From a virus, in the IMG/VR virus record IMGVR_UViG_3300043774_000177, positions 1 through 39,587 of that record: a stretch of DNA of 39,587 bases. The stretch is one strand, 5' to 3'. The notes under the pieces were generated by a model that saw nothing but the letters and a program-made list of their open reading frames with translations, did not search any database and was not told the DNA's origin. Positions 1 to 39,587 of this stretch are shown here, one piece after another (positions within the stretch are counted from its first letter, which is position 1; each line of letters opens with the position of its first letter). The translations under genes and the position numbers were made by a program.

Positions 1-127
1 CGCAAGGGCCATGCGTTATCGGATGATACACGGTGTGGCTTGCCCAATGGGGCTGCTTGTGCTGGCTTTATCATGACCATTCGGGCCTTTCTGTTAGAAG
101 CATATAGATTAACGCTGTCAGCCAAAT
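1..127. repeat. Terminal direct repeat, left copy (circular closure)
   Basis: The first 127 bases are identical to the last 127 bases of the window. One gene reads smoothly through the join, so the molecule closes into a circle of 39,460 bp. A length of 127 matches a common assembler k-mer size, so this is probably an assembly overlap of a circular or circularly permuted genome, not a packaged terminal repeat. Confidence 0.93.
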
Positions 128-166
128 GGCAAATAAATAGACCTTAGCTTTTGTCGTTGCGGTCAT
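71..166 (-). CDS. Small single-pass membrane protein, 31 aa
   Basis: The start ATG lies 1 base beyond the stop of the upstream gene (168-428) and has a strong ribosome site, GGGGAG, ending about 6 bases before it. The product begins MTATTKAKVYLFAIW and has one hydrophobic segment covering roughly residues 9-24, then a short charged tail ending ERPEWS. Its TGA overlaps the ATG of the next gene in an ATGA junction, so it is probably translationally coupled on both sides. The coupling and ribosome site support a real gene. I do not recognise a family. It could be an inner-membrane peptide acting early in infection, but that is only a guess from topology. Confidence 0.6.
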   Translation of the reverse strand: MTATTKAKVYLFAIWLTALIYMLLTERPEWS

Positions 167-167
167 T

Positions 168-428
168 TCAAACTCCCCGTGTCGTGTAAAAGTCATAGCG
201 TCCGCCGTCATAATCATCTGATTTGTCGGTCAAGCTGTCGGCAATCGCCTCCTCAACGTGGTTAAGGACTGCGCCATATGCATCCACGACTTCGCACATA
301 AGGTCTACTGCGTCTTGGCTGTCAAAGCACAATGGGCCTTCAAGCTGTTCTGTAAGAAGGGTCAGCTTGTCTTCGTCATTAAGAGTGCCGATTAAAAGCC
401 TTACTGCATCCAAGGTGCTGTGTATCAT
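168..428 (-). CDS. Small acidic hypothetical protein, 86 aa
   Basis: This is the first gene behind the promoter at 474-512. It has a strong ribosome site, GGAGGA, 5 bases before the ATG. The protein is acidic and probably mostly helical (DAVRLLIGTLNDEDKL; VDLMCEVVDAYGAVLNHVEEAIADSL) with a hydrophilic tail containing DDYDGGRYDF. It has no signal peptide or membrane segment, and I recognise no domain. Its place directly behind a promoter with its own operator-like palindrome suggests an early protein made in quantity, perhaps a small host-interaction protein. That role is inference. Confidence 0.75.
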   Translation of the reverse strand: MIHSTLDAVRLLIGTLNDEDKLTLLTEQLEGPLCFDSQDAVDLMCEVVDAYGAVLNHVEEAIADSLTDKSDDYDGGRYDFYTTRGV

Positions 429-446
429 AACTTCCTCCGTATTGGC

Positions 447-473
447 GGGGCATCACCCCTTTGTTGATGCCCC
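447..473 (-). promoter_or_regulatory. Perfect 9-bp inverted repeat overlapping an early start site (operator candidate)
   Basis: The arms GGGGCATCA (447-455) and TGATGCCCC (465-473) are exact inverted repeats separated by 9 bases. On the minus strand the promoter-proximal arm begins immediately after the -10 box TATAAC, so the predicted start site (about 467) lies inside it. That is the expected position for a repressor operator. It could instead be a 5' hairpin in the leader RNA, since the ribosome site lies a few bases downstream. No U-tract follows on either strand, so it is unlikely to be a terminator. Confidence 0.6.
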
Positions 474-512
474 GTTATAAAAAGACGTTATCTATATGTA
501 AAGCGTTTTTTT
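474..512 (-). promoter_or_regulatory. Minus-strand early promoter 2
   Basis: Read on the minus strand this holds TTTACA (502-497), a 17-base spacer and TATAAC (479-474), close to the sigma-70 consensus. A run of A residues lies upstream of the -35. The 16 bases TGTAAAGCGTTTTTTT (plus strand, 497-512) recur exactly at 4384-4399 in the other minus-strand promoter, so the A-tract, linker and -35 box form a shared element. It would drive the small-gene string that continues through base 1 to 38176. Confidence 0.72.
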
Positions 513-523
513 CAATTATTTTA

Positions 524-859
524 TCAAAGCAACCCAAGTTCAGGGTTCAGCTTAGAAACGACGTTGAAAAATCTTTCGTTTGTCAGCCAATGATGCCCCG
601 TTTCCAGTTGCTTGATAAGCAGTTTTTGCGTCGATATTTTTATGGCTTCGGTGTCGGTTCTGTAGCGGTGCGTTGCTTGGCAATGCTTTCCCGTTTCCTT
701 GTCAACGCTCAAATCCATGCGCTGTTGCCCACGACTGTAAATCATGGGCCGACAGGCTTCGACCAAGCTGACAGGGCATTTCAGGATTTGCGCCACCTTT
801 TTATCGCAAGCGTAAATCCTGCACTGTTCCACCACATCCTTGATTGAAATTTGTGTCAT
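524..859 (-). CDS. Hypothetical protein, possible HTH at the N-terminus, 111 aa
   Basis: This is the last gene of the recombination block, beginning 9 bases after the SSB stop. The ribosome site is weak (AGGA about 8 bases before the ATG). The N-terminal half (ISIKDVVEQCRIY, then KKVAQILKCPVSLVEACR) reads like a helix-turn-helix, and the rest is basic and hydrophilic. No family is recognised. Position next to ssb suggests a role in DNA metabolism or its regulation, but the sequence does not prove that. The gene stops just upstream of the second early promoter, with no clear terminator between, so read-through into the next genes is likely. Confidence 0.65.
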   Translation of the reverse strand: MTQISIKDVVEQCRIYACDKKVAQILKCPVSLVEACRPMIYSRGQQRMDLSVDKETGKHCQATHRYRTDTEAIKISTQKLLIKQLETGHHWLTNERFFNVVSKLNPELGLL

Positions 860-868
860 TGCTTAATC

Positions 869-1309
869 CTAAAATGGACAATCATCGTCGAGGTCATTAT
901 CCCAAGTGGTATGTTCACCCCTTGATGGGTCAACAGACGCATCCAATGGTCGCGCCTCGCCTTTACTGCCCAGCAAAATCAATGCCGCTTTCGGGCCGTT
1001 CAGCACAATTTCCGTGCTGTATTTATCGTTGCCGCTGGCGTCCTGCCATTTGCGGGTCTTTAGCTGGCCTTCGATATAGACCTTGCTGCCCTTGGTCAGA
1101 TAGCGTTCTGCAACGCCAACCAAGCCATCGCTAAAGATGGACACGCTGTGCCATTCAGTCGTTTCTTTTTGTTCGCCAGTGCTTTTGTCTTTCCAGCGTT
1201 CAGATGTTGCCAGCCGCAGATTGCAAACGCGCCCACCATTTTGAAACGATTTTATTTCTGGGTCAGCGCCAAGCGAACCCAGCAAACTTACTTTATTCAA
1301 TGATGACAT
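869..1309 (-). CDS. ssb: Single-stranded DNA-binding protein
   Basis: The 146-aa product is a typical bacterial-type SSB. The OB-fold starts with MSSLNKVSLLGSLGADPEIK and continues through NLRLATSERW, TEWHSVSIF and GSKVYIEGQLKTRKWQ. A short linker leads to an acidic tip, DNDLDDDCPF, which matches the conserved SSB C-terminal peptide (DDDxPF) that recruits other repair and replication proteins. The start was placed at the ATG with AAGGAA 5 bases upstream, not at an earlier in-frame ATG that lacks a site. It belongs to the early recombination block and would coat ssDNA made by the exonuclease for the ERF annealing protein. Confidence 0.96.
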   Translation of the reverse strand: MSSLNKVSLLGSLGADPEIKSFQNGGRVCNLRLATSERWKDKSTGEQKETTEWHSVSIFSDGLVGVAERYLTKGSKVYIEGQLKTRKWQDASGNDKYSTEIVLNGPKAALILLGSKGEARPLDASVDPSRGEHTTWDNDLDDDCPF

Positions 1310-1320
1310 GATGGTTCCTT

Positions 1321-1554
1321 TCAAAGACCAAGGGCGGTCATATATGTATCAAGGACGGCTTGATATTCTTGGCGGTCATTGGTTTCCATTGCGCGAAGGC
1401 GGATAACTGCGCGAATGATTTTTGTGTCATAACCATGCGCCTTGGCTTCGCTGTAAACATCACGGATGTCATCGCTGATGCCCTTCTTTTCTTCGTTCAA
1501 TCGTTCGATACGCTCAATCAAAAGACGTAGCTGTTCGCTGTGTGGTTCACTCAT
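1321..1554 (-). CDS. GapR-like DUF2312 DNA-binding protein
   Basis: The 77-aa protein matches the GapR/DUF2312 family along its whole length: QLRLLIERIERLNEEKKGI, DDIRDVYSEAKAHGYD, then IIRAVIRLRAME and a C-terminal helix. In Caulobacter GapR is a nucleoid protein that clamps overtwisted AT-rich DNA and stimulates topoisomerases. The family is characteristic of Alphaproteobacteria, so this gene is the best host marker here. The chosen ATG has GGAG 8 bases upstream; a GTG three codons earlier is possible. A phage copy could relieve positive supercoils during replication or transcription, or compete with the host protein; both are inference. Confidence 0.9.
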   Translation of the reverse strand: MSEPHSEQLRLLIERIERLNEEKKGISDDIRDVYSEAKAHGYDTKIIRAVIRLRAMETNDRQEYQAVLDTYMTALGL

Positions 1555-1927
1555 ATTTTTCACTCCATTTCACGTTGTTCTTTGCGCCGTATGCGTAGAT
1601 AAATTCTATCAGGTCGGACATCTGGGCCTTGGTCAGCTTTGATGTCTTAAACCCTATTGGAAAGGGTTGGTTATCCAAACCAGTCTCAAATTTCACTTCG
1701 TGGCCTAGTGCAGCCATAAAGATGCACTTCCACACTTCTGGTATATGCGCCCTGCCCTCTGGCTTTGTGCGGCTTATATCTGACAGCATGGCCCACATTT
1801 TTGCGTTCTGGTCATCTGAACGCTTGGCTGCGCTGATTGCCACAACGCCATCGACGGGCGCTTTATCAATTAACTGCTTTGCCAATTCGCGTTGTAACTG
1901 GCCTCGCAAAATAACTGTTTGCGTCAT
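1547..1927 (-). CDS. ninB: NinB/Orf-type recombination mediator
   Basis: The 126-aa product fits the NinB family (lambda Orf). It carries the signature RSDDQNAKMWAMLSDIS and later EVWKCIFMAALGHEV, GLDNQPFPIGFKTSKLT and MSDLIEFIYAYGA. Lambda Orf binds ssDNA and SSB and helps load the annealing protein. It is coupled to the upstream HNH gene by a 4-base ATGA overlap and shares a few bases with the downstream gapR-like gene. With ERF, the YqaJ-type exonuclease and SSB nearby, this completes a lambda-Red-like recombination set. No truncation is seen. Confidence 0.9.
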   Translation of the reverse strand: MTQTVILRGQLQRELAKQLIDKAPVDGVVAISAAKRSDDQNAKMWAMLSDISRTKPEGRAHIPEVWKCIFMAALGHEVKFETGLDNQPFPIGFKTSKLTKAQMSDLIEFIYAYGAKNNVKWSEKYE

Positions 1928-2271
1928 AAACCCAATTCCCGCTTCTTTGCAGCTATTTCAGCCGCTTTCGGGCTGGCCTTTGCGAATGCTTCAGCCAGTG
2001 CAAACGGGTTGATGTTATACGTTGCCCAGAACGTGCGCTCACCAACGCTGTGCTGGTTCGTATGGCATTGCTTGCACAGGCTGACAGTAAACCAGTCGTG
2101 CGGCTTTTGCCCCATGCCAGTGCCGCTGCCGTAGCGTATATGGGCAACTTCGATTGCCGTCATGCTATCGCATATGGAACAGGCATGGCCCCTGACAAAA
2201 TTGCAATGCGCTGGCGACTTCCACCGACTTTGGCGCTTGGCCTCTTTTGGTATCTTGCGTGGCAACATCAT
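1924..2271 (-). CDS. Ref/HNH-like zinc nuclease, 115 aa
   Basis: The protein has a zinc-binding nuclease pattern: CSIC (about residues 31-34), AHIRYGSGTGMGQKPHDW, then SLCKQCHTNQHSVGE. The C-x2-C, central H, C-x2-CH and final H arrangement is that of phage HNH/His-Me finger proteins such as P1 Ref and DUF968-type recombination nucleases. It has 4-base overlaps with both neighbours and sits beside ninB, so I read it as a recombination nuclease and not a homing endonuclease. The basic N-terminus (PRKIPKEAKRQSRWK) suits DNA binding. The exact subfamily is not settled. Confidence 0.78.
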   Translation of the reverse strand: MMLPRKIPKEAKRQSRWKSPAHCNFVRGHACSICDSMTAIEVAHIRYGSGTGMGQKPHDWFTVSLCKQCHTNQHSVGERTFWATYNINPFALAEAFAKASPKAAEIAAKKRELGL

Positions 2272-2648
2272 GGCAGCAACGTCGATTGCCAGATGATGAT
2301 GTGCCGACCATGCGTGGACAGGCTTTTGGAGCGCATAACTTCAAATTCAACCATAATGCCATTCTTGCTGGCTGACTTTGCAATATAACCCCATGCACTG
2401 TTGTTGGTAGGCGCAGGGACGTTTTTGGCAGCTTTACGCACATCTTCGGTGGTAAAGAACCTATGCCGTCGGGCGTGTTCTACATAAGCTTGATAGGCCA
2501 GTGCATTCCATTCTGGGCCTTGCTTATTGGCTGACAATTTAGCCAACCGTAGACCTTCCTCTAATGCCGTTGATGGCTGCAAGGTCGGCTTCGACTTCTG
2601 CGAGAAATTCGCAAACAGATTTTTCCAATTCCATGATTTGTTCGTCAT
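2268..2648 (-). CDS. Hypothetical winged-helix-like phage protein
   Basis: The C-terminal 90 residues are coherent: NALAYQAYVEHARRHRFFTTEDVRKAA, then NNSAWGYIAKSASKNGI and a THGRHIIIWQS ending. This resembles small phage proteins with a predicted winged-helix fold found in replication/recombination regions. The start is uncertain. The first ATG (2648) overlaps the exonuclease gene by 110 bases with only a weak site. A TTG at 2546 has GAGGAAGG 7 bases upstream and overlaps by only 8 bases, but would lose the ALEEGLRLA segment. It ends in an ATGA overlap with the HNH gene. Function unknown. Confidence 0.65.
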   Translation of the reverse strand: MTNKSWNWKNLFANFSQKSKPTLQPSTALEEGLRLAKLSANKQGPEWNALAYQAYVEHARRHRFFTTEDVRKAAKNVPAPTNNSAWGYIAKSASKNGIMVEFEVMRSKSLSTHGRHIIIWQSTLLP

Positions 2649-3180
2649 TGCGATGATGCCTTTTGATGAAAAGTTTGAGTTCTTCAGGAAAGTCTGGGTT
2701 GTAACAAACGTAATCGACCCACTTCCGCTCTGGCATACAAGCAAGCTGCCAGTTGATTTGCGTCACATACTGCGCTGGTATTTCGCCAGTTGTTAGCGTT
2801 TCGAGATGCCCTGCTGGCTGACGGCACTTGATTTCGACAAGCCCTTCGTCGCCAACAAGACCATCGGGGGAGCAATGCGTCCACGGGATGCTTGAATGCC
2901 TAACCAGACCCGTTTCCGTAACGGTTACGTTTTGGTCGAACGAATAGGCTATTTTGGCTTCAGCTTCGGTGTCGATGCCATGCTGCATTGCCGCACTGAC
3001 AAAACCAGCCGCTTGCTTGCCTGTCAGCCGCTCCAGTGCCAGCTTGACCCGCAAATTGGTTCTAGTGGTGCTGTAACCGCTTTTGGTGCGGGATAGGGCG
3101 TCAGCAACCTGTGACGCCCCCAGCGAACCGCATCGTGCAGCATACCAATCATCGCTGCGCTGTTCGACATCAACCCGCAT
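2539..3180 (-). CDS. YqaJ-like viral recombinase (lambda-Exo-type 5'-3' exonuclease)
   Basis: The 213-aa protein fits the YqaJ/lambda exonuclease branch of the PD-(D/E)xK nucleases. It opens with EQRSDDWYAARCGSLGAS (conserved W and GAS). AMQHGIDTEAEAKIAY and SPDGLVGDEGLVEIKCRQ supply the acidic residues and the ExK active site. YVTQINWQLAC provides the usual Q-x2-x-Q-like helix. It would resect dsDNA ends to leave 3' tails for the ERF annealing protein, encoded directly upstream with an 11-base overlap. Length is normal for the family. Confidence 0.92.
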   Translation of the reverse strand: MRVDVEQRSDDWYAARCGSLGASQVADALSRTKSGYSTTRTNLRVKLALERLTGKQAAGFVSAAMQHGIDTEAEAKIAYSFDQNVTVTETGLVRHSSIPWTHCSPDGLVGDEGLVEIKCRQPAGHLETLTTGEIPAQYVTQINWQLACMPERKWVDYVCYNPDFPEELKLFIKRHHRNDEQIMELEKSVCEFLAEVEADLAAINGIRGRSTVG

Positions 3181-3742
3181 TTGGCAGCTTCCGTTCTAAT
3201 GCCGTCTTTGCTGCTTCAAACAAATTTGATGGAAGCATTGCGATGGCTTGCACTTTGTAATGCGCTGCCATTACCGCTGCGTCAGTGCCTGTGCGGTCAA
3301 TTAAATCTTGCAACACCGCAAACTGTTCCTGCGTGATGGGCTTCGCTGGCGCTGGCTGCTGCGATTTAACCGCTGCGTTGCCATCATCATCTTCCGTTGG
3401 CAGACCAAAGCAAGTTTGCAGTGCGTATCGCCGCGCATAAGTTAAAGCCGACCCGTAACCATGTGCGTCATGCTTATTGGCTGGCACGAACAATACGCCC
3501 ATCGAAAGCTTATCGCCGCTACTGTGTATCAGGATGGTTTCGATTGATATGCCGCCTTCGCTTGGCTTGGGCATCTGCATAAATGCAAGGCCGTGCTTCG
3601 CAAGGTGAGGCTTGATAGCGTCAATCACTGTGGGAAGGTCAGCGTATTTCGATTTGAAATGCGGGTTGCTGGCAGTCTTTGTTGCCGCTTCCAATTCCGC
3701 AAATGCCGCAACGTATGCAGCGCAGATTTTGTCTTCACTCAT
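3170..3742 (-). CDS. erf: ERF-family single-strand annealing protein
   Basis: The 190-aa product matches the ERF superfamily (P22 Erf). It has FAELEAATKTASNPHFKSKYADLPTV near the N-terminus, then KPHLAKHGLAFMQMP and the signature GYGSALTYARRYALQTCFGLPTEDDDGNAA. ERF proteins form rings that anneal complementary ssDNA. The C-terminal part is a proline-containing linker plus a small helical domain. The start is the ATG with AAGGAG 8 bases upstream; an earlier in-frame ATG lies before that site. Its partner exonuclease begins inside its last codons. Confidence 0.95.
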   Translation of the reverse strand: MSEDKICAAYVAAFAELEAATKTASNPHFKSKYADLPTVIDAIKPHLAKHGLAFMQMPKPSEGGISIETILIHSSGDKLSMGVLFVPANKHDAHGYGSALTYARRYALQTCFGLPTEDDDGNAAVKSQQPAPAKPITQEQFAVLQDLIDRTGTDAAVMAAHYKVQAIAMLPSNLFEAAKTALERKLPNAG

Positions 3743-3752
3743 TTTTTGCTCC

Positions 3753-4115
3753 TTATGCAAAACGTAAAACTTCAAGGCTGTCTGTGGTGTTATTTCTTTT
3801 CACCATTGCAGACCCAGCGCCCCATTTGTGAACGCAATATGCACTTATGTTCGATGATAAAATTTTGCGGTCAAAATAGCTAAACGGAACCGAAGCACTC
3901 CCGCCAACTTCTAAGTTTTCGATGTATGGCAGATAATGCGAACGTGTTTCACCGTAAGCGTATTGCGAACTGCTTGCTTTTTTGCGCGGCGGCTTGACCT
4001 CTAAAGTTCCCAAAATTTCGTCGTTGAACTGGATGGCATAAACTGCGCCAACCGCATCAAGCAATCTAATGGCTTTGCCAACAGCCTCTTTATGGATACC
4101 TAATTTATCACTCAT
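3753..4115 (-). CDS. Hypothetical phage protein, 120 aa
   Basis: The start was set at the ATG 9 bases after AAGGAG. A second ATG only 4 bases from that site opens a two-codon reading frame (ATG AAA TGA) overlapping the real start. The protein begins MSDKLGIHKEAVGKAIRLLDAVGAVYAI, which may be a small HTH-like segment. It continues with a basic PPRKKASSSQ stretch and a hydrophobic-aromatic domain (ETRSHYLPYIENLEVGGS, SYFDRKILSSNISAYCVHKWG). I do not recognise a family. Second in the early operon, before erf, so a DNA-binding or regulatory role is possible but unproven. Confidence 0.7.
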   Translation of the reverse strand: MSDKLGIHKEAVGKAIRLLDAVGAVYAIQFNDEILGTLEVKPPRKKASSSQYAYGETRSHYLPYIENLEVGGSASVPFSYFDRKILSSNISAYCVHKWGAGSAMVKRNNTTDSLEVLRFA

Positions 4116-4128
4116 TTCATTTTGCTCC

Positions 4129-4338
4129 TTAATAAAATCGTGGATACATTTTGCGAACGCTAATGGTGGTGTGCCAATCATTGTCTTTTAGAAGGTCGCC
4201 AATTTTTTCAGCCAACGCTTCCTTAAAGTTAGGGTGACATCCGCCAGCCTCAACGATTGCGTCAGCCGCATCGCAAGCTGGGCAGCAAAAGGCAGATGTA
4301 AGTTCAAAGCTGCAAATTGTGCAGGTTTCTATTTTCAT
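4129..4338 (-). CDS. Small zinc-ribbon protein, 69 aa
   Basis: This is the first gene of the minus-strand operon, with AAGGAG 8 bases before its ATG. It opens MKIETCTICSF and continues AFCCPACDA, giving a paired C-x2-C arrangement typical of a zinc ribbon. A helical stretch (NFKEALAEKIGDLLKDND) and a short basic tail follow. The start was taken at this ATG because an upstream in-frame ATG at 4431 would lie across the promoter region. Early position and zinc ribbon suggest a protein binding nucleic acid or RNA polymerase. No named family is recognised. Confidence 0.75.
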   Translation of the reverse strand: MKIETCTICSFELTSAFCCPACDAADAIVEAGGCHPNFKEALAEKIGDLLKDNDWHTTISVRKMYPRFY

Positions 4339-4360
4339 GATTGTTTGCTCCTTGTGGTTT

Positions 4361-4399
4361 TTTATGTAAGCCCCATTTACATTTGTAAAGCGTTTTTTT
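4361..4399 (-). promoter_or_regulatory. Minus-strand early promoter 1
   Basis: On the minus strand TTTACA (4389-4384), a 17-base spacer and CATAAA (4366-4361) form a sigma-70-like promoter. An A-tract precedes the -35, in a 16-bp block identical to that at 497-512. It lies 23 bases before the first minus-strand start codon and reads into the recombination operon. Confidence 0.7.
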
Positions 4400-4404
4400 A
4401 TATG
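4376..4404 (+). promoter_or_regulatory. Plus-strand early promoter, back to back with the minus promoter
   Basis: TTTACA (4376-4381), a 17-base spacer and TATATG (4399-4404) form a promoter for the HTH regulator at 4435. Its -35 lies two bases from the minus-strand -35 (TGTAAA, 4384-4389), making an inverted pair TTTACA-TT-TGTAAA. A factor or polymerase bound here must affect both directions, so this is probably the main decision switch of the genome. Confidence 0.68.
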
Positions 4405-4434
4405 CGCTTTGCATTTAGCAAAAAGGAACATTAA

Positions 4435-4752
4435 ATGACGTTAAGTCACAAAGCCGTTATGCGTATTTACGGACGCGCTGCTGAACACAATATCACTGCT
4501 GGAAAGCTTGCCAAAGCCGCTGGCCTAAGTCGGGTCACATTAAGCAACTGGAAGCGCAATCGTTCAACGCCAATGTTGGAAGCATATCTTGCTGTTGAAC
4601 AGGCATTGGACGAATTAATTTCTGAAAAAATCAGAAACAGGCCACCGCGCAGTAAAGCGGATAAAAAAGAGATGTGGGACGCCTTTTTAAATGACGATGA
4701 CCAAATTTTCTTTCAAAAACCAACAATCGTTGATGGGCGCACATCGGAATAA
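4435..4752 (+). CDS. XRE/Cro-like HTH regulator, 105 aa
   Basis: This is the first gene of the plus-strand unit, with AAGGAA 6 bases before the ATG. Residues 1-60 form a lambda-repressor-like HTH: MRIYGRAAEHNITAGKLAKAAGL, SRVTLSNWKRNRSTP, then LEAYLAVEQALDEL. The basic C-terminal tail (NRPPRSKADKK) has no dimerisation or RecA-sensitive protease domain, so it is Cro-like and not a CI repressor. It is transcribed from the promoter facing the early operon, so it is the likeliest regulator of both promoters. Its operator could be the TTTACA/TGTAAA inverted pair. The target is inferred. Confidence 0.85.
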   Translation: MTLSHKAVMRIYGRAAEHNITAGKLAKAAGLSRVTLSNWKRNRSTPMLEAYLAVEQALDELISEKIRNRPPRSKADKKEMWDAFLNDDDQIFFQKPTIVDGRTSE

Positions 4753-5105
4753 TGGTGGTGTTTAATCGTCGGTCAAAGTTCAACGCCAAGAAAGCGTATT
4801 GCGCCCAATGCCACAAGCACGACAGCAAGCGCGAAGCTGCGCGATGTGACGAACTGCACGTTTTGTGGGCTGCGGGTGTGATTGCCGATTTGGTCATCCA
4901 ACCGCAGTTTTGGTTCATCATCAATGGCAGTCAAGTGAAGCACGATAACGGACGGCGCGTTGGGTATAAGCCAGACTTTTCGTATACCGAAAATGGCAGG
5001 GATTGCGTCGAAGATGTAAAGGGCATGGTTACGGCTGACTTCACGTTACGCAAGGCGATATTCAAAGCCTTGTTTCCGACAATCGAATTTCGGCAAACAA
5101 AGTAG
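4752..5105 (+). CDS. DUF1064 nuclease-like protein
   Basis: The 117-aa protein fits phage DUF1064. It has SKFNAKKAYCAQCHKHDSKREA, LHVLWAAGVIADLVIQPQF, then GYKPDFSYTENG and CVEDVKGMVTADFTLRKAIFK. The PDF and E-D-V-K-G pieces correspond to the PD-(D/E)xK active site, so a structure-specific nuclease such as a Holliday-junction resolvase is likely. DUF1064 itself is poorly characterised. The ATG shares one base with the stop of the HTH gene (TAATG), so the two are coupled. Position just ahead of replication genes suits a role in processing replication intermediates. Confidence 0.85.
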   Translation: MVVFNRRSKFNAKKAYCAQCHKHDSKREAARCDELHVLWAAGVIADLVIQPQFWFIINGSQVKHDNGRRVGYKPDFSYTENGRDCVEDVKGMVTADFTLRKAIFKALFPTIEFRQTK

Positions 5106-5138
5106 CTTTATAAAAGGCTAAGATTGAGGCAAAAGGGG

Positions 5139-5176
5139 GGCCAGCGAAATTAAGGAGCATCAAAATTTCGCTGGCC
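5139..5176. repeat. Perfect 13-bp inverted repeat
   Basis: GGCCAGCGAAATT (5139-5151) and AATTTCGCTGGCC (5164-5176) are exact inverted repeats around a 12-base loop, AAGGAGCATCAA. It lies in the only sizeable gap of the early plus region (5106-5257), which is otherwise AT-rich and without a convincing gene. No U-tract follows, so a simple terminator is unlikely. An operator, a replication element beside the initiator gene, or an antitermination-type RNA hairpin are alternatives. Confidence 0.75.
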
Positions 5177-5257
5177 GCAATGCTTAACTGTAAGGAAAGT
5201 AGCACCGCATATGATAAATTATATACGCCATAAAACTATTTTGCAAGGCACTTGGCA

Positions 5258-6079
5258 ATGAGCGCCCATCACTTCGACCCTGCCATTGCCGCACAGGTCG
5301 GTTGCAACGCCGCTGTTATTTACCAAAACCTATTTTACTGGGCCGAAAAGAATGCCGCAAATGACAGGCATTTTTACGATGGTCGCTGGTGGACATACAA
5401 CAGCATATCAGCATTTTCTGAACTATTTCCGTATCTCACTGGCAAGCAAATCCGAACTGCTTTGGAGAAGCTGGAAGCCAGTGGATTGATTATTAGCGGC
5501 TGTTATAACAAGTCAGCTTATGACAGAACAAAATGGTATGCACCGACTTGCCTAAACGTGAAAACCCATTTGCCCAAAAGGTCAAATGAACTGGCCCAAA
5601 AGGGCGAACCAATACCAGATATAAAACCAGATATAAAACCAGATAGTAAACAAGATATAGGGGATTTGCCCGATTGGATGCCTGTCGCAGCTTGGTTGGG
5701 ATGGGTTGAAATGCGGAAGGTGAAAAAGAAGCCGCTAACAGCCAGAGCCACAATGAAAGCGATAAACAAGCTTGATGCAATGCGCCAAGCTGGTCAGGAC
5801 ATCGCGGCAGTATTAGACCGAAGCACATTGAACTGCTGGGCAGATATTTACGAAATAAAGGGGCAATCACATGACAAGCAATCAGACGCTATGGGAGTTA
5901 CAGAACGAGCAGCCAGACAAGCACTGCACGAAATATCGGGCGGCACTGGAAGCTTTGAAAGCGGCGCAGGACAAATACAGGCAGGCAACGCCACAGGAAA
6001 TCATCACGCTATTGGCTCCATGCCTAATGCTGTGCGCTCCATCGGGTATGCAGGAGGCGGAACGGACAGCTTGGTATAA
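5258..6079 (+). CDS. Replication initiator-like protein (lambda-O / replisome-organizer type)
   Basis: The 273-aa protein starts with a winged-helix domain: FDPAIAAQVGCNAAVIYQNLFYWAE, then GRWWTYNSISAFSELFPYLTGKQIRTALEKLEASGLI, a pattern of phage replication initiators and DnaD-like organizers. A repetitive linker (PDIKPDIKPDSKQDI, near residues 120-134) separates it from a C-terminal domain with WLGWVEMRKVKKKPLT and STLNCWADIYE. The start is the ATG 9 bases after AAGG; a TTG at 5252 is too close to that site. The linker DNA carries 12-bp iterons, as in lambda O. The last 68 codons overlap the next gene in another frame. Confidence 0.8.
   Translation: MSAHHFDPAIAAQVGCNAAVIYQNLFYWAEKNAANDRHFYDGRWWTYNSISAFSELFPYLTGKQIRTALEKLEASGLIISGCYNKSAYDRTKWYAPTCLNVKTHLPKRSNELAQKGEPIPDIKPDIKPDSKQDIGDLPDWMPVAAWLGWVEMRKVKKKPLTARATMKAINKLDAMRQAGQDIAAVLDRSTLNCWADIYEIKGQSHDKQSDAMGVTERAARQALHEISGGTGSFESGAGQIQAGNATGNHHAIGSMPNAVRSIGYAGGGTDSLV
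5615..5662 (+). repeat. 12-bp iterons inside the initiator gene (candidate origin)
   Basis: Two exact copies of CCAGATATAAAA (5615-5626 and 5627-5638) are followed by a variant CCAGATAGTAAA (5639-5650) and a partial CAAGATATAGGG (5651-5662). The repeats are in phase with codons and give a four-residue PDIK motif. Lambda has four O-binding iterons at the corresponding place in gene O, where they form the origin. By analogy this is the best origin candidate in the genome. Confidence 0.65.
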
Positions 6080-6371
6080 AGCCGCCATTATGACGGTAAA
6101 CCATATACCGCTGTCGATATTACAACGCGCCTGTGAGCAAGCCCGTCGTAACTGCGACCACCCTGCCAAGATTGTGCCGTTTATATGCAAGTTTGAACCT
6201 GAAGCCGTCCGCTGGGCCAATGACGCGATACGCTATGCACAGGCACAGGTCGATAACTTCAACGCGCCGCGCATCGCCAAGCAAGAGCCGGATTATATCA
6301 CAGCCGATGAACTGGCAGAACTGAAGAACGAATTATTGCAATCACTGAACACCAACAAAGGGATGAACTAA
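5871..6371 (+). CDS. Hypothetical replication-region protein, possible helicase loader
   Basis: The 166-aa protein has a ribosome site (AAAGGGG) before its ATG and overlaps the initiator gene by 209 bases in a different frame. It is mostly helical: KYRAALEALKAAQDKYR, PQEIITLLAPCLMLC, GMQEAERTAWYKAAIM, IPLSILQRACEQARRNCDHPAKIVPFI, then a charged tail ending DELAELKNELLQSLN. There is no Walker motif, so it is not a DnaC-type ATPase. Position directly after an O-like initiator suggests a lambda-P-like loader, but similarity is not evident and the function is open. Confidence 0.7.
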   Translation: MTSNQTLWELQNEQPDKHCTKYRAALEALKAAQDKYRQATPQEIITLLAPCLMLCAPSGMQEAERTAWYKAAIMTVNHIPLSILQRACEQARRNCDHPAKIVPFICKFEPEAVRWANDAIRYAQAQVDNFNAPRIAKQEPDYITADELAELKNELLQSLNTNKGMN

Positions 6372-6664
6372 TGATTTATGGCAACCTAATCCGCGAATGG
6401 GCAAAAGACCGCAACCTGATTGAAGGCAGCACGGTTCAGGCTCAATTCGTAAAGCTGATTGAAGAAATTGGTGAACTGGCCGAAGCTATCGCCAAGGGCA
6501 AAGACGAACAGTTTATGGATAGCATCGGTGACGCTTTCGTCGTGCTTACCATCTTGGCAGCGCAAAAGAATTTGGAAATTGAAGAATGCGTCGTTCACGC
6601 ATGGCACGAAATCAAAGACCGCAGGGGCCGCATGGTTGACGGGATTTTTGTCAAAGAGGAATAA
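6371..6664 (+). CDS. MazG-like nucleotide pyrophosphohydrolase
   Basis: The 97-aa protein carries the all-alpha NTP pyrophosphatase pattern: KLIEEIGELAEAIAKGK (the EExxE metal site) and MDSIGDAFVVLTILA (the second acidic site, D-x2-D-like), followed by CVVHAWHEIKDRRGRMVDG. Members hydrolyse NTPs or dNTPs to NMPs, and phage copies are thought to adjust nucleotide pools or (p)ppGpp signalling. The ATG follows the previous stop by one base overlap (TAATG). If the downstream dioxygenase cassette modifies DNA, this enzyme might alternatively clean the dNTP pool, but that link is speculative. Confidence 0.88.
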   Translation: MIYGNLIREWAKDRNLIEGSTVQAQFVKLIEEIGELAEAIAKGKDEQFMDSIGDAFVVLTILAAQKNLEIEECVVHAWHEIKDRRGRMVDGIFVKEE

Positions 6665-6678
6665 ATCCGAAATAAATG

Positions 6679-6714
6679 AAAAAGGGGGTTTACATCATGT
6701 GAACCTCCTTTTAT
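6679..6714 (+). terminator. Rho-independent terminator
   Basis: AAAGGGGGTTTACA and TGTGAACCTCCTTTT pair almost completely around a 3-base loop, and the RNA hairpin ends in a U-rich stretch (CCTTTTAT). It lies 15 bases after the mazG-like stop. It probably attenuates transcription from the early plus promoter, since genes continue in the same direction beyond it. Confidence 0.7.
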
Positions 6715-6765
6715 AAGGGGTCATCAACCACAGGGGCGTTGCCCCGCCATTTAAGGAAAAGCACC

Positions 6766-7083
6766 ATGATTACATTGAATATCCCAACAGACAATTTTGA
6801 CCGCGCTGCTGGTTTTGCGTTTGAATATATGGATTACAAAAAGCAGCCACAACGCGCTGAAGGTTATTTGTTTTATTCAGCGCAAGAAGATACCATGTAT
6901 TTGATGAAGCGCGCTGTATCTATTCAATCCAGCTATACTGACGCAGAACGCGCTCATACTCACCGCATCTATTGCGGCGATGCAGTTGTCCGCAATGGCG
7001 ACAGCGTAATGGTTGATGGCAAAGCTTACACGGTAAAAATACTCGGCAACTACAGTGATGCAGGACGCCTCATTCCAGCTTAA
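6766..7083 (+). CDS. Hypothetical protein, 105 aa
   Basis: The start is the ATG 8 bases after AAGGAA; an earlier in-frame ATG would cross a GC hairpin. The protein begins MITLNIPTDNFDRAAGFAFEY and appears to be a small beta-rich domain: GYLFYSAQEDTMYLMKRAVS, HRIYCGDAVVRNGDSVMVDGKAYTVKILGNY. The second half, with NGDSVMVDGKAYTV, looks like a small beta-barrel. No family is recognised, and there is no membrane segment or signal peptide. It sits between two GC hairpins, so its expression may be set separately from its neighbours. Confidence 0.7.
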   Translation: MITLNIPTDNFDRAAGFAFEYMDYKKQPQRAEGYLFYSAQEDTMYLMKRAVSIQSSYTDAERAHTHRIYCGDAVVRNGDSVMVDGKAYTVKILGNYSDAGRLIPA

Positions 7084-7089
7084 CTAAAC

Positions 7090-7126
7090 GGGGGCTTCTG
7101 CCCCCACCCACCAGAGGCCAAGCCTC
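7090..7126 (+). other. Two tandem GC-rich hairpins between genes
   Basis: GGGGGC-TTCT-GCCCCC (7090-7105) is followed closely by GAGGC-CAA-GCCTC (7114-7126). Neither is followed by a U-tract, so these look like transcript-stabilising or processing hairpins, or weak attenuators, rather than full terminators. The next gene starts 20 bases later. Confidence 0.5.
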
Positions 7127-7145
7127 GCCATTACGGAGATGTAAA

Positions 7146-7394
7146 ATGACAGTCGTTACACAAGCAATCGAAACCAAATACATTAAAGCCACCAATGTCA
7201 CTGGTGGACGCATAAAAGCAATGGCATGGGCTGGCAGCGTCACACTTCCATACGACCATGAATTAAGCGTCGAAAAGAACCACAAGAAAGCCGCTTTTGC
7301 ATTGCTTCTTAAACTGCGGTGGAACGGCAAGTATGCCCAAGGCGGCAACGTCAAGGGCGATGGCTACTATTTTGTAAACGTGGAGGGCGCATAA
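7146..7394 (+). CDS. Hypothetical protein, 82 aa
   Basis: The gene has CGGAGA about 5 bases upstream of the ATG. The protein reads TKYIKATNVTGGRIKAMAWAGSVTLPYDHEL, then KNHKKAAFALLLKLRWN and a GDGYYFVNV ending. This suggests a small mixed alpha/beta fold with a conserved-looking GGRIKA strand. Similar short proteins occur in early regions of many phages, without known function as far as I can tell. It is the first of a compact run of small genes leading to the DnaA-like gene. Confidence 0.7.
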   Translation: MTVVTQAIETKYIKATNVTGGRIKAMAWAGSVTLPYDHELSVEKNHKKAAFALLLKLRWNGKYAQGGNVKGDGYYFVNVEGA

Positions 7395-7395
7395 C

Positions 7396-7653
7396 ATGAT
7401 AACCCCAACGCTAAACATGAACGGCTCAAGCGCAGATGACCTTATCCAGCCGCGCTTGAAGGCAATAAAGCTTATGAAAGGTGCTATTGAAGCGTTGCTG
7501 CAAGTCACACCAAACGGCAGGGATTACGCAAGCTATGAAAAATGCGTAGCTGATAGAAAAAAACACTACGACCGCATTGAAGTAATCCACGATATTTGGA
7601 ACGAAATTTATAGCGAAGCCATAGACATAAAAGAACAGGAGCAAGGGGCATGA
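7396..7653 (+). CDS. Conserved small phage protein, 85 aa
   Basis: The ATG is preceded by GGAGG 9 bases upstream, within the last codons of the previous gene. The protein starts TPTLNMNGSSADDLIQPRLKAIKLMKGAIEALLQVTPNGRDY and continues with a charged helical tail. The LNMNGSSADDLI and TPNGRDY segments recur, to my recollection, in small proteins of alphaproteobacterial and other phages of unknown role. It overlaps the next gene by four bases (ATGA), so translation is coupled. Confidence 0.78.
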   Translation: MITPTLNMNGSSADDLIQPRLKAIKLMKGAIEALLQVTPNGRDYASYEKCVADRKKHYDRIEVIHDIWNEIYSEAIDIKEQEQGA

Positions 7654-7892
7654 CGCCACGCGAAAGAAACCTCACCATCATTGACCACATCGCATCCGAA
7701 TATGGATATGATAGGCATGACGTTGTTGGCAAAAGGCGCTTTAAGGTGCTGGTTGAAATTCGTTACGAATGTATAAAGCTATTCCGTGAACGTGGTTACA
7801 GCACACCAGAAATCGGCAGGATTTTGAACCGTGACCACAGCACCATCGTTCACGCATTGCAAAAGATAGCAAAAATGGAAGCAGCAGAATGA
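7650..7892 (+). CDS. Free-standing DnaA domain IV-like protein
   Basis: The 80-aa protein consists almost entirely of the DNA-binding domain of DnaA. RRFKVLVEIRYECIKLFRERG leads into YSTPEIGRILNRDHSTIVHALQKI, matching the DnaA signature helix with the DHSTI core that contacts the DnaA box. The AAA+ domain is absent, so it cannot load helicase itself. It could bind DnaA boxes in host or phage DNA, titrating or blocking the host initiator, or act as a transcription factor. It is coupled by 4-base overlaps to both neighbours. The domain call is firm; the role is inference. Confidence 0.88.
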   Translation: MTPRERNLTIIDHIASEYGYDRHDVVGKRRFKVLVEIRYECIKLFRERGYSTPEIGRILNRDHSTIVHALQKIAKMEAAE

Positions 7893-8134
7893 AACCATCA
7901 GACTTAAAGTTGGCAAGAAATTTCCTTGGCTACAGCCTAAACGATATGTCCGACGCATTGCGTCTATCACCGACAACGGGTGCAACTACCCTTCGCAAGA
8001 TGGAAGCTGGCAAGGTCAATATCACAGGCCCAATTTCTGTTGCTGTGGATGCCATGCTAAAAGGATATGACCCTTTTGAAGACGAAAACGATGATGACTG
8101 CTTCGGATTATATGAGCGACCTGATACGATATAA
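7889..8134 (+). CDS. Small HTH protein, 81 aa
   Basis: The N-terminal 50 residues look like a Cro/CI-type helix-turn-helix: DLKLARNFLGYSLNDMSDALRL, then TTLRKMEAGKVNITGPISVAVDAML. The remainder is an acidic tail (DPFEDENDDDCFGLYE). It overlaps the DnaA-like gene by four bases. It is probably a transcription regulator, perhaps of the late genes, since it lies just before the cassette leading into terminase. The acidic tail is unusual for a DNA binder and might contact RNA polymerase; that is speculation. Confidence 0.72.
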   Translation: MKPSDLKLARNFLGYSLNDMSDALRLSPTTGATTLRKMEAGKVNITGPISVAVDAMLKGYDPFEDENDDDCFGLYERPDTI

Positions 8135-8249
8135 GCACAGCGCTGTTAAGGATAAGGATGCTCTGCTTGCCAAATGGCGCAAGCATCAATGGTCAAATGA
8201 GGCAATGCGGCAGTGGGCGAACTGGCAATGGAAAGAATTTGTCGGGTAA
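8091..8249 (+). CDS. Small hypothetical protein, 52 aa
   Basis: Two adjacent ATG codons (8091 and 8094) open a frame inside the end of the HTH gene; the ribosome site is weak (GAAGA). The protein is hydrophilic and rich in Trp, Lys and Gln: DLIRYKHSAVKDKDALLAKWRKHQWSNEAMRQWANWQWKEF. The regular aromatic spacing suggests one or two amphipathic helices. No family is recognised. The 44-base overlap with the upstream gene makes the exact start doubtful. Confidence 0.5.
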   Translation: MMTASDYMSDLIRYKHSAVKDKDALLAKWRKHQWSNEAMRQWANWQWKEFVG

Positions 8250-8260
8250 TTATGCGACAG

Positions 8261-8287
8261 TTGCCAAAATGAAAACGGATGTATAAC
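8261..8287 (+). promoter_or_regulatory. Weak promoter candidate ahead of the modification cassette
   Basis: TTGCCA (8261-8266) and TATAAC (8282-8287) flank a 15-base spacer, which is shorter than ideal. The -10 is the same hexamer as in the second early promoter. It lies 8 bases before the ParB-like start codon, so a transcript from it would have almost no leader. Low confidence. Confidence 0.22.
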
Positions 8288-8295
8288 TAGGGGCA

Positions 8296-8901
8296 ATGAG
8301 CAACCCCAAAATTGAACAGCGCCTTGTCGCTGACTTAATCCCATATGCTGCAAACAGCCGCACCCATTCCGATGCCCAAGTCGCGCAGATAGCGGCAAGC
8401 ATAAAAGAATTTGGATGGACAAGCCCCATTTTAATAGATGGCGATAACACTATCATTGCAGGGCATGGGCGCTTATTGGCCGCACGGAAGCTTGGCATGG
8501 AAGAAGTGCCAGCCATTATCCTTGACCACCTTAGCAAGCCACAGCAACGCGCATTGGTGATAGCCGATAACCAACTTGCTCTGAACGCAGGGTGGGACAT
8601 GGACATGCTGAAGGCAGAAATTGAGGGTTTGAGTGATAGCTTCGATTTGGATATTTTAGGCTTTTCTGAAATCGATTTAGAGAAGTTGATTAATGGTTTG
8701 GATTATAGCTTATTAGATGAAGATGACCTTGATGGGCAGCTAGATGAAATGGCCCGTGATGTTAAAAAAGCAATCCAGATTGAATTTGAAGCTGAATATT
8801 ATGCGGAAGCACAGGCCCTTGTGCAGTTTTGGCGCAGCCGTGGCGGTAATGTCGGAATGATGTTGATTGAAAAGCTGAAGGCAGAGAAAGAAAAGCTGTG
8901 A
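8296..8901 (+). CDS. ParB/Srx-like domain protein (DNA-modification-associated)
   Basis: Residues 8-80 match the ParB N-terminal fold: VADLIPYAANSRTHSDAQVAQIAASI, EFGWTSPILID and IIAGHGRLLAARKLG (GHGR at 56-59, the nucleotide-binding motif). It then has LSKPQQRALVIADNQLAL, an acidic middle, and a C-terminal module FEAEYYAEAQALVQFWRSRGGNVGMM. No HTH or ParA partner is present, so plasmid partition is unlikely. Phage ParB domains of this type usually accompany DNA methylases or terminases, and ParB-fold proteins can be CTPases or nucleases. It heads a coupled trio with a kinase and a TET/JBP-like dioxygenase. Confidence 0.87.
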   Translation: MSNPKIEQRLVADLIPYAANSRTHSDAQVAQIAASIKEFGWTSPILIDGDNTIIAGHGRLLAARKLGMEEVPAIILDHLSKPQQRALVIADNQLALNAGWDMDMLKAEIEGLSDSFDLDILGFSEIDLEKLINGLDYSLLDEDDLDGQLDEMARDVKKAIQIEFEAEYYAEAQALVQFWRSRGGNVGMMLIEKLKAEKEKL

Positions 8902-9380
8902 AGCAAGCAATTTTTTTAACTGGTGCTATGGGTTCGGGTAAAAGCACCTTGTTACGAAATGCGTCTTTTGTCAGTCAGGATGGCTATATATGCAGGTGCA
9001 AAGAATTTGATGTTTTGGGGCGAAACCAATTAGGCGCAGATAGCCTGTCAAACGATACAAAATCTATCGTATGGAACAGCCTGAACGCATATGAAGGCAA
9101 GCTGATTATCGCTGGCGAATATTACAGCAAGCAAAAGGATATAAACATTTTAGCTGATATGGGTTTCAGCTTGAAATGCGTTTTGCTTAAAGTGCCACGC
9201 GAAACGATTTATCAACGTGTGATAAAGCGGGGCGCAGGGGGCTGGAATGAAAAAACATATGCCACCAATCTAGTAAATAGGGTAAACTTTTTCAAAGCGT
9301 TTCGTGGGCCGAAAGAAATCTGGGCTAATTCAACGCTGGAAGAAGGCTTTGCCAACTTTGGCAAATTATGTGCGTTATGA
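8898..9380 (+). CDS. P-loop kinase, possible DNA-base or nucleotide kinase
   Basis: The 160-aa protein begins MKQAIFLTGAMGSGKSTLL, a Walker A motif at residues 9-17. A later segment, KCVLLKVPRETIYQRVIKRGAGG, resembles the LID/arginine region of small-molecule kinases. It starts at a GTG that overlaps the previous stop (GTGA). Established phage chemistry includes P-loop kinases that phosphorylate 5-hydroxymethyluracil within DNA before further substitution. Lying between a ParB-like protein and a base dioxygenase, this could be such a kinase. A deoxynucleoside monophosphate kinase is the main alternative. The fold is clear; the substrate is inferred. Confidence 0.82.
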   Translation: MKQAIFLTGAMGSGKSTLLRNASFVSQDGYICRCKEFDVLGRNQLGADSLSNDTKSIVWNSLNAYEGKLIIAGEYYSKQKDINILADMGFSLKCVLLKVPRETIYQRVIKRGAGGWNEKTYATNLVNRVNFFKAFRGPKEIWANSTLEEGFANFGKLCAL

Positions 9381-9402
9381 CATTAAAATCATGGTGGTGT
9401 GA

Positions 9403-10185
9403 ATGAAACATATTGAATTACAAAGTCGGCCGTATCCTGAAAAAGTTGGCGGCACTTGCGGAACTATTGAGCCGAACCTCACAGAAGATGCCATATTTTA
9501 CGAGGATGGCATCCCTGTTGGATTTTATATAAAGAACCTATCAAGCTATTCAGAAAAGGCCAGTAGCTACGCTGAACTTGCTGACAGGGAATTGCGAAGC
9601 CCAAGGGTTCCTAAATCCGAAATGCGTAGGAGCAGTGGCTTGCATGACGCGACATTCGACGTAAGGCAATATTCTGTAATTCTTGGAGGAGTGCCACCCA
9701 AGCCCCATATGCGCCGGAACTATCCAACTGTCTCCAGTGTTCACTCTGTTGGCAGCGCCGCAAATTTTATCAAGGCGATGCTTTTGCTATGCCGTGAAAG
9801 TGAAAACATTATTAAGGAAATCATGCCAGAGCAGTATGAATTCCAAAAGCTGGCTATTCAGCAAAACGCGCCGCCTGAATATCGTTTTGGGGAATTATTC
9901 ACCAGCAGCATTTCTAATTTCAATATTGCTGCAAATTATCACACAGATAATGCGAACCTTCGTGGCTGCGTAAATGTCATAATTGCAAAGCGGAAATCAT
10001 CAACTGGCGGCAACACCACTATTCCAGAATATGGCTTTACAGTAGATAGCTGCGATAATTCAATGCTGGTATACCCCGCTTGGAAAAGTCTGCACGGCGT
10101 AACACCTATCATCCCACTTGCTGAAGGCGGATATAGGAATAGCCTAGTTTTCTATCCTTTAAAATCTTTTGCAAAGTATGTTTGA
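9403..10185 (+). CDS. TET/JBP-family 2-oxoglutarate/Fe(II) dioxygenase (DNA base hydroxylase)
   Basis: The 260-aa protein carries a full Fe(II)/2OG site in the order seen in TET/JBP enzymes. These are FTSSISNFNIAANYHTDNAN (H180 and D182, preceded by the family's N-x-N-like strand), GGNTTIPEYGFTVDSCDNSMLVY, WKSLHGVTPI (H231) and GGYRNSLVFYPL (R245, the 2OG-binding position). The N-terminal half fits phage members lacking extra domains. TET oxidises 5-methylcytosine, JBP hydroxylates thymine, and some phage relatives start hypermodification. No DNA methylase is encoded here, so thymine or host-methylated cytosine is the likely substrate. The ribosome site is weak. The terminase begins 2 bases after its stop. 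Confidence 0.82.
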   Translation: MKHIELQSRPYPEKVGGTCGTIEPNLTEDAIFYEDGIPVGFYIKNLSSYSEKASSYAELADRELRSPRVPKSEMRRSSGLHDATFDVRQYSVILGGVPPKPHMRRNYPTVSSVHSVGSAANFIKAMLLLCRESENIIKEIMPEQYEFQKLAIQQNAPPEYRFGELFTSSISNFNIAANYHTDNANLRGCVNVIIAKRKSSTGGNTTIPEYGFTVDSCDNSMLVYPAWKSLHGVTPIIPLAEGGYRNSLVFYPLKSFAKYV

Positions 10186-10187
10186 TT

Positions 10188-10577
10188 ATGGAAGCTAAAC
10201 TGACCGCAAAGCAGGAGGCCTTCTGCCAAGCAATAGCCGACGGCATGGGGCAAGCAGACGCTTACCGCACCGCTTATGACGCTGAAGGGATGAAGGATAA
10301 CACCATTTATCCGCTTGCATCTAAGTTGATGAACAACAGCAAGGTTGCCACAAGGGTTGCTGAATTGAAAGCACAGGTTGCTGAAAAGCAATTATGGACA
10401 CGCGAAATGTCCGTAAAGGGCTTAATGAGCGCCTATAGGATTGCGCTTGAAGCCAAGGCATCGACGGGCATGACGGCAGCGGTCAAAGAACTAAACATCA
10501 TGCACGGCTATAACGAACCGACCAAGCTGGCAGTCAATATGCACTTCAAGCCTATCACGGATGAAGATTGGCTTTGA
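10188..10577 (+). CDS. terS: Terminase small subunit
   Basis: The 129-aa protein matches the Terminase_2 type small subunits: LTAKQEAFCQAIADGMGQADAYRTAY followed by ASKLMNNSKVATRVAEL and AVKELNIMHGYNEPTK. These recognise the packaging site and regulate the large subunit. The start was placed at the ATG 2 bases after the dioxygenase stop; a TTG two codons earlier is possible. It overlaps the large subunit gene by 10 bases, so the pair is coupled. Confidence 0.92.
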   Translation: MEAKLTAKQEAFCQAIADGMGQADAYRTAYDAEGMKDNTIYPLASKLMNNSKVATRVAELKAQVAEKQLWTREMSVKGLMSAYRIALEAKASTGMTAAVKELNIMHGYNEPTKLAVNMHFKPITDEDWL

Positions 10578-11821
10578 CCTTCACGCCAAGCCAAAGCGAT
10601 TTTATTTACAGCACAGAGCCATTCCCTGCGTTCGTCGGTGGTTTTGGTTCTGGGAAGACTGCGGCTGGTATTGCAAGGCTAATGCGCCTGAAGCGATACT
10701 GCCCTTATCAGGATGTCGCATATTACCTTCCGACCTATCCGCTGATTGAAGACATTGCCTTCCAACGCTTTCCTGCTTTGTTTGAGCGCAACGGCATCCC
10801 TTATAAGCTGAACCAGCAAAAGGCTGTGCTGGAAACGGAACTGGGCCGCATCATCTTTCGCAACATGGAACAGCCTGACCGCATCGTCGGTTACGAAGTT
10901 GCTCACAGCGTTGTGGATGAACTTGATACACTGCCCATCGAAAAGGCACGGGCCGTCTGGAACAAGATTATCGCCCGTAACCGCCAGAAGGCATTTACTG
11001 TCGGTGGTAAGCCCGTTCGCAATACTGTCGGCGTTGCCACCACGCCTGAAGGTTTCCGCTTCGTCTATGACCGCTGGGTTAAGAACAAGGCTGATGGCTA
11101 TGCGCTGTATAAGGCCAAGACATCCGACAATGCCGCCAACCTTCCACCTGATTACATCCAGAACTTGCAAAACAGCTACAGCGCCAGCTTGCTTGCCGCA
11201 TATCTTGATGGCGAATTTGTCAACCTGACCGCTGGTAGCATATATCCAGAGTTTGACCGCAAGCTTAACATTACTTTTGCAACCATTGAACAGCGCGAAC
11301 CACTGCACATCGGTGTTGACTTTAACGTCAACAATATGAGCGCCGTCGTGTGCGTGATACGCAATGGCGACCCGCTGGCACTGGATGAATTATCGGGTGT
11401 GCGCGATACGCCAACATTGATACGCATATTGCAGGAACGATACGCTGGGCATCAAATCACAGTTTACCCTGACGCATCTGGCGGGGCCACAAAAAGCATT
11501 AACGCCAGCCTGTCCGATTTAACGCTTTTGCGCTCCGCTGGTTTAACGGTATTGGCAAATAGTAAAAACCCTGCCGTCAAGGATAGAATTATTGCGGTCA
11601 ACCAAATGATTTGCAATCAAGGCAAACGAAGGTTGTTGGTCAATCCTGATAAATGCCCTAATGTTATTGAAGGTTTGGAGCGCCAAGCATACGCGAAAAA
11701 TGGTGAGCCAGATAAATCAAGCGGCTTTGACCATTTGAATGATGCTATCGGCTATTTTATTGCATATAAATATGCTATCGGTAGAGGAACGGTATCCTTT
11801 GCTCAAATTTCTGGGGTGTAA
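10568..11821 (+). CDS. terL: Terminase large subunit
   Basis: The 417-aa protein has the ATPase and nuclease parts of phage packaging motors. Walker A is GGFGSGKT (24-31), Walker B is HSVVDELD (about 113-120), and ATTPEG serves as the coupling motif. The RNase-H-like nuclease follows with GVDFNVNN (D251), YPDASGG (D302) and FDHLNDAIGY (D388/D392). The start appears to be TTG at 10568 inside the small-subunit gene. Type of packaging (headful or cos) cannot be told from the sequence alone. The circularly closed assembly is consistent with headful packaging and circular permutation. Confidence 0.95.
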   Translation: MALTFTPSQSDFIYSTEPFPAFVGGFGSGKTAAGIARLMRLKRYCPYQDVAYYLPTYPLIEDIAFQRFPALFERNGIPYKLNQQKAVLETELGRIIFRNMEQPDRIVGYEVAHSVVDELDTLPIEKARAVWNKIIARNRQKAFTVGGKPVRNTVGVATTPEGFRFVYDRWVKNKADGYALYKAKTSDNAANLPPDYIQNLQNSYSASLLAAYLDGEFVNLTAGSIYPEFDRKLNITFATIEQREPLHIGVDFNVNNMSAVVCVIRNGDPLALDELSGVRDTPTLIRILQERYAGHQITVYPDASGGATKSINASLSDLTLLRSAGLTVLANSKNPAVKDRIIAVNQMICNQGKRRLLVNPDKCPNVIEGLERQAYAKNGEPDKSSGFDHLNDAIGYFIAYKYAIGRGTVSFAQISGV

Positions 11822-13321
11822 ATGTCTGTCTCCAACACCAACACCGAATATGACGCTAACCGCTTTAAGTGGAAGCGTTGCCGCGATGTCATCGCTGGTC
11901 GTGACGCTCTAATCCAGAACTATGTCAGCAATACGCGCTACACTGGAAGCCTTTACAACCCATCGTTTGACACGAACAACTATCTGCCACGGCTGACAGG
12001 CCAGACGGATGTTGAATACATCACTTATCAAGAACGGGCTGGCTTCTTCAACGCAAGCGCACGGACGCTGGATGCCTTCACGGGCATGATATTTGCCAAA
12101 GACCCAATTTATAAGCTGCCCACCGCCATTGAGCCTTATGCTGAAGACATCACACTTGCTGGCGACAATCTGCGCGAATTTAGCGAACAGGTTGTAGAGC
12201 AACAGATTGCTGTTGGTCGCGTCGGCATCATGGTCGATTACCCTGCCAATGCGCCCACCAACATCACGATTGCCGCTGCCGAAGCGTTAAACATTCGCCC
12301 ATTCTTGCGCTACTACACAGCGGAAAGCATCATCAACTGGCGCGTCAGCTACATCAATGGCGCACAGGTTTTGACGCTTGTGGTGCTGAAAGAAACTGTC
12401 GATGTGCAGGAAAACGAATTTACCACCAAACAGGTTACGCAATATCGCGTCCTTGACCTGACGGAGCAAGGTTATCGCGTTCGCGTAATGACCGACGATA
12501 ACGAACTGATTAGCGAAATGTTCCCGATACAGAATGGCGGCACATTGCGTTACATCCCGTTCGTCATACTTGGAGCAAGCAGCGCGACTGCCACAGTGCA
12601 GAAACCGCCATTGCTTGACTTGGTAGACACGAACCTTGGTCACTATCGCAACAGCGCCGATTATGAGCATGGCTTACACTTCACTGGATTGCCAACGCCA
12701 TATGTTGCGGGTGTGCAGCTTCCAGAAGGCGCAACCCTTGCTGTCGGCTCAATGAGCGCATGGATATTCCCTGACCCAGCCGCAAACGCTGGCTATCTTG
12801 AATTTAAGGGCGATGGCCTGAAGACACTGCGCGAAGCACTGAAGGACAAAGAACAGCGCATGGCTGTCTTGGGCGCACGGATGCTTGCTGACGATAAGCG
12901 CACCGCTGAAGCCTTTGGCACTGTCGAACTGAAGACCGCTGGCGAACGGTCAGTGCTTGCGTCAATCAGCCGTTCTGCATCGGACGCTATCACCCGCGCA
13001 CTGAACTGGATGGCCGAATGGGTCGGCGCACCACAGGACGTAGAATTTAGCCTGAACACCGACTTTGGCGCTGCGCGTATGGCTCCACAGATGGTCACAG
13101 CATTGCTTGGCGCATACCAAGGCGATGCAATGCCGCTTTCCGTTCTATTTGAGAATTTCCAGCGCGGTGAACTTGTTTCGCCTGACATGGAATTTGAAGA
13201 ATACGAAGCGCAATTAGCCGACGCTGGCCCAAGCTTTGATGAAGAAGTGCCTGACGTTTCTGATGAGGTCGCGCCTGACAATAGCTTGCTTGACAACATC
13301 CGCAGCCGTTTGGGGCTTTAA
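11822..13321 (+). CDS. Portal protein (DUF4055 type)
   Basis: The 499-aa protein matches DUF4055 portals. Characteristic parts are KWKRCRDVIAGRDALI, the NYLPRLTGQTDVEYITYQERAGFFNASARTLDAF region (residues about 45-80), SAWIFPDPAANAGYLEFKGDGL and the long helix of KDKEQRMAVLGARML. The portal forms the dodecameric ring at the capsid vertex for DNA entry and tail joining. It directly follows terL with no gap. Usually the MuF-type head protein comes next, but here that gene is displaced by about 6 kb of fibre genes. Confidence 0.93.
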   Translation: MSVSNTNTEYDANRFKWKRCRDVIAGRDALIQNYVSNTRYTGSLYNPSFDTNNYLPRLTGQTDVEYITYQERAGFFNASARTLDAFTGMIFAKDPIYKLPTAIEPYAEDITLAGDNLREFSEQVVEQQIAVGRVGIMVDYPANAPTNITIAAAEALNIRPFLRYYTAESIINWRVSYINGAQVLTLVVLKETVDVQENEFTTKQVTQYRVLDLTEQGYRVRVMTDDNELISEMFPIQNGGTLRYIPFVILGASSATATVQKPPLLDLVDTNLGHYRNSADYEHGLHFTGLPTPYVAGVQLPEGATLAVGSMSAWIFPDPAANAGYLEFKGDGLKTLREALKDKEQRMAVLGARMLADDKRTAEAFGTVELKTAGERSVLASISRSASDAITRALNWMAEWVGAPQDVEFSLNTDFGAARMAPQMVTALLGAYQGDAMPLSVLFENFQRGELVSPDMEFEEYEAQLADAGPSFDEEVPDVSDEVAPDNSLLDNIRSRLGL

Positions 13322-13323
13322 GA

Positions 13324-14031
13324 ATGGCTATCAGCGAGGAAATAATTGCCTCGCTAGTAGAGGCCGTTGCTGCGTTAAATCAGCGCACCAACGATGCACT
13401 GTCACGCACTTTGATAGCGGGGCCGCAAGGTGAAGCTGGCCCACAAGGTGAACGGGGCGAAGACGCTCCTGCTGTTACGGACGAACAAATCAAAGCTGCT
13501 GCTGTCAGTTGGTTGCAGGACAACATATCGCAGCCTTCGGACGGGGTTGACGGACAAGACGGGCAGCAAGGCCCAGAAGGTCGCCCACCGACGGATGAGG
13601 AGATACAACTTGCAGTCAATGTCTGGTTTGAAATTAACCGCGCTTCATTGGTTGGCCCTGCTGGAAGCGATGGCCGCGATGGTGCTGATGGTCGGAATGG
13701 CCGCGATGGTAGCGATGGTCGTGACGGTGCTGCTGGTGCTGATGGTTCCGACGGCACTGGTGTGGCACTGGTGGAGCAGCGCGACGATACGTCTTTCTGG
13801 ATAACACTTACTGATGGTCGGGAATTTCAGATTGAACTGCCCAAGCCCAAGGTAAGTGGCTTTTATGGCGGCGGTGGTGGCGGTGGCGGAAGCGGCGGCG
13901 CGACTTATTTAAGCGAATTGCAAGATGTTGCTGTTGCTGGTATTCTCAACGAAGACATTTTGCAGTATGACCAAGACGCGCTACTATGGCGCAACAAGCC
14001 TGTCATTATTGATGGCGGGACATTCAACTAA
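13324..14031 (+). CDS. Collagen-like Gly-X-Y repeat virion protein
   Basis: The 235-aa protein has a helical N-terminus (EEIIASLVEAVAALNQRTND) followed by three collagen-like tracts: GPQGEAGPQGERG, GVDGQDGQQGPEG and the longer GSDGRDGADGRNGRDGSDG region. Next come a beta segment (DTSFWITLTDGREFQIELP), a glycine run and a C-terminal module LSELQDVAVAG...LQYDQDALLWRNKPV. That last module recurs in phage fibre and baseplate proteins. Collagen-like tracts form trimeric spacers in phage fibres. It begins 2 bases after the portal stop and is followed by two further fibre genes. Confidence 0.85.
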   Translation: MAISEEIIASLVEAVAALNQRTNDALSRTLIAGPQGEAGPQGERGEDAPAVTDEQIKAAAVSWLQDNISQPSDGVDGQDGQQGPEGRPPTDEEIQLAVNVWFEINRASLVGPAGSDGRDGADGRNGRDGSDGRDGAAGADGSDGTGVALVEQRDDTSFWITLTDGREFQIELPKPKVSGFYGGGGGGGGSGGATYLSELQDVAVAGILNEDILQYDQDALLWRNKPVIIDGGTFN

Positions 14032-14040
14032 GGACGGGCA

Positions 14041-14493
14041 ATGGCACGGATACAAATCAAGCGCGGGTTAAAGGCTAATTTACCAACAACAGGTATGCTG
14101 GCTGGTGAACAGCATTACACCACTGACCGTTCGACCATGCACATTGCCATTGATGCAACGACATCGCAGCCTGTCGTGCCAGCCGTTGATGACCTTGGTT
14201 CTATTGGCGCGGTTGATGGCGCAGCCGACCTTCTGCTTATTCATGACGCAAGCGCAACAGGCGTTAAGGCGAAGAAAATAACGATTGCCGACTTTAAGAC
14301 GGCACTGAACATCCCCAATGGCGATACCGACGAAAAGGTTGCTGTGGTTGCTGGCGGCACTGCTGGCTACATCTGGGGAACCGACGGCACGAATGGCGTC
14401 ATCCGCCTTAATTCGTCGATGGAATGGACAAAAGACGCTGGAAATGGCTTTGTAACTTTGGCTGTGGGGACTGTAGACCTCGGCACGTTCTAA
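14041..14493 (+). CDS. Short fibre protein with tropism-determinant-like N-terminus
   Basis: The 150-aa protein begins ARIQIKRGLKANLPTTGMLAGEQHYTTDRSTMHIAI. This is the short beta module seen at the start of many phage tail fibres and of the major tropism determinant family, which attaches fibres to the virion. The rest is beta-rich (AADLLLIHDASATGVKAKK, GYIWGTDGTNGVIRL). It has AAGGA 6 bases before the ATG. The next, giant fibre gene has a related N-terminus (LALGELAINTYDGKVY), so this may be a trimeric connector or a partner of that fibre. Confidence 0.8.
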   Translation: MARIQIKRGLKANLPTTGMLAGEQHYTTDRSTMHIAIDATTSQPVVPAVDDLGSIGAVDGAADLLLIHDASATGVKAKKITIADFKTALNIPNGDTDEKVAVVAGGTAGYIWGTDGTNGVIRLNSSMEWTKDAGNGFVTLAVGTVDLGTF

Positions 14494-14532
14494 AAACATT
14501 ATCCCAGCTATATAGCAGAAAAGGGAAGCCAC

Positions 14533-17500
14533 ATGGCATTATTGAAGTTCAAGCGCAGTGCTGTTCCTGCGAAAGTTCCTGCGCTTAACGACCTCGCATT
14601 GGGCGAACTGGCTATCAACACTTATGATGGCAAAGTTTACACCAAGAAGGATGACGGCACACCCGCTATCGTCGAAATTGGCGGCAATTCTAACGGCATC
14701 ACCACAATCACATCGACTGATGGTTCGGTTACTGTAACTGGCAGCGGCGCAACCCGCGACCTGTCCGTTGCCGTTGCTGGTTCGACCACAAACGTCCTTG
14801 CCGTCGTTCGCAACAACACTGGCGCGACATTGGCAAAAGGCACTGTCGTTTACATCAATGGTTCAGTTGGTCAGAACAGCACGGTTGCCAAAGCCATTGC
14901 AAACAGTGACGCAACGTCTGCCCAAACGCTTGGCTTGATGACAGCCAACCTTGCTAACAACGCCACAGGTTATGTCACTATCATTGGCCTTTTGACCAAT
15001 ATGGACACATCTGCATTTACGGATGGTCAACAGCTTTATCTAAGCCCGACAACCGCTGGCACATTCACTGCCACAAAGCCTTATGCGCCACAGCATTTGG
15101 TATACGTTGCCGTCGTTGAACACGCTCACCCAACGCAGGGCAAGTTGTTCGTCAAAGTGCAAAACGGTTACGAAATGGATGAATTGCACGATGTGTCGGC
15201 GCAAAATCCAGCGAACAACGATGGCCTGTTTTACAACACAACGTCTGGCCTATGGGAAAATAAGTCGATTGCCACTGCGCTTGGCTACACGCCTGTAAAT
15301 CGCGCTGGCGACACCATGACGGGGCAATTGTCTATTACTGGCGCTGGCAACGTCAACGGCGGCAATTTGCAACTTGGAGACAAGAATATAAACACTGCAA
15401 AATGGTCTGTCCTTACTGGGGCGCATTATGCGGGGTCATCGGAACCAAAGGGCGTAATGCTTATTGGTTCTTATTCAGCTTCTGGGAACAATAGCGTTAG
15501 CATTGGCGGCAGCGTCTATGAGGCCAACCCTGCCACTTATATTGGATTTTTTACATCACCAACAGCCACGCATCCTACTGGTGGCCTTAACCGATTAAAT
15601 ATCAATGGAAGTGGTATCGTGACTGCTGAAGTCGATATACGCGCACCTATCTTCCGCGATAACGAAAATCCTCAATATTACGCTGATTTTGCTGGCACAA
15701 CAAACATTAACCGTTTTATTATCGCCCCTCGCAACGACAATTATTTTGTCGGTTCGATGAACACGGTGAATGCTTTAACTAACTTTCAATCGTTGACAGA
15801 CACATTCGGTCAAATGACGGTAATGCAAGTTAGCGACATTACTGGTTTTACAAATGCTCCAACAGGTCTGTATCCTTACGGCGGGGTAATGAGTTGGCGA
15901 ACAGAAAACCATTCTTATCAAATGTATGCTTCGCACACTGGCGACCTTGCATATAAAACACAATGGAATAACGACAACTATTCTGGCTGGTTGACGCCTG
16001 TAGTTTATGGACGAAATGGCAATTCAGCCAGCGGTAAAACAATTTACGGCAGCATTTTTTACGATAGCGCCAGCACTGGCTATAATGTCGGCCCTTCAAC
16101 TGCGTCAACGCTTGCGAACGTCGTTCTTGCAAGCACCATAGATAGTGCTTTGTATTACGATAGTGCGTTGGAAATACGGGAACGCTCTTTCGCTGGCGCT
16201 CTTACTACCTCTTTCAATAATGCACCACGCATGACGTTTCACTGGGGTGGTCGCGTTGCAATGCAATTAGCACTTGGCAGCGATAACACATTAAATGTGA
16301 TGAACGGCGACTGCTCTGGGTTTACCCCTTTTAGGGCTGGTGACATATCAGGCAATGTATTCACTGATAGAAACAATACCGCATATTTTTTCAACGGCGA
16401 TGAAGGTTCACGCCAAGGCAAATTTCTTACAATAAGTGGGAACACCAGTGGCATTGACGGCAACGAACTTGTTGTTGGCAATACTGCTGTAACTTATTCA
16501 ATGCGGGACACTAACCTACGCCCAATTATTCAGGCGCATGGTGCATACCCCGTTCTCTCGCTAAACCACACAATCACAGCAAACACGCTTCATGGGCCAA
16601 CGGTGCAATTCACCGCCAACGGCACAGGCAAGCAATTTGTCATTGGTATGAGCGGCAACGGAAGCCAGTTGGATATTGGGAACTCTGCGGCAACCGATAT
16701 GAACCCCCATAACGGCATTGGTGGTTACAACGGCATAACAGGCTGGCGAATGGACGGTGCGGGGAACGTCTATAACCTCATATCGTCGCGTTCACCTATA
16801 TTTCGTGATAACGACAACACTGCATTTTTTGTAGACCCTGACAGCACTTCGGTTCTTAGCACCGTTCGCGCTGCTGGCATTCAACATTCGTCTGGCAATG
16901 CTGCCATTGTTTTAAATAGCCCCACATGGACGCAGTTTTGCGACCCCAATGGGTCAACAAAGTTGTGGCTTGGTGGTAGCGACCCAAACAACTATTACAA
17001 TGCCAATATTCATTATTTTAGGAATAACGGTTCTGGCACAACGATGACGATTGATGCCACTGGGCTTGCAATAGCCACGGCTTCATATCGTGCGCCCATC
17101 TTTTACGACAGCCAAGATAGTGGCTACTATACAGACCCCAACAGCGTATCCGTTATCAACAAACTGACGGCAAGTGGCCGTTCGATGGTTGGTTCCGCTC
17201 AAATTTCAATGGCTGGTCTGGATGTAAACACATACTATCCAGTAACCATACCTGTCCCTGTTTCAAGGCAAGGGACGCTTCGCATTGAAAATGCGCTTAA
17301 TTCAAACGCGCCGTCTTGGTCTACCCATCCAAGCGGGTTTTCTTGCTATTTTGAATGGACAACCAACGGTCTTGGCTGGGGAACCATCCCTATATCACGG
17401 CGCGTAACTGATTGGCGTGAAAGCTTTACCAGCGTTCAAATTGTTGGTGGCATCGAACAAATGACATTTAGCAGCCAAGAAGTCATTTGGCTTCGTGGCG

Positions 17501-18690
17501 GCGGCAATTACTTTTTGTCTGCCGACTTTGATGTAACACCAACCATCCGCACGACTTCGTATGAAGCGTATGGGCAAACTGTTGCCCCACGGTCATCAAT
17601 ATATAACAATCCCCGTGACACCGCTCAAGGCAGGGTCGCGTTTGGTTCCTTGCAGACCAACGAACAGTCTTTGTTTAGGGGCAACATTGATATTTCAACT
17701 GGTTCCCCTCAAATAGTATTTACATCAACGACTAGTGGTCGCGCCGCCTCATTTGGCATGACTGATGCATACAATATGTATCTGAACGCCGCATCAGGTG
17801 GGGTGCTTTTTTTAAGCGAATTTCGCGCACCTATGTTCCGTGATACCGACAACAGCGCGTATTACCTTGACCCCGCAACAGGCTTTAACTTTTTATCAAC
17901 TGGTGTAACCTACGCTGGCACTGGCTCTGGCTTGTTTGTTACTAATGCTGAAGGCACGGGTTCAGTGGTTCGCCTTGGCGCGGCATGGAACCGTGGGGGT
18001 AGTTATTCAAACGGCTCGTATACACTGGGTTCCGAAAGCTCAATTCATTTTTGGATTAGTGCGGGTGAAAAGGGATACATCGACAGTTCATCTAATCTTT
18101 GGATGAATGGTTCAGTTCGCGCACCTATTTTTTACGACAGCGCGGACAGCACATATTACATAAACCTAAATGGTTATTCTCAAGTAAACGGAAATGGCAG
18201 CGTCAATGGCTCTGCTGGCGTTGGAATGAGCATATATTCCGCTGATAACAATGGGGCGATTATGTCGTTTCATCGCGGCGGTTATTACGCAGTTAATATG
18301 GGCCTTGATAACGACAACGTAATTCGCATTGGTGGCTGGTCTGCTGCGGCTAACCGCTTGCAAATGGATATGAGCGGCAACCTTACGATGGCTGGAAATG
18401 TCACCGCTTATTCTGATGCTCGCTTGAAAGAAGATGTTGCCACCGTATCTAACGCGCTTGACCTTGTCGGCAAAATGCGCGGCGTCACATACACGCGCAA
18501 AGATACGGGTGAGGCTGGCGTTGGCGTTATAGCGCAAGAAATGCTGGAAGTGATGCCAGAGGTGGTTCAGCAAGGCATTGGTAACGATGACACGCTTTCC
18601 GTTGCATACGGCAATCTTGTCGGCGTGTTAATTGAGGCTATAAAAGAACTTTCACTTAAAGTAAAAACGCTTGAAGAAAAGGATAACTGA
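14533..18690 (+). CDS. Large tail fibre with S74 intramolecular chaperone domain
   Basis: The 1,385-aa protein starts with a fibre-attachment module (ALNDLALGELAINTYDGKVYTKKDDG). Its shaft has at least seven copies of a motif of the form R-A-P-I-F-Y-D-S-x-D-x-x-Y-Y-x-D-P (for example RSPIFRDNDNTAFFVDP and RAPIFYDSQDSGYYTDP). The C-terminal ~92 residues are a Peptidase_S74 chaperone: YSDARLKEDV contains the Ser1294/Lys1299 dyad, followed by YTRKDTGEAGVGVIAQE. This domain trimerises the fibre, then cuts itself off before Ser1294. The protein is the likely main receptor-binding fibre. Its place between portal and head proteins is unusual. Confidence 0.93.
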   Translation: MALLKFKRSAVPAKVPALNDLALGELAINTYDGKVYTKKDDGTPAIVEIGGNSNGITTITSTDGSVTVTGSGATRDLSVAVAGSTTNVLAVVRNNTGATLAKGTVVYINGSVGQNSTVAKAIANSDATSAQTLGLMTANLANNATGYVTIIGLLTNMDTSAFTDGQQLYLSPTTAGTFTATKPYAPQHLVYVAVVEHAHPTQGKLFVKVQNGYEMDELHDVSAQNPANNDGLFYNTTSGLWENKSIATALGYTPVNRAGDTMTGQLSITGAGNVNGGNLQLGDKNINTAKWSVLTGAHYAGSSEPKGVMLIGSYSASGNNSVSIGGSVYEANPATYIGFFTSPTATHPTGGLNRLNINGSGIVTAEVDIRAPIFRDNENPQYYADFAGTTNINRFIIAPRNDNYFVGSMNTVNALTNFQSLTDTFGQMTVMQVSDITGFTNAPTGLYPYGGVMSWRTENHSYQMYASHTGDLAYKTQWNNDNYSGWLTPVVYGRNGNSASGKTIYGSIFYDSASTGYNVGPSTASTLANVVLASTIDSALYYDSALEIRERSFAGALTTSFNNAPRMTFHWGGRVAMQLALGSDNTLNVMNGDCSGFTPFRAGDISGNVFTDRNNTAYFFNGDEGSRQGKFLTISGNTSGIDGNELVVGNTAVTYSMRDTNLRPIIQAHGAYPVLSLNHTITANTLHGPTVQFTANGTGKQFVIGMSGNGSQLDIGNSAATDMNPHNGIGGYNGITGWRMDGAGNVYNLISSRSPIFRDNDNTAFFVDPDSTSVLSTVRAAGIQHSSGNAAIVLNSPTWTQFCDPNGSTKLWLGGSDPNNYYNANIHYFRNNGSGTTMTIDATGLAIATASYRAPIFYDSQDSGYYTDPNSVSVINKLTASGRSMVGSAQISMAGLDVNTYYPVTIPVPVSRQGTLRIENALNSNAPSWSTHPSGFSCYFEWTTNGLGWGTIPISRRVTDWRESFTSVQIVGGIEQMTFSSQEVIWLRGGGNYFLSADFDVTPTIRTTSYEAYGQTVAPRSSIYNNPRDTAQGRVAFGSLQTNEQSLFRGNIDISTGSPQIVFTSTTSGRAASFGMTDAYNMYLNAASGGVLFLSEFRAPMFRDTDNSAYYLDPATGFNFLSTGVTYAGTGSGLFVTNAEGTGSVVRLGAAWNRGGSYSNGSYTLGSESSIHFWISAGEKGYIDSSSNLWMNGSVRAPIFYDSADSTYYINLNGYSQVNGNGSVNGSAGVGMSIYSADNNGAIMSFHRGGYYAVNMGLDNDNVIRIGGWSAAANRLQMDMSGNLTMAGNVTAYSDARLKEDVATVSNALDLVGKMRGVTYTRKDTGEAGVGVIAQEMLEVMPEVVQQGIGNDDTLSVAYGNLVGVLIEAIKELSLKVKTLEEKDN

Positions 18691-18692
18691 AT

Positions 18693-19088
18693 ATGACACT
18701 GACATACACATGGGCAATCACATCCCTAAAGAAAACCACTGACGGCAATATCAGCAATGTCGTGGTTCAAACATATTGGACTTGCACAGGCACGGACGCA
18801 GACGGCGACAGTGGCACGTTTAACGGCGCGACACCATTTCCATTGAGCGATGTAGACCCTGACAATTTCATTCCTTATGAGCAACTGACTGAAGCCGACG
18901 TTCTTTCATGGATACAAGCCGTGGTTGTTGGTTCGTATAAGGAACACATTGACGCGCAAATCATGAAGCAGATTGCGCTTATTAAAGACCCCGTTGTTGA
19001 AGTGCCAAGCAATGAACTGCCTTGGTCGCCACCAGTTGAAGAAGGTGATGCACCCGCAGCACCAGTTGAAGAAGGAGCAAGTGAATGA
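18693..19088 (+). CDS. Fibre-associated protein (DUF7936-like)
   Basis: The 131-aa protein reads TYTWAITSLKKTTDGNISNVVVQTYWTCTGTDADGDSGTFNGATPF, then YEQLTEADVLSWIQAVVVGSYKEHIDAQIMKQI and an acidic proline tail with a repeated APVEEG. I recognise this pattern from small proteins next to tail-fibre genes in T7-like and marine phages, where they may act as assembly partners; the biochemical function is not known. AAGGA lies 10 bases before the ATG. It overlaps the next small gene by 4 bases. Confidence 0.78.
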   Translation: MTLTYTWAITSLKKTTDGNISNVVVQTYWTCTGTDADGDSGTFNGATPFPLSDVDPDNFIPYEQLTEADVLSWIQAVVVGSYKEHIDAQIMKQIALIKDPVVEVPSNELPWSPPVEEGDAPAAPVEEGASE

Positions 19089-19288
19089 ACCCCGAATTAG
19101 ACAAATATGACGAAGCGCAGCAACACGCGCAGCAAGCAATGCAACAGCCACAGTTGCAAGTCACAGTTTCTGTAAATGAGATTAACCTCATTTTTCAGGC
19201 GCTGGCTGAATTGCCACATCGCGTTTCTGACCCGCTTATTCGCAACCTAATGCAACAAGCACAGGCGCAAGTCGAAAAACCTAATTGA
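19085..19288 (+). CDS. Small fibre-locus protein, 67 aa
   Basis: The protein has a Gln-rich N-terminus (DEAQQHAQQAMQQPQLQ), then a beta-helical pattern VTVSVNEINLIFQALAELPHRVSDPLIRNLMQQAQ. Small proteins of this kind recur next to DUF7936-like genes in other phages, again with unknown function. It is coupled upstream by ATGA and downstream by TGATG. I infer a role in fibre assembly from location only. Confidence 0.72.
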   Translation: MNPELDKYDEAQQHAQQAMQQPQLQVTVSVNEINLIFQALAELPHRVSDPLIRNLMQQAQAQVEKPN

Positions 19289-20310
19289 TGAATGTATCGG
19301 ATAAACTCCTTGACCTGACCATCATCCGGCAACTGCTATTAGAGCGGGTTATTGCTGGGCAAAGTGCTGCGCTAAACAAGCAGCTTGATGAAATTGCCGC
19401 TGCACTGCAAAAGCAATTAAAGGGCAAGGAGCTTACCGAATATCAAGGCAAGCGGCTGGATAAGGCCATTGCTGAACTGAAGGCCATCGTAACGGTCAAA
19501 GAACCTGATTTAAGCGACCTTACAGCGGCAGAAGCATCATTCTTTAAGGATGCTATGGTAAACGTCGGTATCGACGCTGTGCTACCCCCTGTAAGCGTAT
19601 TGGAAAGTGTTTCACAAAGCAGCCTGATACAGGGCGCGACAATCGGCAATTGGTTTTCCCGTCTGAATGAAAGCGCACGTTTCGACGTTGAGCGCGTTGT
19701 TAAAAACGGCGTCCTGCTTGGGCAGACGAACGCACAGATTGCCAAAGAACTTATCGGCATTGGTGACAAGGGCGGTCAGCCGATTGCCAAGGCACGGCGC
19801 GATGCAATGGCGATTACACGCACAGCCGTTCAGACTGTAGCTAAAGACGCAAGGCTGGCATCACTGGAAGCCAACGCTAACATCATTAAGGCAGTGCAAT
19901 GGGTTTCGACCTTGGACAGCCGCACCAGTGAAATATGCGTGGCGCGTTCGGGCAAGACATGGAGTTACCCCGACTTTAAGCCCATCGGTCATAAAATCCC
20001 GTGGAATGGTGGCCCACCCGCGCACTGGAATTGCCGAAGCAGCTTTATCCCGATTACCAAATCATTTGAAGAACTGACGGGCGGCAAAATTAAGGACAGG
20101 GTTGAACCATCGACCCGCGCCAGCATGGATGGCGCTGTTGCTGCCGACCTAACATTTGACCAATTCCTAAAAAGCAAACCCCCCGAATTTGCAGACAAGA
20201 TGCTTGGCAAAGGCCGTGCAGAACTTTGGCGCAGCGGAAAGATTACGTTAAACCAACTGCTAGACCAGCGTGGAAACCCGCTGACTTTAGCACAGTTGAA
20301 GCGACTATAG
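19288..20310 (+). CDS. MuF/SPP1 gp7-like head morphogenesis protein
   Basis: The 340-aa protein has the MuF domain: WVSTLDSRTSEICVARSGKTW, then PWNGGPPAHWNCRSSFIPI (residues about 210-265). N-terminal to this is a long helical region with coiled-coil character (KQLDEIAAALQKQLKGKEL). The family comprises minor head proteins that sit near the portal and may be injected with the DNA. The ATG overlaps the previous stop by one base (TGATG). It normally follows the portal gene directly; here fibre genes intervene. Confidence 0.92.
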   Translation: MNVSDKLLDLTIIRQLLLERVIAGQSAALNKQLDEIAAALQKQLKGKELTEYQGKRLDKAIAELKAIVTVKEPDLSDLTAAEASFFKDAMVNVGIDAVLPPVSVLESVSQSSLIQGATIGNWFSRLNESARFDVERVVKNGVLLGQTNAQIAKELIGIGDKGGQPIAKARRDAMAITRTAVQTVAKDARLASLEANANIIKAVQWVSTLDSRTSEICVARSGKTWSYPDFKPIGHKIPWNGGPPAHWNCRSSFIPITKSFEELTGGKIKDRVEPSTRASMDGAVAADLTFDQFLKSKPPEFADKMLGKGRAELWRSGKITLNQLLDQRGNPLTLAQLKRL

Positions 20311-20407
20311 TAATGTAGTGTTTACCGTGATAAGAGAAAAGTTACGCCAAGGCTGTGCTGCGGCATAAACCGCCCCCGTGGGGCAACCAAGTCCAGAGGA
20401 CAAATCT

Positions 20408-21001
20408 ATGAGTGAAGAACGGATTGCAGAGTTAGAAGAAGCGATGGAGGCAATGAATGCCAAAAACGCTGAACTTTTAAGGGAAGTCAAAATTGCCAGA
20501 GCGAAAGCAAAGGGCGTTGAGATAGACCCAAACGATTTTATGGCGCTTCAGACTGAAAATGAAACGCTTAGGTCGCAACTCGAAAAGGTTGCAAAGGATA
20601 ATGCGAAGACGGTTGAACAGTTGCAAGCAAGCCTGAATGAAAAGGATGGTGCGCTTCAGTCTTATTTAATCGACAACGGGTTAAACGATGCAATGCTAAA
20701 GGCTGGTATCAAACCTGAATTTATGGCGGCAGCAAAGGCCATGCTGAAGTCACAAACCAAGTTGATGGCTGATAACGGTCAATATTCTGCACTTATGGGT
20801 GACAAACCGCTGATTGAAGCGATTGCTGAATGGGCTGCTGGCGATGAAGGTAAACACTTCGTTTCTGCACCCGCGAACTCTGGTGGTGGAGCCACTGGCG
20901 GGACGGGCAATGGTGTTCCTATCGCACCGAAGGGCAACCTTGGTGGCGATAAGACGCAGCGGACAAATGCAATTAAACAAATGTTCCCTGACCTACCATA
21001 A
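20408..21001 (+). CDS. Capsid scaffolding protein
   Basis: The 197-aa protein is charged and helical at its N-terminus (ERIAELEEAMEAMNAKNAELLREVKIARAKAK, then coiled coil around LRSQLEKVAKDNAKTVEQL). It ends in a glycine-rich linker and a basic tip, RTNAIKQMFPDLP, of the sort that contacts capsid subunits. Size, composition and position directly before the capsid gene match phage scaffold proteins. The start is the ATG with AGAGGA about 7 bases upstream; an earlier GTG lacks such a site. The 97-base gap before it holds only a GC hairpin near 20370. Confidence 0.85.
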   Translation: MSEERIAELEEAMEAMNAKNAELLREVKIARAKAKGVEIDPNDFMALQTENETLRSQLEKVAKDNAKTVEQLQASLNEKDGALQSYLIDNGLNDAMLKAGIKPEFMAAAKAMLKSQTKLMADNGQYSALMGDKPLIEAIAEWAAGDEGKHFVSAPANSGGGATGGTGNGVPIAPKGNLGGDKTQRTNAIKQMFPDLP

Positions 21002-21013
21002 GGATTTTGAATT

Positions 21014-21982
21014 ATGTCTCTTTCGCAAATGAAGGTATTTAACGAATACGTTATGCCAGCAACCATCGAAACTCTCGCCCAGATGGTCGAGAAGTTCAAC
21101 GCAGCATCGGGTGGCGCAATCCGTTTGACCACGACTGGCTTTGATGGCGACTTCTATCAGGAAAGCTTCTTCGCTGCCGTGCATAGCGCACAGCGTCGCG
21201 TTGACCGTTATGCTTCGCAAGCATCGGCTACCGCAACTGACCTGACGCAACTTCAGCTTAATGGCGTAAAGGTTGCTGGTGGCTTTGGCCCCATCCGCTT
21301 TGAGCCTTCGCAGCTTACATGGTTGCAGAAGCCAACGTCGGAAGGCATCGAAGTTGCATCGCGTAACTTTGCTGAAGCACTGATGGCTGACCAGCTTAAC
21401 ACTGCGATTGCCGCAGTTGCCGCTGCAATTGCCAACCAAGGCGCAGCAACGGTTGTTGATGTTTCGGGCAGCGGCCCTGTAACTTATGCCACGATGAACA
21501 GCGCAAACGCTTTGTTTGGCGACAATTCGTCGAGCATCGTTGCAAACGTCATGAACGGCGACAGCTATCACAAGTTGATTGCACAGAACCTGACCAACGG
21601 CGCACAGTTGTTCGTTGCTCAAAACGTGCAAGTTGTGGACATCCTTGGCCGTCCTGTCATCGTGACTGACGCCCCTGCATTGTTCGTTGCTGGCACACCA
21701 AACAAGAACCGTGTTCTTGGCCTCGCAGACAGCGCAGCAATCGTTTATGACGGCGGCGACGTTATCAGCAACATCGAAACCAACAACGGTCAGACCCGTA
21801 TCGAAACCACGATGCAGGTCGATTACACCTTTGGCGTGGCTTTGAAGGGCTACACTTGGGACATCACCAATGGCGGCAAGTCGCCAACGGATGCTGAACT
21901 TGCAACTGGTTCCAACTGGGACAAGGTTGCAACGTCCATCAAGCATACTGCTGGTGTTATGGCGATTGGTTCTGCTGCTTAA
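21014..21982 (+). CDS. Major capsid protein
   Basis: The 322-aa protein begins MSLSQMKVFNEYVMPATIETLAQMVEKFNAAS. It contains QESFFAAVHSAQRRVDRYASQ, then an A/G-rich domain (LMADQLNTAIAAVAAAIANQG) and a C-terminal half with NVQVVDILGRPVIVTDAPALF, typical of HK97-fold capsid proteins. It follows the scaffold gene, has AAGGA before the ATG, and its coding sequence looks strongly codon-biased, as expected of the most abundant virion protein. A GC hairpin follows its stop. No protease gene is seen, so capsid maturation probably needs no dedicated prohead protease. Confidence 0.9.
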   Translation: MSLSQMKVFNEYVMPATIETLAQMVEKFNAASGGAIRLTTTGFDGDFYQESFFAAVHSAQRRVDRYASQASATATDLTQLQLNGVKVAGGFGPIRFEPSQLTWLQKPTSEGIEVASRNFAEALMADQLNTAIAAVAAAIANQGAATVVDVSGSGPVTYATMNSANALFGDNSSSIVANVMNGDSYHKLIAQNLTNGAQLFVAQNVQVVDILGRPVIVTDAPALFVAGTPNKNRVLGLADSAAIVYDGGDVISNIETNNGQTRIETTMQVDYTFGVALKGYTWDITNGGKSPTDAELATGSNWDKVATSIKHTAGVMAIGSAA

Positions 21983-21995
21983 TTAAGCGCAGAGC

Positions 21996-22024
21996 GGGGG
22001 CCGTCGGTTGGAAGGGCGGCCCCC
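21996..22024 (+). terminator. GC hairpin after the capsid gene (weak terminator or stabiliser)
   Basis: GGGGGCCG (21996-22003) pairs exactly with CGGCCCCC (22017-22024) across a 13-base loop. The sequence after it, AATCTATTT, is only partly U-rich. It may reduce read-through or protect the 3' end of the capsid message. A comparable hairpin follows the tail-tube gene. Confidence 0.55.
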
Positions 22025-22043
22025 AATCTATTTGGAGGATTTT

Positions 22044-22358
22044 ATGGCTAAAATCATTTATGAACCGCATCCAATGAACCCAGCGCGTAAAGCTAAATTG
22101 CAAGAGCAAGGGTATAAAATCATTGATGCTATTTTTGCCCCCGCTGGCACACCTTTGCACGAAAAACTGGATGTAGAAGAAATCCCTGCTGAAGTTGAAG
22201 CCGCCATTGCCCCAGAGGTAGTGGAAGTGGTAGAAGCACCAGCAGAAGAAGCGCCAGCCGTTGTTGAACCTGTTGAAGAAGCACCTGTGGCCGAAGAAGC
22301 CCCTGCTGCCGAAGAAGCAGAACCAGCAGCTAAAACTGGCAAAAGCCGCAAGGAGTAA
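22044..22358 (+). CDS. Hypothetical capsid-region protein with Glu/Ala/Pro-rich tail
   Basis: The 104-aa protein has a compact N-terminal part, KIIYEPHPMNPARKAKLQEQGYKIIDAIFAPAG, and then a long acidic repeat-like tail of E, A, P and V (EAPAEEAPAVVEPVEEAPVAEE) with a basic tip, KTGKSRKE. It has a strong ribosome site, GGAGGA, 5 bases before the ATG. The location right after the capsid gene suggests a head-associated protein. The tail is low complexity. No named family is recognised. Confidence 0.72.
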   Translation: MAKIIYEPHPMNPARKAKLQEQGYKIIDAIFAPAGTPLHEKLDVEEIPAEVEAAIAPEVVEVVEAPAEEAPAVVEPVEEAPVAEEAPAAEEAEPAAKTGKSRKE

Positions 22359-22361
22359 AAA

Positions 22362-22874
22362 ATGGCATTCGTGGTCGAAACAGGTGTAGGGCTTCCAAAC
22401 GCTAATAGCTATGCCAGCGTTTCGGCTGCGGATGACTATGTAGCTGACCGTGGTATAACGGGTTGGTCAAGTCTTTCGACATCAATCAAACAGCAATCGC
22501 TGGTCAAGGCAACCGACTATCTGGAAGCCACATACCGCGATGCTTGGAAAGGCAATCGCGTCAGCGAAACGCAATCATTGTCATGGCCGCGCTATAACGT
22601 GGTTGTGGATGGCTTTAATTACCCCAGCGGTGTTGTGCCACCACAGGTCATAAACGCTTGCGTGGAAATGGCGCTACGGGCTGCGGCTGGCGATACACTG
22701 ATTGCCGACCAAGGCCAGAAGGTAAAGCGCGAAAAGATTGACGTAATTGAGGTCGAATACCAAGATTATTCCGACCCGACGCAGCGTTACCCATTCATCA
22801 ATCGGATATTGACCCCATACCTTTTATCCGCATCTGAAAGCGGGTTTGGTGTAACACGGGTTGTCCGCACATGA
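22362..22874 (+). CDS. Head-tail adaptor (DnaT-like connector family)
   Basis: The 170-aa protein starts VVETGVGLPNANSYASVSAADDYVADRG and continues with KQQSLVKATDYLEATYRDAWKGNRV, SLSWPR and PSGVVPPQVINACVEMALRAA. This is the pattern of phage connectors annotated as DnaT-like. The NSYAS and SWPR blocks and the helix VIxACxExAL are characteristic. It would attach below the portal. It starts 3 bases after the previous gene and overlaps the following neck gene by 4 bases. Confidence 0.85.
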   Translation: MAFVVETGVGLPNANSYASVSAADDYVADRGITGWSSLSTSIKQQSLVKATDYLEATYRDAWKGNRVSETQSLSWPRYNVVVDGFNYPSGVVPPQVINACVEMALRAAAGDTLIADQGQKVKREKIDVIEVEYQDYSDPTQRYPFINRILTPYLLSASESGFGVTRVVRT

Positions 22875-23224
22875 GCAGCCAAGCGCAAACAGCATCACGG
22901 CTGCTTGCTAAATATGGCGAAGCGGTGTCCATCATATTCCCTGTTTATGGCGCGACAGACCCCATCACTGGCGCAGTCATCGGCACGAACACCAGCACGA
23001 CAATAACAGGCAAGGGCTATCCCGCTGCTTACCACAAGCGCGATATTGACGGCGATATTATCCAAGCGGGTGATGTGCGCCTAATCCTTGAACTTATCGC
23101 CACCCGCCCCGCTGTGGGCTGTTTATCGACCATTGACGGCACAACTTACCGCATCATGGATGTGCAACCAATCCGTCTTACTGGTGAGGATGTGATTTAT
23201 ATATGCCAGCTAAGGTCAAACTGA
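22871..23224 (+). CDS. Head-closure (neck) protein
   Basis: The 117-aa protein is beta-rich: AVSIIFPVYGATDPITGAVIG, GKGYPAAYHKRDIDGDIIQAGDVRLILE, then STIDGTTYRIMDVQPIRLTGEDVIYICQLR. This fits the small beta-barrel stoppers of siphovirus necks. The motif of a G-D-x-x-L strand followed by a Y-R-I-x-D-V-x-P strand is typical. It lies between the connector and the tail-terminator genes, as expected, and is coupled to the connector by ATGA. Confidence 0.78.
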   Translation: MSSQAQTASRLLAKYGEAVSIIFPVYGATDPITGAVIGTNTSTTITGKGYPAAYHKRDIDGDIIQAGDVRLILELIATRPAVGCLSTIDGTTYRIMDVQPIRLTGEDVIYICQLRSN

Positions 23225-23391
23225 TGTTGCCGATAGGCCAGAGGGTTTTCTTTCCATCGCAATGGAACTCTGGCATTTTGGACAGTGTGCTACACGATAC
23301 GCATAACCACGTTATTGCCTATATAATTAAGCTGGATGATGGTAAAAAGGTGGCTGTAGATATGCAAATCGTGGAGCCTTTAGATGATTAA
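23203..23391 (+). CDS. Small hypothetical neck-region protein, 62 aa
   Basis: The protein starts inside the previous gene (22-base overlap) and reads KVKLMLPIGQRVFFPSQWNSGILDSVLHD, then HVIAYIIKLDDGKKVAVDMQIVEPL. It is probably a small SH3-like beta domain: RVFFP, a turn, and YIIKLDDGKKV resemble strands of a barrel. No family can be named. It overlaps the terminator gene by 8 bases. It could be a virion protein or a small regulator. Confidence 0.68.
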   Translation: MPAKVKLMLPIGQRVFFPSQWNSGILDSVLHDTHNHVIAYIIKLDDGKKVAVDMQIVEPLDD

Positions 23392-23779
23392 CAGCAAAAT
23401 TAGTGCGGCGCTTGCGACCAAACTTAATACGCTTGGGCTTCCAACGCATTGGGAAAATGCCAAGTTCACGCCCACCAATGGGCAGATATATCTAAGCGAA
23501 AGCCTGTTGAGCGGCGACACTAACCCTGTCGGCGTTTCAAGCGCAGCATCGGATGAATTTGGCGGCGTCTATCAGGTGCTTGTTTACGCCCCTTTGGATG
23601 CCAACAAAGGCCAAGCCCGTGCAACCGCTGACACCGTTGCTGCTGCATTCCAGCGCGGCGATAGGCTTTCTTATGGTGGCATTACAGTCACCATACAGCG
23701 CACGACACAGAACCCAGCCTTTATATCTGGCAACCGCTTTGTAATCCCTGTCAGCGTGACGTATCGGGCGTTTTCATGA
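23384..23779 (+). CDS. Tail terminator (DUF4128-like)
   Basis: The 131-aa protein follows the DUF4128 pattern: ISAALATKLNTLGLPTHWENAKFTP at the N-terminus, YLSESLL, then GGVYQVLVYAPLDANKGQARATADTVAAAFQRGDRLSYGGITVTI and a PVSVTYRAF ending. The family caps the tail tube at the head side and joins it to the neck. It is coupled to the next gene by a 4-base overlap. Confidence 0.85.
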   Translation: MINSKISAALATKLNTLGLPTHWENAKFTPTNGQIYLSESLLSGDTNPVGVSSAASDEFGGVYQVLVYAPLDANKGQARATADTVAAAFQRGDRLSYGGITVTIQRTTQNPAFISGNRFVIPVSVTYRAFS

Positions 23780-24159
23780 CCACGTTCAGTTTGGACGTAA
23801 AAGCATTTGCTGCGAAGGCTGAAGAAGCCGCAGACGCCGTTATCAGCAAGATATGTTTAGACCTATTGTCTGACATTGTTTTGAACACGCCTGTCGATAC
23901 TGGAAGGGCAAGGGCCAACTGGTTTACCAGCATTGGCATACCATCAAGCACGACTGTTGAGCATGAAGGCGCTCAATCTGCGGCTGGCGTTGCGATTGGC
24001 AGGGCATCTGCTGATATAGCTAGTGCGCCGCGCAATATTTTCTGGATTAGCAACAATCTGCCATACATTTATCGCCTTGAATTTGAGCAATGGTCAAAGC
24101 AAGCGCCAAGTGGTATGGTGCGGTTAGCAATCAACCGCGCAGAACGCAAAATGCGTTAG
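23776..24159 (+). CDS. Tail-completion/neck protein (HK97 gp10-like)
   Basis: The 127-aa protein contains VKAFAAKAEEAADAVISKICLDLLSDIVLNTPVDTGRARANWFTSIG and later WISNNLPYIYRLEFEQWSKQAPSGMVRLAI. The TPVDTGRARANW signature and the NNLPYIYRLEF strand are diagnostic of the HK97 gp10/lambda-Z-like group, which helps join head and tail. Gene order (terminator, gp10-like, tail tube) supports the call. It is followed by a 57-base gap with a promoter candidate. Confidence 0.88.
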   Translation: MTTFSLDVKAFAAKAEEAADAVISKICLDLLSDIVLNTPVDTGRARANWFTSIGIPSSTTVEHEGAQSAAGVAIGRASADIASAPRNIFWISNNLPYIYRLEFEQWSKQAPSGMVRLAINRAERKMR

Positions 24160-24165
24160 GGTGAC

Positions 24166-24195
24166 TTGACTGCTTTTTTGTGTTAAATGTTCAAT
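24166..24195 (+). promoter_or_regulatory. Weak promoter candidate before the tail-tube gene
   Basis: TTGACT (24166-24171) and TTCAAT (24190-24195) are separated by 18 bases in an AT-rich gap. A 10-bp palindrome, CCATGCATGG, lies next to it. Only the -35 is good, so this is tentative. Confidence 0.28.
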
Positions 24196-24216
24196 CCCAT
24201 GCATGGAGATTAAATT

Positions 24217-24675
24217 ATGTCTGACGTTGTTTCCTCGGTTGGCACCATTGTTTCGGTGTCCGCGACTGCCCCTGCTACTTATGACGCCACTGGCTTTGCT
24301 GCGTTAACTTGGTCGGCTTGCGGTGAACTGGCTGACTTGCCAGCTTTCGGTGCTGAAGCTGCACTTGCAACGCACACGCCTTTGAAAACTGGTATTGTTG
24401 CCAAGCGCCGTGGTTCGCTGAACTATGGTTCGGTTACTTTGACGATGGCTCTTTCCGAAGTTGATGCTGGTCAAACCATTTTGCAAACCAAAGGCAGCGC
24501 CGCTGCTGGCGCAAGCGCACTTGTTTCGGTCAAAGTTGCTCTGGTTAATGGCGACATTCAGTATTTCACTGCACAAGTTATGTCGTTCAAAACCAATGTC
24601 GGCAATGCTGACGCAATCACAATGGCTGAAGTGACACTTGAAATCGACAATTCGGTTGTTAAGGTTTCTTCGTAA
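24217..24675 (+). CDS. Major tail tube protein
   Basis: The 152-aa protein has VSSVGTIVSVSATAPATYDATGFAALTWSACGELADLPAFG at the N-terminus. KRRGSLNYGSVTLTMALSEVDAGQTIL and beta strands ending VTLEIDNSVVKVSS follow. This is the arrangement of small siphovirus tail-tube proteins that polymerise into hexamer rings. It has GGAGA before the ATG, stands alone between gaps, and is followed by a strong hairpin, as expected of a highly expressed gene. The tape measure and chaperone genes downstream fit. Confidence 0.87.
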   Translation: MSDVVSSVGTIVSVSATAPATYDATGFAALTWSACGELADLPAFGAEAALATHTPLKTGIVAKRRGSLNYGSVTLTMALSEVDAGQTILQTKGSAAAGASALVSVKVALVNGDIQYFTAQVMSFKTNVGNADAITMAEVTLEIDNSVVKVSS

Positions 24676-24690
24676 TTAGCCAACAAACTT

Positions 24691-24722
24691 CCCCGTCGTG
24701 GCTGCATCCGACCACGGCGGGG
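24691..24722 (+). terminator. Strong hairpin after the tail-tube gene
   Basis: CCCCGTCGTGG (24691-24701) pairs with CCACGGCGGGG (24712-24722) with one G-U wobble, around a 10-base loop. No U-tract follows, so it is more likely an mRNA-stabilising or processing hairpin, or a partial terminator, that lowers expression of the tail chaperones relative to the tube protein. Confidence 0.55.
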
Positions 24723-24760
24723 GAGACTTTCAACATCGGTGCATTCGGATGGAGTTTAAT

Positions 24761-25168
24761 ATGTCTTTTGACCTTAATTCATTGAAGCCAGTTATGGCTG
24801 ACGATGGCGCTGTTCTTAATATTGTGCATCCTGAAACTGAAGAAGTCATTGATGGAATGACCATCACGCTTCTTGGTCAGGACAGCAAGCTTTACCGCAA
24901 GATACAACTTGGCAAGCAACAGGCTGCGCTAAACCGCATGGCTAAGGGCAAGAAGGCAATTGACCTTGATGCTGAAAAGCTTTCGGAAGACAGCATTGAC
25001 GATTTAGTCAAATTGACAACCGCATGGTCTGGCTTTGTCCTTGATGGCAAAGACCTTGACTGCACACCTGAAAACGTCCGCACCGTCTATTCTGATTGGT
25101 CATGGATTAAAGAACAGGTGCAGGAGTTCGTCGGTAATCGCGCCAACTTTTTTCGCGCAAACGATTGA
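24761..25168 (+). CDS. Tail assembly chaperone, G-like short form
   Basis: The 135-aa protein begins MSFDLNSLKPVMADDGAVLNIVHPETEEVIDGMTITLLG and continues through SKLYRKIQLGKQQAALNRMAKG and DLVKLTTAWSGFVLDGKDLDCTPENVRTVY. This is the usual pattern of lambda gpG-like chaperones, which coat the tape measure during tail assembly. GGAG lies 6 bases before the ATG. Its end overlaps a second open frame without a good start of its own, so it is the upstream part of a G/GT frameshift pair. Confidence 0.88.
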   Translation: MSFDLNSLKPVMADDGAVLNIVHPETEEVIDGMTITLLGQDSKLYRKIQLGKQQAALNRMAKGKKAIDLDAEKLSEDSIDDLVKLTTAWSGFVLDGKDLDCTPENVRTVYSDWSWIKEQVQEFVGNRANFFRAND

Positions 25169-25586
25169 GCAACTAACCTTATTTGTAAAACAAGCTGCTT
25201 GGCTTAACACAATCCCGTCGAAGGCAAAGCGTCCTCGGCGGGAAACCAAGTCAGACGTAATGCCACCCGTGCTTGGTGGGGCTTATCTTATCGAAATTCT
25301 TTTCGAGGTTGGCCCCGCCAAGCCCACTGGCATGGGTAGCAACGCCGCAATAGATGAAGTTGATTTGGCTGCATGGATGTCAAATCAGGGCGTGACGCTG
25401 ACACCTTGGGAAGCCAAAACTGTCAGGCAATTATCCCGTGAATATGCTGCCATGCTATTAGAAGCTGTTGAGCCAAACACGCCGCCGCCTTGGGTTGACC
25501 CCAATATTATGACCGCTGAACGGCGCGAAAAAATATCAAATGCGATGTCTGATTGGGCAAATCTAATCAACACCAAGACACGATGA
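24761..25586 (+). CDS. Tail assembly chaperone, GT-like fusion by frameshift
   Basis: The T-like segment after the shift reads FAQTIEQLTLFVKQAAWLN, then LGGAYLIEILFEVGPAKPTG and LTPWEAKTVRQLSREYAAMLLEAV, ending NAMSDWANLINTKTR. It lies in the +1 (equivalently -2) frame relative to the G-like gene. That frame is open across the end of the G-like gene, but its first ATG after the junction (25260) has no ribosome site. Fusion through the six-T run at 25148-25153 gives ANFF-AQT or ANFFF-AQT. The GT form normally links chaperone, tape measure and tube subunits. The direction of the shift cannot be fixed here. Confidence 0.8.
25147..25154 (+). promoter_or_regulatory. Candidate slippery site CTTTTTTC
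   Basis: Six T residues read as TTT TTT in the G frame allow a phenylalanine tRNA to re-pair after a -2 slip or a +1 slip without mismatch. The site lies 15 bases before the G stop, the usual place for such signals. No obvious pseudoknot was identified by eye. Confidence 0.6.
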
Positions 25587-25600
25587 AAATCTTGTGCTAT

Positions 25601-25630
25601 GGCCCATATTAAGCGATAACGCTCTGGGCC
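25601..25630 (+). other. Nested hairpin before the tape measure gene
   Basis: GGCCCA (25601-25606) pairs with TGGGCC (25625-25630), and an inner AGCG/CGCT stem (25612-25615 and 25620-25623) lies in its loop. It occupies the gap between the GT stop and the tape-measure start and may tune translation of the latter, whose start region begins 16 bases later. Confidence 0.5.
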
Positions 25631-25646
25631 TCATAGGATATTGCGC

Positions 25647-28600
25647 GTGGCAGATTTAGCGAACCTTCGTATTTCAGTTGATAGCCGTGACGTAAAGTCG
25701 GCTACAGGCGACCTGAACTCAATGAGCGCCGCCGCTGATAATGCGGAAAAGAACATTGCTGATGTAGGCGCAGCATCTAAGCGCACTGGCGCAGCTATGC
25801 GCGACATGACTGGGATTATCCAGCAAGGTGAACAGGCGCAAATCGCTGCCGCCAATGCCAATCGCGCCGTCGGTCAAACTGGTCAGCTTGCGCGGCATCA
25901 CATGATGAACCTTGGTTTCCAGTTTCAGGATTTAGGCGTTCAGATTGCCAGCGGTGCAAATCCGTTGACTGCTTTTATTCAACAAGGCGCTCAAATTGGC
26001 GGCATTATGACGCAAGCGCAAATTGGCATCGGCGGAGTTATTCGCGCACTTGGGTCAATGGTTGCGGCAATGACAATGGCGGTTATTACCAACCCCATAT
26101 TGCTGGGCATAGCTGCTGCGGCAACTGCGGCTTATGTTGCATTTAAGCAGTTTCAGTCATCGGTTGCAGAAACTGGTGAGATTAAAGATTACGCCAATTC
26201 CCTTGGCTTGACCAAAAAGGAAATGCGCGAACTTGAAAACGTCCACGTTACCTTTGGTGATGTGTTGTCTGGTGTGTGGGCAACAATCAGCGAAGGGCTT
26301 GGGCTGGATAAAATCTGGAAATCCATAAGCGAATTTGCCGTTCAAGCCTTTGATGTAATTCTAAGGGGCGCTATGATGGCTACGGCTGGCATCTATGCGT
26401 ATTTTGTTGGTTCGTTTGACCAAATCAGGATTATATGGAAAAATCTTCCAGCAATCTTGGGCGACCTGTTTGTTCAAGCGGTAAACCTTTCAATCAAAGC
26501 CGTGGAAATGCTTGTCAACACCGTTCTTGATGGCATTAACTATGTCACCACAAAGGCGAATGGTGTCCTGACCTCAATGGGCTTGGCCGCTGTGTTTGCA
26601 CAAGTTGAAAGCATTAAGCTTGGCAGGGTTGCCAACGAAAATGCTGGCGCTGCCGCAAAAGCAACTGTTGCTATTTTTGATGCCTATGCCAGCCGTTATA
26701 ACGAAGCGTTGTCTGGCATGAAGGCTATTGGCCTTCAGATTAAACAGAACACTTTGGATGCCACCAAATCCCGTTTGGAAGCGCAAGCGGCTGCACTTAT
26801 CGCCAAGCGCAATGAAGGAAAGCCCAAAAAGGCTGGCTTGTCTGATGAGCAAAAGCAGTATGAGCGCGACCTAAAGGCGGCTGAAGAATATTTGGTTTCC
26901 CTTGAAAAACAGGCTGCGGCTATCGGCAAAACGACCATTGAATTAAAAGAGATGGAGATTGCGGAAAAGGCAGCGGCGGCGGCAAAGGTTGGTTTAAAGG
27001 ATGCCACCCTTGCGCTGGGTGCGGCACTCATTGAAGGCATGAAAGCGAAAGAGCGCGAAGAAGCAAACAAGCAAATTGATGCCACGCTAAAGGCTTTGGA
27101 TGATGAATATAAATTGCTTGGATTAACGGGTGCGGAGCGCGACAGGGCTGCGTTGGCTTTGGAGCGTGAAGGCTTCATTGCCAAGTATAAAACCGCCCTT
27201 GGGATTGATGAAGCCACCGCCGCTTATGAGCGTTACGCTGCGCGAAAAGAAAAAGCGATTGCCAAAGAAAGTGATTTTGAAAAGCAGCGCAAGGAAGCTG
27301 AAAAGCTAAAAGAAACAATTGCTGGCCTTATCAGCATAACCGACGAACTTTTTGGTGGCGCTGGTTCATTCTTGCAGAACCTTGGAAAGCAGATAACCAT
27401 TGTTGCCCCAGACCTGAAAAATGACTTGAAGGCAATTTTCGACGATTTACCTAAAAATATGCAGGACGTTTTCAAGGACTTTGGCGGCTCACTTGCGACC
27501 ATCCTTGCCAATGCTGCAATCGGTAAAATGGTTGGTGGCGGCGCTGGTGGCGCTATTGGTGGCGGCATTGGCGGCGCGTTGGGTAAAAAGTTTGGCAGCG
27601 ATGCACTGCAAAGCATTGGCACAAAGATTGCTGGCGATGCATTTGGAAAGGCGCTCGGCGGCATGGCTGGGCCTCTTGGCGCTATCGCTGGCGGATTGAT
27701 TGGTGGCCTTGTTGGTGGCCTTTTGAAGAAAACCAAAACGGGCAGCGTGACACTGAACCAAATCGCTGGTGGCGCTATGGAGCGGACGCTAACAGGCAAC
27801 AGCGCACAGCTAAAGGGCATCGCTAACAATATGGCGAATGGCCTTTTGAAAGGCTTGGGCAATATTGCAGAACAACTTGGCGGCGCATTGGGCGGAAATG
27901 TCAAAGTAAGCCTTGGTATGCGTAAAAAGGATTACGTTGTTGACCCAACTGGCGCTGGCCGCACCAAGGGTTCTGGCGTTAAGAATTTTGGCACAGACGA
28001 AGCGGCTGCGGTTGCATACATTACGCAATTAGCAATTCAGCAAGGCATTGTCACGGGTATCAGCGCAGGAGCGCAAACGCTCATTCGTGCTGGCAACGAC
28101 CTAAACGAACAAGTGCAGAAGGCACTGAAGTTCGACCAAGTGTTTAAAGACCTGAAAAGCCAAAGCGACCCACTGCAATCAAGCCTTGATGAACTTTCCG
28201 TAGAAATGGAAAAGTTGAAGGTCATCTTTGGCGAAGCTGGTGCGTCTGCCGCTGATTATGCGAAGCTTGAAGAACTGTATGCCATCAAGCAAGCCAAGGC
28301 GATATTTGAAGCCAACAGGCCGCGCCGTGAACTGGAAATTCAGTTGATGGAAGCACAGGGCGATGCTGCTGGCGCTTTGGCTGCACAACGTGCGCTGGAA
28401 CTTGAAAGCATGGATGCAAACCTTCGTGGATTGCAACAGCAAGTATATACCGCACAAGACGCTGCAAAGGCTACACAGGCACTGGCTGAAGCGCAAGAAA
28501 AGGCTGCTGAAGAAGCGGCTGTATTGGCTGAAGCGGCTTTGGCATTAGCTAGAGACAGGCGTGAACTGGAAATCGACCTTCTTGAAGCACAAGGCTTTGC

Positions 28601-29993
28601 AACCGACGCGCTGGTAGCAAGGCGTCAGCTTGAATTGGAAGCAATAGACGAAACCCTGCGTGGCTTACAGTTGCAAATCTGGGCTGCGGAAGACGCCAAG
28701 GCTGCAAATGATGCAATGAACGCTGCCGCCAGTGCTGCGGCTCAAGTGGCGAAAGCTGCTGCTGACTTGCAAAGGAATAGGGTCGAACTTGAAATACAGT
28801 TGCTTGAAGCACTGGGTAAATCAACCGAAGCCTTGTCTGCGCGGCGCGAATTGGAATTGGCGGCGCTTGATGAAACATTGCGTAGCTTGCAACTACAAAT
28901 ATATGCTGCCCAAGACGCAAAAGCTGCAAGTGAAGCTGCGGCAGAAGCCACCAGAACAATGGCTGCGGAACAAGAAAGGCTGGCTGAACAAGCCTTGGCT
29001 CTTTCCCGTGAACGCCGTTCTATGGAAATCGACCTATTGGAAGCACAAGGTTTTGCGGTTGAAGCACTTGCGGCCCGTCGCGCCGTTGAACTGGAAACCA
29101 TTGACGCAAGCTTGCGTGGATTGCAGTTGCAGATTTACGCTGCTCAAGATGCCAAGGCTGCAAATGATGCCGCCGCTGAAGCTGCACGGGCTGCTGCCGA
29201 AGAACAGGCACGGGCTGCTGAACAAATCTTGGCTGTCGCAAGAGAGCGCCGTTTGCTCGAAATCGAATTGCTTGACGCACAGGGCTTTGCTGTTGAGGCA
29301 CTTGCTGCGCGTCGGGCAATGGAACTTGAAACCATTGACGCCACCCTTGTTGGGTTGAAGCAGCAAATCTGGGCAGCGGAAGCCAAGGCAGAAGCGGATG
29401 CCGTTGCTGCCAAGGCTGCTGAAGAAGCCGCCAAGATACAAGAAAAAGCTGCCGAAGACGCTACACAAGCAATGCAGAAATATGCCGAAACACTGGCAAG
29501 CGTCAGCCAAACGGTTGTGGACGAAATCAATCGTCTGCGCGGTATCAACGCATCGTCATCGTCGGTATTGCTGAAGGCCCAATTTGCCACACTGACCGCA
29601 CAGGCACGAACAGGCAATCTGGATGCACTTGGTAAGCTGCCAGAACTTAGCCGTTCGATTGAAGAAGCGACACTTGGTTCGGCAACGTCTGCGCTTGAAG
29701 TTGCCCGTATCCGTGCGTGGCTGTCAGCAAGCCTTAGTGAAACACTTGGGGCGCAAGCAGCAAACAGTGCGGAAATTGCCACCACGGGCGCAGGGTTGGT
29801 CTTTGATGGCAACCAAACGGGCTTGGCAAGCAACAGCGCAGACACTGCCGACGGCATAGCCAATATGCGAAATGAGATGTATAACGTGCTGTATCAAGTC
29901 GCCAAGAACACTGGCAAGTCCTATGAACTGATGGACAGGTGGGATGGCGACGGATTGCCTGACATTCGGGAGGACGCAAGTGATTATTATTAA
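25647..29993 (+). CDS. Tail tape measure protein
   Basis: The roughly 1,448-residue protein has the expected layout. Its N-terminal domain is ADLANLRISVDSRDVKSATGDL followed by MRDMTGIIQQGEQAQIAAANA. A hydrophobic stretch (residues about 125-170) contains ITNPILLGIAAAATAAYVAF, and a second part reads FAVQAFDVILRGAMMATAGIY. A glycine-zipper region near residue 630-700 includes GGGAGGAIGGGIGGALGKKFG. Five ~75-residue coiled-coil repeats near the C-terminus are listed separately. The start is taken at GTG 25647 with AGGA upstream; TTG 25641 is also in frame. Such a length predicts a tail of very roughly 200 nm by the usual rule of about 0.15 nm per residue. Confidence 0.94.
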   Translation: MADLANLRISVDSRDVKSATGDLNSMSAAADNAEKNIADVGAASKRTGAAMRDMTGIIQQGEQAQIAAANANRAVGQTGQLARHHMMNLGFQFQDLGVQIASGANPLTAFIQQGAQIGGIMTQAQIGIGGVIRALGSMVAAMTMAVITNPILLGIAAAATAAYVAFKQFQSSVAETGEIKDYANSLGLTKKEMRELENVHVTFGDVLSGVWATISEGLGLDKIWKSISEFAVQAFDVILRGAMMATAGIYAYFVGSFDQIRIIWKNLPAILGDLFVQAVNLSIKAVEMLVNTVLDGINYVTTKANGVLTSMGLAAVFAQVESIKLGRVANENAGAAAKATVAIFDAYASRYNEALSGMKAIGLQIKQNTLDATKSRLEAQAAALIAKRNEGKPKKAGLSDEQKQYERDLKAAEEYLVSLEKQAAAIGKTTIELKEMEIAEKAAAAAKVGLKDATLALGAALIEGMKAKEREEANKQIDATLKALDDEYKLLGLTGAERDRAALALEREGFIAKYKTALGIDEATAAYERYAARKEKAIAKESDFEKQRKEAEKLKETIAGLISITDELFGGAGSFLQNLGKQITIVAPDLKNDLKAIFDDLPKNMQDVFKDFGGSLATILANAAIGKMVGGGAGGAIGGGIGGALGKKFGSDALQSIGTKIAGDAFGKALGGMAGPLGAIAGGLIGGLVGGLLKKTKTGSVTLNQIAGGAMERTLTGNSAQLKGIANNMANGLLKGLGNIAEQLGGALGGNVKVSLGMRKKDYVVDPTGAGRTKGSGVKNFGTDEAAAVAYITQLAIQQGIVTGISAGAQTLIRAGNDLNEQVQKALKFDQVFKDLKSQSDPLQSSLDELSVEMEKLKVIFGEAGASAADYAKLEELYAIKQAKAIFEANRPRRELEIQLMEAQGDAAGALAAQRALELESMDANLRGLQQQVYTAQDAAKATQALAEAQEKAAEEAAVLAEAALALARDRRELEIDLLEAQGFATDALVARRQLELEAIDETLRGLQLQIWAAEDAKAANDAMNAAASAAAQVAKAAADLQRNRVELEIQLLEALGKSTEALSARRELELAALDETLRSLQLQIYAAQDAKAASEAAAEATRTMAAEQERLAEQALALSRERRSMEIDLLEAQGFAVEALAARRAVELETIDASLRGLQLQIYAAQDAKAANDAAAEAARAAAEEQARAAEQILAVARERRLLEIELLDAQGFAVEALAARRAMELETIDATLVGLKQQIWAAEAKAEADAVAAKAAEEAAKIQEKAAEDATQAMQKYAETLASVSQTVVDEINRLRGINASSSSVLLKAQFATLTAQARTGNLDALGKLPELSRSIEEATLGSATSALEVARIRAWLSASLSETLGAQAANSAEIATTGAGLVFDGNQTGLASNSADTADGIANMRNEMYNVLYQVAKNTGKSYELMDRWDGDGLPDIREDASDYY
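28317..29400 (+). repeat. Five tandem ~75-residue repeats in the tape measure gene
   Basis: Units begin near 28317, 28554, 28773, 29007 and 29241, spaced 219-237 bases. Each codes for a block of the form RRELEIDLLEAQGFA, then ALAARRxLELExID, then LRGLQLQIYAAQDAKAA. The units are strongly alike in protein and partly in DNA, and all keep the reading frame. Loss or gain of units could alter tail length. Confidence 0.85.
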
Positions 29994-30879
29994 GCCTGTC
30001 GATGTTACGGAAGCCAATCTGACAACAAGTAATGTTGCGGAAACGGATTATCCCGCATGGACTGCTGGCACATATACGATTGGAACCCGTCGTATATATG
30101 CCCACAAGATTTATGAAGTGGTTGCCACATCAACGACTGACCGCCCTGATATTGGTGCGGCGGCGATTGTTCCGACTTGGCTATTTGTCAGCGCAACCAA
30201 CCGCTACAAGATGTTCGACATATCGGTAGGCTCTGGCACACAAAACAGCGGCACGATTGATGTTAAAATTACCCCAGCCACAGTCTGCAATTCCGTTGTG
30301 CTGTTTAACGTCGATGGTTCAAGCGCACGGCTTATCGTCAAATCATCTGGCGGCACGACTGTTTACGACCAAACCATAAGCCTTGCCGATTACAGCGCCA
30401 TCGACGGCTACTTTAATTATTTCTTTGCGCCGATAACCGAAACTGGCGCATCTGAAGTGGCGTTTTTGGATATTCCGAATTATTCGGGCGCATCCTTCCA
30501 GCTTATCATCGACGCTGGCGCTGGCACGGCTTCATGCGGTGAATTTGTTATCGGTCAAAAGTCTGCGCTGGCTGTAACCAATTTCGGCACATCTGTCGGT
30601 ATCAAGGATTATTCGGTCAAAACCATTGATGACTTTGGCAACGTCACGATTACGCCACGCGCTTACAGCAAACGCGCTGATTATGACGTAACTGTTGAAA
30701 CAAATGATGTTAGCGCGTTTACCCGCTTTCTGGCATCTGTTCGCAGCACACCCGTTGTTTATATCGGTGATGAAGACAGAGGCGAAACGATTGTTTTAGG
30801 CTATTACCGCGACTTCTCCGTTGTGCTATCAGGCCCAACAATATCGGAATGCTCTTTGTCTGTTGAAGGGTTGATTTAA
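29980..30879 (+). CDS. Tail-tip protein with carbohydrate-binding-like N-terminus, 299 aa
   Basis: The GTG start follows GGGAGG by 6 bases and overlaps the tape-measure stop by 14 bases. The N-terminus includes YPAWTAGTYTIGTRRIYAHKIYEVVA, which resembles the short aromatic motif of CBM5/12 chitin-binding modules. The middle is a beta sandwich (GSSARLIVKSSGGTTVYDQTISLAD). The C-terminal part (FGTSVGIKDYSVKTIDDFGNVTITPRAYSKRADY, then STPVVYIGDEDRGETIVLGYYRDF) recurs in phage tail proteins. It occupies the place of a distal tail protein. I infer tail-tip location and possible glycan binding. Confidence 0.78.
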   Translation: MIIIKPVDVTEANLTTSNVAETDYPAWTAGTYTIGTRRIYAHKIYEVVATSTTDRPDIGAAAIVPTWLFVSATNRYKMFDISVGSGTQNSGTIDVKITPATVCNSVVLFNVDGSSARLIVKSSGGTTVYDQTISLADYSAIDGYFNYFFAPITETGASEVAFLDIPNYSGASFQLIIDAGAGTASCGEFVIGQKSALAVTNFGTSVGIKDYSVKTIDDFGNVTITPRAYSKRADYDVTVETNDVSAFTRFLASVRSTPVVYIGDEDRGETIVLGYYRDFSVVLSGPTISECSLSVEGLI

Positions 30880-31484
30880 TGGCCGTTACAACAATTTCAG
30901 CAATGCCAGCATCGCCTTCACGATTAGGCGACCCCAGCAATTTCATCACCGAAAGCCTTGCGTTTCTTGACGCACAAGGTGGCTTTGTAACGCAGTGCAA
31001 CAGCGTTGCGTCCACATTGAACGCTGGCAAGTTTAACCCAAACGATTGGGGCAACCTTGGCCCTATTAGCGGGTCATCGCCTGTATCTGTGACGAACTTT
31101 ATTAGTGAAACGCCGACGAACCCGCCGCTGCTTGGTCAAGGCTTGGCAGATGCCATTGATGATATGCTGGCGACCTTCAATCCGTTCATATCGGACGCAA
31201 ACACCGTTGCGGCTTGGATTGATGGCGAAACAGACATTGCTAACCCAAGTATCGTTGACCCGACGCGCCCGATTATTCCGACAGTAAATCCAAGTCCATT
31301 GCGTAACGATGGACAGGCTGCTTTTGAAAGCAAGGCATTGGCATTTTACGGAAGCGCACGGGCGTTTTCGTTATCGCTTCAAGACTTGGCTAATTACGTT
31401 GCCGTATTTTCAAGCGGCTATGAAGATTGGTCGGAAATTGATATAGTATACACCGAAACTGATGACTGGGGTTTTATCGCATGA
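30879..31484 (+). CDS. Hypothetical virion protein, 201 aa
   Basis: The protein begins [46 protein letters not shown] and ends [35 protein letters not shown]. The first block is a pattern frequently seen in phage structural proteins near fibre genes (a proline-rich start, then a helix with FLDAQ). No enzyme motif is present. It shares one base with the previous stop and overlaps the following fibre gene by 4 bases, so it is part of a tightly packed tail-tip operon. Confidence 0.72.
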
Positions 31485-32704
31485 GTAAGCAAGTAAAAAT
31501 TCGTCGCGGCACGACAACCCAACACGCAAGTTTTACTGGCGTCGAAGGCGAAATAACGGTCAACACAACCACCGATACAATCCACGTTCATGACGGCGCG
31601 ACTGTTGGCGGACGCGCATTGTCACGCGCTGACGGCTCAAACGCCAGCGGCAACTGGAATGTCGTTGCAAATAACGTCAGCGGCATTGTTGCGGTTGTTA
31701 ATGGCGGCACTGGCGCGAATAACCCATCTAGCGCACGGACTGCCCTTGGTCTTGGCTCACTTGCTGTTTTAAGCAACATCAATAACGAACAATGGAGTGG
31801 CACAGACCTTGCGGTTGCCAATGGTGGCACTGGCGCATCTGACCCTTCTCAAGCGCGAACCAACCTTGGTGTTCCTTCGCTAACTGGCGGCGGCGCAAGC
31901 GGCACTTGGAATATCAACGTAAGTGGGAACGCAGCAACGGCAACAAGCGCATCGACTGCAACAACTGCATCGACTGCCACGGCTACCGCTGCGGCTGTAA
32001 CCTTCAGCAGCGGCGGTGATGGTGTCGCGGCTGGCGGTTCGTTTAACGGCTCTGCTGCGCGAACGATTAGCTATAACACCATTGGCGCACCTTCAGTAAG
32101 CGGTGCAAACGCAACTGGCACATGGGCCATCAGTATATCTGGTAATGCTGCAACGGCGACAAATGCGACAAACGCCACCAATGCAACGAACGCAACAACT
32201 GCCGTCAGCGCAACTACTGCAACATCCGCTACAACGGCTGGCTCTGCAACAACTGCTGGGTCTGTCACAAATGCCGTGACGTTTGCCAACACTGGCGGCG
32301 CTTCTTCTGGCGCTACTTTCAATGGTTCGGCTGCACGGACTGTCGATTATAGCACTGTTGGCGCTCCTAAAGCGGATGGCACGGGTGCATCTGGCACTTG
32401 GGGCATTAACATCACTGGCAACGCTGCGACAGCAACCAGTGCGACAACTGCCACGACAGCCACAAGCGCAACCACGGCAACGACAGCTACCAATGCTACG
32501 AATGCCACCAATGCGACAAACGCAACGAACGCGACAAACGCAACAAACGCAACGAACGCAACAAAGCTGGTGGCTGCAAACTTTACTGTTGAGCAAAGCG
32601 GCACTGACCTGTTGTTCAAATACAACGGCACGACGATTGCAAAACTAAGCAGCGCGGGTGCGTTTACCGCCATCAATAACGTCACTGCATACGGGACTGC
32701 ATAA
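31481..32704 (+). CDS. Repetitive tail fibre, 407 aa
   Basis: The protein starts [37 protein letters not shown], the attachment module common to phage fibres. The shaft contains repeats of [21 protein letters not shown] and of [17 protein letters not shown] type, then long Thr/Asn/Ala tracts such as (TNA) repeats. It ends in a small beta tip ([25 protein letters not shown]). This is the layout of slender trimeric fibres. There is no S74 or other chaperone domain. Its DNA shows 9-bp repeat tracts that could change number. Confidence 0.88.
32159..32560 (+). repeat. 9-bp Thr-Asn-Ala repeat tracts in the fibre gene
   Basis: Four units of ACN-AAY-GCN lie at 32159-32194 and eight at 32489-32560, with many exact neighbours such as ACAAACGCA. 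They are in frame, so slippage would lengthen or shorten the fibre shaft without breaking the gene. Confidence 0.8.
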
Positions 32705-32706
32705 CT

Positions 32707-33165
32707 ATGGTTTTGCCCACTGGAACTATATCCATGTCACAGGTCAACACGGAACTTGGCCGTTCAGCGACTGCGACTATTTCGCTGAATGAAAGTGCCG
32801 TGCGCTCTTTGGCTGGCGTTCCGTCTGGGACAATTTCAATGGATAACTTGCGCGGTAAATCTAATGTGGCTTTTACACCTGACGGCGGCACATCTGCTGG
32901 TAGCGCCGTTCTTTTGCAAGACCAAGGTGTTTTAACCGCAACTGTAACAATTGACTGCTCTCAACCTGCTGTTTGGACTTGGAGTGGTGGTGGAGATGAT
33001 TATTATGTGTCAGTTGCCAGCGGTGGCACTGCTCTCAGCATTATATTTGAAGTTTCTTCATCAGTATTTGGCGGATGGGCCTTTGCCAATTTCACGGTGC
33101 AAGGCACTTCTGGCGGCACAAGTCGTTATTGGAATGTTGAACTTATAGCTGAAGACAATTCATGA
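32707..33165 (+). CDS. Fibre-associated virion protein, 152 aa
   Basis: The N-terminus, VLPTGTISMSQVNTELGRSATATISLNESAVRSLAGVPSGTISMDNLRGKS, is a recurring module at the start of phage fibre or baseplate proteins. The rest is a beta sandwich (VLTATVTIDCSQPAVWTWSGGGDDYYVSVA, then SRYWNVELIAED), possibly an immunoglobulin-like domain. It begins 2 bases after the fibre stop. A tip or cap role is plausible. It overlaps the following membrane gene by 4 bases. Confidence 0.78.
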   Translation: MVLPTGTISMSQVNTELGRSATATISLNESAVRSLAGVPSGTISMDNLRGKSNVAFTPDGGTSAGSAVLLQDQGVLTATVTIDCSQPAVWTWSGGGDDYYVSVASGGTALSIIFEVSSSVFGGWAFANFTVQGTSGGTSRYWNVELIAEDNS

Positions 33166-33395
33166 TGAACGCCACCACACTTTTCACCATCCTTGGTTTT
33201 GTTATGACCGCCCTGACTTTTGTTGGGGCGTTGATAACCGTCTGGGTCAATCTAACCAACAAACTGACGCTTCTTGAAGCGCGACTTGGCTTTGGTGATG
33301 AAAAATTCCAAGCCATCGACGAAAAGTTTAAAGAGGTAATGATGCACCTTCGCCGCATTGAAGACAAACTGGATAATAAGGCTGACAGACCATGA
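33162..33395 (+). CDS. Membrane coiled-coil protein (XhlA/holin-associated-like), 77 aa
   Basis: The protein has one transmembrane segment, LFTILGFVMTALTFVGALITVWV, followed by a coiled coil (KLTLLEARLGFGDEKFQAIDEKFKEVMMHLRRIEDKLDNK). This layout resembles XhlA-like holin partners and other lysis accessory proteins. It is coupled to the fibre gene upstream by ATGA and to the secreted Asn-rich protein downstream by 4 bases. It opens the lysis/secretion region. Confidence 0.75.
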   Translation: MMNATTLFTILGFVMTALTFVGALITVWVNLTNKLTLLEARLGFGDEKFQAIDEKFKEVMMHLRRIEDKLDNKADRP

Positions 33396-34438
33396 AGAAA
33401 TTTGTGTTTGGTTTTATCGCGCTGGCTGCATCATCATCGGTGGTGCTGGCACAAACTGTATCCGTAGCGCCTACGGAATACATCTATAACACGACCACGA
33501 CCAGCACATCTGATAATACCAACACGACCACCAGCACGAACACGAACAACAATAACAACACTTCGACCAGCACATCCACGAACACGAATAACAACAACAA
33601 TACGTCGGACAGCACATCGGTCAGCACCAACACCAACACCAATAACAATTTCAACACCAGCACCAGCACATCGGTCAACACGAACAACAACGTGAACGCC
33701 AGCACAAGCACTTCGCTGAACACAAACAACAACAACAACGTCAGCACTTCGACGAATACCAACATCAATCAAAATTCTGGCACGATGACCAATATCAACC
33801 AGAACACCAACATCAATTCTGGCACGATGACGAACATCAACCAGAATACGAACGTCAACACATCTGACGCCACAAACCGCAATTTCAACACGGATGTTAG
33901 CAACAGCACTGTCAATCAGACGGTCAACAGCAACAGCAATAGCAACAGCACCGTGAACACGAATAACACGAATAACGATACCAGCACGATTAACCAAACG
34001 ACGAACAGCAACAGCAACAACGTCAATCAGAACAACAACGTCAACGTCAGCGACAGCAAAAGCTACAGCGAAAGCGTTAATCGTCAGATAATCGACCAGA
34101 ACATCAAGTCGCCGCCACCCAGCGCCATCGCGCCATCTATGATGTCATACAGCCAAGACCTTTGCACCACGGGGCAATCTGGCGCTGTTCAGACGCAAAT
34201 CATCGGCTTATCGGCTGGCCGCACAGTGCGCGACCAAAACTGCGAACGTATGAAGCTATCCAAGACGCTTTACGATATGGGTATGCGCGTGGCTGCTGTG
34301 AGCCTTCTATGCCAAGATACCCGTGTTTTTAGGGCAATGGAAATGGCTGGCACACCCTGCCCGTTCATGGGCGCAATCGGTGAAGCTGCAACAGCGGCAT
34401 GGGAAGAAAATGCTGACCGCCGCCCTGACGCAGAATAA
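33392..34438 (+). CDS. Secreted Asn/Thr/Ser-rich repeat protein with Cys-containing C-terminal domain
   Basis: The 348-aa protein has a clear signal peptide (MKKFVFGFIALAASSSVVLA, cleavage before Q-T). Residues about 35-240 are almost wholly N, T, S with some V, I, D and Q, as degenerate repeats such as TSTNTNNNNN and GTMTNINQN. The C-terminal ~100 residues form a conserved-looking domain: PPPSAIAPSMMSYSQDLC, then GLSAGRTVRDQNCERMKLSKTLYDMGMRVAAVSLLCQD and GTPCPFMGAIGEA, with four Cys able to form disulfides outside the cytoplasm. I recall similar C-terminal domains in phages of aquatic bacteria, with no known function. Confidence 0.85.
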   Translation: MKKFVFGFIALAASSSVVLAQTVSVAPTEYIYNTTTTSTSDNTNTTTSTNTNNNNNTSTSTSTNTNNNNNTSDSTSVSTNTNTNNNFNTSTSTSVNTNNNVNASTSTSLNTNNNNNVSTSTNTNINQNSGTMTNINQNTNINSGTMTNINQNTNVNTSDATNRNFNTDVSNSTVNQTVNSNSNSNSTVNTNNTNNDTSTINQTTNSNSNNVNQNNNVNVSDSKSYSESVNRQIIDQNIKSPPPSAIAPSMMSYSQDLCTTGQSGAVQTQIIGLSAGRTVRDQNCERMKLSKTLYDMGMRVAAVSLLCQDTRVFRAMEMAGTPCPFMGAIGEAATAAWEENADRRPDAE

Positions 34439-36137
34439 GCGTCTAATTTCTTTATTGGCCGCATTACTGGTCAGCACATCTGTTGCTGCCCAAACATACG
34501 AACCCACGCTTATCCCGCCGCAAATAAGCGGCGCTCCCACAACAATGACGCCTCTGAACCTTGGCGACGATAACACACGGCGCGTCAGCCTTGGCTTTGA
34601 ATTTGAGTATTGGGGCCAGACCTTCACCGACGTTTGGGTGTCGAGCAACGGCTTTGTGTCGTTTGAAAGCGCGGCAAATCTGTGCTGCAATGGTCAGCCG
34701 ATTGAACAGGCGCAACGCAACACGATTTACGCATACTGGTCTGACCTAATCAGCTTTACTGGCAACCCTTTTTATCGCCTAAGCGATGGGTCTGCGCTGT
34801 TTGGATGGTATGGCGTTCAAGAATACGGCACAAATAATCTAAACACGTTTGAAATTGGGCTGTTCAGCAACGGCAATATCCAATTCAACTACGGGTCTTT
34901 GTCTGCATCTGGCTGGCGCGACTTTACGGCTGGCATCACTGGCCCTGAAGCCGACAACAATATTCCGCTTTTTTACGGGCGCAATCCGCAATTCCTGCAA
35001 AACCAATCTGGCCTTTTGACCTATGGTTCGCCAATCCCTGACGAAGTGGCAATAGATTGCAACGCAACGCCCATGCATCCATCCTGCCCACCAATATCAA
35101 TAGCCATTGATGTTGGCGCACCTGACCCGACGGAAAGCACATTGGATGATGCCGTGGCTTCTGTCGAGCAAATCGCACAAGAAGAAGCGCAGCAAGAAGT
35201 GCAGATGGAAGATGTGGCCGATATTGAACAGGTCATTGAAGAAGCGCAAGAAGCGTTAGAAACCGCCGAAGCATCGCTTGAAGCCGACGCAGCTACCGAA
35301 GCTGAAGAAGAAGTTGTCGAAGAAGCCGTCGAAGAAGCCGTCGAAGATGACGCTATTGAAGAACTGGTGGCGGAACAAGATTTGGAAGACCTTGGGCCTG
35401 ACGAAGAACGGCTATCGCCAGACGAACTGGCTGCATTGGCCGCACAAGGCCCACAAGATGATAATGAGGACAAAGAAACCTTGGCGTCCGAAACCTTGGC
35501 GGCACTTGAATTGGAAGGCGCAGAAAACGCTATAGGGGGCCAAGACGCATCTGGCGGTGAATTAGAGCAAGAAGCGTCAAATCAGCTTTCTACGGCGCTG
35601 GAAGAAAGCGCACAGGGTATGCAATCGGCATTCTTTGATGAAGCCGCACAGGTAAGCCAAGCATCGGCTTTTGAAAATAGCGCACAATCGTCACAAAGTT
35701 TTGGTAGCTTCCAAATGCGGGTTGATTTTGGGTCAAGCAATTCCACTGTCGGCAGTAGCGGCGGTAGTTTTGGCGCGGGTTCATCGCCGCTTGATGCAGC
35801 TATTTCGGCGGGTAGCCCTATGTCGATGACAAATACATTTGAAATATTGAACAATGTTGGCGGTCAAACCGCCGCTGCGCCAGTTGCAGCAAGCACAACA
35901 TCTGAAAAGTCAGAAAGCGAAATGGCAGAGGGGCAATCGGAAACCATCGAAGAAATGGGTTCGGTTCCTGCGTTTAACGCCTACCGACAAGCGACATTAT
36001 CCGACAGGGCTGACTTTTATGCCGTGCGTGATATATACCGCAACAGAAGGCTGCGTGACGCTGACTTTGAGATGTATCGGATGAGCCAAACTAATGACGC
36101 CAAGTGGCGGGAGATTGTAGATGCCCAATACAAATGA
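34410..36137 (+). CDS. Secreted protein with nidogen-like (NIDO) domain and acidic region
   Basis: The start is the ATG after GGGAAGAAA, giving a signal peptide (KRLISLLAALLVSTSVAAQ); total 575 aa. Residues about 40-190 resemble a nidogen/NIDO domain: FEFEYWGQTFTDVWVSSNGFVSFES, NTIYAYWSDLIS and LNTFEIGLFSNGNIQFNYG. Next come PMHPSCPP, a long Glu/Ala-rich helical region (EEVVEEAVEEAVEDDAIEELV), a Ser/Gly-rich part and a basic-acidic C-terminus. It overlaps the Asn-rich gene by 29 bases, so the two secreted proteins are probably made together. NIDO domains otherwise occur in adhesive extracellular proteins. Function here is unknown. Confidence 0.83.
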   Translation: MLTAALTQNKRLISLLAALLVSTSVAAQTYEPTLIPPQISGAPTTMTPLNLGDDNTRRVSLGFEFEYWGQTFTDVWVSSNGFVSFESAANLCCNGQPIEQAQRNTIYAYWSDLISFTGNPFYRLSDGSALFGWYGVQEYGTNNLNTFEIGLFSNGNIQFNYGSLSASGWRDFTAGITGPEADNNIPLFYGRNPQFLQNQSGLLTYGSPIPDEVAIDCNATPMHPSCPPISIAIDVGAPDPTESTLDDAVASVEQIAQEEAQQEVQMEDVADIEQVIEEAQEALETAEASLEADAATEAEEEVVEEAVEEAVEDDAIEELVAEQDLEDLGPDEERLSPDELAALAAQGPQDDNEDKETLASETLAALELEGAENAIGGQDASGGELEQEASNQLSTALEESAQGMQSAFFDEAAQVSQASAFENSAQSSQSFGSFQMRVDFGSSNSTVGSSGGSFGAGSSPLDAAISAGSPMSMTNTFEILNNVGGQTAAAPVAASTTSEKSESEMAEGQSETIEEMGSVPAFNAYRQATLSDRADFYAVRDIYRNRRLRDADFEMYRMSQTNDAKWREIVDAQYK

Positions 36138-36651
36138 CGAAAAAGAAGAACCCAAGGTATCCTTTGACGAAAGCGGCTTTAGCTTTAACATCGGTGGCAT
36201 AAGCAGCGGCGAAATTGCCATCATTTTTGCTGCATTCTCAACAATTCTTGGCGGTCTGTGGGCTGGTTTCCAAGTGTATCAGCAATTCTTGACCATGAAA
36301 GAAGTGACCGCTGCTTATGTGCCGCCTGACCTGTCTGGTATTGAAGGGCGCATTTCGGTGCTTGACGAACGTGTAACAAGCGTTGAACGTCTGACCAAGG
36401 GCAACAGTGAGGCGCTGAACTATTTGACGGGCAGCATATCAAGCAGTGTCGGTGCAACACGCCAGACGGTTGACGCTGTAAGCAGCAGCGTTCGCAGTAG
36501 CGATGCACAGAACATGGCGATGCAACGTGCGGTCATTGACCAGTTGCGCCAGCAAGACCAAGAGCAACAGCGCCGTATCAAGGAACTGGAAGCTGAAACG
36601 AAAGAACGTATCCAAAAGACGCTGGCAAACCCGCTGGCAGGAAAGGAATAA
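36121..36651 (+). CDS. Single-pass membrane protein with periplasmic coiled coil (possible spanin-like)
   Basis: The 176-aa protein has an acidic cytoplasmic N-terminus, then a hydrophobic segment (SGEIAIIFAAFSTILGGLWAGF, about residues 29-50). A long coiled coil follows (SGIEGRISVLDERVTSVERLTKGNSEALNY, then QQDQEQQRRIKELEAETKERIQKTL). This topology resembles an inner-membrane spanin, but no lipoprotein outer-membrane partner was found. It overlaps the secreted NIDO-like gene by 17 bases. It could anchor or help export the two secreted proteins instead. Confidence 0.72.
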   Translation: MPNTNDEKEEPKVSFDESGFSFNIGGISSGEIAIIFAAFSTILGGLWAGFQVYQQFLTMKEVTAAYVPPDLSGIEGRISVLDERVTSVERLTKGNSEALNYLTGSISSSVGATRQTVDAVSSSVRSSDAQNMAMQRAVIDQLRQQDQEQQRRIKELEAETKERIQKTLANPLAGKE

Positions 36652-36653
36652 GG

Positions 36654-37160
36654 ATGGATGATAAATTATTAGAGGCACGGATTAAAGCGTTGCTGCTGGC
36701 TGCAAAAACGATGGCGTTTGTCATTGTTGCCATCACTTGCGCGATGATTGTTGGCCTATTCATATCGAACGAAATTATCGACAATAAAGACGTATTTGGC
36801 TTGCTGTCATACGTCATGACATCGGTTGTCGGTGCTGTGGCTGGCTCCTACGCCACCCTGATGGGAATGAAGGGTGAATTGGCCCCACCACCCCCAGAAG
36901 ACCGCAACGACCCAGAACCAGAGCCTCTGGCCCCTGTAGCGCCTCAACCAGACCCGCTGCCGCTTACACCTGACATGGTTGCACCAGCACCACGTTATGA
37001 TGACCCATCGGCAACTGTGTTTATTGATGAACCAGATGACGATGACGATGACGAACTGGAACCTTGGGAGAAATACCGCAACGACTTGCGCTATGATGCC
37101 AATGGCGATGGCGTAGTTGACGAAAACGACTTTCCAGATTGGCGGAGTGCAGGGAAATGA
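36654..37160 (+). CDS. Two-TM protein, holin candidate with EF-hand-like C-terminus
   Basis: The 168-aa protein has two membrane segments: LLLAAKTMAFVIVAITCAMIVGLFIS and FGLLSYVMTSVVGAVAGSYATLMGM. A Pro-rich linker (APPPPEDRNDPEPEPLAPVAPQPDPLP), a run of Asp residues, and a C-terminal DANGDGVVDENDF follow. That last motif is a canonical dockerin/EF-hand calcium loop (D-x-N-x-D-G-x-x-D-x-x-D). Position directly before the endolysin (ATGA overlap) suggests a holin. The long acidic, calcium-binding tail is unusual for a holin. Confidence 0.72.
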   Translation: MDDKLLEARIKALLLAAKTMAFVIVAITCAMIVGLFISNEIIDNKDVFGLLSYVMTSVVGAVAGSYATLMGMKGELAPPPPEDRNDPEPEPLAPVAPQPDPLPLTPDMVAPAPRYDDPSATVFIDEPDDDDDDELEPWEKYRNDLRYDANGDGVVDENDFPDWRSAGK

Positions 37161-37771
37161 GCCTTATAAACCTTCAAAGTAAATGCGGATGCCATCCAGA
37201 TGGTGCATTCGGCCCTTCAACACTTAAAAAAGCTTGTGACCACTTCAAGCTGAACAAGAACCGCGCCGCACATTTCTTTGCTCAAACAGCGCATGAAAGC
37301 GGCAATTTCAAAGCGTTCAGTGAGAACCTGAACTACGGCGCAAAGGGTCTGCGCGGCATCTTTGGAAAGTATTTTCCCACGGATGCTATGGCCCGTGCTT
37401 ATGAACGCCAGCCGCAAAAGATTGCCAATCGGGTCTATGCCAATCGTATGGGCAACGGCGACGAAGCGTCAGGCGATGGTTGGAAATATCGGGGCAGGGG
37501 GCCTTTACAGCTTACTGGGAAGAACAACTATCGCGCATTCGGTAAGTATATCGGGCGCGAACAGGAAGTGTTGGATAATCCAGACATTGTTGCAAACGAA
37601 CTTGGGTTTGAAAGCGCATTGTGGTTTTTTGACGCAAACAAGTTGTGGGGCATCTGCGACCAAGGTATCAATGATGCTGCAATCCTTGCCCTTACAAAGC
37701 GCATCAATGGCGGAACGCATGGCCTTGATGACCGCAAACTGAAAACCAAGAAATACGCTTCTTGGTTATAG
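37157..37771 (+). CDS. GH19-family endolysin
   Basis: The 204-aa protein matches glycoside hydrolase family 19 endolysins: FFAQTAHESGNFKAFSENLNYGA (catalytic Glu in HES), then GDGWKYRGRGPLQLTGKNNYRAFGKYIG and SALWFFDANKLWG. It ends ALTKRINGGTHGLDDR. GH19 lysins cleave the glycan strand of peptidoglycan. A possible short peptidoglycan-binding start (LQSKCGCHPDGAFGPSTLKKA) precedes the catalytic part. No signal peptide is present, so it needs a holin. The ATG overlaps the previous stop (ATGA). Confidence 0.95.
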   Translation: MSLINLQSKCGCHPDGAFGPSTLKKACDHFKLNKNRAAHFFAQTAHESGNFKAFSENLNYGAKGLRGIFGKYFPTDAMARAYERQPQKIANRVYANRMGNGDEASGDGWKYRGRGPLQLTGKNNYRAFGKYIGREQEVLDNPDIVANELGFESALWFFDANKLWGICDQGINDAAILALTKRINGGTHGLDDRKLKTKKYASWL

Positions 37772-37781
37772 GAGAATGAAA

Positions 37782-37988
37782 ATGGACATTAAAAGCCAAT
37801 TGAAGAAGCAAGCTGTCAAAGCCATTAAAGATGAAGCCGAAAAAGCCATCATTAAAAAGGCCACTGGCAAGTTGCTGCCTATGGAAGACACTTCTGAAAA
37901 GAAGCTGGGCTGGAAAACCAAGGTTGCTGGTGCGCTGGCGTTTATCGCTGCCGCCGCTGCTGGCCTGTCGCAAATTATAGGCGGCTGA
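37782..37988 (+). CDS. Small tail-anchored membrane protein, 68 aa
   Basis: The start is the ATG 9 bases after GGAG; an ATG two codons earlier is too close to that site. The protein begins with a Lys-rich helix ([28 protein letters not shown]) and ends in a single hydrophobic segment ([22 protein letters not shown]). It may be a lysis accessory protein; a lone C-terminal membrane segment with a positively charged domain fits a pinholin-like or antiholin role. No family is recognised. Confidence 0.68.
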
Positions 37989-37989
37989 T

Positions 37990-38139
37990 ATGCCACTGAA
38001 AAAAGGCTACAGCCAAAAGACCATAAGCCGCAACATTAGCTATGAATTGAAGAAGCACCCAAGCATGAGCCAAAAACAGGCTGTAGCTATTGCTCTTTCA
38101 ACCGCAGCGGATGCCAAAAAGAAGCGGCGCAAGAAATAA
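37990..38139 (+). CDS. Small basic conserved phage protein, 49 aa
   Basis: The protein reads [22 protein letters not shown], then [25 protein letters not shown] recognise this pattern (P-L-K-K-G-x-S-x-x-T-I-S-x-N-I, then K-Q-A-V-A-I-A-L) in many small phage proteins of unknown function. It begins one base after the previous stop (TGATATG) and is the last gene before the convergent terminator. It may bind nucleic acid, given the basic tail. Confidence 0.8.
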
Positions 38140-38142
38140 AGT

Positions 38143-38170
38143 TTGGGCCGCTTGTTGGGAAGTGGCCCAA
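38143..38170. terminator. Bidirectional terminator between convergent operons
   Basis: TTGGGCCGCTT (38143-38153) pairs with AAGTGGCCCAA (38160-38170) through 11 positions with one G-U wobble and a 6-base loop. On the plus strand it is followed by TTCTTTC, on the minus strand by ACTTTATTTC, so both directions have a U-rich tail. It lies between the last plus gene and the last minus gene. Confidence 0.8.
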
Positions 38171-38175
38171 TTCTT

Positions 38176-38304
38176 TCACCCCCACCATTCTTCTTCCATT
38201 TCCTTGCGCTCTTGCTCTGTAATGTCAGGCGCGGTTGCAATCAGATATGCGGTCAATATCCAGATTGATATGACCAACAGGAAAAGCCAGTTATCGGCGG
38301 TCAT
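38176..38304 (-). CDS. Small single-pass membrane protein, 42 aa
   Basis: This is the last gene of the minus-strand unit. ATGA overlaps the stop of the gene before it, and the ribosome site lies in that gene (GGGAACGAAGCG). The product begins TADNWLFLLVISIWILTAYLIA, one membrane segment, followed by a charged tail (EQERKEMEEEWWG). No family is recognised. It resembles small phage inner-membrane proteins that affect the host envelope, an inference from topology only. Confidence 0.65.
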   Translation of the reverse strand: MTADNWLFLLVISIWILTAYLIATAPDITEQERKEMEEEWWG

Positions 38305-38316
38305 TCGCTTCGTTCC
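38301..38316 (-). repeat. Repeated translation-junction sequence (copy A; copy B at 38498-38513)
   Basis: The 16 bases TCATTCGCTTCGTTCC occur here and at 38498-38513. On the minus strand both copies code for ERSE-stop of one gene and carry the ribosome site and ATGA start of the next. A small duplication or homogenised coupling signal is suggested. Confidence 0.7.
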
Positions 38317-38501
38317 CTTGCTTCAATCATGGCGTCGGCAGCGATGTATGCGTCAATTGCAATTTCACCCCATCTGATAGTAAAGCCACTGTTGAGTGTC
38401 GAGCAGATGCCAGTAAGCGCCTGTGCCGCAAAATAGTCGCGCAGCGTCATACCTTTTTGGACGGGAAATTCGCGTTCGATTGGAAATGCTGATATGCTCA
38501 T
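38301..38501 (-). CDS. Conserved small phage protein, 66 aa
   Basis: The protein contains VQKGMTLRDYFAAQALTGIC, then AIDAYIAADAMIEARERSE. The motif G-M-(S/T)-L-R-D-Y-F-A-x-Q-A-L is common to short proteins in many phages and prophages whose function is not known. It is coupled by ATGA on both sides. The end of the gene repeats the 16-base junction sequence also found at the end of the upstream gene. Confidence 0.82.
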   Translation of the reverse strand: MSISAFPIEREFPVQKGMTLRDYFAAQALTGICSTLNSGFTIRWGEIAIDAYIAADAMIEARERSE

Positions 38502-38662
38502 TCGCTTCGTTCCTTTCGTGGCGATATTCGCACTTCAAGTTCAAGCCCTAAAACATAGGCCATGCCCGAAAGCAGTCTTAGACTGCCATAGTGTGCATCT
38601 GGTATGTTAAAATCGGCGCAAAATTCATCGAGCCTATCTCTTAAATCTAAATCTTGTTCCAT
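38498..38662 (-). CDS. Small hypothetical protein, 54 aa
   Basis: The ATG is preceded by AAGGAG 8 bases upstream. The protein begins EQDLDLRDRLDEFCADFNI and contains GSLRLLSGMAYVLGLELEVRISPRKERSE. The second half, with L-R-L-L-S-G-M-A-Y-V-L-G-L, resembles the last helices of XRE-type HTH domains (R-x-A-x-x-L-G-x-x-L), so it could be a truncated regulator or antitoxin-like fragment. This is uncertain. It overlaps the next gene by ATGA. Confidence 0.68.
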   Translation of the reverse strand: MEQDLDLRDRLDEFCADFNIPDAHYGSLRLLSGMAYVLGLELEVRISPRKERSE

Positions 38663-38673
38663 TTGCTTGCTCC

Positions 38674-38751
38674 TTAAAATCTAATTTCATCGTCGGCCCA
38701 GTCGTAAATATCCCAGCCGAAATTATCTTGTAGGAATTGGCGCAGGGTCAC
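38674..38751 (-). CDS. Very small acidic ORF with GTG start, 25 aa
   Basis: A GTG overlaps the stop of the upstream gene (GTGA) and opens a 25-codon frame reading TLRQFLQDNFGWDIYDWADDEIRF. The stop lies just before the ribosome site of the next gene. The tight GTGA coupling is the only support. The acidic, aromatic peptide has no recognised family. Confidence 0.42.
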   Translation of the reverse strand: MTLRQFLQDNFGWDIYDWADDEIRF

Positions 38752-38921
38752 AGCGACCTTCCAATCTCAATGCCCTTGCGGATGCCTTGCTCAACAAGGC
38801 GCATCCAGATGGTGTGGTCGTAATTACCATTAAGGTAATTCTGTGACGCATCGCTATCGTCTTTCCACGCTTGCAGGGCGCAGATTTCCCGTGCGGTCTG
38901 TCTGATTTCTTCGTCGGTCAT
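38748..38921 (-). CDS. Small hypothetical protein, 57 aa
   Basis: The ATGA start overlaps the stop of the gene at 38918. The protein reads TDEEIRQTAREICALQAWKDDSDASQ, then HTIWMRLVEQGIRKGIEIGRSL. It is helical and charged, with no signal or membrane segment. The C-terminal V-E-x-G-I-R-x-G-I-E-I-G pattern resembles the ends of many short early phage proteins. Function unknown. Confidence 0.68.
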   Translation of the reverse strand: MTDEEIRQTAREICALQAWKDDSDASQNYLNGNYDHTIWMRLVEQGIRKGIEIGRSL

Positions 38922-39400
38922 TGTTCCATGCCTCTTATTTCCATGACAGAACTGTAATCAAAAAAATCGACACAATCTTGTATTGTCACCAATTCTTCGC
39001 TGAAACCTTCGACTTCAGCATTGTATGTGTAGACTTTTTTTGGGACTTGCAAACGGTTCTGTGCAAACAAAATGCCTTTTTCGGTTGCTCTCCAAAAGCC
39101 AGAATGCTTCTTTGTCTTGTCTTCCGTGTCAAGGCGTTCCACTAAGCCCCACCAGCGCAATGTCGGCAATTGATTAGACCTAACCAACCAACGTGGCCCC
39201 CGCTGTGGTATATCAACCCAATCCCCATTAGCACTTTGCTTCGCTAACCAAATCATTGACTGTGCCATTGTTTCATTAAGGCTGCGCGGGTAAACTTTGC
39301 CCCATCTATCGCAGCATGGGCAGCGACCACCTTCGCCATCAATAACCACCCGCCATGCGGAACGTAGTTTATCTAAAAATGTGATTTCTTCACTTATCAT
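38918..39400 (-). CDS. Hypothetical protein with zinc knuckle and winged-helix-like domain, 160 aa
   Basis: The N-terminal part has a CPCCDRWGKVYPR motif (residues about 28-40), probably a zinc-binding knuckle, followed by LNETMAQSMIWLAKQSANGDWVDIP and LPTLRWWGLVERLDTEDKTKKHSGFWRATEKGILFA. The last segment (helix, then a W-R-A-T-E-K-G wing) is typical of a winged helix such as MarR-like fragments. GGAG lies about 9 bases before the ATG. It may be a regulator of the early region. I do not recognise the family. Confidence 0.75.
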   Translation of the reverse strand: MISEEITFLDKLRSAWRVVIDGEGGRCPCCDRWGKVYPRSLNETMAQSMIWLAKQSANGDWVDIPQRGPRWLVRSNQLPTLRWWGLVERLDTEDKTKKHSGFWRATEKGILFAQNRLQVPKKVYTYNAEVEGFSEELVTIQDCVDFFDYSSVMEIRGMEQ

Positions 39401-39534
39401 TTGCTTTGCTCCTGTTCACGGCGGCGCTTGGCTTCTGCAAAGGTCAAACCCTCTGAATTTCGCAAGGGCCATGCGTTATCGGATGATACACGGTGTGGCT
39501 TGCCCAATGGGGCTGCTTGTGCTGGCTTTATCAT
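39397..39534 (-). CDS. Small basic hypothetical protein, 45 aa
   Basis: The ATG overlaps the stop of the 31-aa membrane peptide when the circle is closed (the equivalent ATG lies at 72-74), and the stop overlaps the start of the next gene (ATGA). The protein begins MIKPAQAAPLGKPHR and ends FAEAKRRREQEQSK. It is basic and hydrophilic with a charged helical tail. An upstream TTG in frame (39585) is not needed. The gene supports the circular join, since its first part lies in the repeated end. Confidence 0.65.
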   Translation of the reverse strand: MIKPAQAAPLGKPHRVSSDNAWPLRNSEGLTFAEAKRRREQEQSK

Positions 39535-39587
39535 GACCATTCGGGCCTTTCTGTTAGAAGCATATAGATTAACGCTGTCAGCCAAAT
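39461..39587. repeat. Terminal direct repeat, right copy
   Basis: This is identical to bases 1-127. The minus-strand gene order runs without interruption from 71-166 into 39397-39534 when the copies are merged, confirming circular closure. Confidence 0.93.

Follow-up and report, generated by a model that had tools for sequence, protein, structure and literature searches.

The analyzed stretch of DNA (the window) comprises all 39,587 nucleotides of the IMG/VR virus record IMGVR_UViG_3300043774_000177. It carries an exact end repeat of 127 bases and thus most likely represents a complete, circularly assembled genome, so that the absence of a gene family is informative within the limits of profile sensitivity. 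The genes for a ParB-like protein, a P-loop kinase and a TET/JBP-type dioxygenase (hereafter Tet) follow each other in series, and the terminase genes are located directly 3' of them (Table 1). The GTG start codon of the kinase gene overlaps the TGA stop codon of the ParB gene in the sequence GTGA, and the ATG of the terminase small subunit gene lies 2 bases past the Tet stop codon. A recheck of all coordinates confirmed this arrangement, as well as the Walker A motif of the kinase and the four active-site residues of the dioxygenase, on which an original prediction of a DNA-base hypermodification cassette had been based. Elsewhere in the window, the early region encodes a MazG-type nucleotide pyrophosphohydrolase (6371-6664). 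We further observed a free-standing DnaA C-terminal helix-turn-helix domain of 80 aa (7650-7892) and, near the right end, a protein (33392-34438) with a long N/T/S-rich low-complexity stretch, for which the sole match is an unassigned PHROG.

Table 1. Features of the cassette and its right-hand neighbours in the window.
Feature	Position	Strand	Evidence
ParB/Srx-fold protein, 201 aa, fixed partner of Tet	8296..8901	+	Pfam ParB_N, PHROG matches, synteny
ParB C-terminal tail, residues 137-201 (DYSLLD...VKKAIQIEF...G)	8704..8898	+	Column conservation, 127 ParBs
P-loop kinase (KinA), 160 aa, predicted 5-hydroxymethyl-pyrimidine DNA kinase, swap-slot occupant	8898..9380	+	
Kinase Walker A GAMGSGKST, residues 9-17	8922..8948	+	G9, G14, K15 invariant in 17 kinases
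Kinase G-A-D-S-L (G-x-D-x-L) motif, common to PF18751-type DNA kinases	9033..9047	+	G46, D48, L50 invariant in 17 kinases
TET/JBP-family 2-oxoglutarate/Fe(II) dioxygenase, 260 aa, predicted in-DNA thymine hydroxylase	9403..10185	+	Pfam Tet_JBP, AlphaFold2, Foldseek
Dioxygenase HxD iron ligands H180-T-D182	9940..9948	+	H180, D182 invariant in 51 sequences
Dioxygenase third iron ligand H231	10093..10095	+	Invariant in 51 sequences
Dioxygenase R245, predicted 2-oxoglutarate contact	10135..10137	+	Invariant in 51 sequences
Terminase small subunit, right-hand neighbour	10188..10577	+	Pfam Terminase_2, E 3e-6
Terminase large subunit	10568..11821	+	Pfam Terminase_6N/6C

The dioxygenase matched the Pfam family Tet_JBP (PF12851) with an E-value of 4e-9 (36.4 bits versus a cut-off of 34.9), and its iron ligands and R245 are conserved throughout the alignment, in which the relatives are 51-68% identical to the window Tet. 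Sequence searches of the PDB with Tet, with a Tet profile and with the kinase yielded nothing useful, and therefore the folds were compared instead. The AlphaFold2 model of Tet (pLDDT 93.5, pTM 0.90) was clear in this respect: a structural placement outside the TET/JBP clade had been named beforehand as an argument against the cassette, but the first 25 Foldseek matches in the PDB are all TET2, CcTet, CMD1 or NgTET1 (E 1e-10 to 6e-8), and FTO comes only after these. Judged by its modelled fold, the window dioxygenase is a member of the TET/JBP family, with a predicted activity on 5-methylcytosine (5mC) or thymine in DNA. The label 'queuine tRNA-ribosyltransferase' that PHROGs attaches to the protein (phrog_6059) was rejected, as the fold is that of TET and the TGT-type DpdA constitutes a different family (PMC6884629). 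The same wrong label is found on Tet/JBP genes in RefSeq and PHROGs (e.g. L082:20001-20786, L083:17129-17914 and L084:810-1766; L numbers denote the collected loci) and in many phage records. In Caulobacter phage Cr30 (L195) a Tet-like gene is labelled 'SNF2 DNA repair protein' and a match to ADDT (amino-acid:DNA transferase; E 2e-54) lies about 2 kb downstream.

The kinase gave only sub-threshold Pfam matches, to AAA_33 and AAA_18. Since PF18751 (Ploopntkinase3) was absent from its matches and the cut-off of that family was not passed, we do not file the protein as a PF18751 member. Close sequence relatives in IMG/VR are restricted to near-copies of the same phage, and Lactobacillus phages gave weak matches; in the near-copies L003 and L004 the kinase shows few changes, silent ones being at least as common as others in these small counts. 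When the kinase served as a single-sequence query against all open reading frames of 189 loci, nearly all of which had been fetched via Tet, it recovered besides the near-copies only the kinases of L112, L096, L097 and L021 (E 7.5e-12 to 5e-10). These are encoded directly upstream of Tet, with an ADDT gene between ParB and the kinase (the ADDT match in L096 is partial). The window kinase is 29-30% identical to these ADDT-linked relatives and 18-21% to PF18751-type kinases. Moreover, a profile of this clade (KinA) aligned with 95% probability to KinB, the remaining Tet-linked kinases of the PF18751 type, and in an alignment of 17 kinases Walker A, the G-x-D-x-L motif and additional invariant positions are common to all. 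In the PDB the modelled structure (pLDDT 86) is matched best by polynucleotide kinases, and among its matches in BFVD are the SP10 (E 3e-6, TMq 0.68) and PhiW-14 (E 2.5e-5, TMq 0.67) 5-hmdU DNA kinases.

The genomic context also connects the kinase with ADDT or an enzyme that makes 5hmU, as the sequence relatives are located between ADDT and Tet and the window kinase itself accompanies Tet. The structural matches to SP10 and PhiW-14, the shared motifs and the ADDT-linked relatives thus support the proposed role of a modified-base DNA kinase, more specifically that of a predicted 5-hydroxymethyl-pyrimidine DNA kinase, as far as fold and distant homology go. It is very unlikely that we are dealing with an ordinary nucleotide or nucleoside kinase that is unconnected to the chemistry of Tet. 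The fold is indeed also near that of NMP and deoxynucleoside kinases and the matches to named families stay below threshold, but the viral structure matches include 5-hmdU DNA kinases, all sequence relatives reside between ADDT and Tet, and other phages have a kinase of another clade in this position. Two genes annotated as 'terminase small subunit', gp3 of KayaCho (L084:1802-2377, E 1e-110) and gp5 of Acadian (L088:3022-3588, E 3e-61), match the PF18751 kinase and are probably misannotated DNA kinases.

The ParB protein was recognized by ParB_N (PF02195; E 4e-6, 27.2 bits versus a cut-off of 26.3) and by two PHROGs, phrog_620 (E 2e-55) and phrog_498 (E 2e-51). The latter represents ParB fused to a DNA methyltransferase, and the N-terminal domain of the window protein is common to such fusions in other phages. 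This distribution suggests that the domain assists DNA-modifying enzymes. The C-terminal tail is conserved among the ParBs of Tet cassettes and could possibly provide a docking segment that contacts Tet. As a cassette-specific probe the tail gave no match in the named phages, even in cyanophages that bear the cassette, and the tail search is therefore no test.

Three Tet queries were used to collect relatives from IMG/VR. Once duplicate contigs had been removed, 138 remained, which encode 114 distinct Tet proteins, and each was assigned to a class with profiles of the genes flanking Tet. ParB is encoded upstream of Tet in 128 of the 138, the other 10 being cut by the contig end, which places the gene set far from chance. 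The accompanying gene varies: it encodes a glycosyltransferase in 82 contigs (TAGT, PF20691, in 18 of the 25 members scanned), an FkbM methyltransferase in 21, a kinase only in 15 and a kinase with ADDT in 11, and it is missing in 9. The kinase-only class includes L054, where a FAD oxidoreductase lies beside the kinase and the upstream side is cut by the contig end, and four contigs that belong to the lineage of the window; in five contigs of the ADDT class (L036, L037, L046, L075 and L157) extra genes follow Tet. L080 and L186 were rejected as empty slots as both hold glycosyltransferases (recognized by BLAST clustering and by reading of the sequence, respectively), and L096 was rejected as kinase-only because of its partial upstream ADDT match. 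Rare additions are a sulfotransferase (L077:2315-2878), a nucleotidyltransferase-kinase fusion (L039:4127-5923) and the FAD-dependent oxidoreductase of L054 (2-721). The FkbM gene is found in the slot or after Tet in some 20 contigs (e.g. L082:19303-20004, L083:16431-17132 and L196:4449-5147), including cultured Prochlorococcus and Pelagibacter phages, and its presence in the cassette predicts an O-methylated hydroxymethyl base. In L036 (2690-6720), L046 and L075 two tandem ParB genes precede Tet, and GATase, GNAT acetyltransferase, ADDT and kinase genes follow it.

The Tet tree requires 46 changes of the slot by fine class (45 before two label corrections; minimum 6, about 77 for shuffled labels) and 32 by chemistry class (minimum 4, about 52 for shuffled labels), counts that are to be taken as estimates since many branches are weak. 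The DNA alignments of close pairs constitute stronger evidence. The loci L023 and L018 share 92.7% identity as far as the ParB stop codon and 92.6% from the Tet start codon onward; between these points one carries a kinase gene and the other a glycosyltransferase gene. Two types of glycosyltransferase were exchanged between L149 and L150 (95-97% identical), a kinase and a glycosyltransferase between L138 and L133 and between L141 and L081 (both pairs about 90%), and the FkbM gene is present in one and absent from the other of L022 and L024 (about 89%). ParB travels with Tet in the swap pairs, and the breakpoints in the aligned pairs coincide with the ParB stop and the Tet start or lie no more than about a dozen bases away from them. 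ParB and Tet form a fixed pair that flanks an interchangeable slot, occupied in the window by the kinase. The original reading of the cassette was supported by the analysis, but it had overlooked this slot.

The combined data make it probable that the three genes constitute a cassette for post-replicative base hypermodification, in which Tet places a hydroxyl on thymine in DNA and the kinase adds a phosphate to it, the phosphate possibly being the final group. ParB would bind or load on the phage DNA as the fixed partner of Tet, and Tet would act on thymine within the polymer, hydroxylating its 5-methyl group so that 5-hydroxymethyluracil arises. The kinase would then phosphorylate the hydroxyl to give 5-phosphomethyluracil, and the phosphate, if final, would shield the DNA from restriction just before packaging. 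Considering that the kinase resides in an exchangeable slot, the relatives would equip the same hydroxymethyl base with a sugar, a methyl group or an amino acid. In animals TET enzymes start the removal of 5mC, and an analogous phage enzyme could erase host methylation marks and build no hypermodified base. Such a role is highly improbable here, however, as the kinase, glycosyltransferase, methyltransferase or ADDT partners fit building on the hydroxymethyl group and no DNA glycosylase was seen among the window ORFs scanned.

Neither ADDT (PF18724) nor aGPT-PPlase3 (PF18746) gave a match in the complete window, in KayaCho or in Cinna, and at Pfam sensitivity ADDT is thus absent from the whole window genome. 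KayaCho encodes ParB, Tet and a PF18751 kinase, followed by terminase, Cinna has the same gene order, and both lack ADDT and a C5 methylase. Kinase-only cassettes of the KinB type were found in L023 and nine other contigs, in which no ADDT was detected among the fragments searched. Since no ADDT or other recognizable following enzyme is encoded by the complete genome, the modification may end with the phosphate, and 5-phosphomethyluracil may be the finished base. A kinase-only system would already be useful, as phosphorylation of 5hmdU alone suffices to block many restriction enzymes on SP8 DNA (PMC7653180).

The phosphate could also be an intermediate that is displaced by a host enzyme or an unrecognized phage enzyme, in the way that ADDT exchanges it for an amino acid in SP10, PhiW-14 and M6. 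This seems rather unlikely. In its favour, the kinase families adjoin ADDT, and usually GATase, in L021, L097, L112, L078, L043, L036, L046, L075, Tonitrus and LittleMunchkin, several small early ORFs of the window lack a function assignment, and a divergent or host-encoded enzyme could take over the follow-on step. Against it stand the lack of PF18724 and PF18746 matches in the window, KayaCho and Cinna, the occurrence of kinase-only cassettes with a different kinase clade in ten further contigs, and the size of the unassigned early ORFs scanned (at most 166 aa), which is small for ADDT. The phosphomethyl end product suggested originally may thus hold, although a later enzyme could still act on it. 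We tentatively put forward, as a possibility somewhat short of probable, the combined proposal that 5-phosphomethyluracil, made by Tet and kinase with nothing added later, is the finished base of a class of phages and that these can alter the chemistry of their DNA coat through the swap slot of the ParB-Tet core, in which one gene is exchanged at precise gene boundaries.

The fold alone does not single out thymine as the substrate, considering that TET2, NgTET1 and CMD1 act on 5mC. The HxDxxN motif of the active site was dropped as a test for thymine versus cytosine, as TET2 has the same Asn. We therefore turned to the gene content of the whole records behind the loci, in which the C5 methylase family (PF00145) was sought. 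It is absent from the window, and it was found in 1 of 39 records (the window included, as a negative), in 4 of 35 viral records (one full length and three short partial matches) and in 0 of 14, absence counts that are limited by the mostly fragmentary nature of the IMG/VR contigs. Among the 87 other viral or phage records, a full or substantial match was present in 2 and a short partial match in 3; the contigs of L015 and L151 carry the methylase. None of the 10 cultured Tet phages has it (MED4-117, MED4-184, KayaCho, Tonitrus, Lilmac1015, Cinna, HTVC112P, LittleMunchkin, Cr30 and Acadian). The thymidylate-synthase family (PF00303, dUMP hydroxymethylase type) was found in 0 of 39 records, again including the window. 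The lack of both a methylase and a hydroxymethylase that had been noted earlier thus applies to the entire genome within the sensitivity of Pfam. ADDT, GATase and FAD oxidoreductase, which belong to known 5hmdU pathways, occur as same-slot partners in the relatives. In addition, the gene set of Tonitrus was read by its authors as a putative thymidine hypermodification system (PMC11955845). The scarcity of the C5 methylase, the 5hmdU-pathway partners and the reading of Tonitrus together favour thymine, on comparative evidence, over the alternative of host-methylated cytosine that the original prediction had left beside it.

That alternative, in which the substrate would be 5mC made by a host methylase and the products 5hmC and its phosphate, appears quite unlikely. 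Characterized TET enzymes act on 5mC, and phage TET enzymes reportedly do so too (work by Burke et al. in 2021). TAGT glycosyltransferases take part in 5hmC systems, L015 and L151 have a C5 methylase on their contigs, and 5mC could be supplied by the host. However, the methylase is missing in the window, in all ten cultured Tet phages and in the great majority of contigs, and dependence on the methylase of each host would leave few sites modified. Moreover, the ADDT and 5hmdU-kinase partners are those of thymidine pathways (PMC11955845).

The window was compared with known systems. The actinobacteriophages Tonitrus and LittleMunchkin likewise combine ParB, Tet and kinase near terminase, but they carry ADDT in the order ParB-Tet-ADDT-kinase, and their Tet is about 29-31% identical to the window Tet over about 65% of its length. 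The mycobacteriophage KayaCho and the Microbacterium phage Cinna have, like the window, a kinase-only set of ParB, Tet and kinase followed by terminase, and neither ADDT nor C5 methylase; their kinase, however, is of the PF18751 clade and located after Tet. Thymidine hypermodification in SP10, PhiW-14, M6 and ViI proceeds from 5hmdUMP via a 5-hmdU DNA kinase to ADDT. The window would share with these phages a P-loop kinase that phosphorylates a 5-hydroxymethyl pyrimidine in DNA, as predicted from the matches of the kinase model to SP10 and PhiW-14. It differs from them in that the hydroxymethyl group would arise in the polymer by Tet and not before replication by dUMP hydroxymethylase, and in that matches to ADDT and the thymidylate-synthase family are missing. 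In the phage 5mC-TET-glycosyltransferase systems, reportedly treated by Burke et al. in 2021 and Iyer et al. in 2013, a TET/JBP enzyme also makes the hydroxymethyl handle, and TAGT (PF20691) fills the slot of many window relatives, but a C5 methylase is missing in the window and in most relatives. Finally, the kinetoplastid JBP1 and JBP2 (base J) resemble the window in the hydroxylation of thymine in DNA by a TET/JBP enzyme, here predicted, with subsequent decoration of the hydroxyl, yet the JBP systems add a sugar and lack a ParB partner, whereas for the window a phosphate is predicted.

The association of phage TET/JBP genes with ParB, kinases and glycosyltransferases is already known from comparative-genomic work, and it is reflected in Pfam names such as TET-Associated Glycosyltransferase and in PMC11955845. 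The swap slot and the kinase-only form, in contrast, look new: no description of a single-gene exchange between ParB and Tet or of a kinase-only class was found in the literature covered, and priority is uncertain.

The analysis corrects two kinds of database label, namely that of Tet as queuine tRNA-ribosyltransferase and that of a DNA kinase as terminase small subunit, and the cassettes offer candidate in-DNA thymine hydroxylases, DNA kinases, glycosyltransferases and methyltransferases. If the proposal is true, the charged base 5-phosphomethyluracil would be a finished natural DNA modification, for which KayaCho and Cinna are testable as cultured phages, and the change of one gene would turn thymine in DNA into any of several shielding bases and thereby allow a fast escape from modification-specific restriction enzymes.
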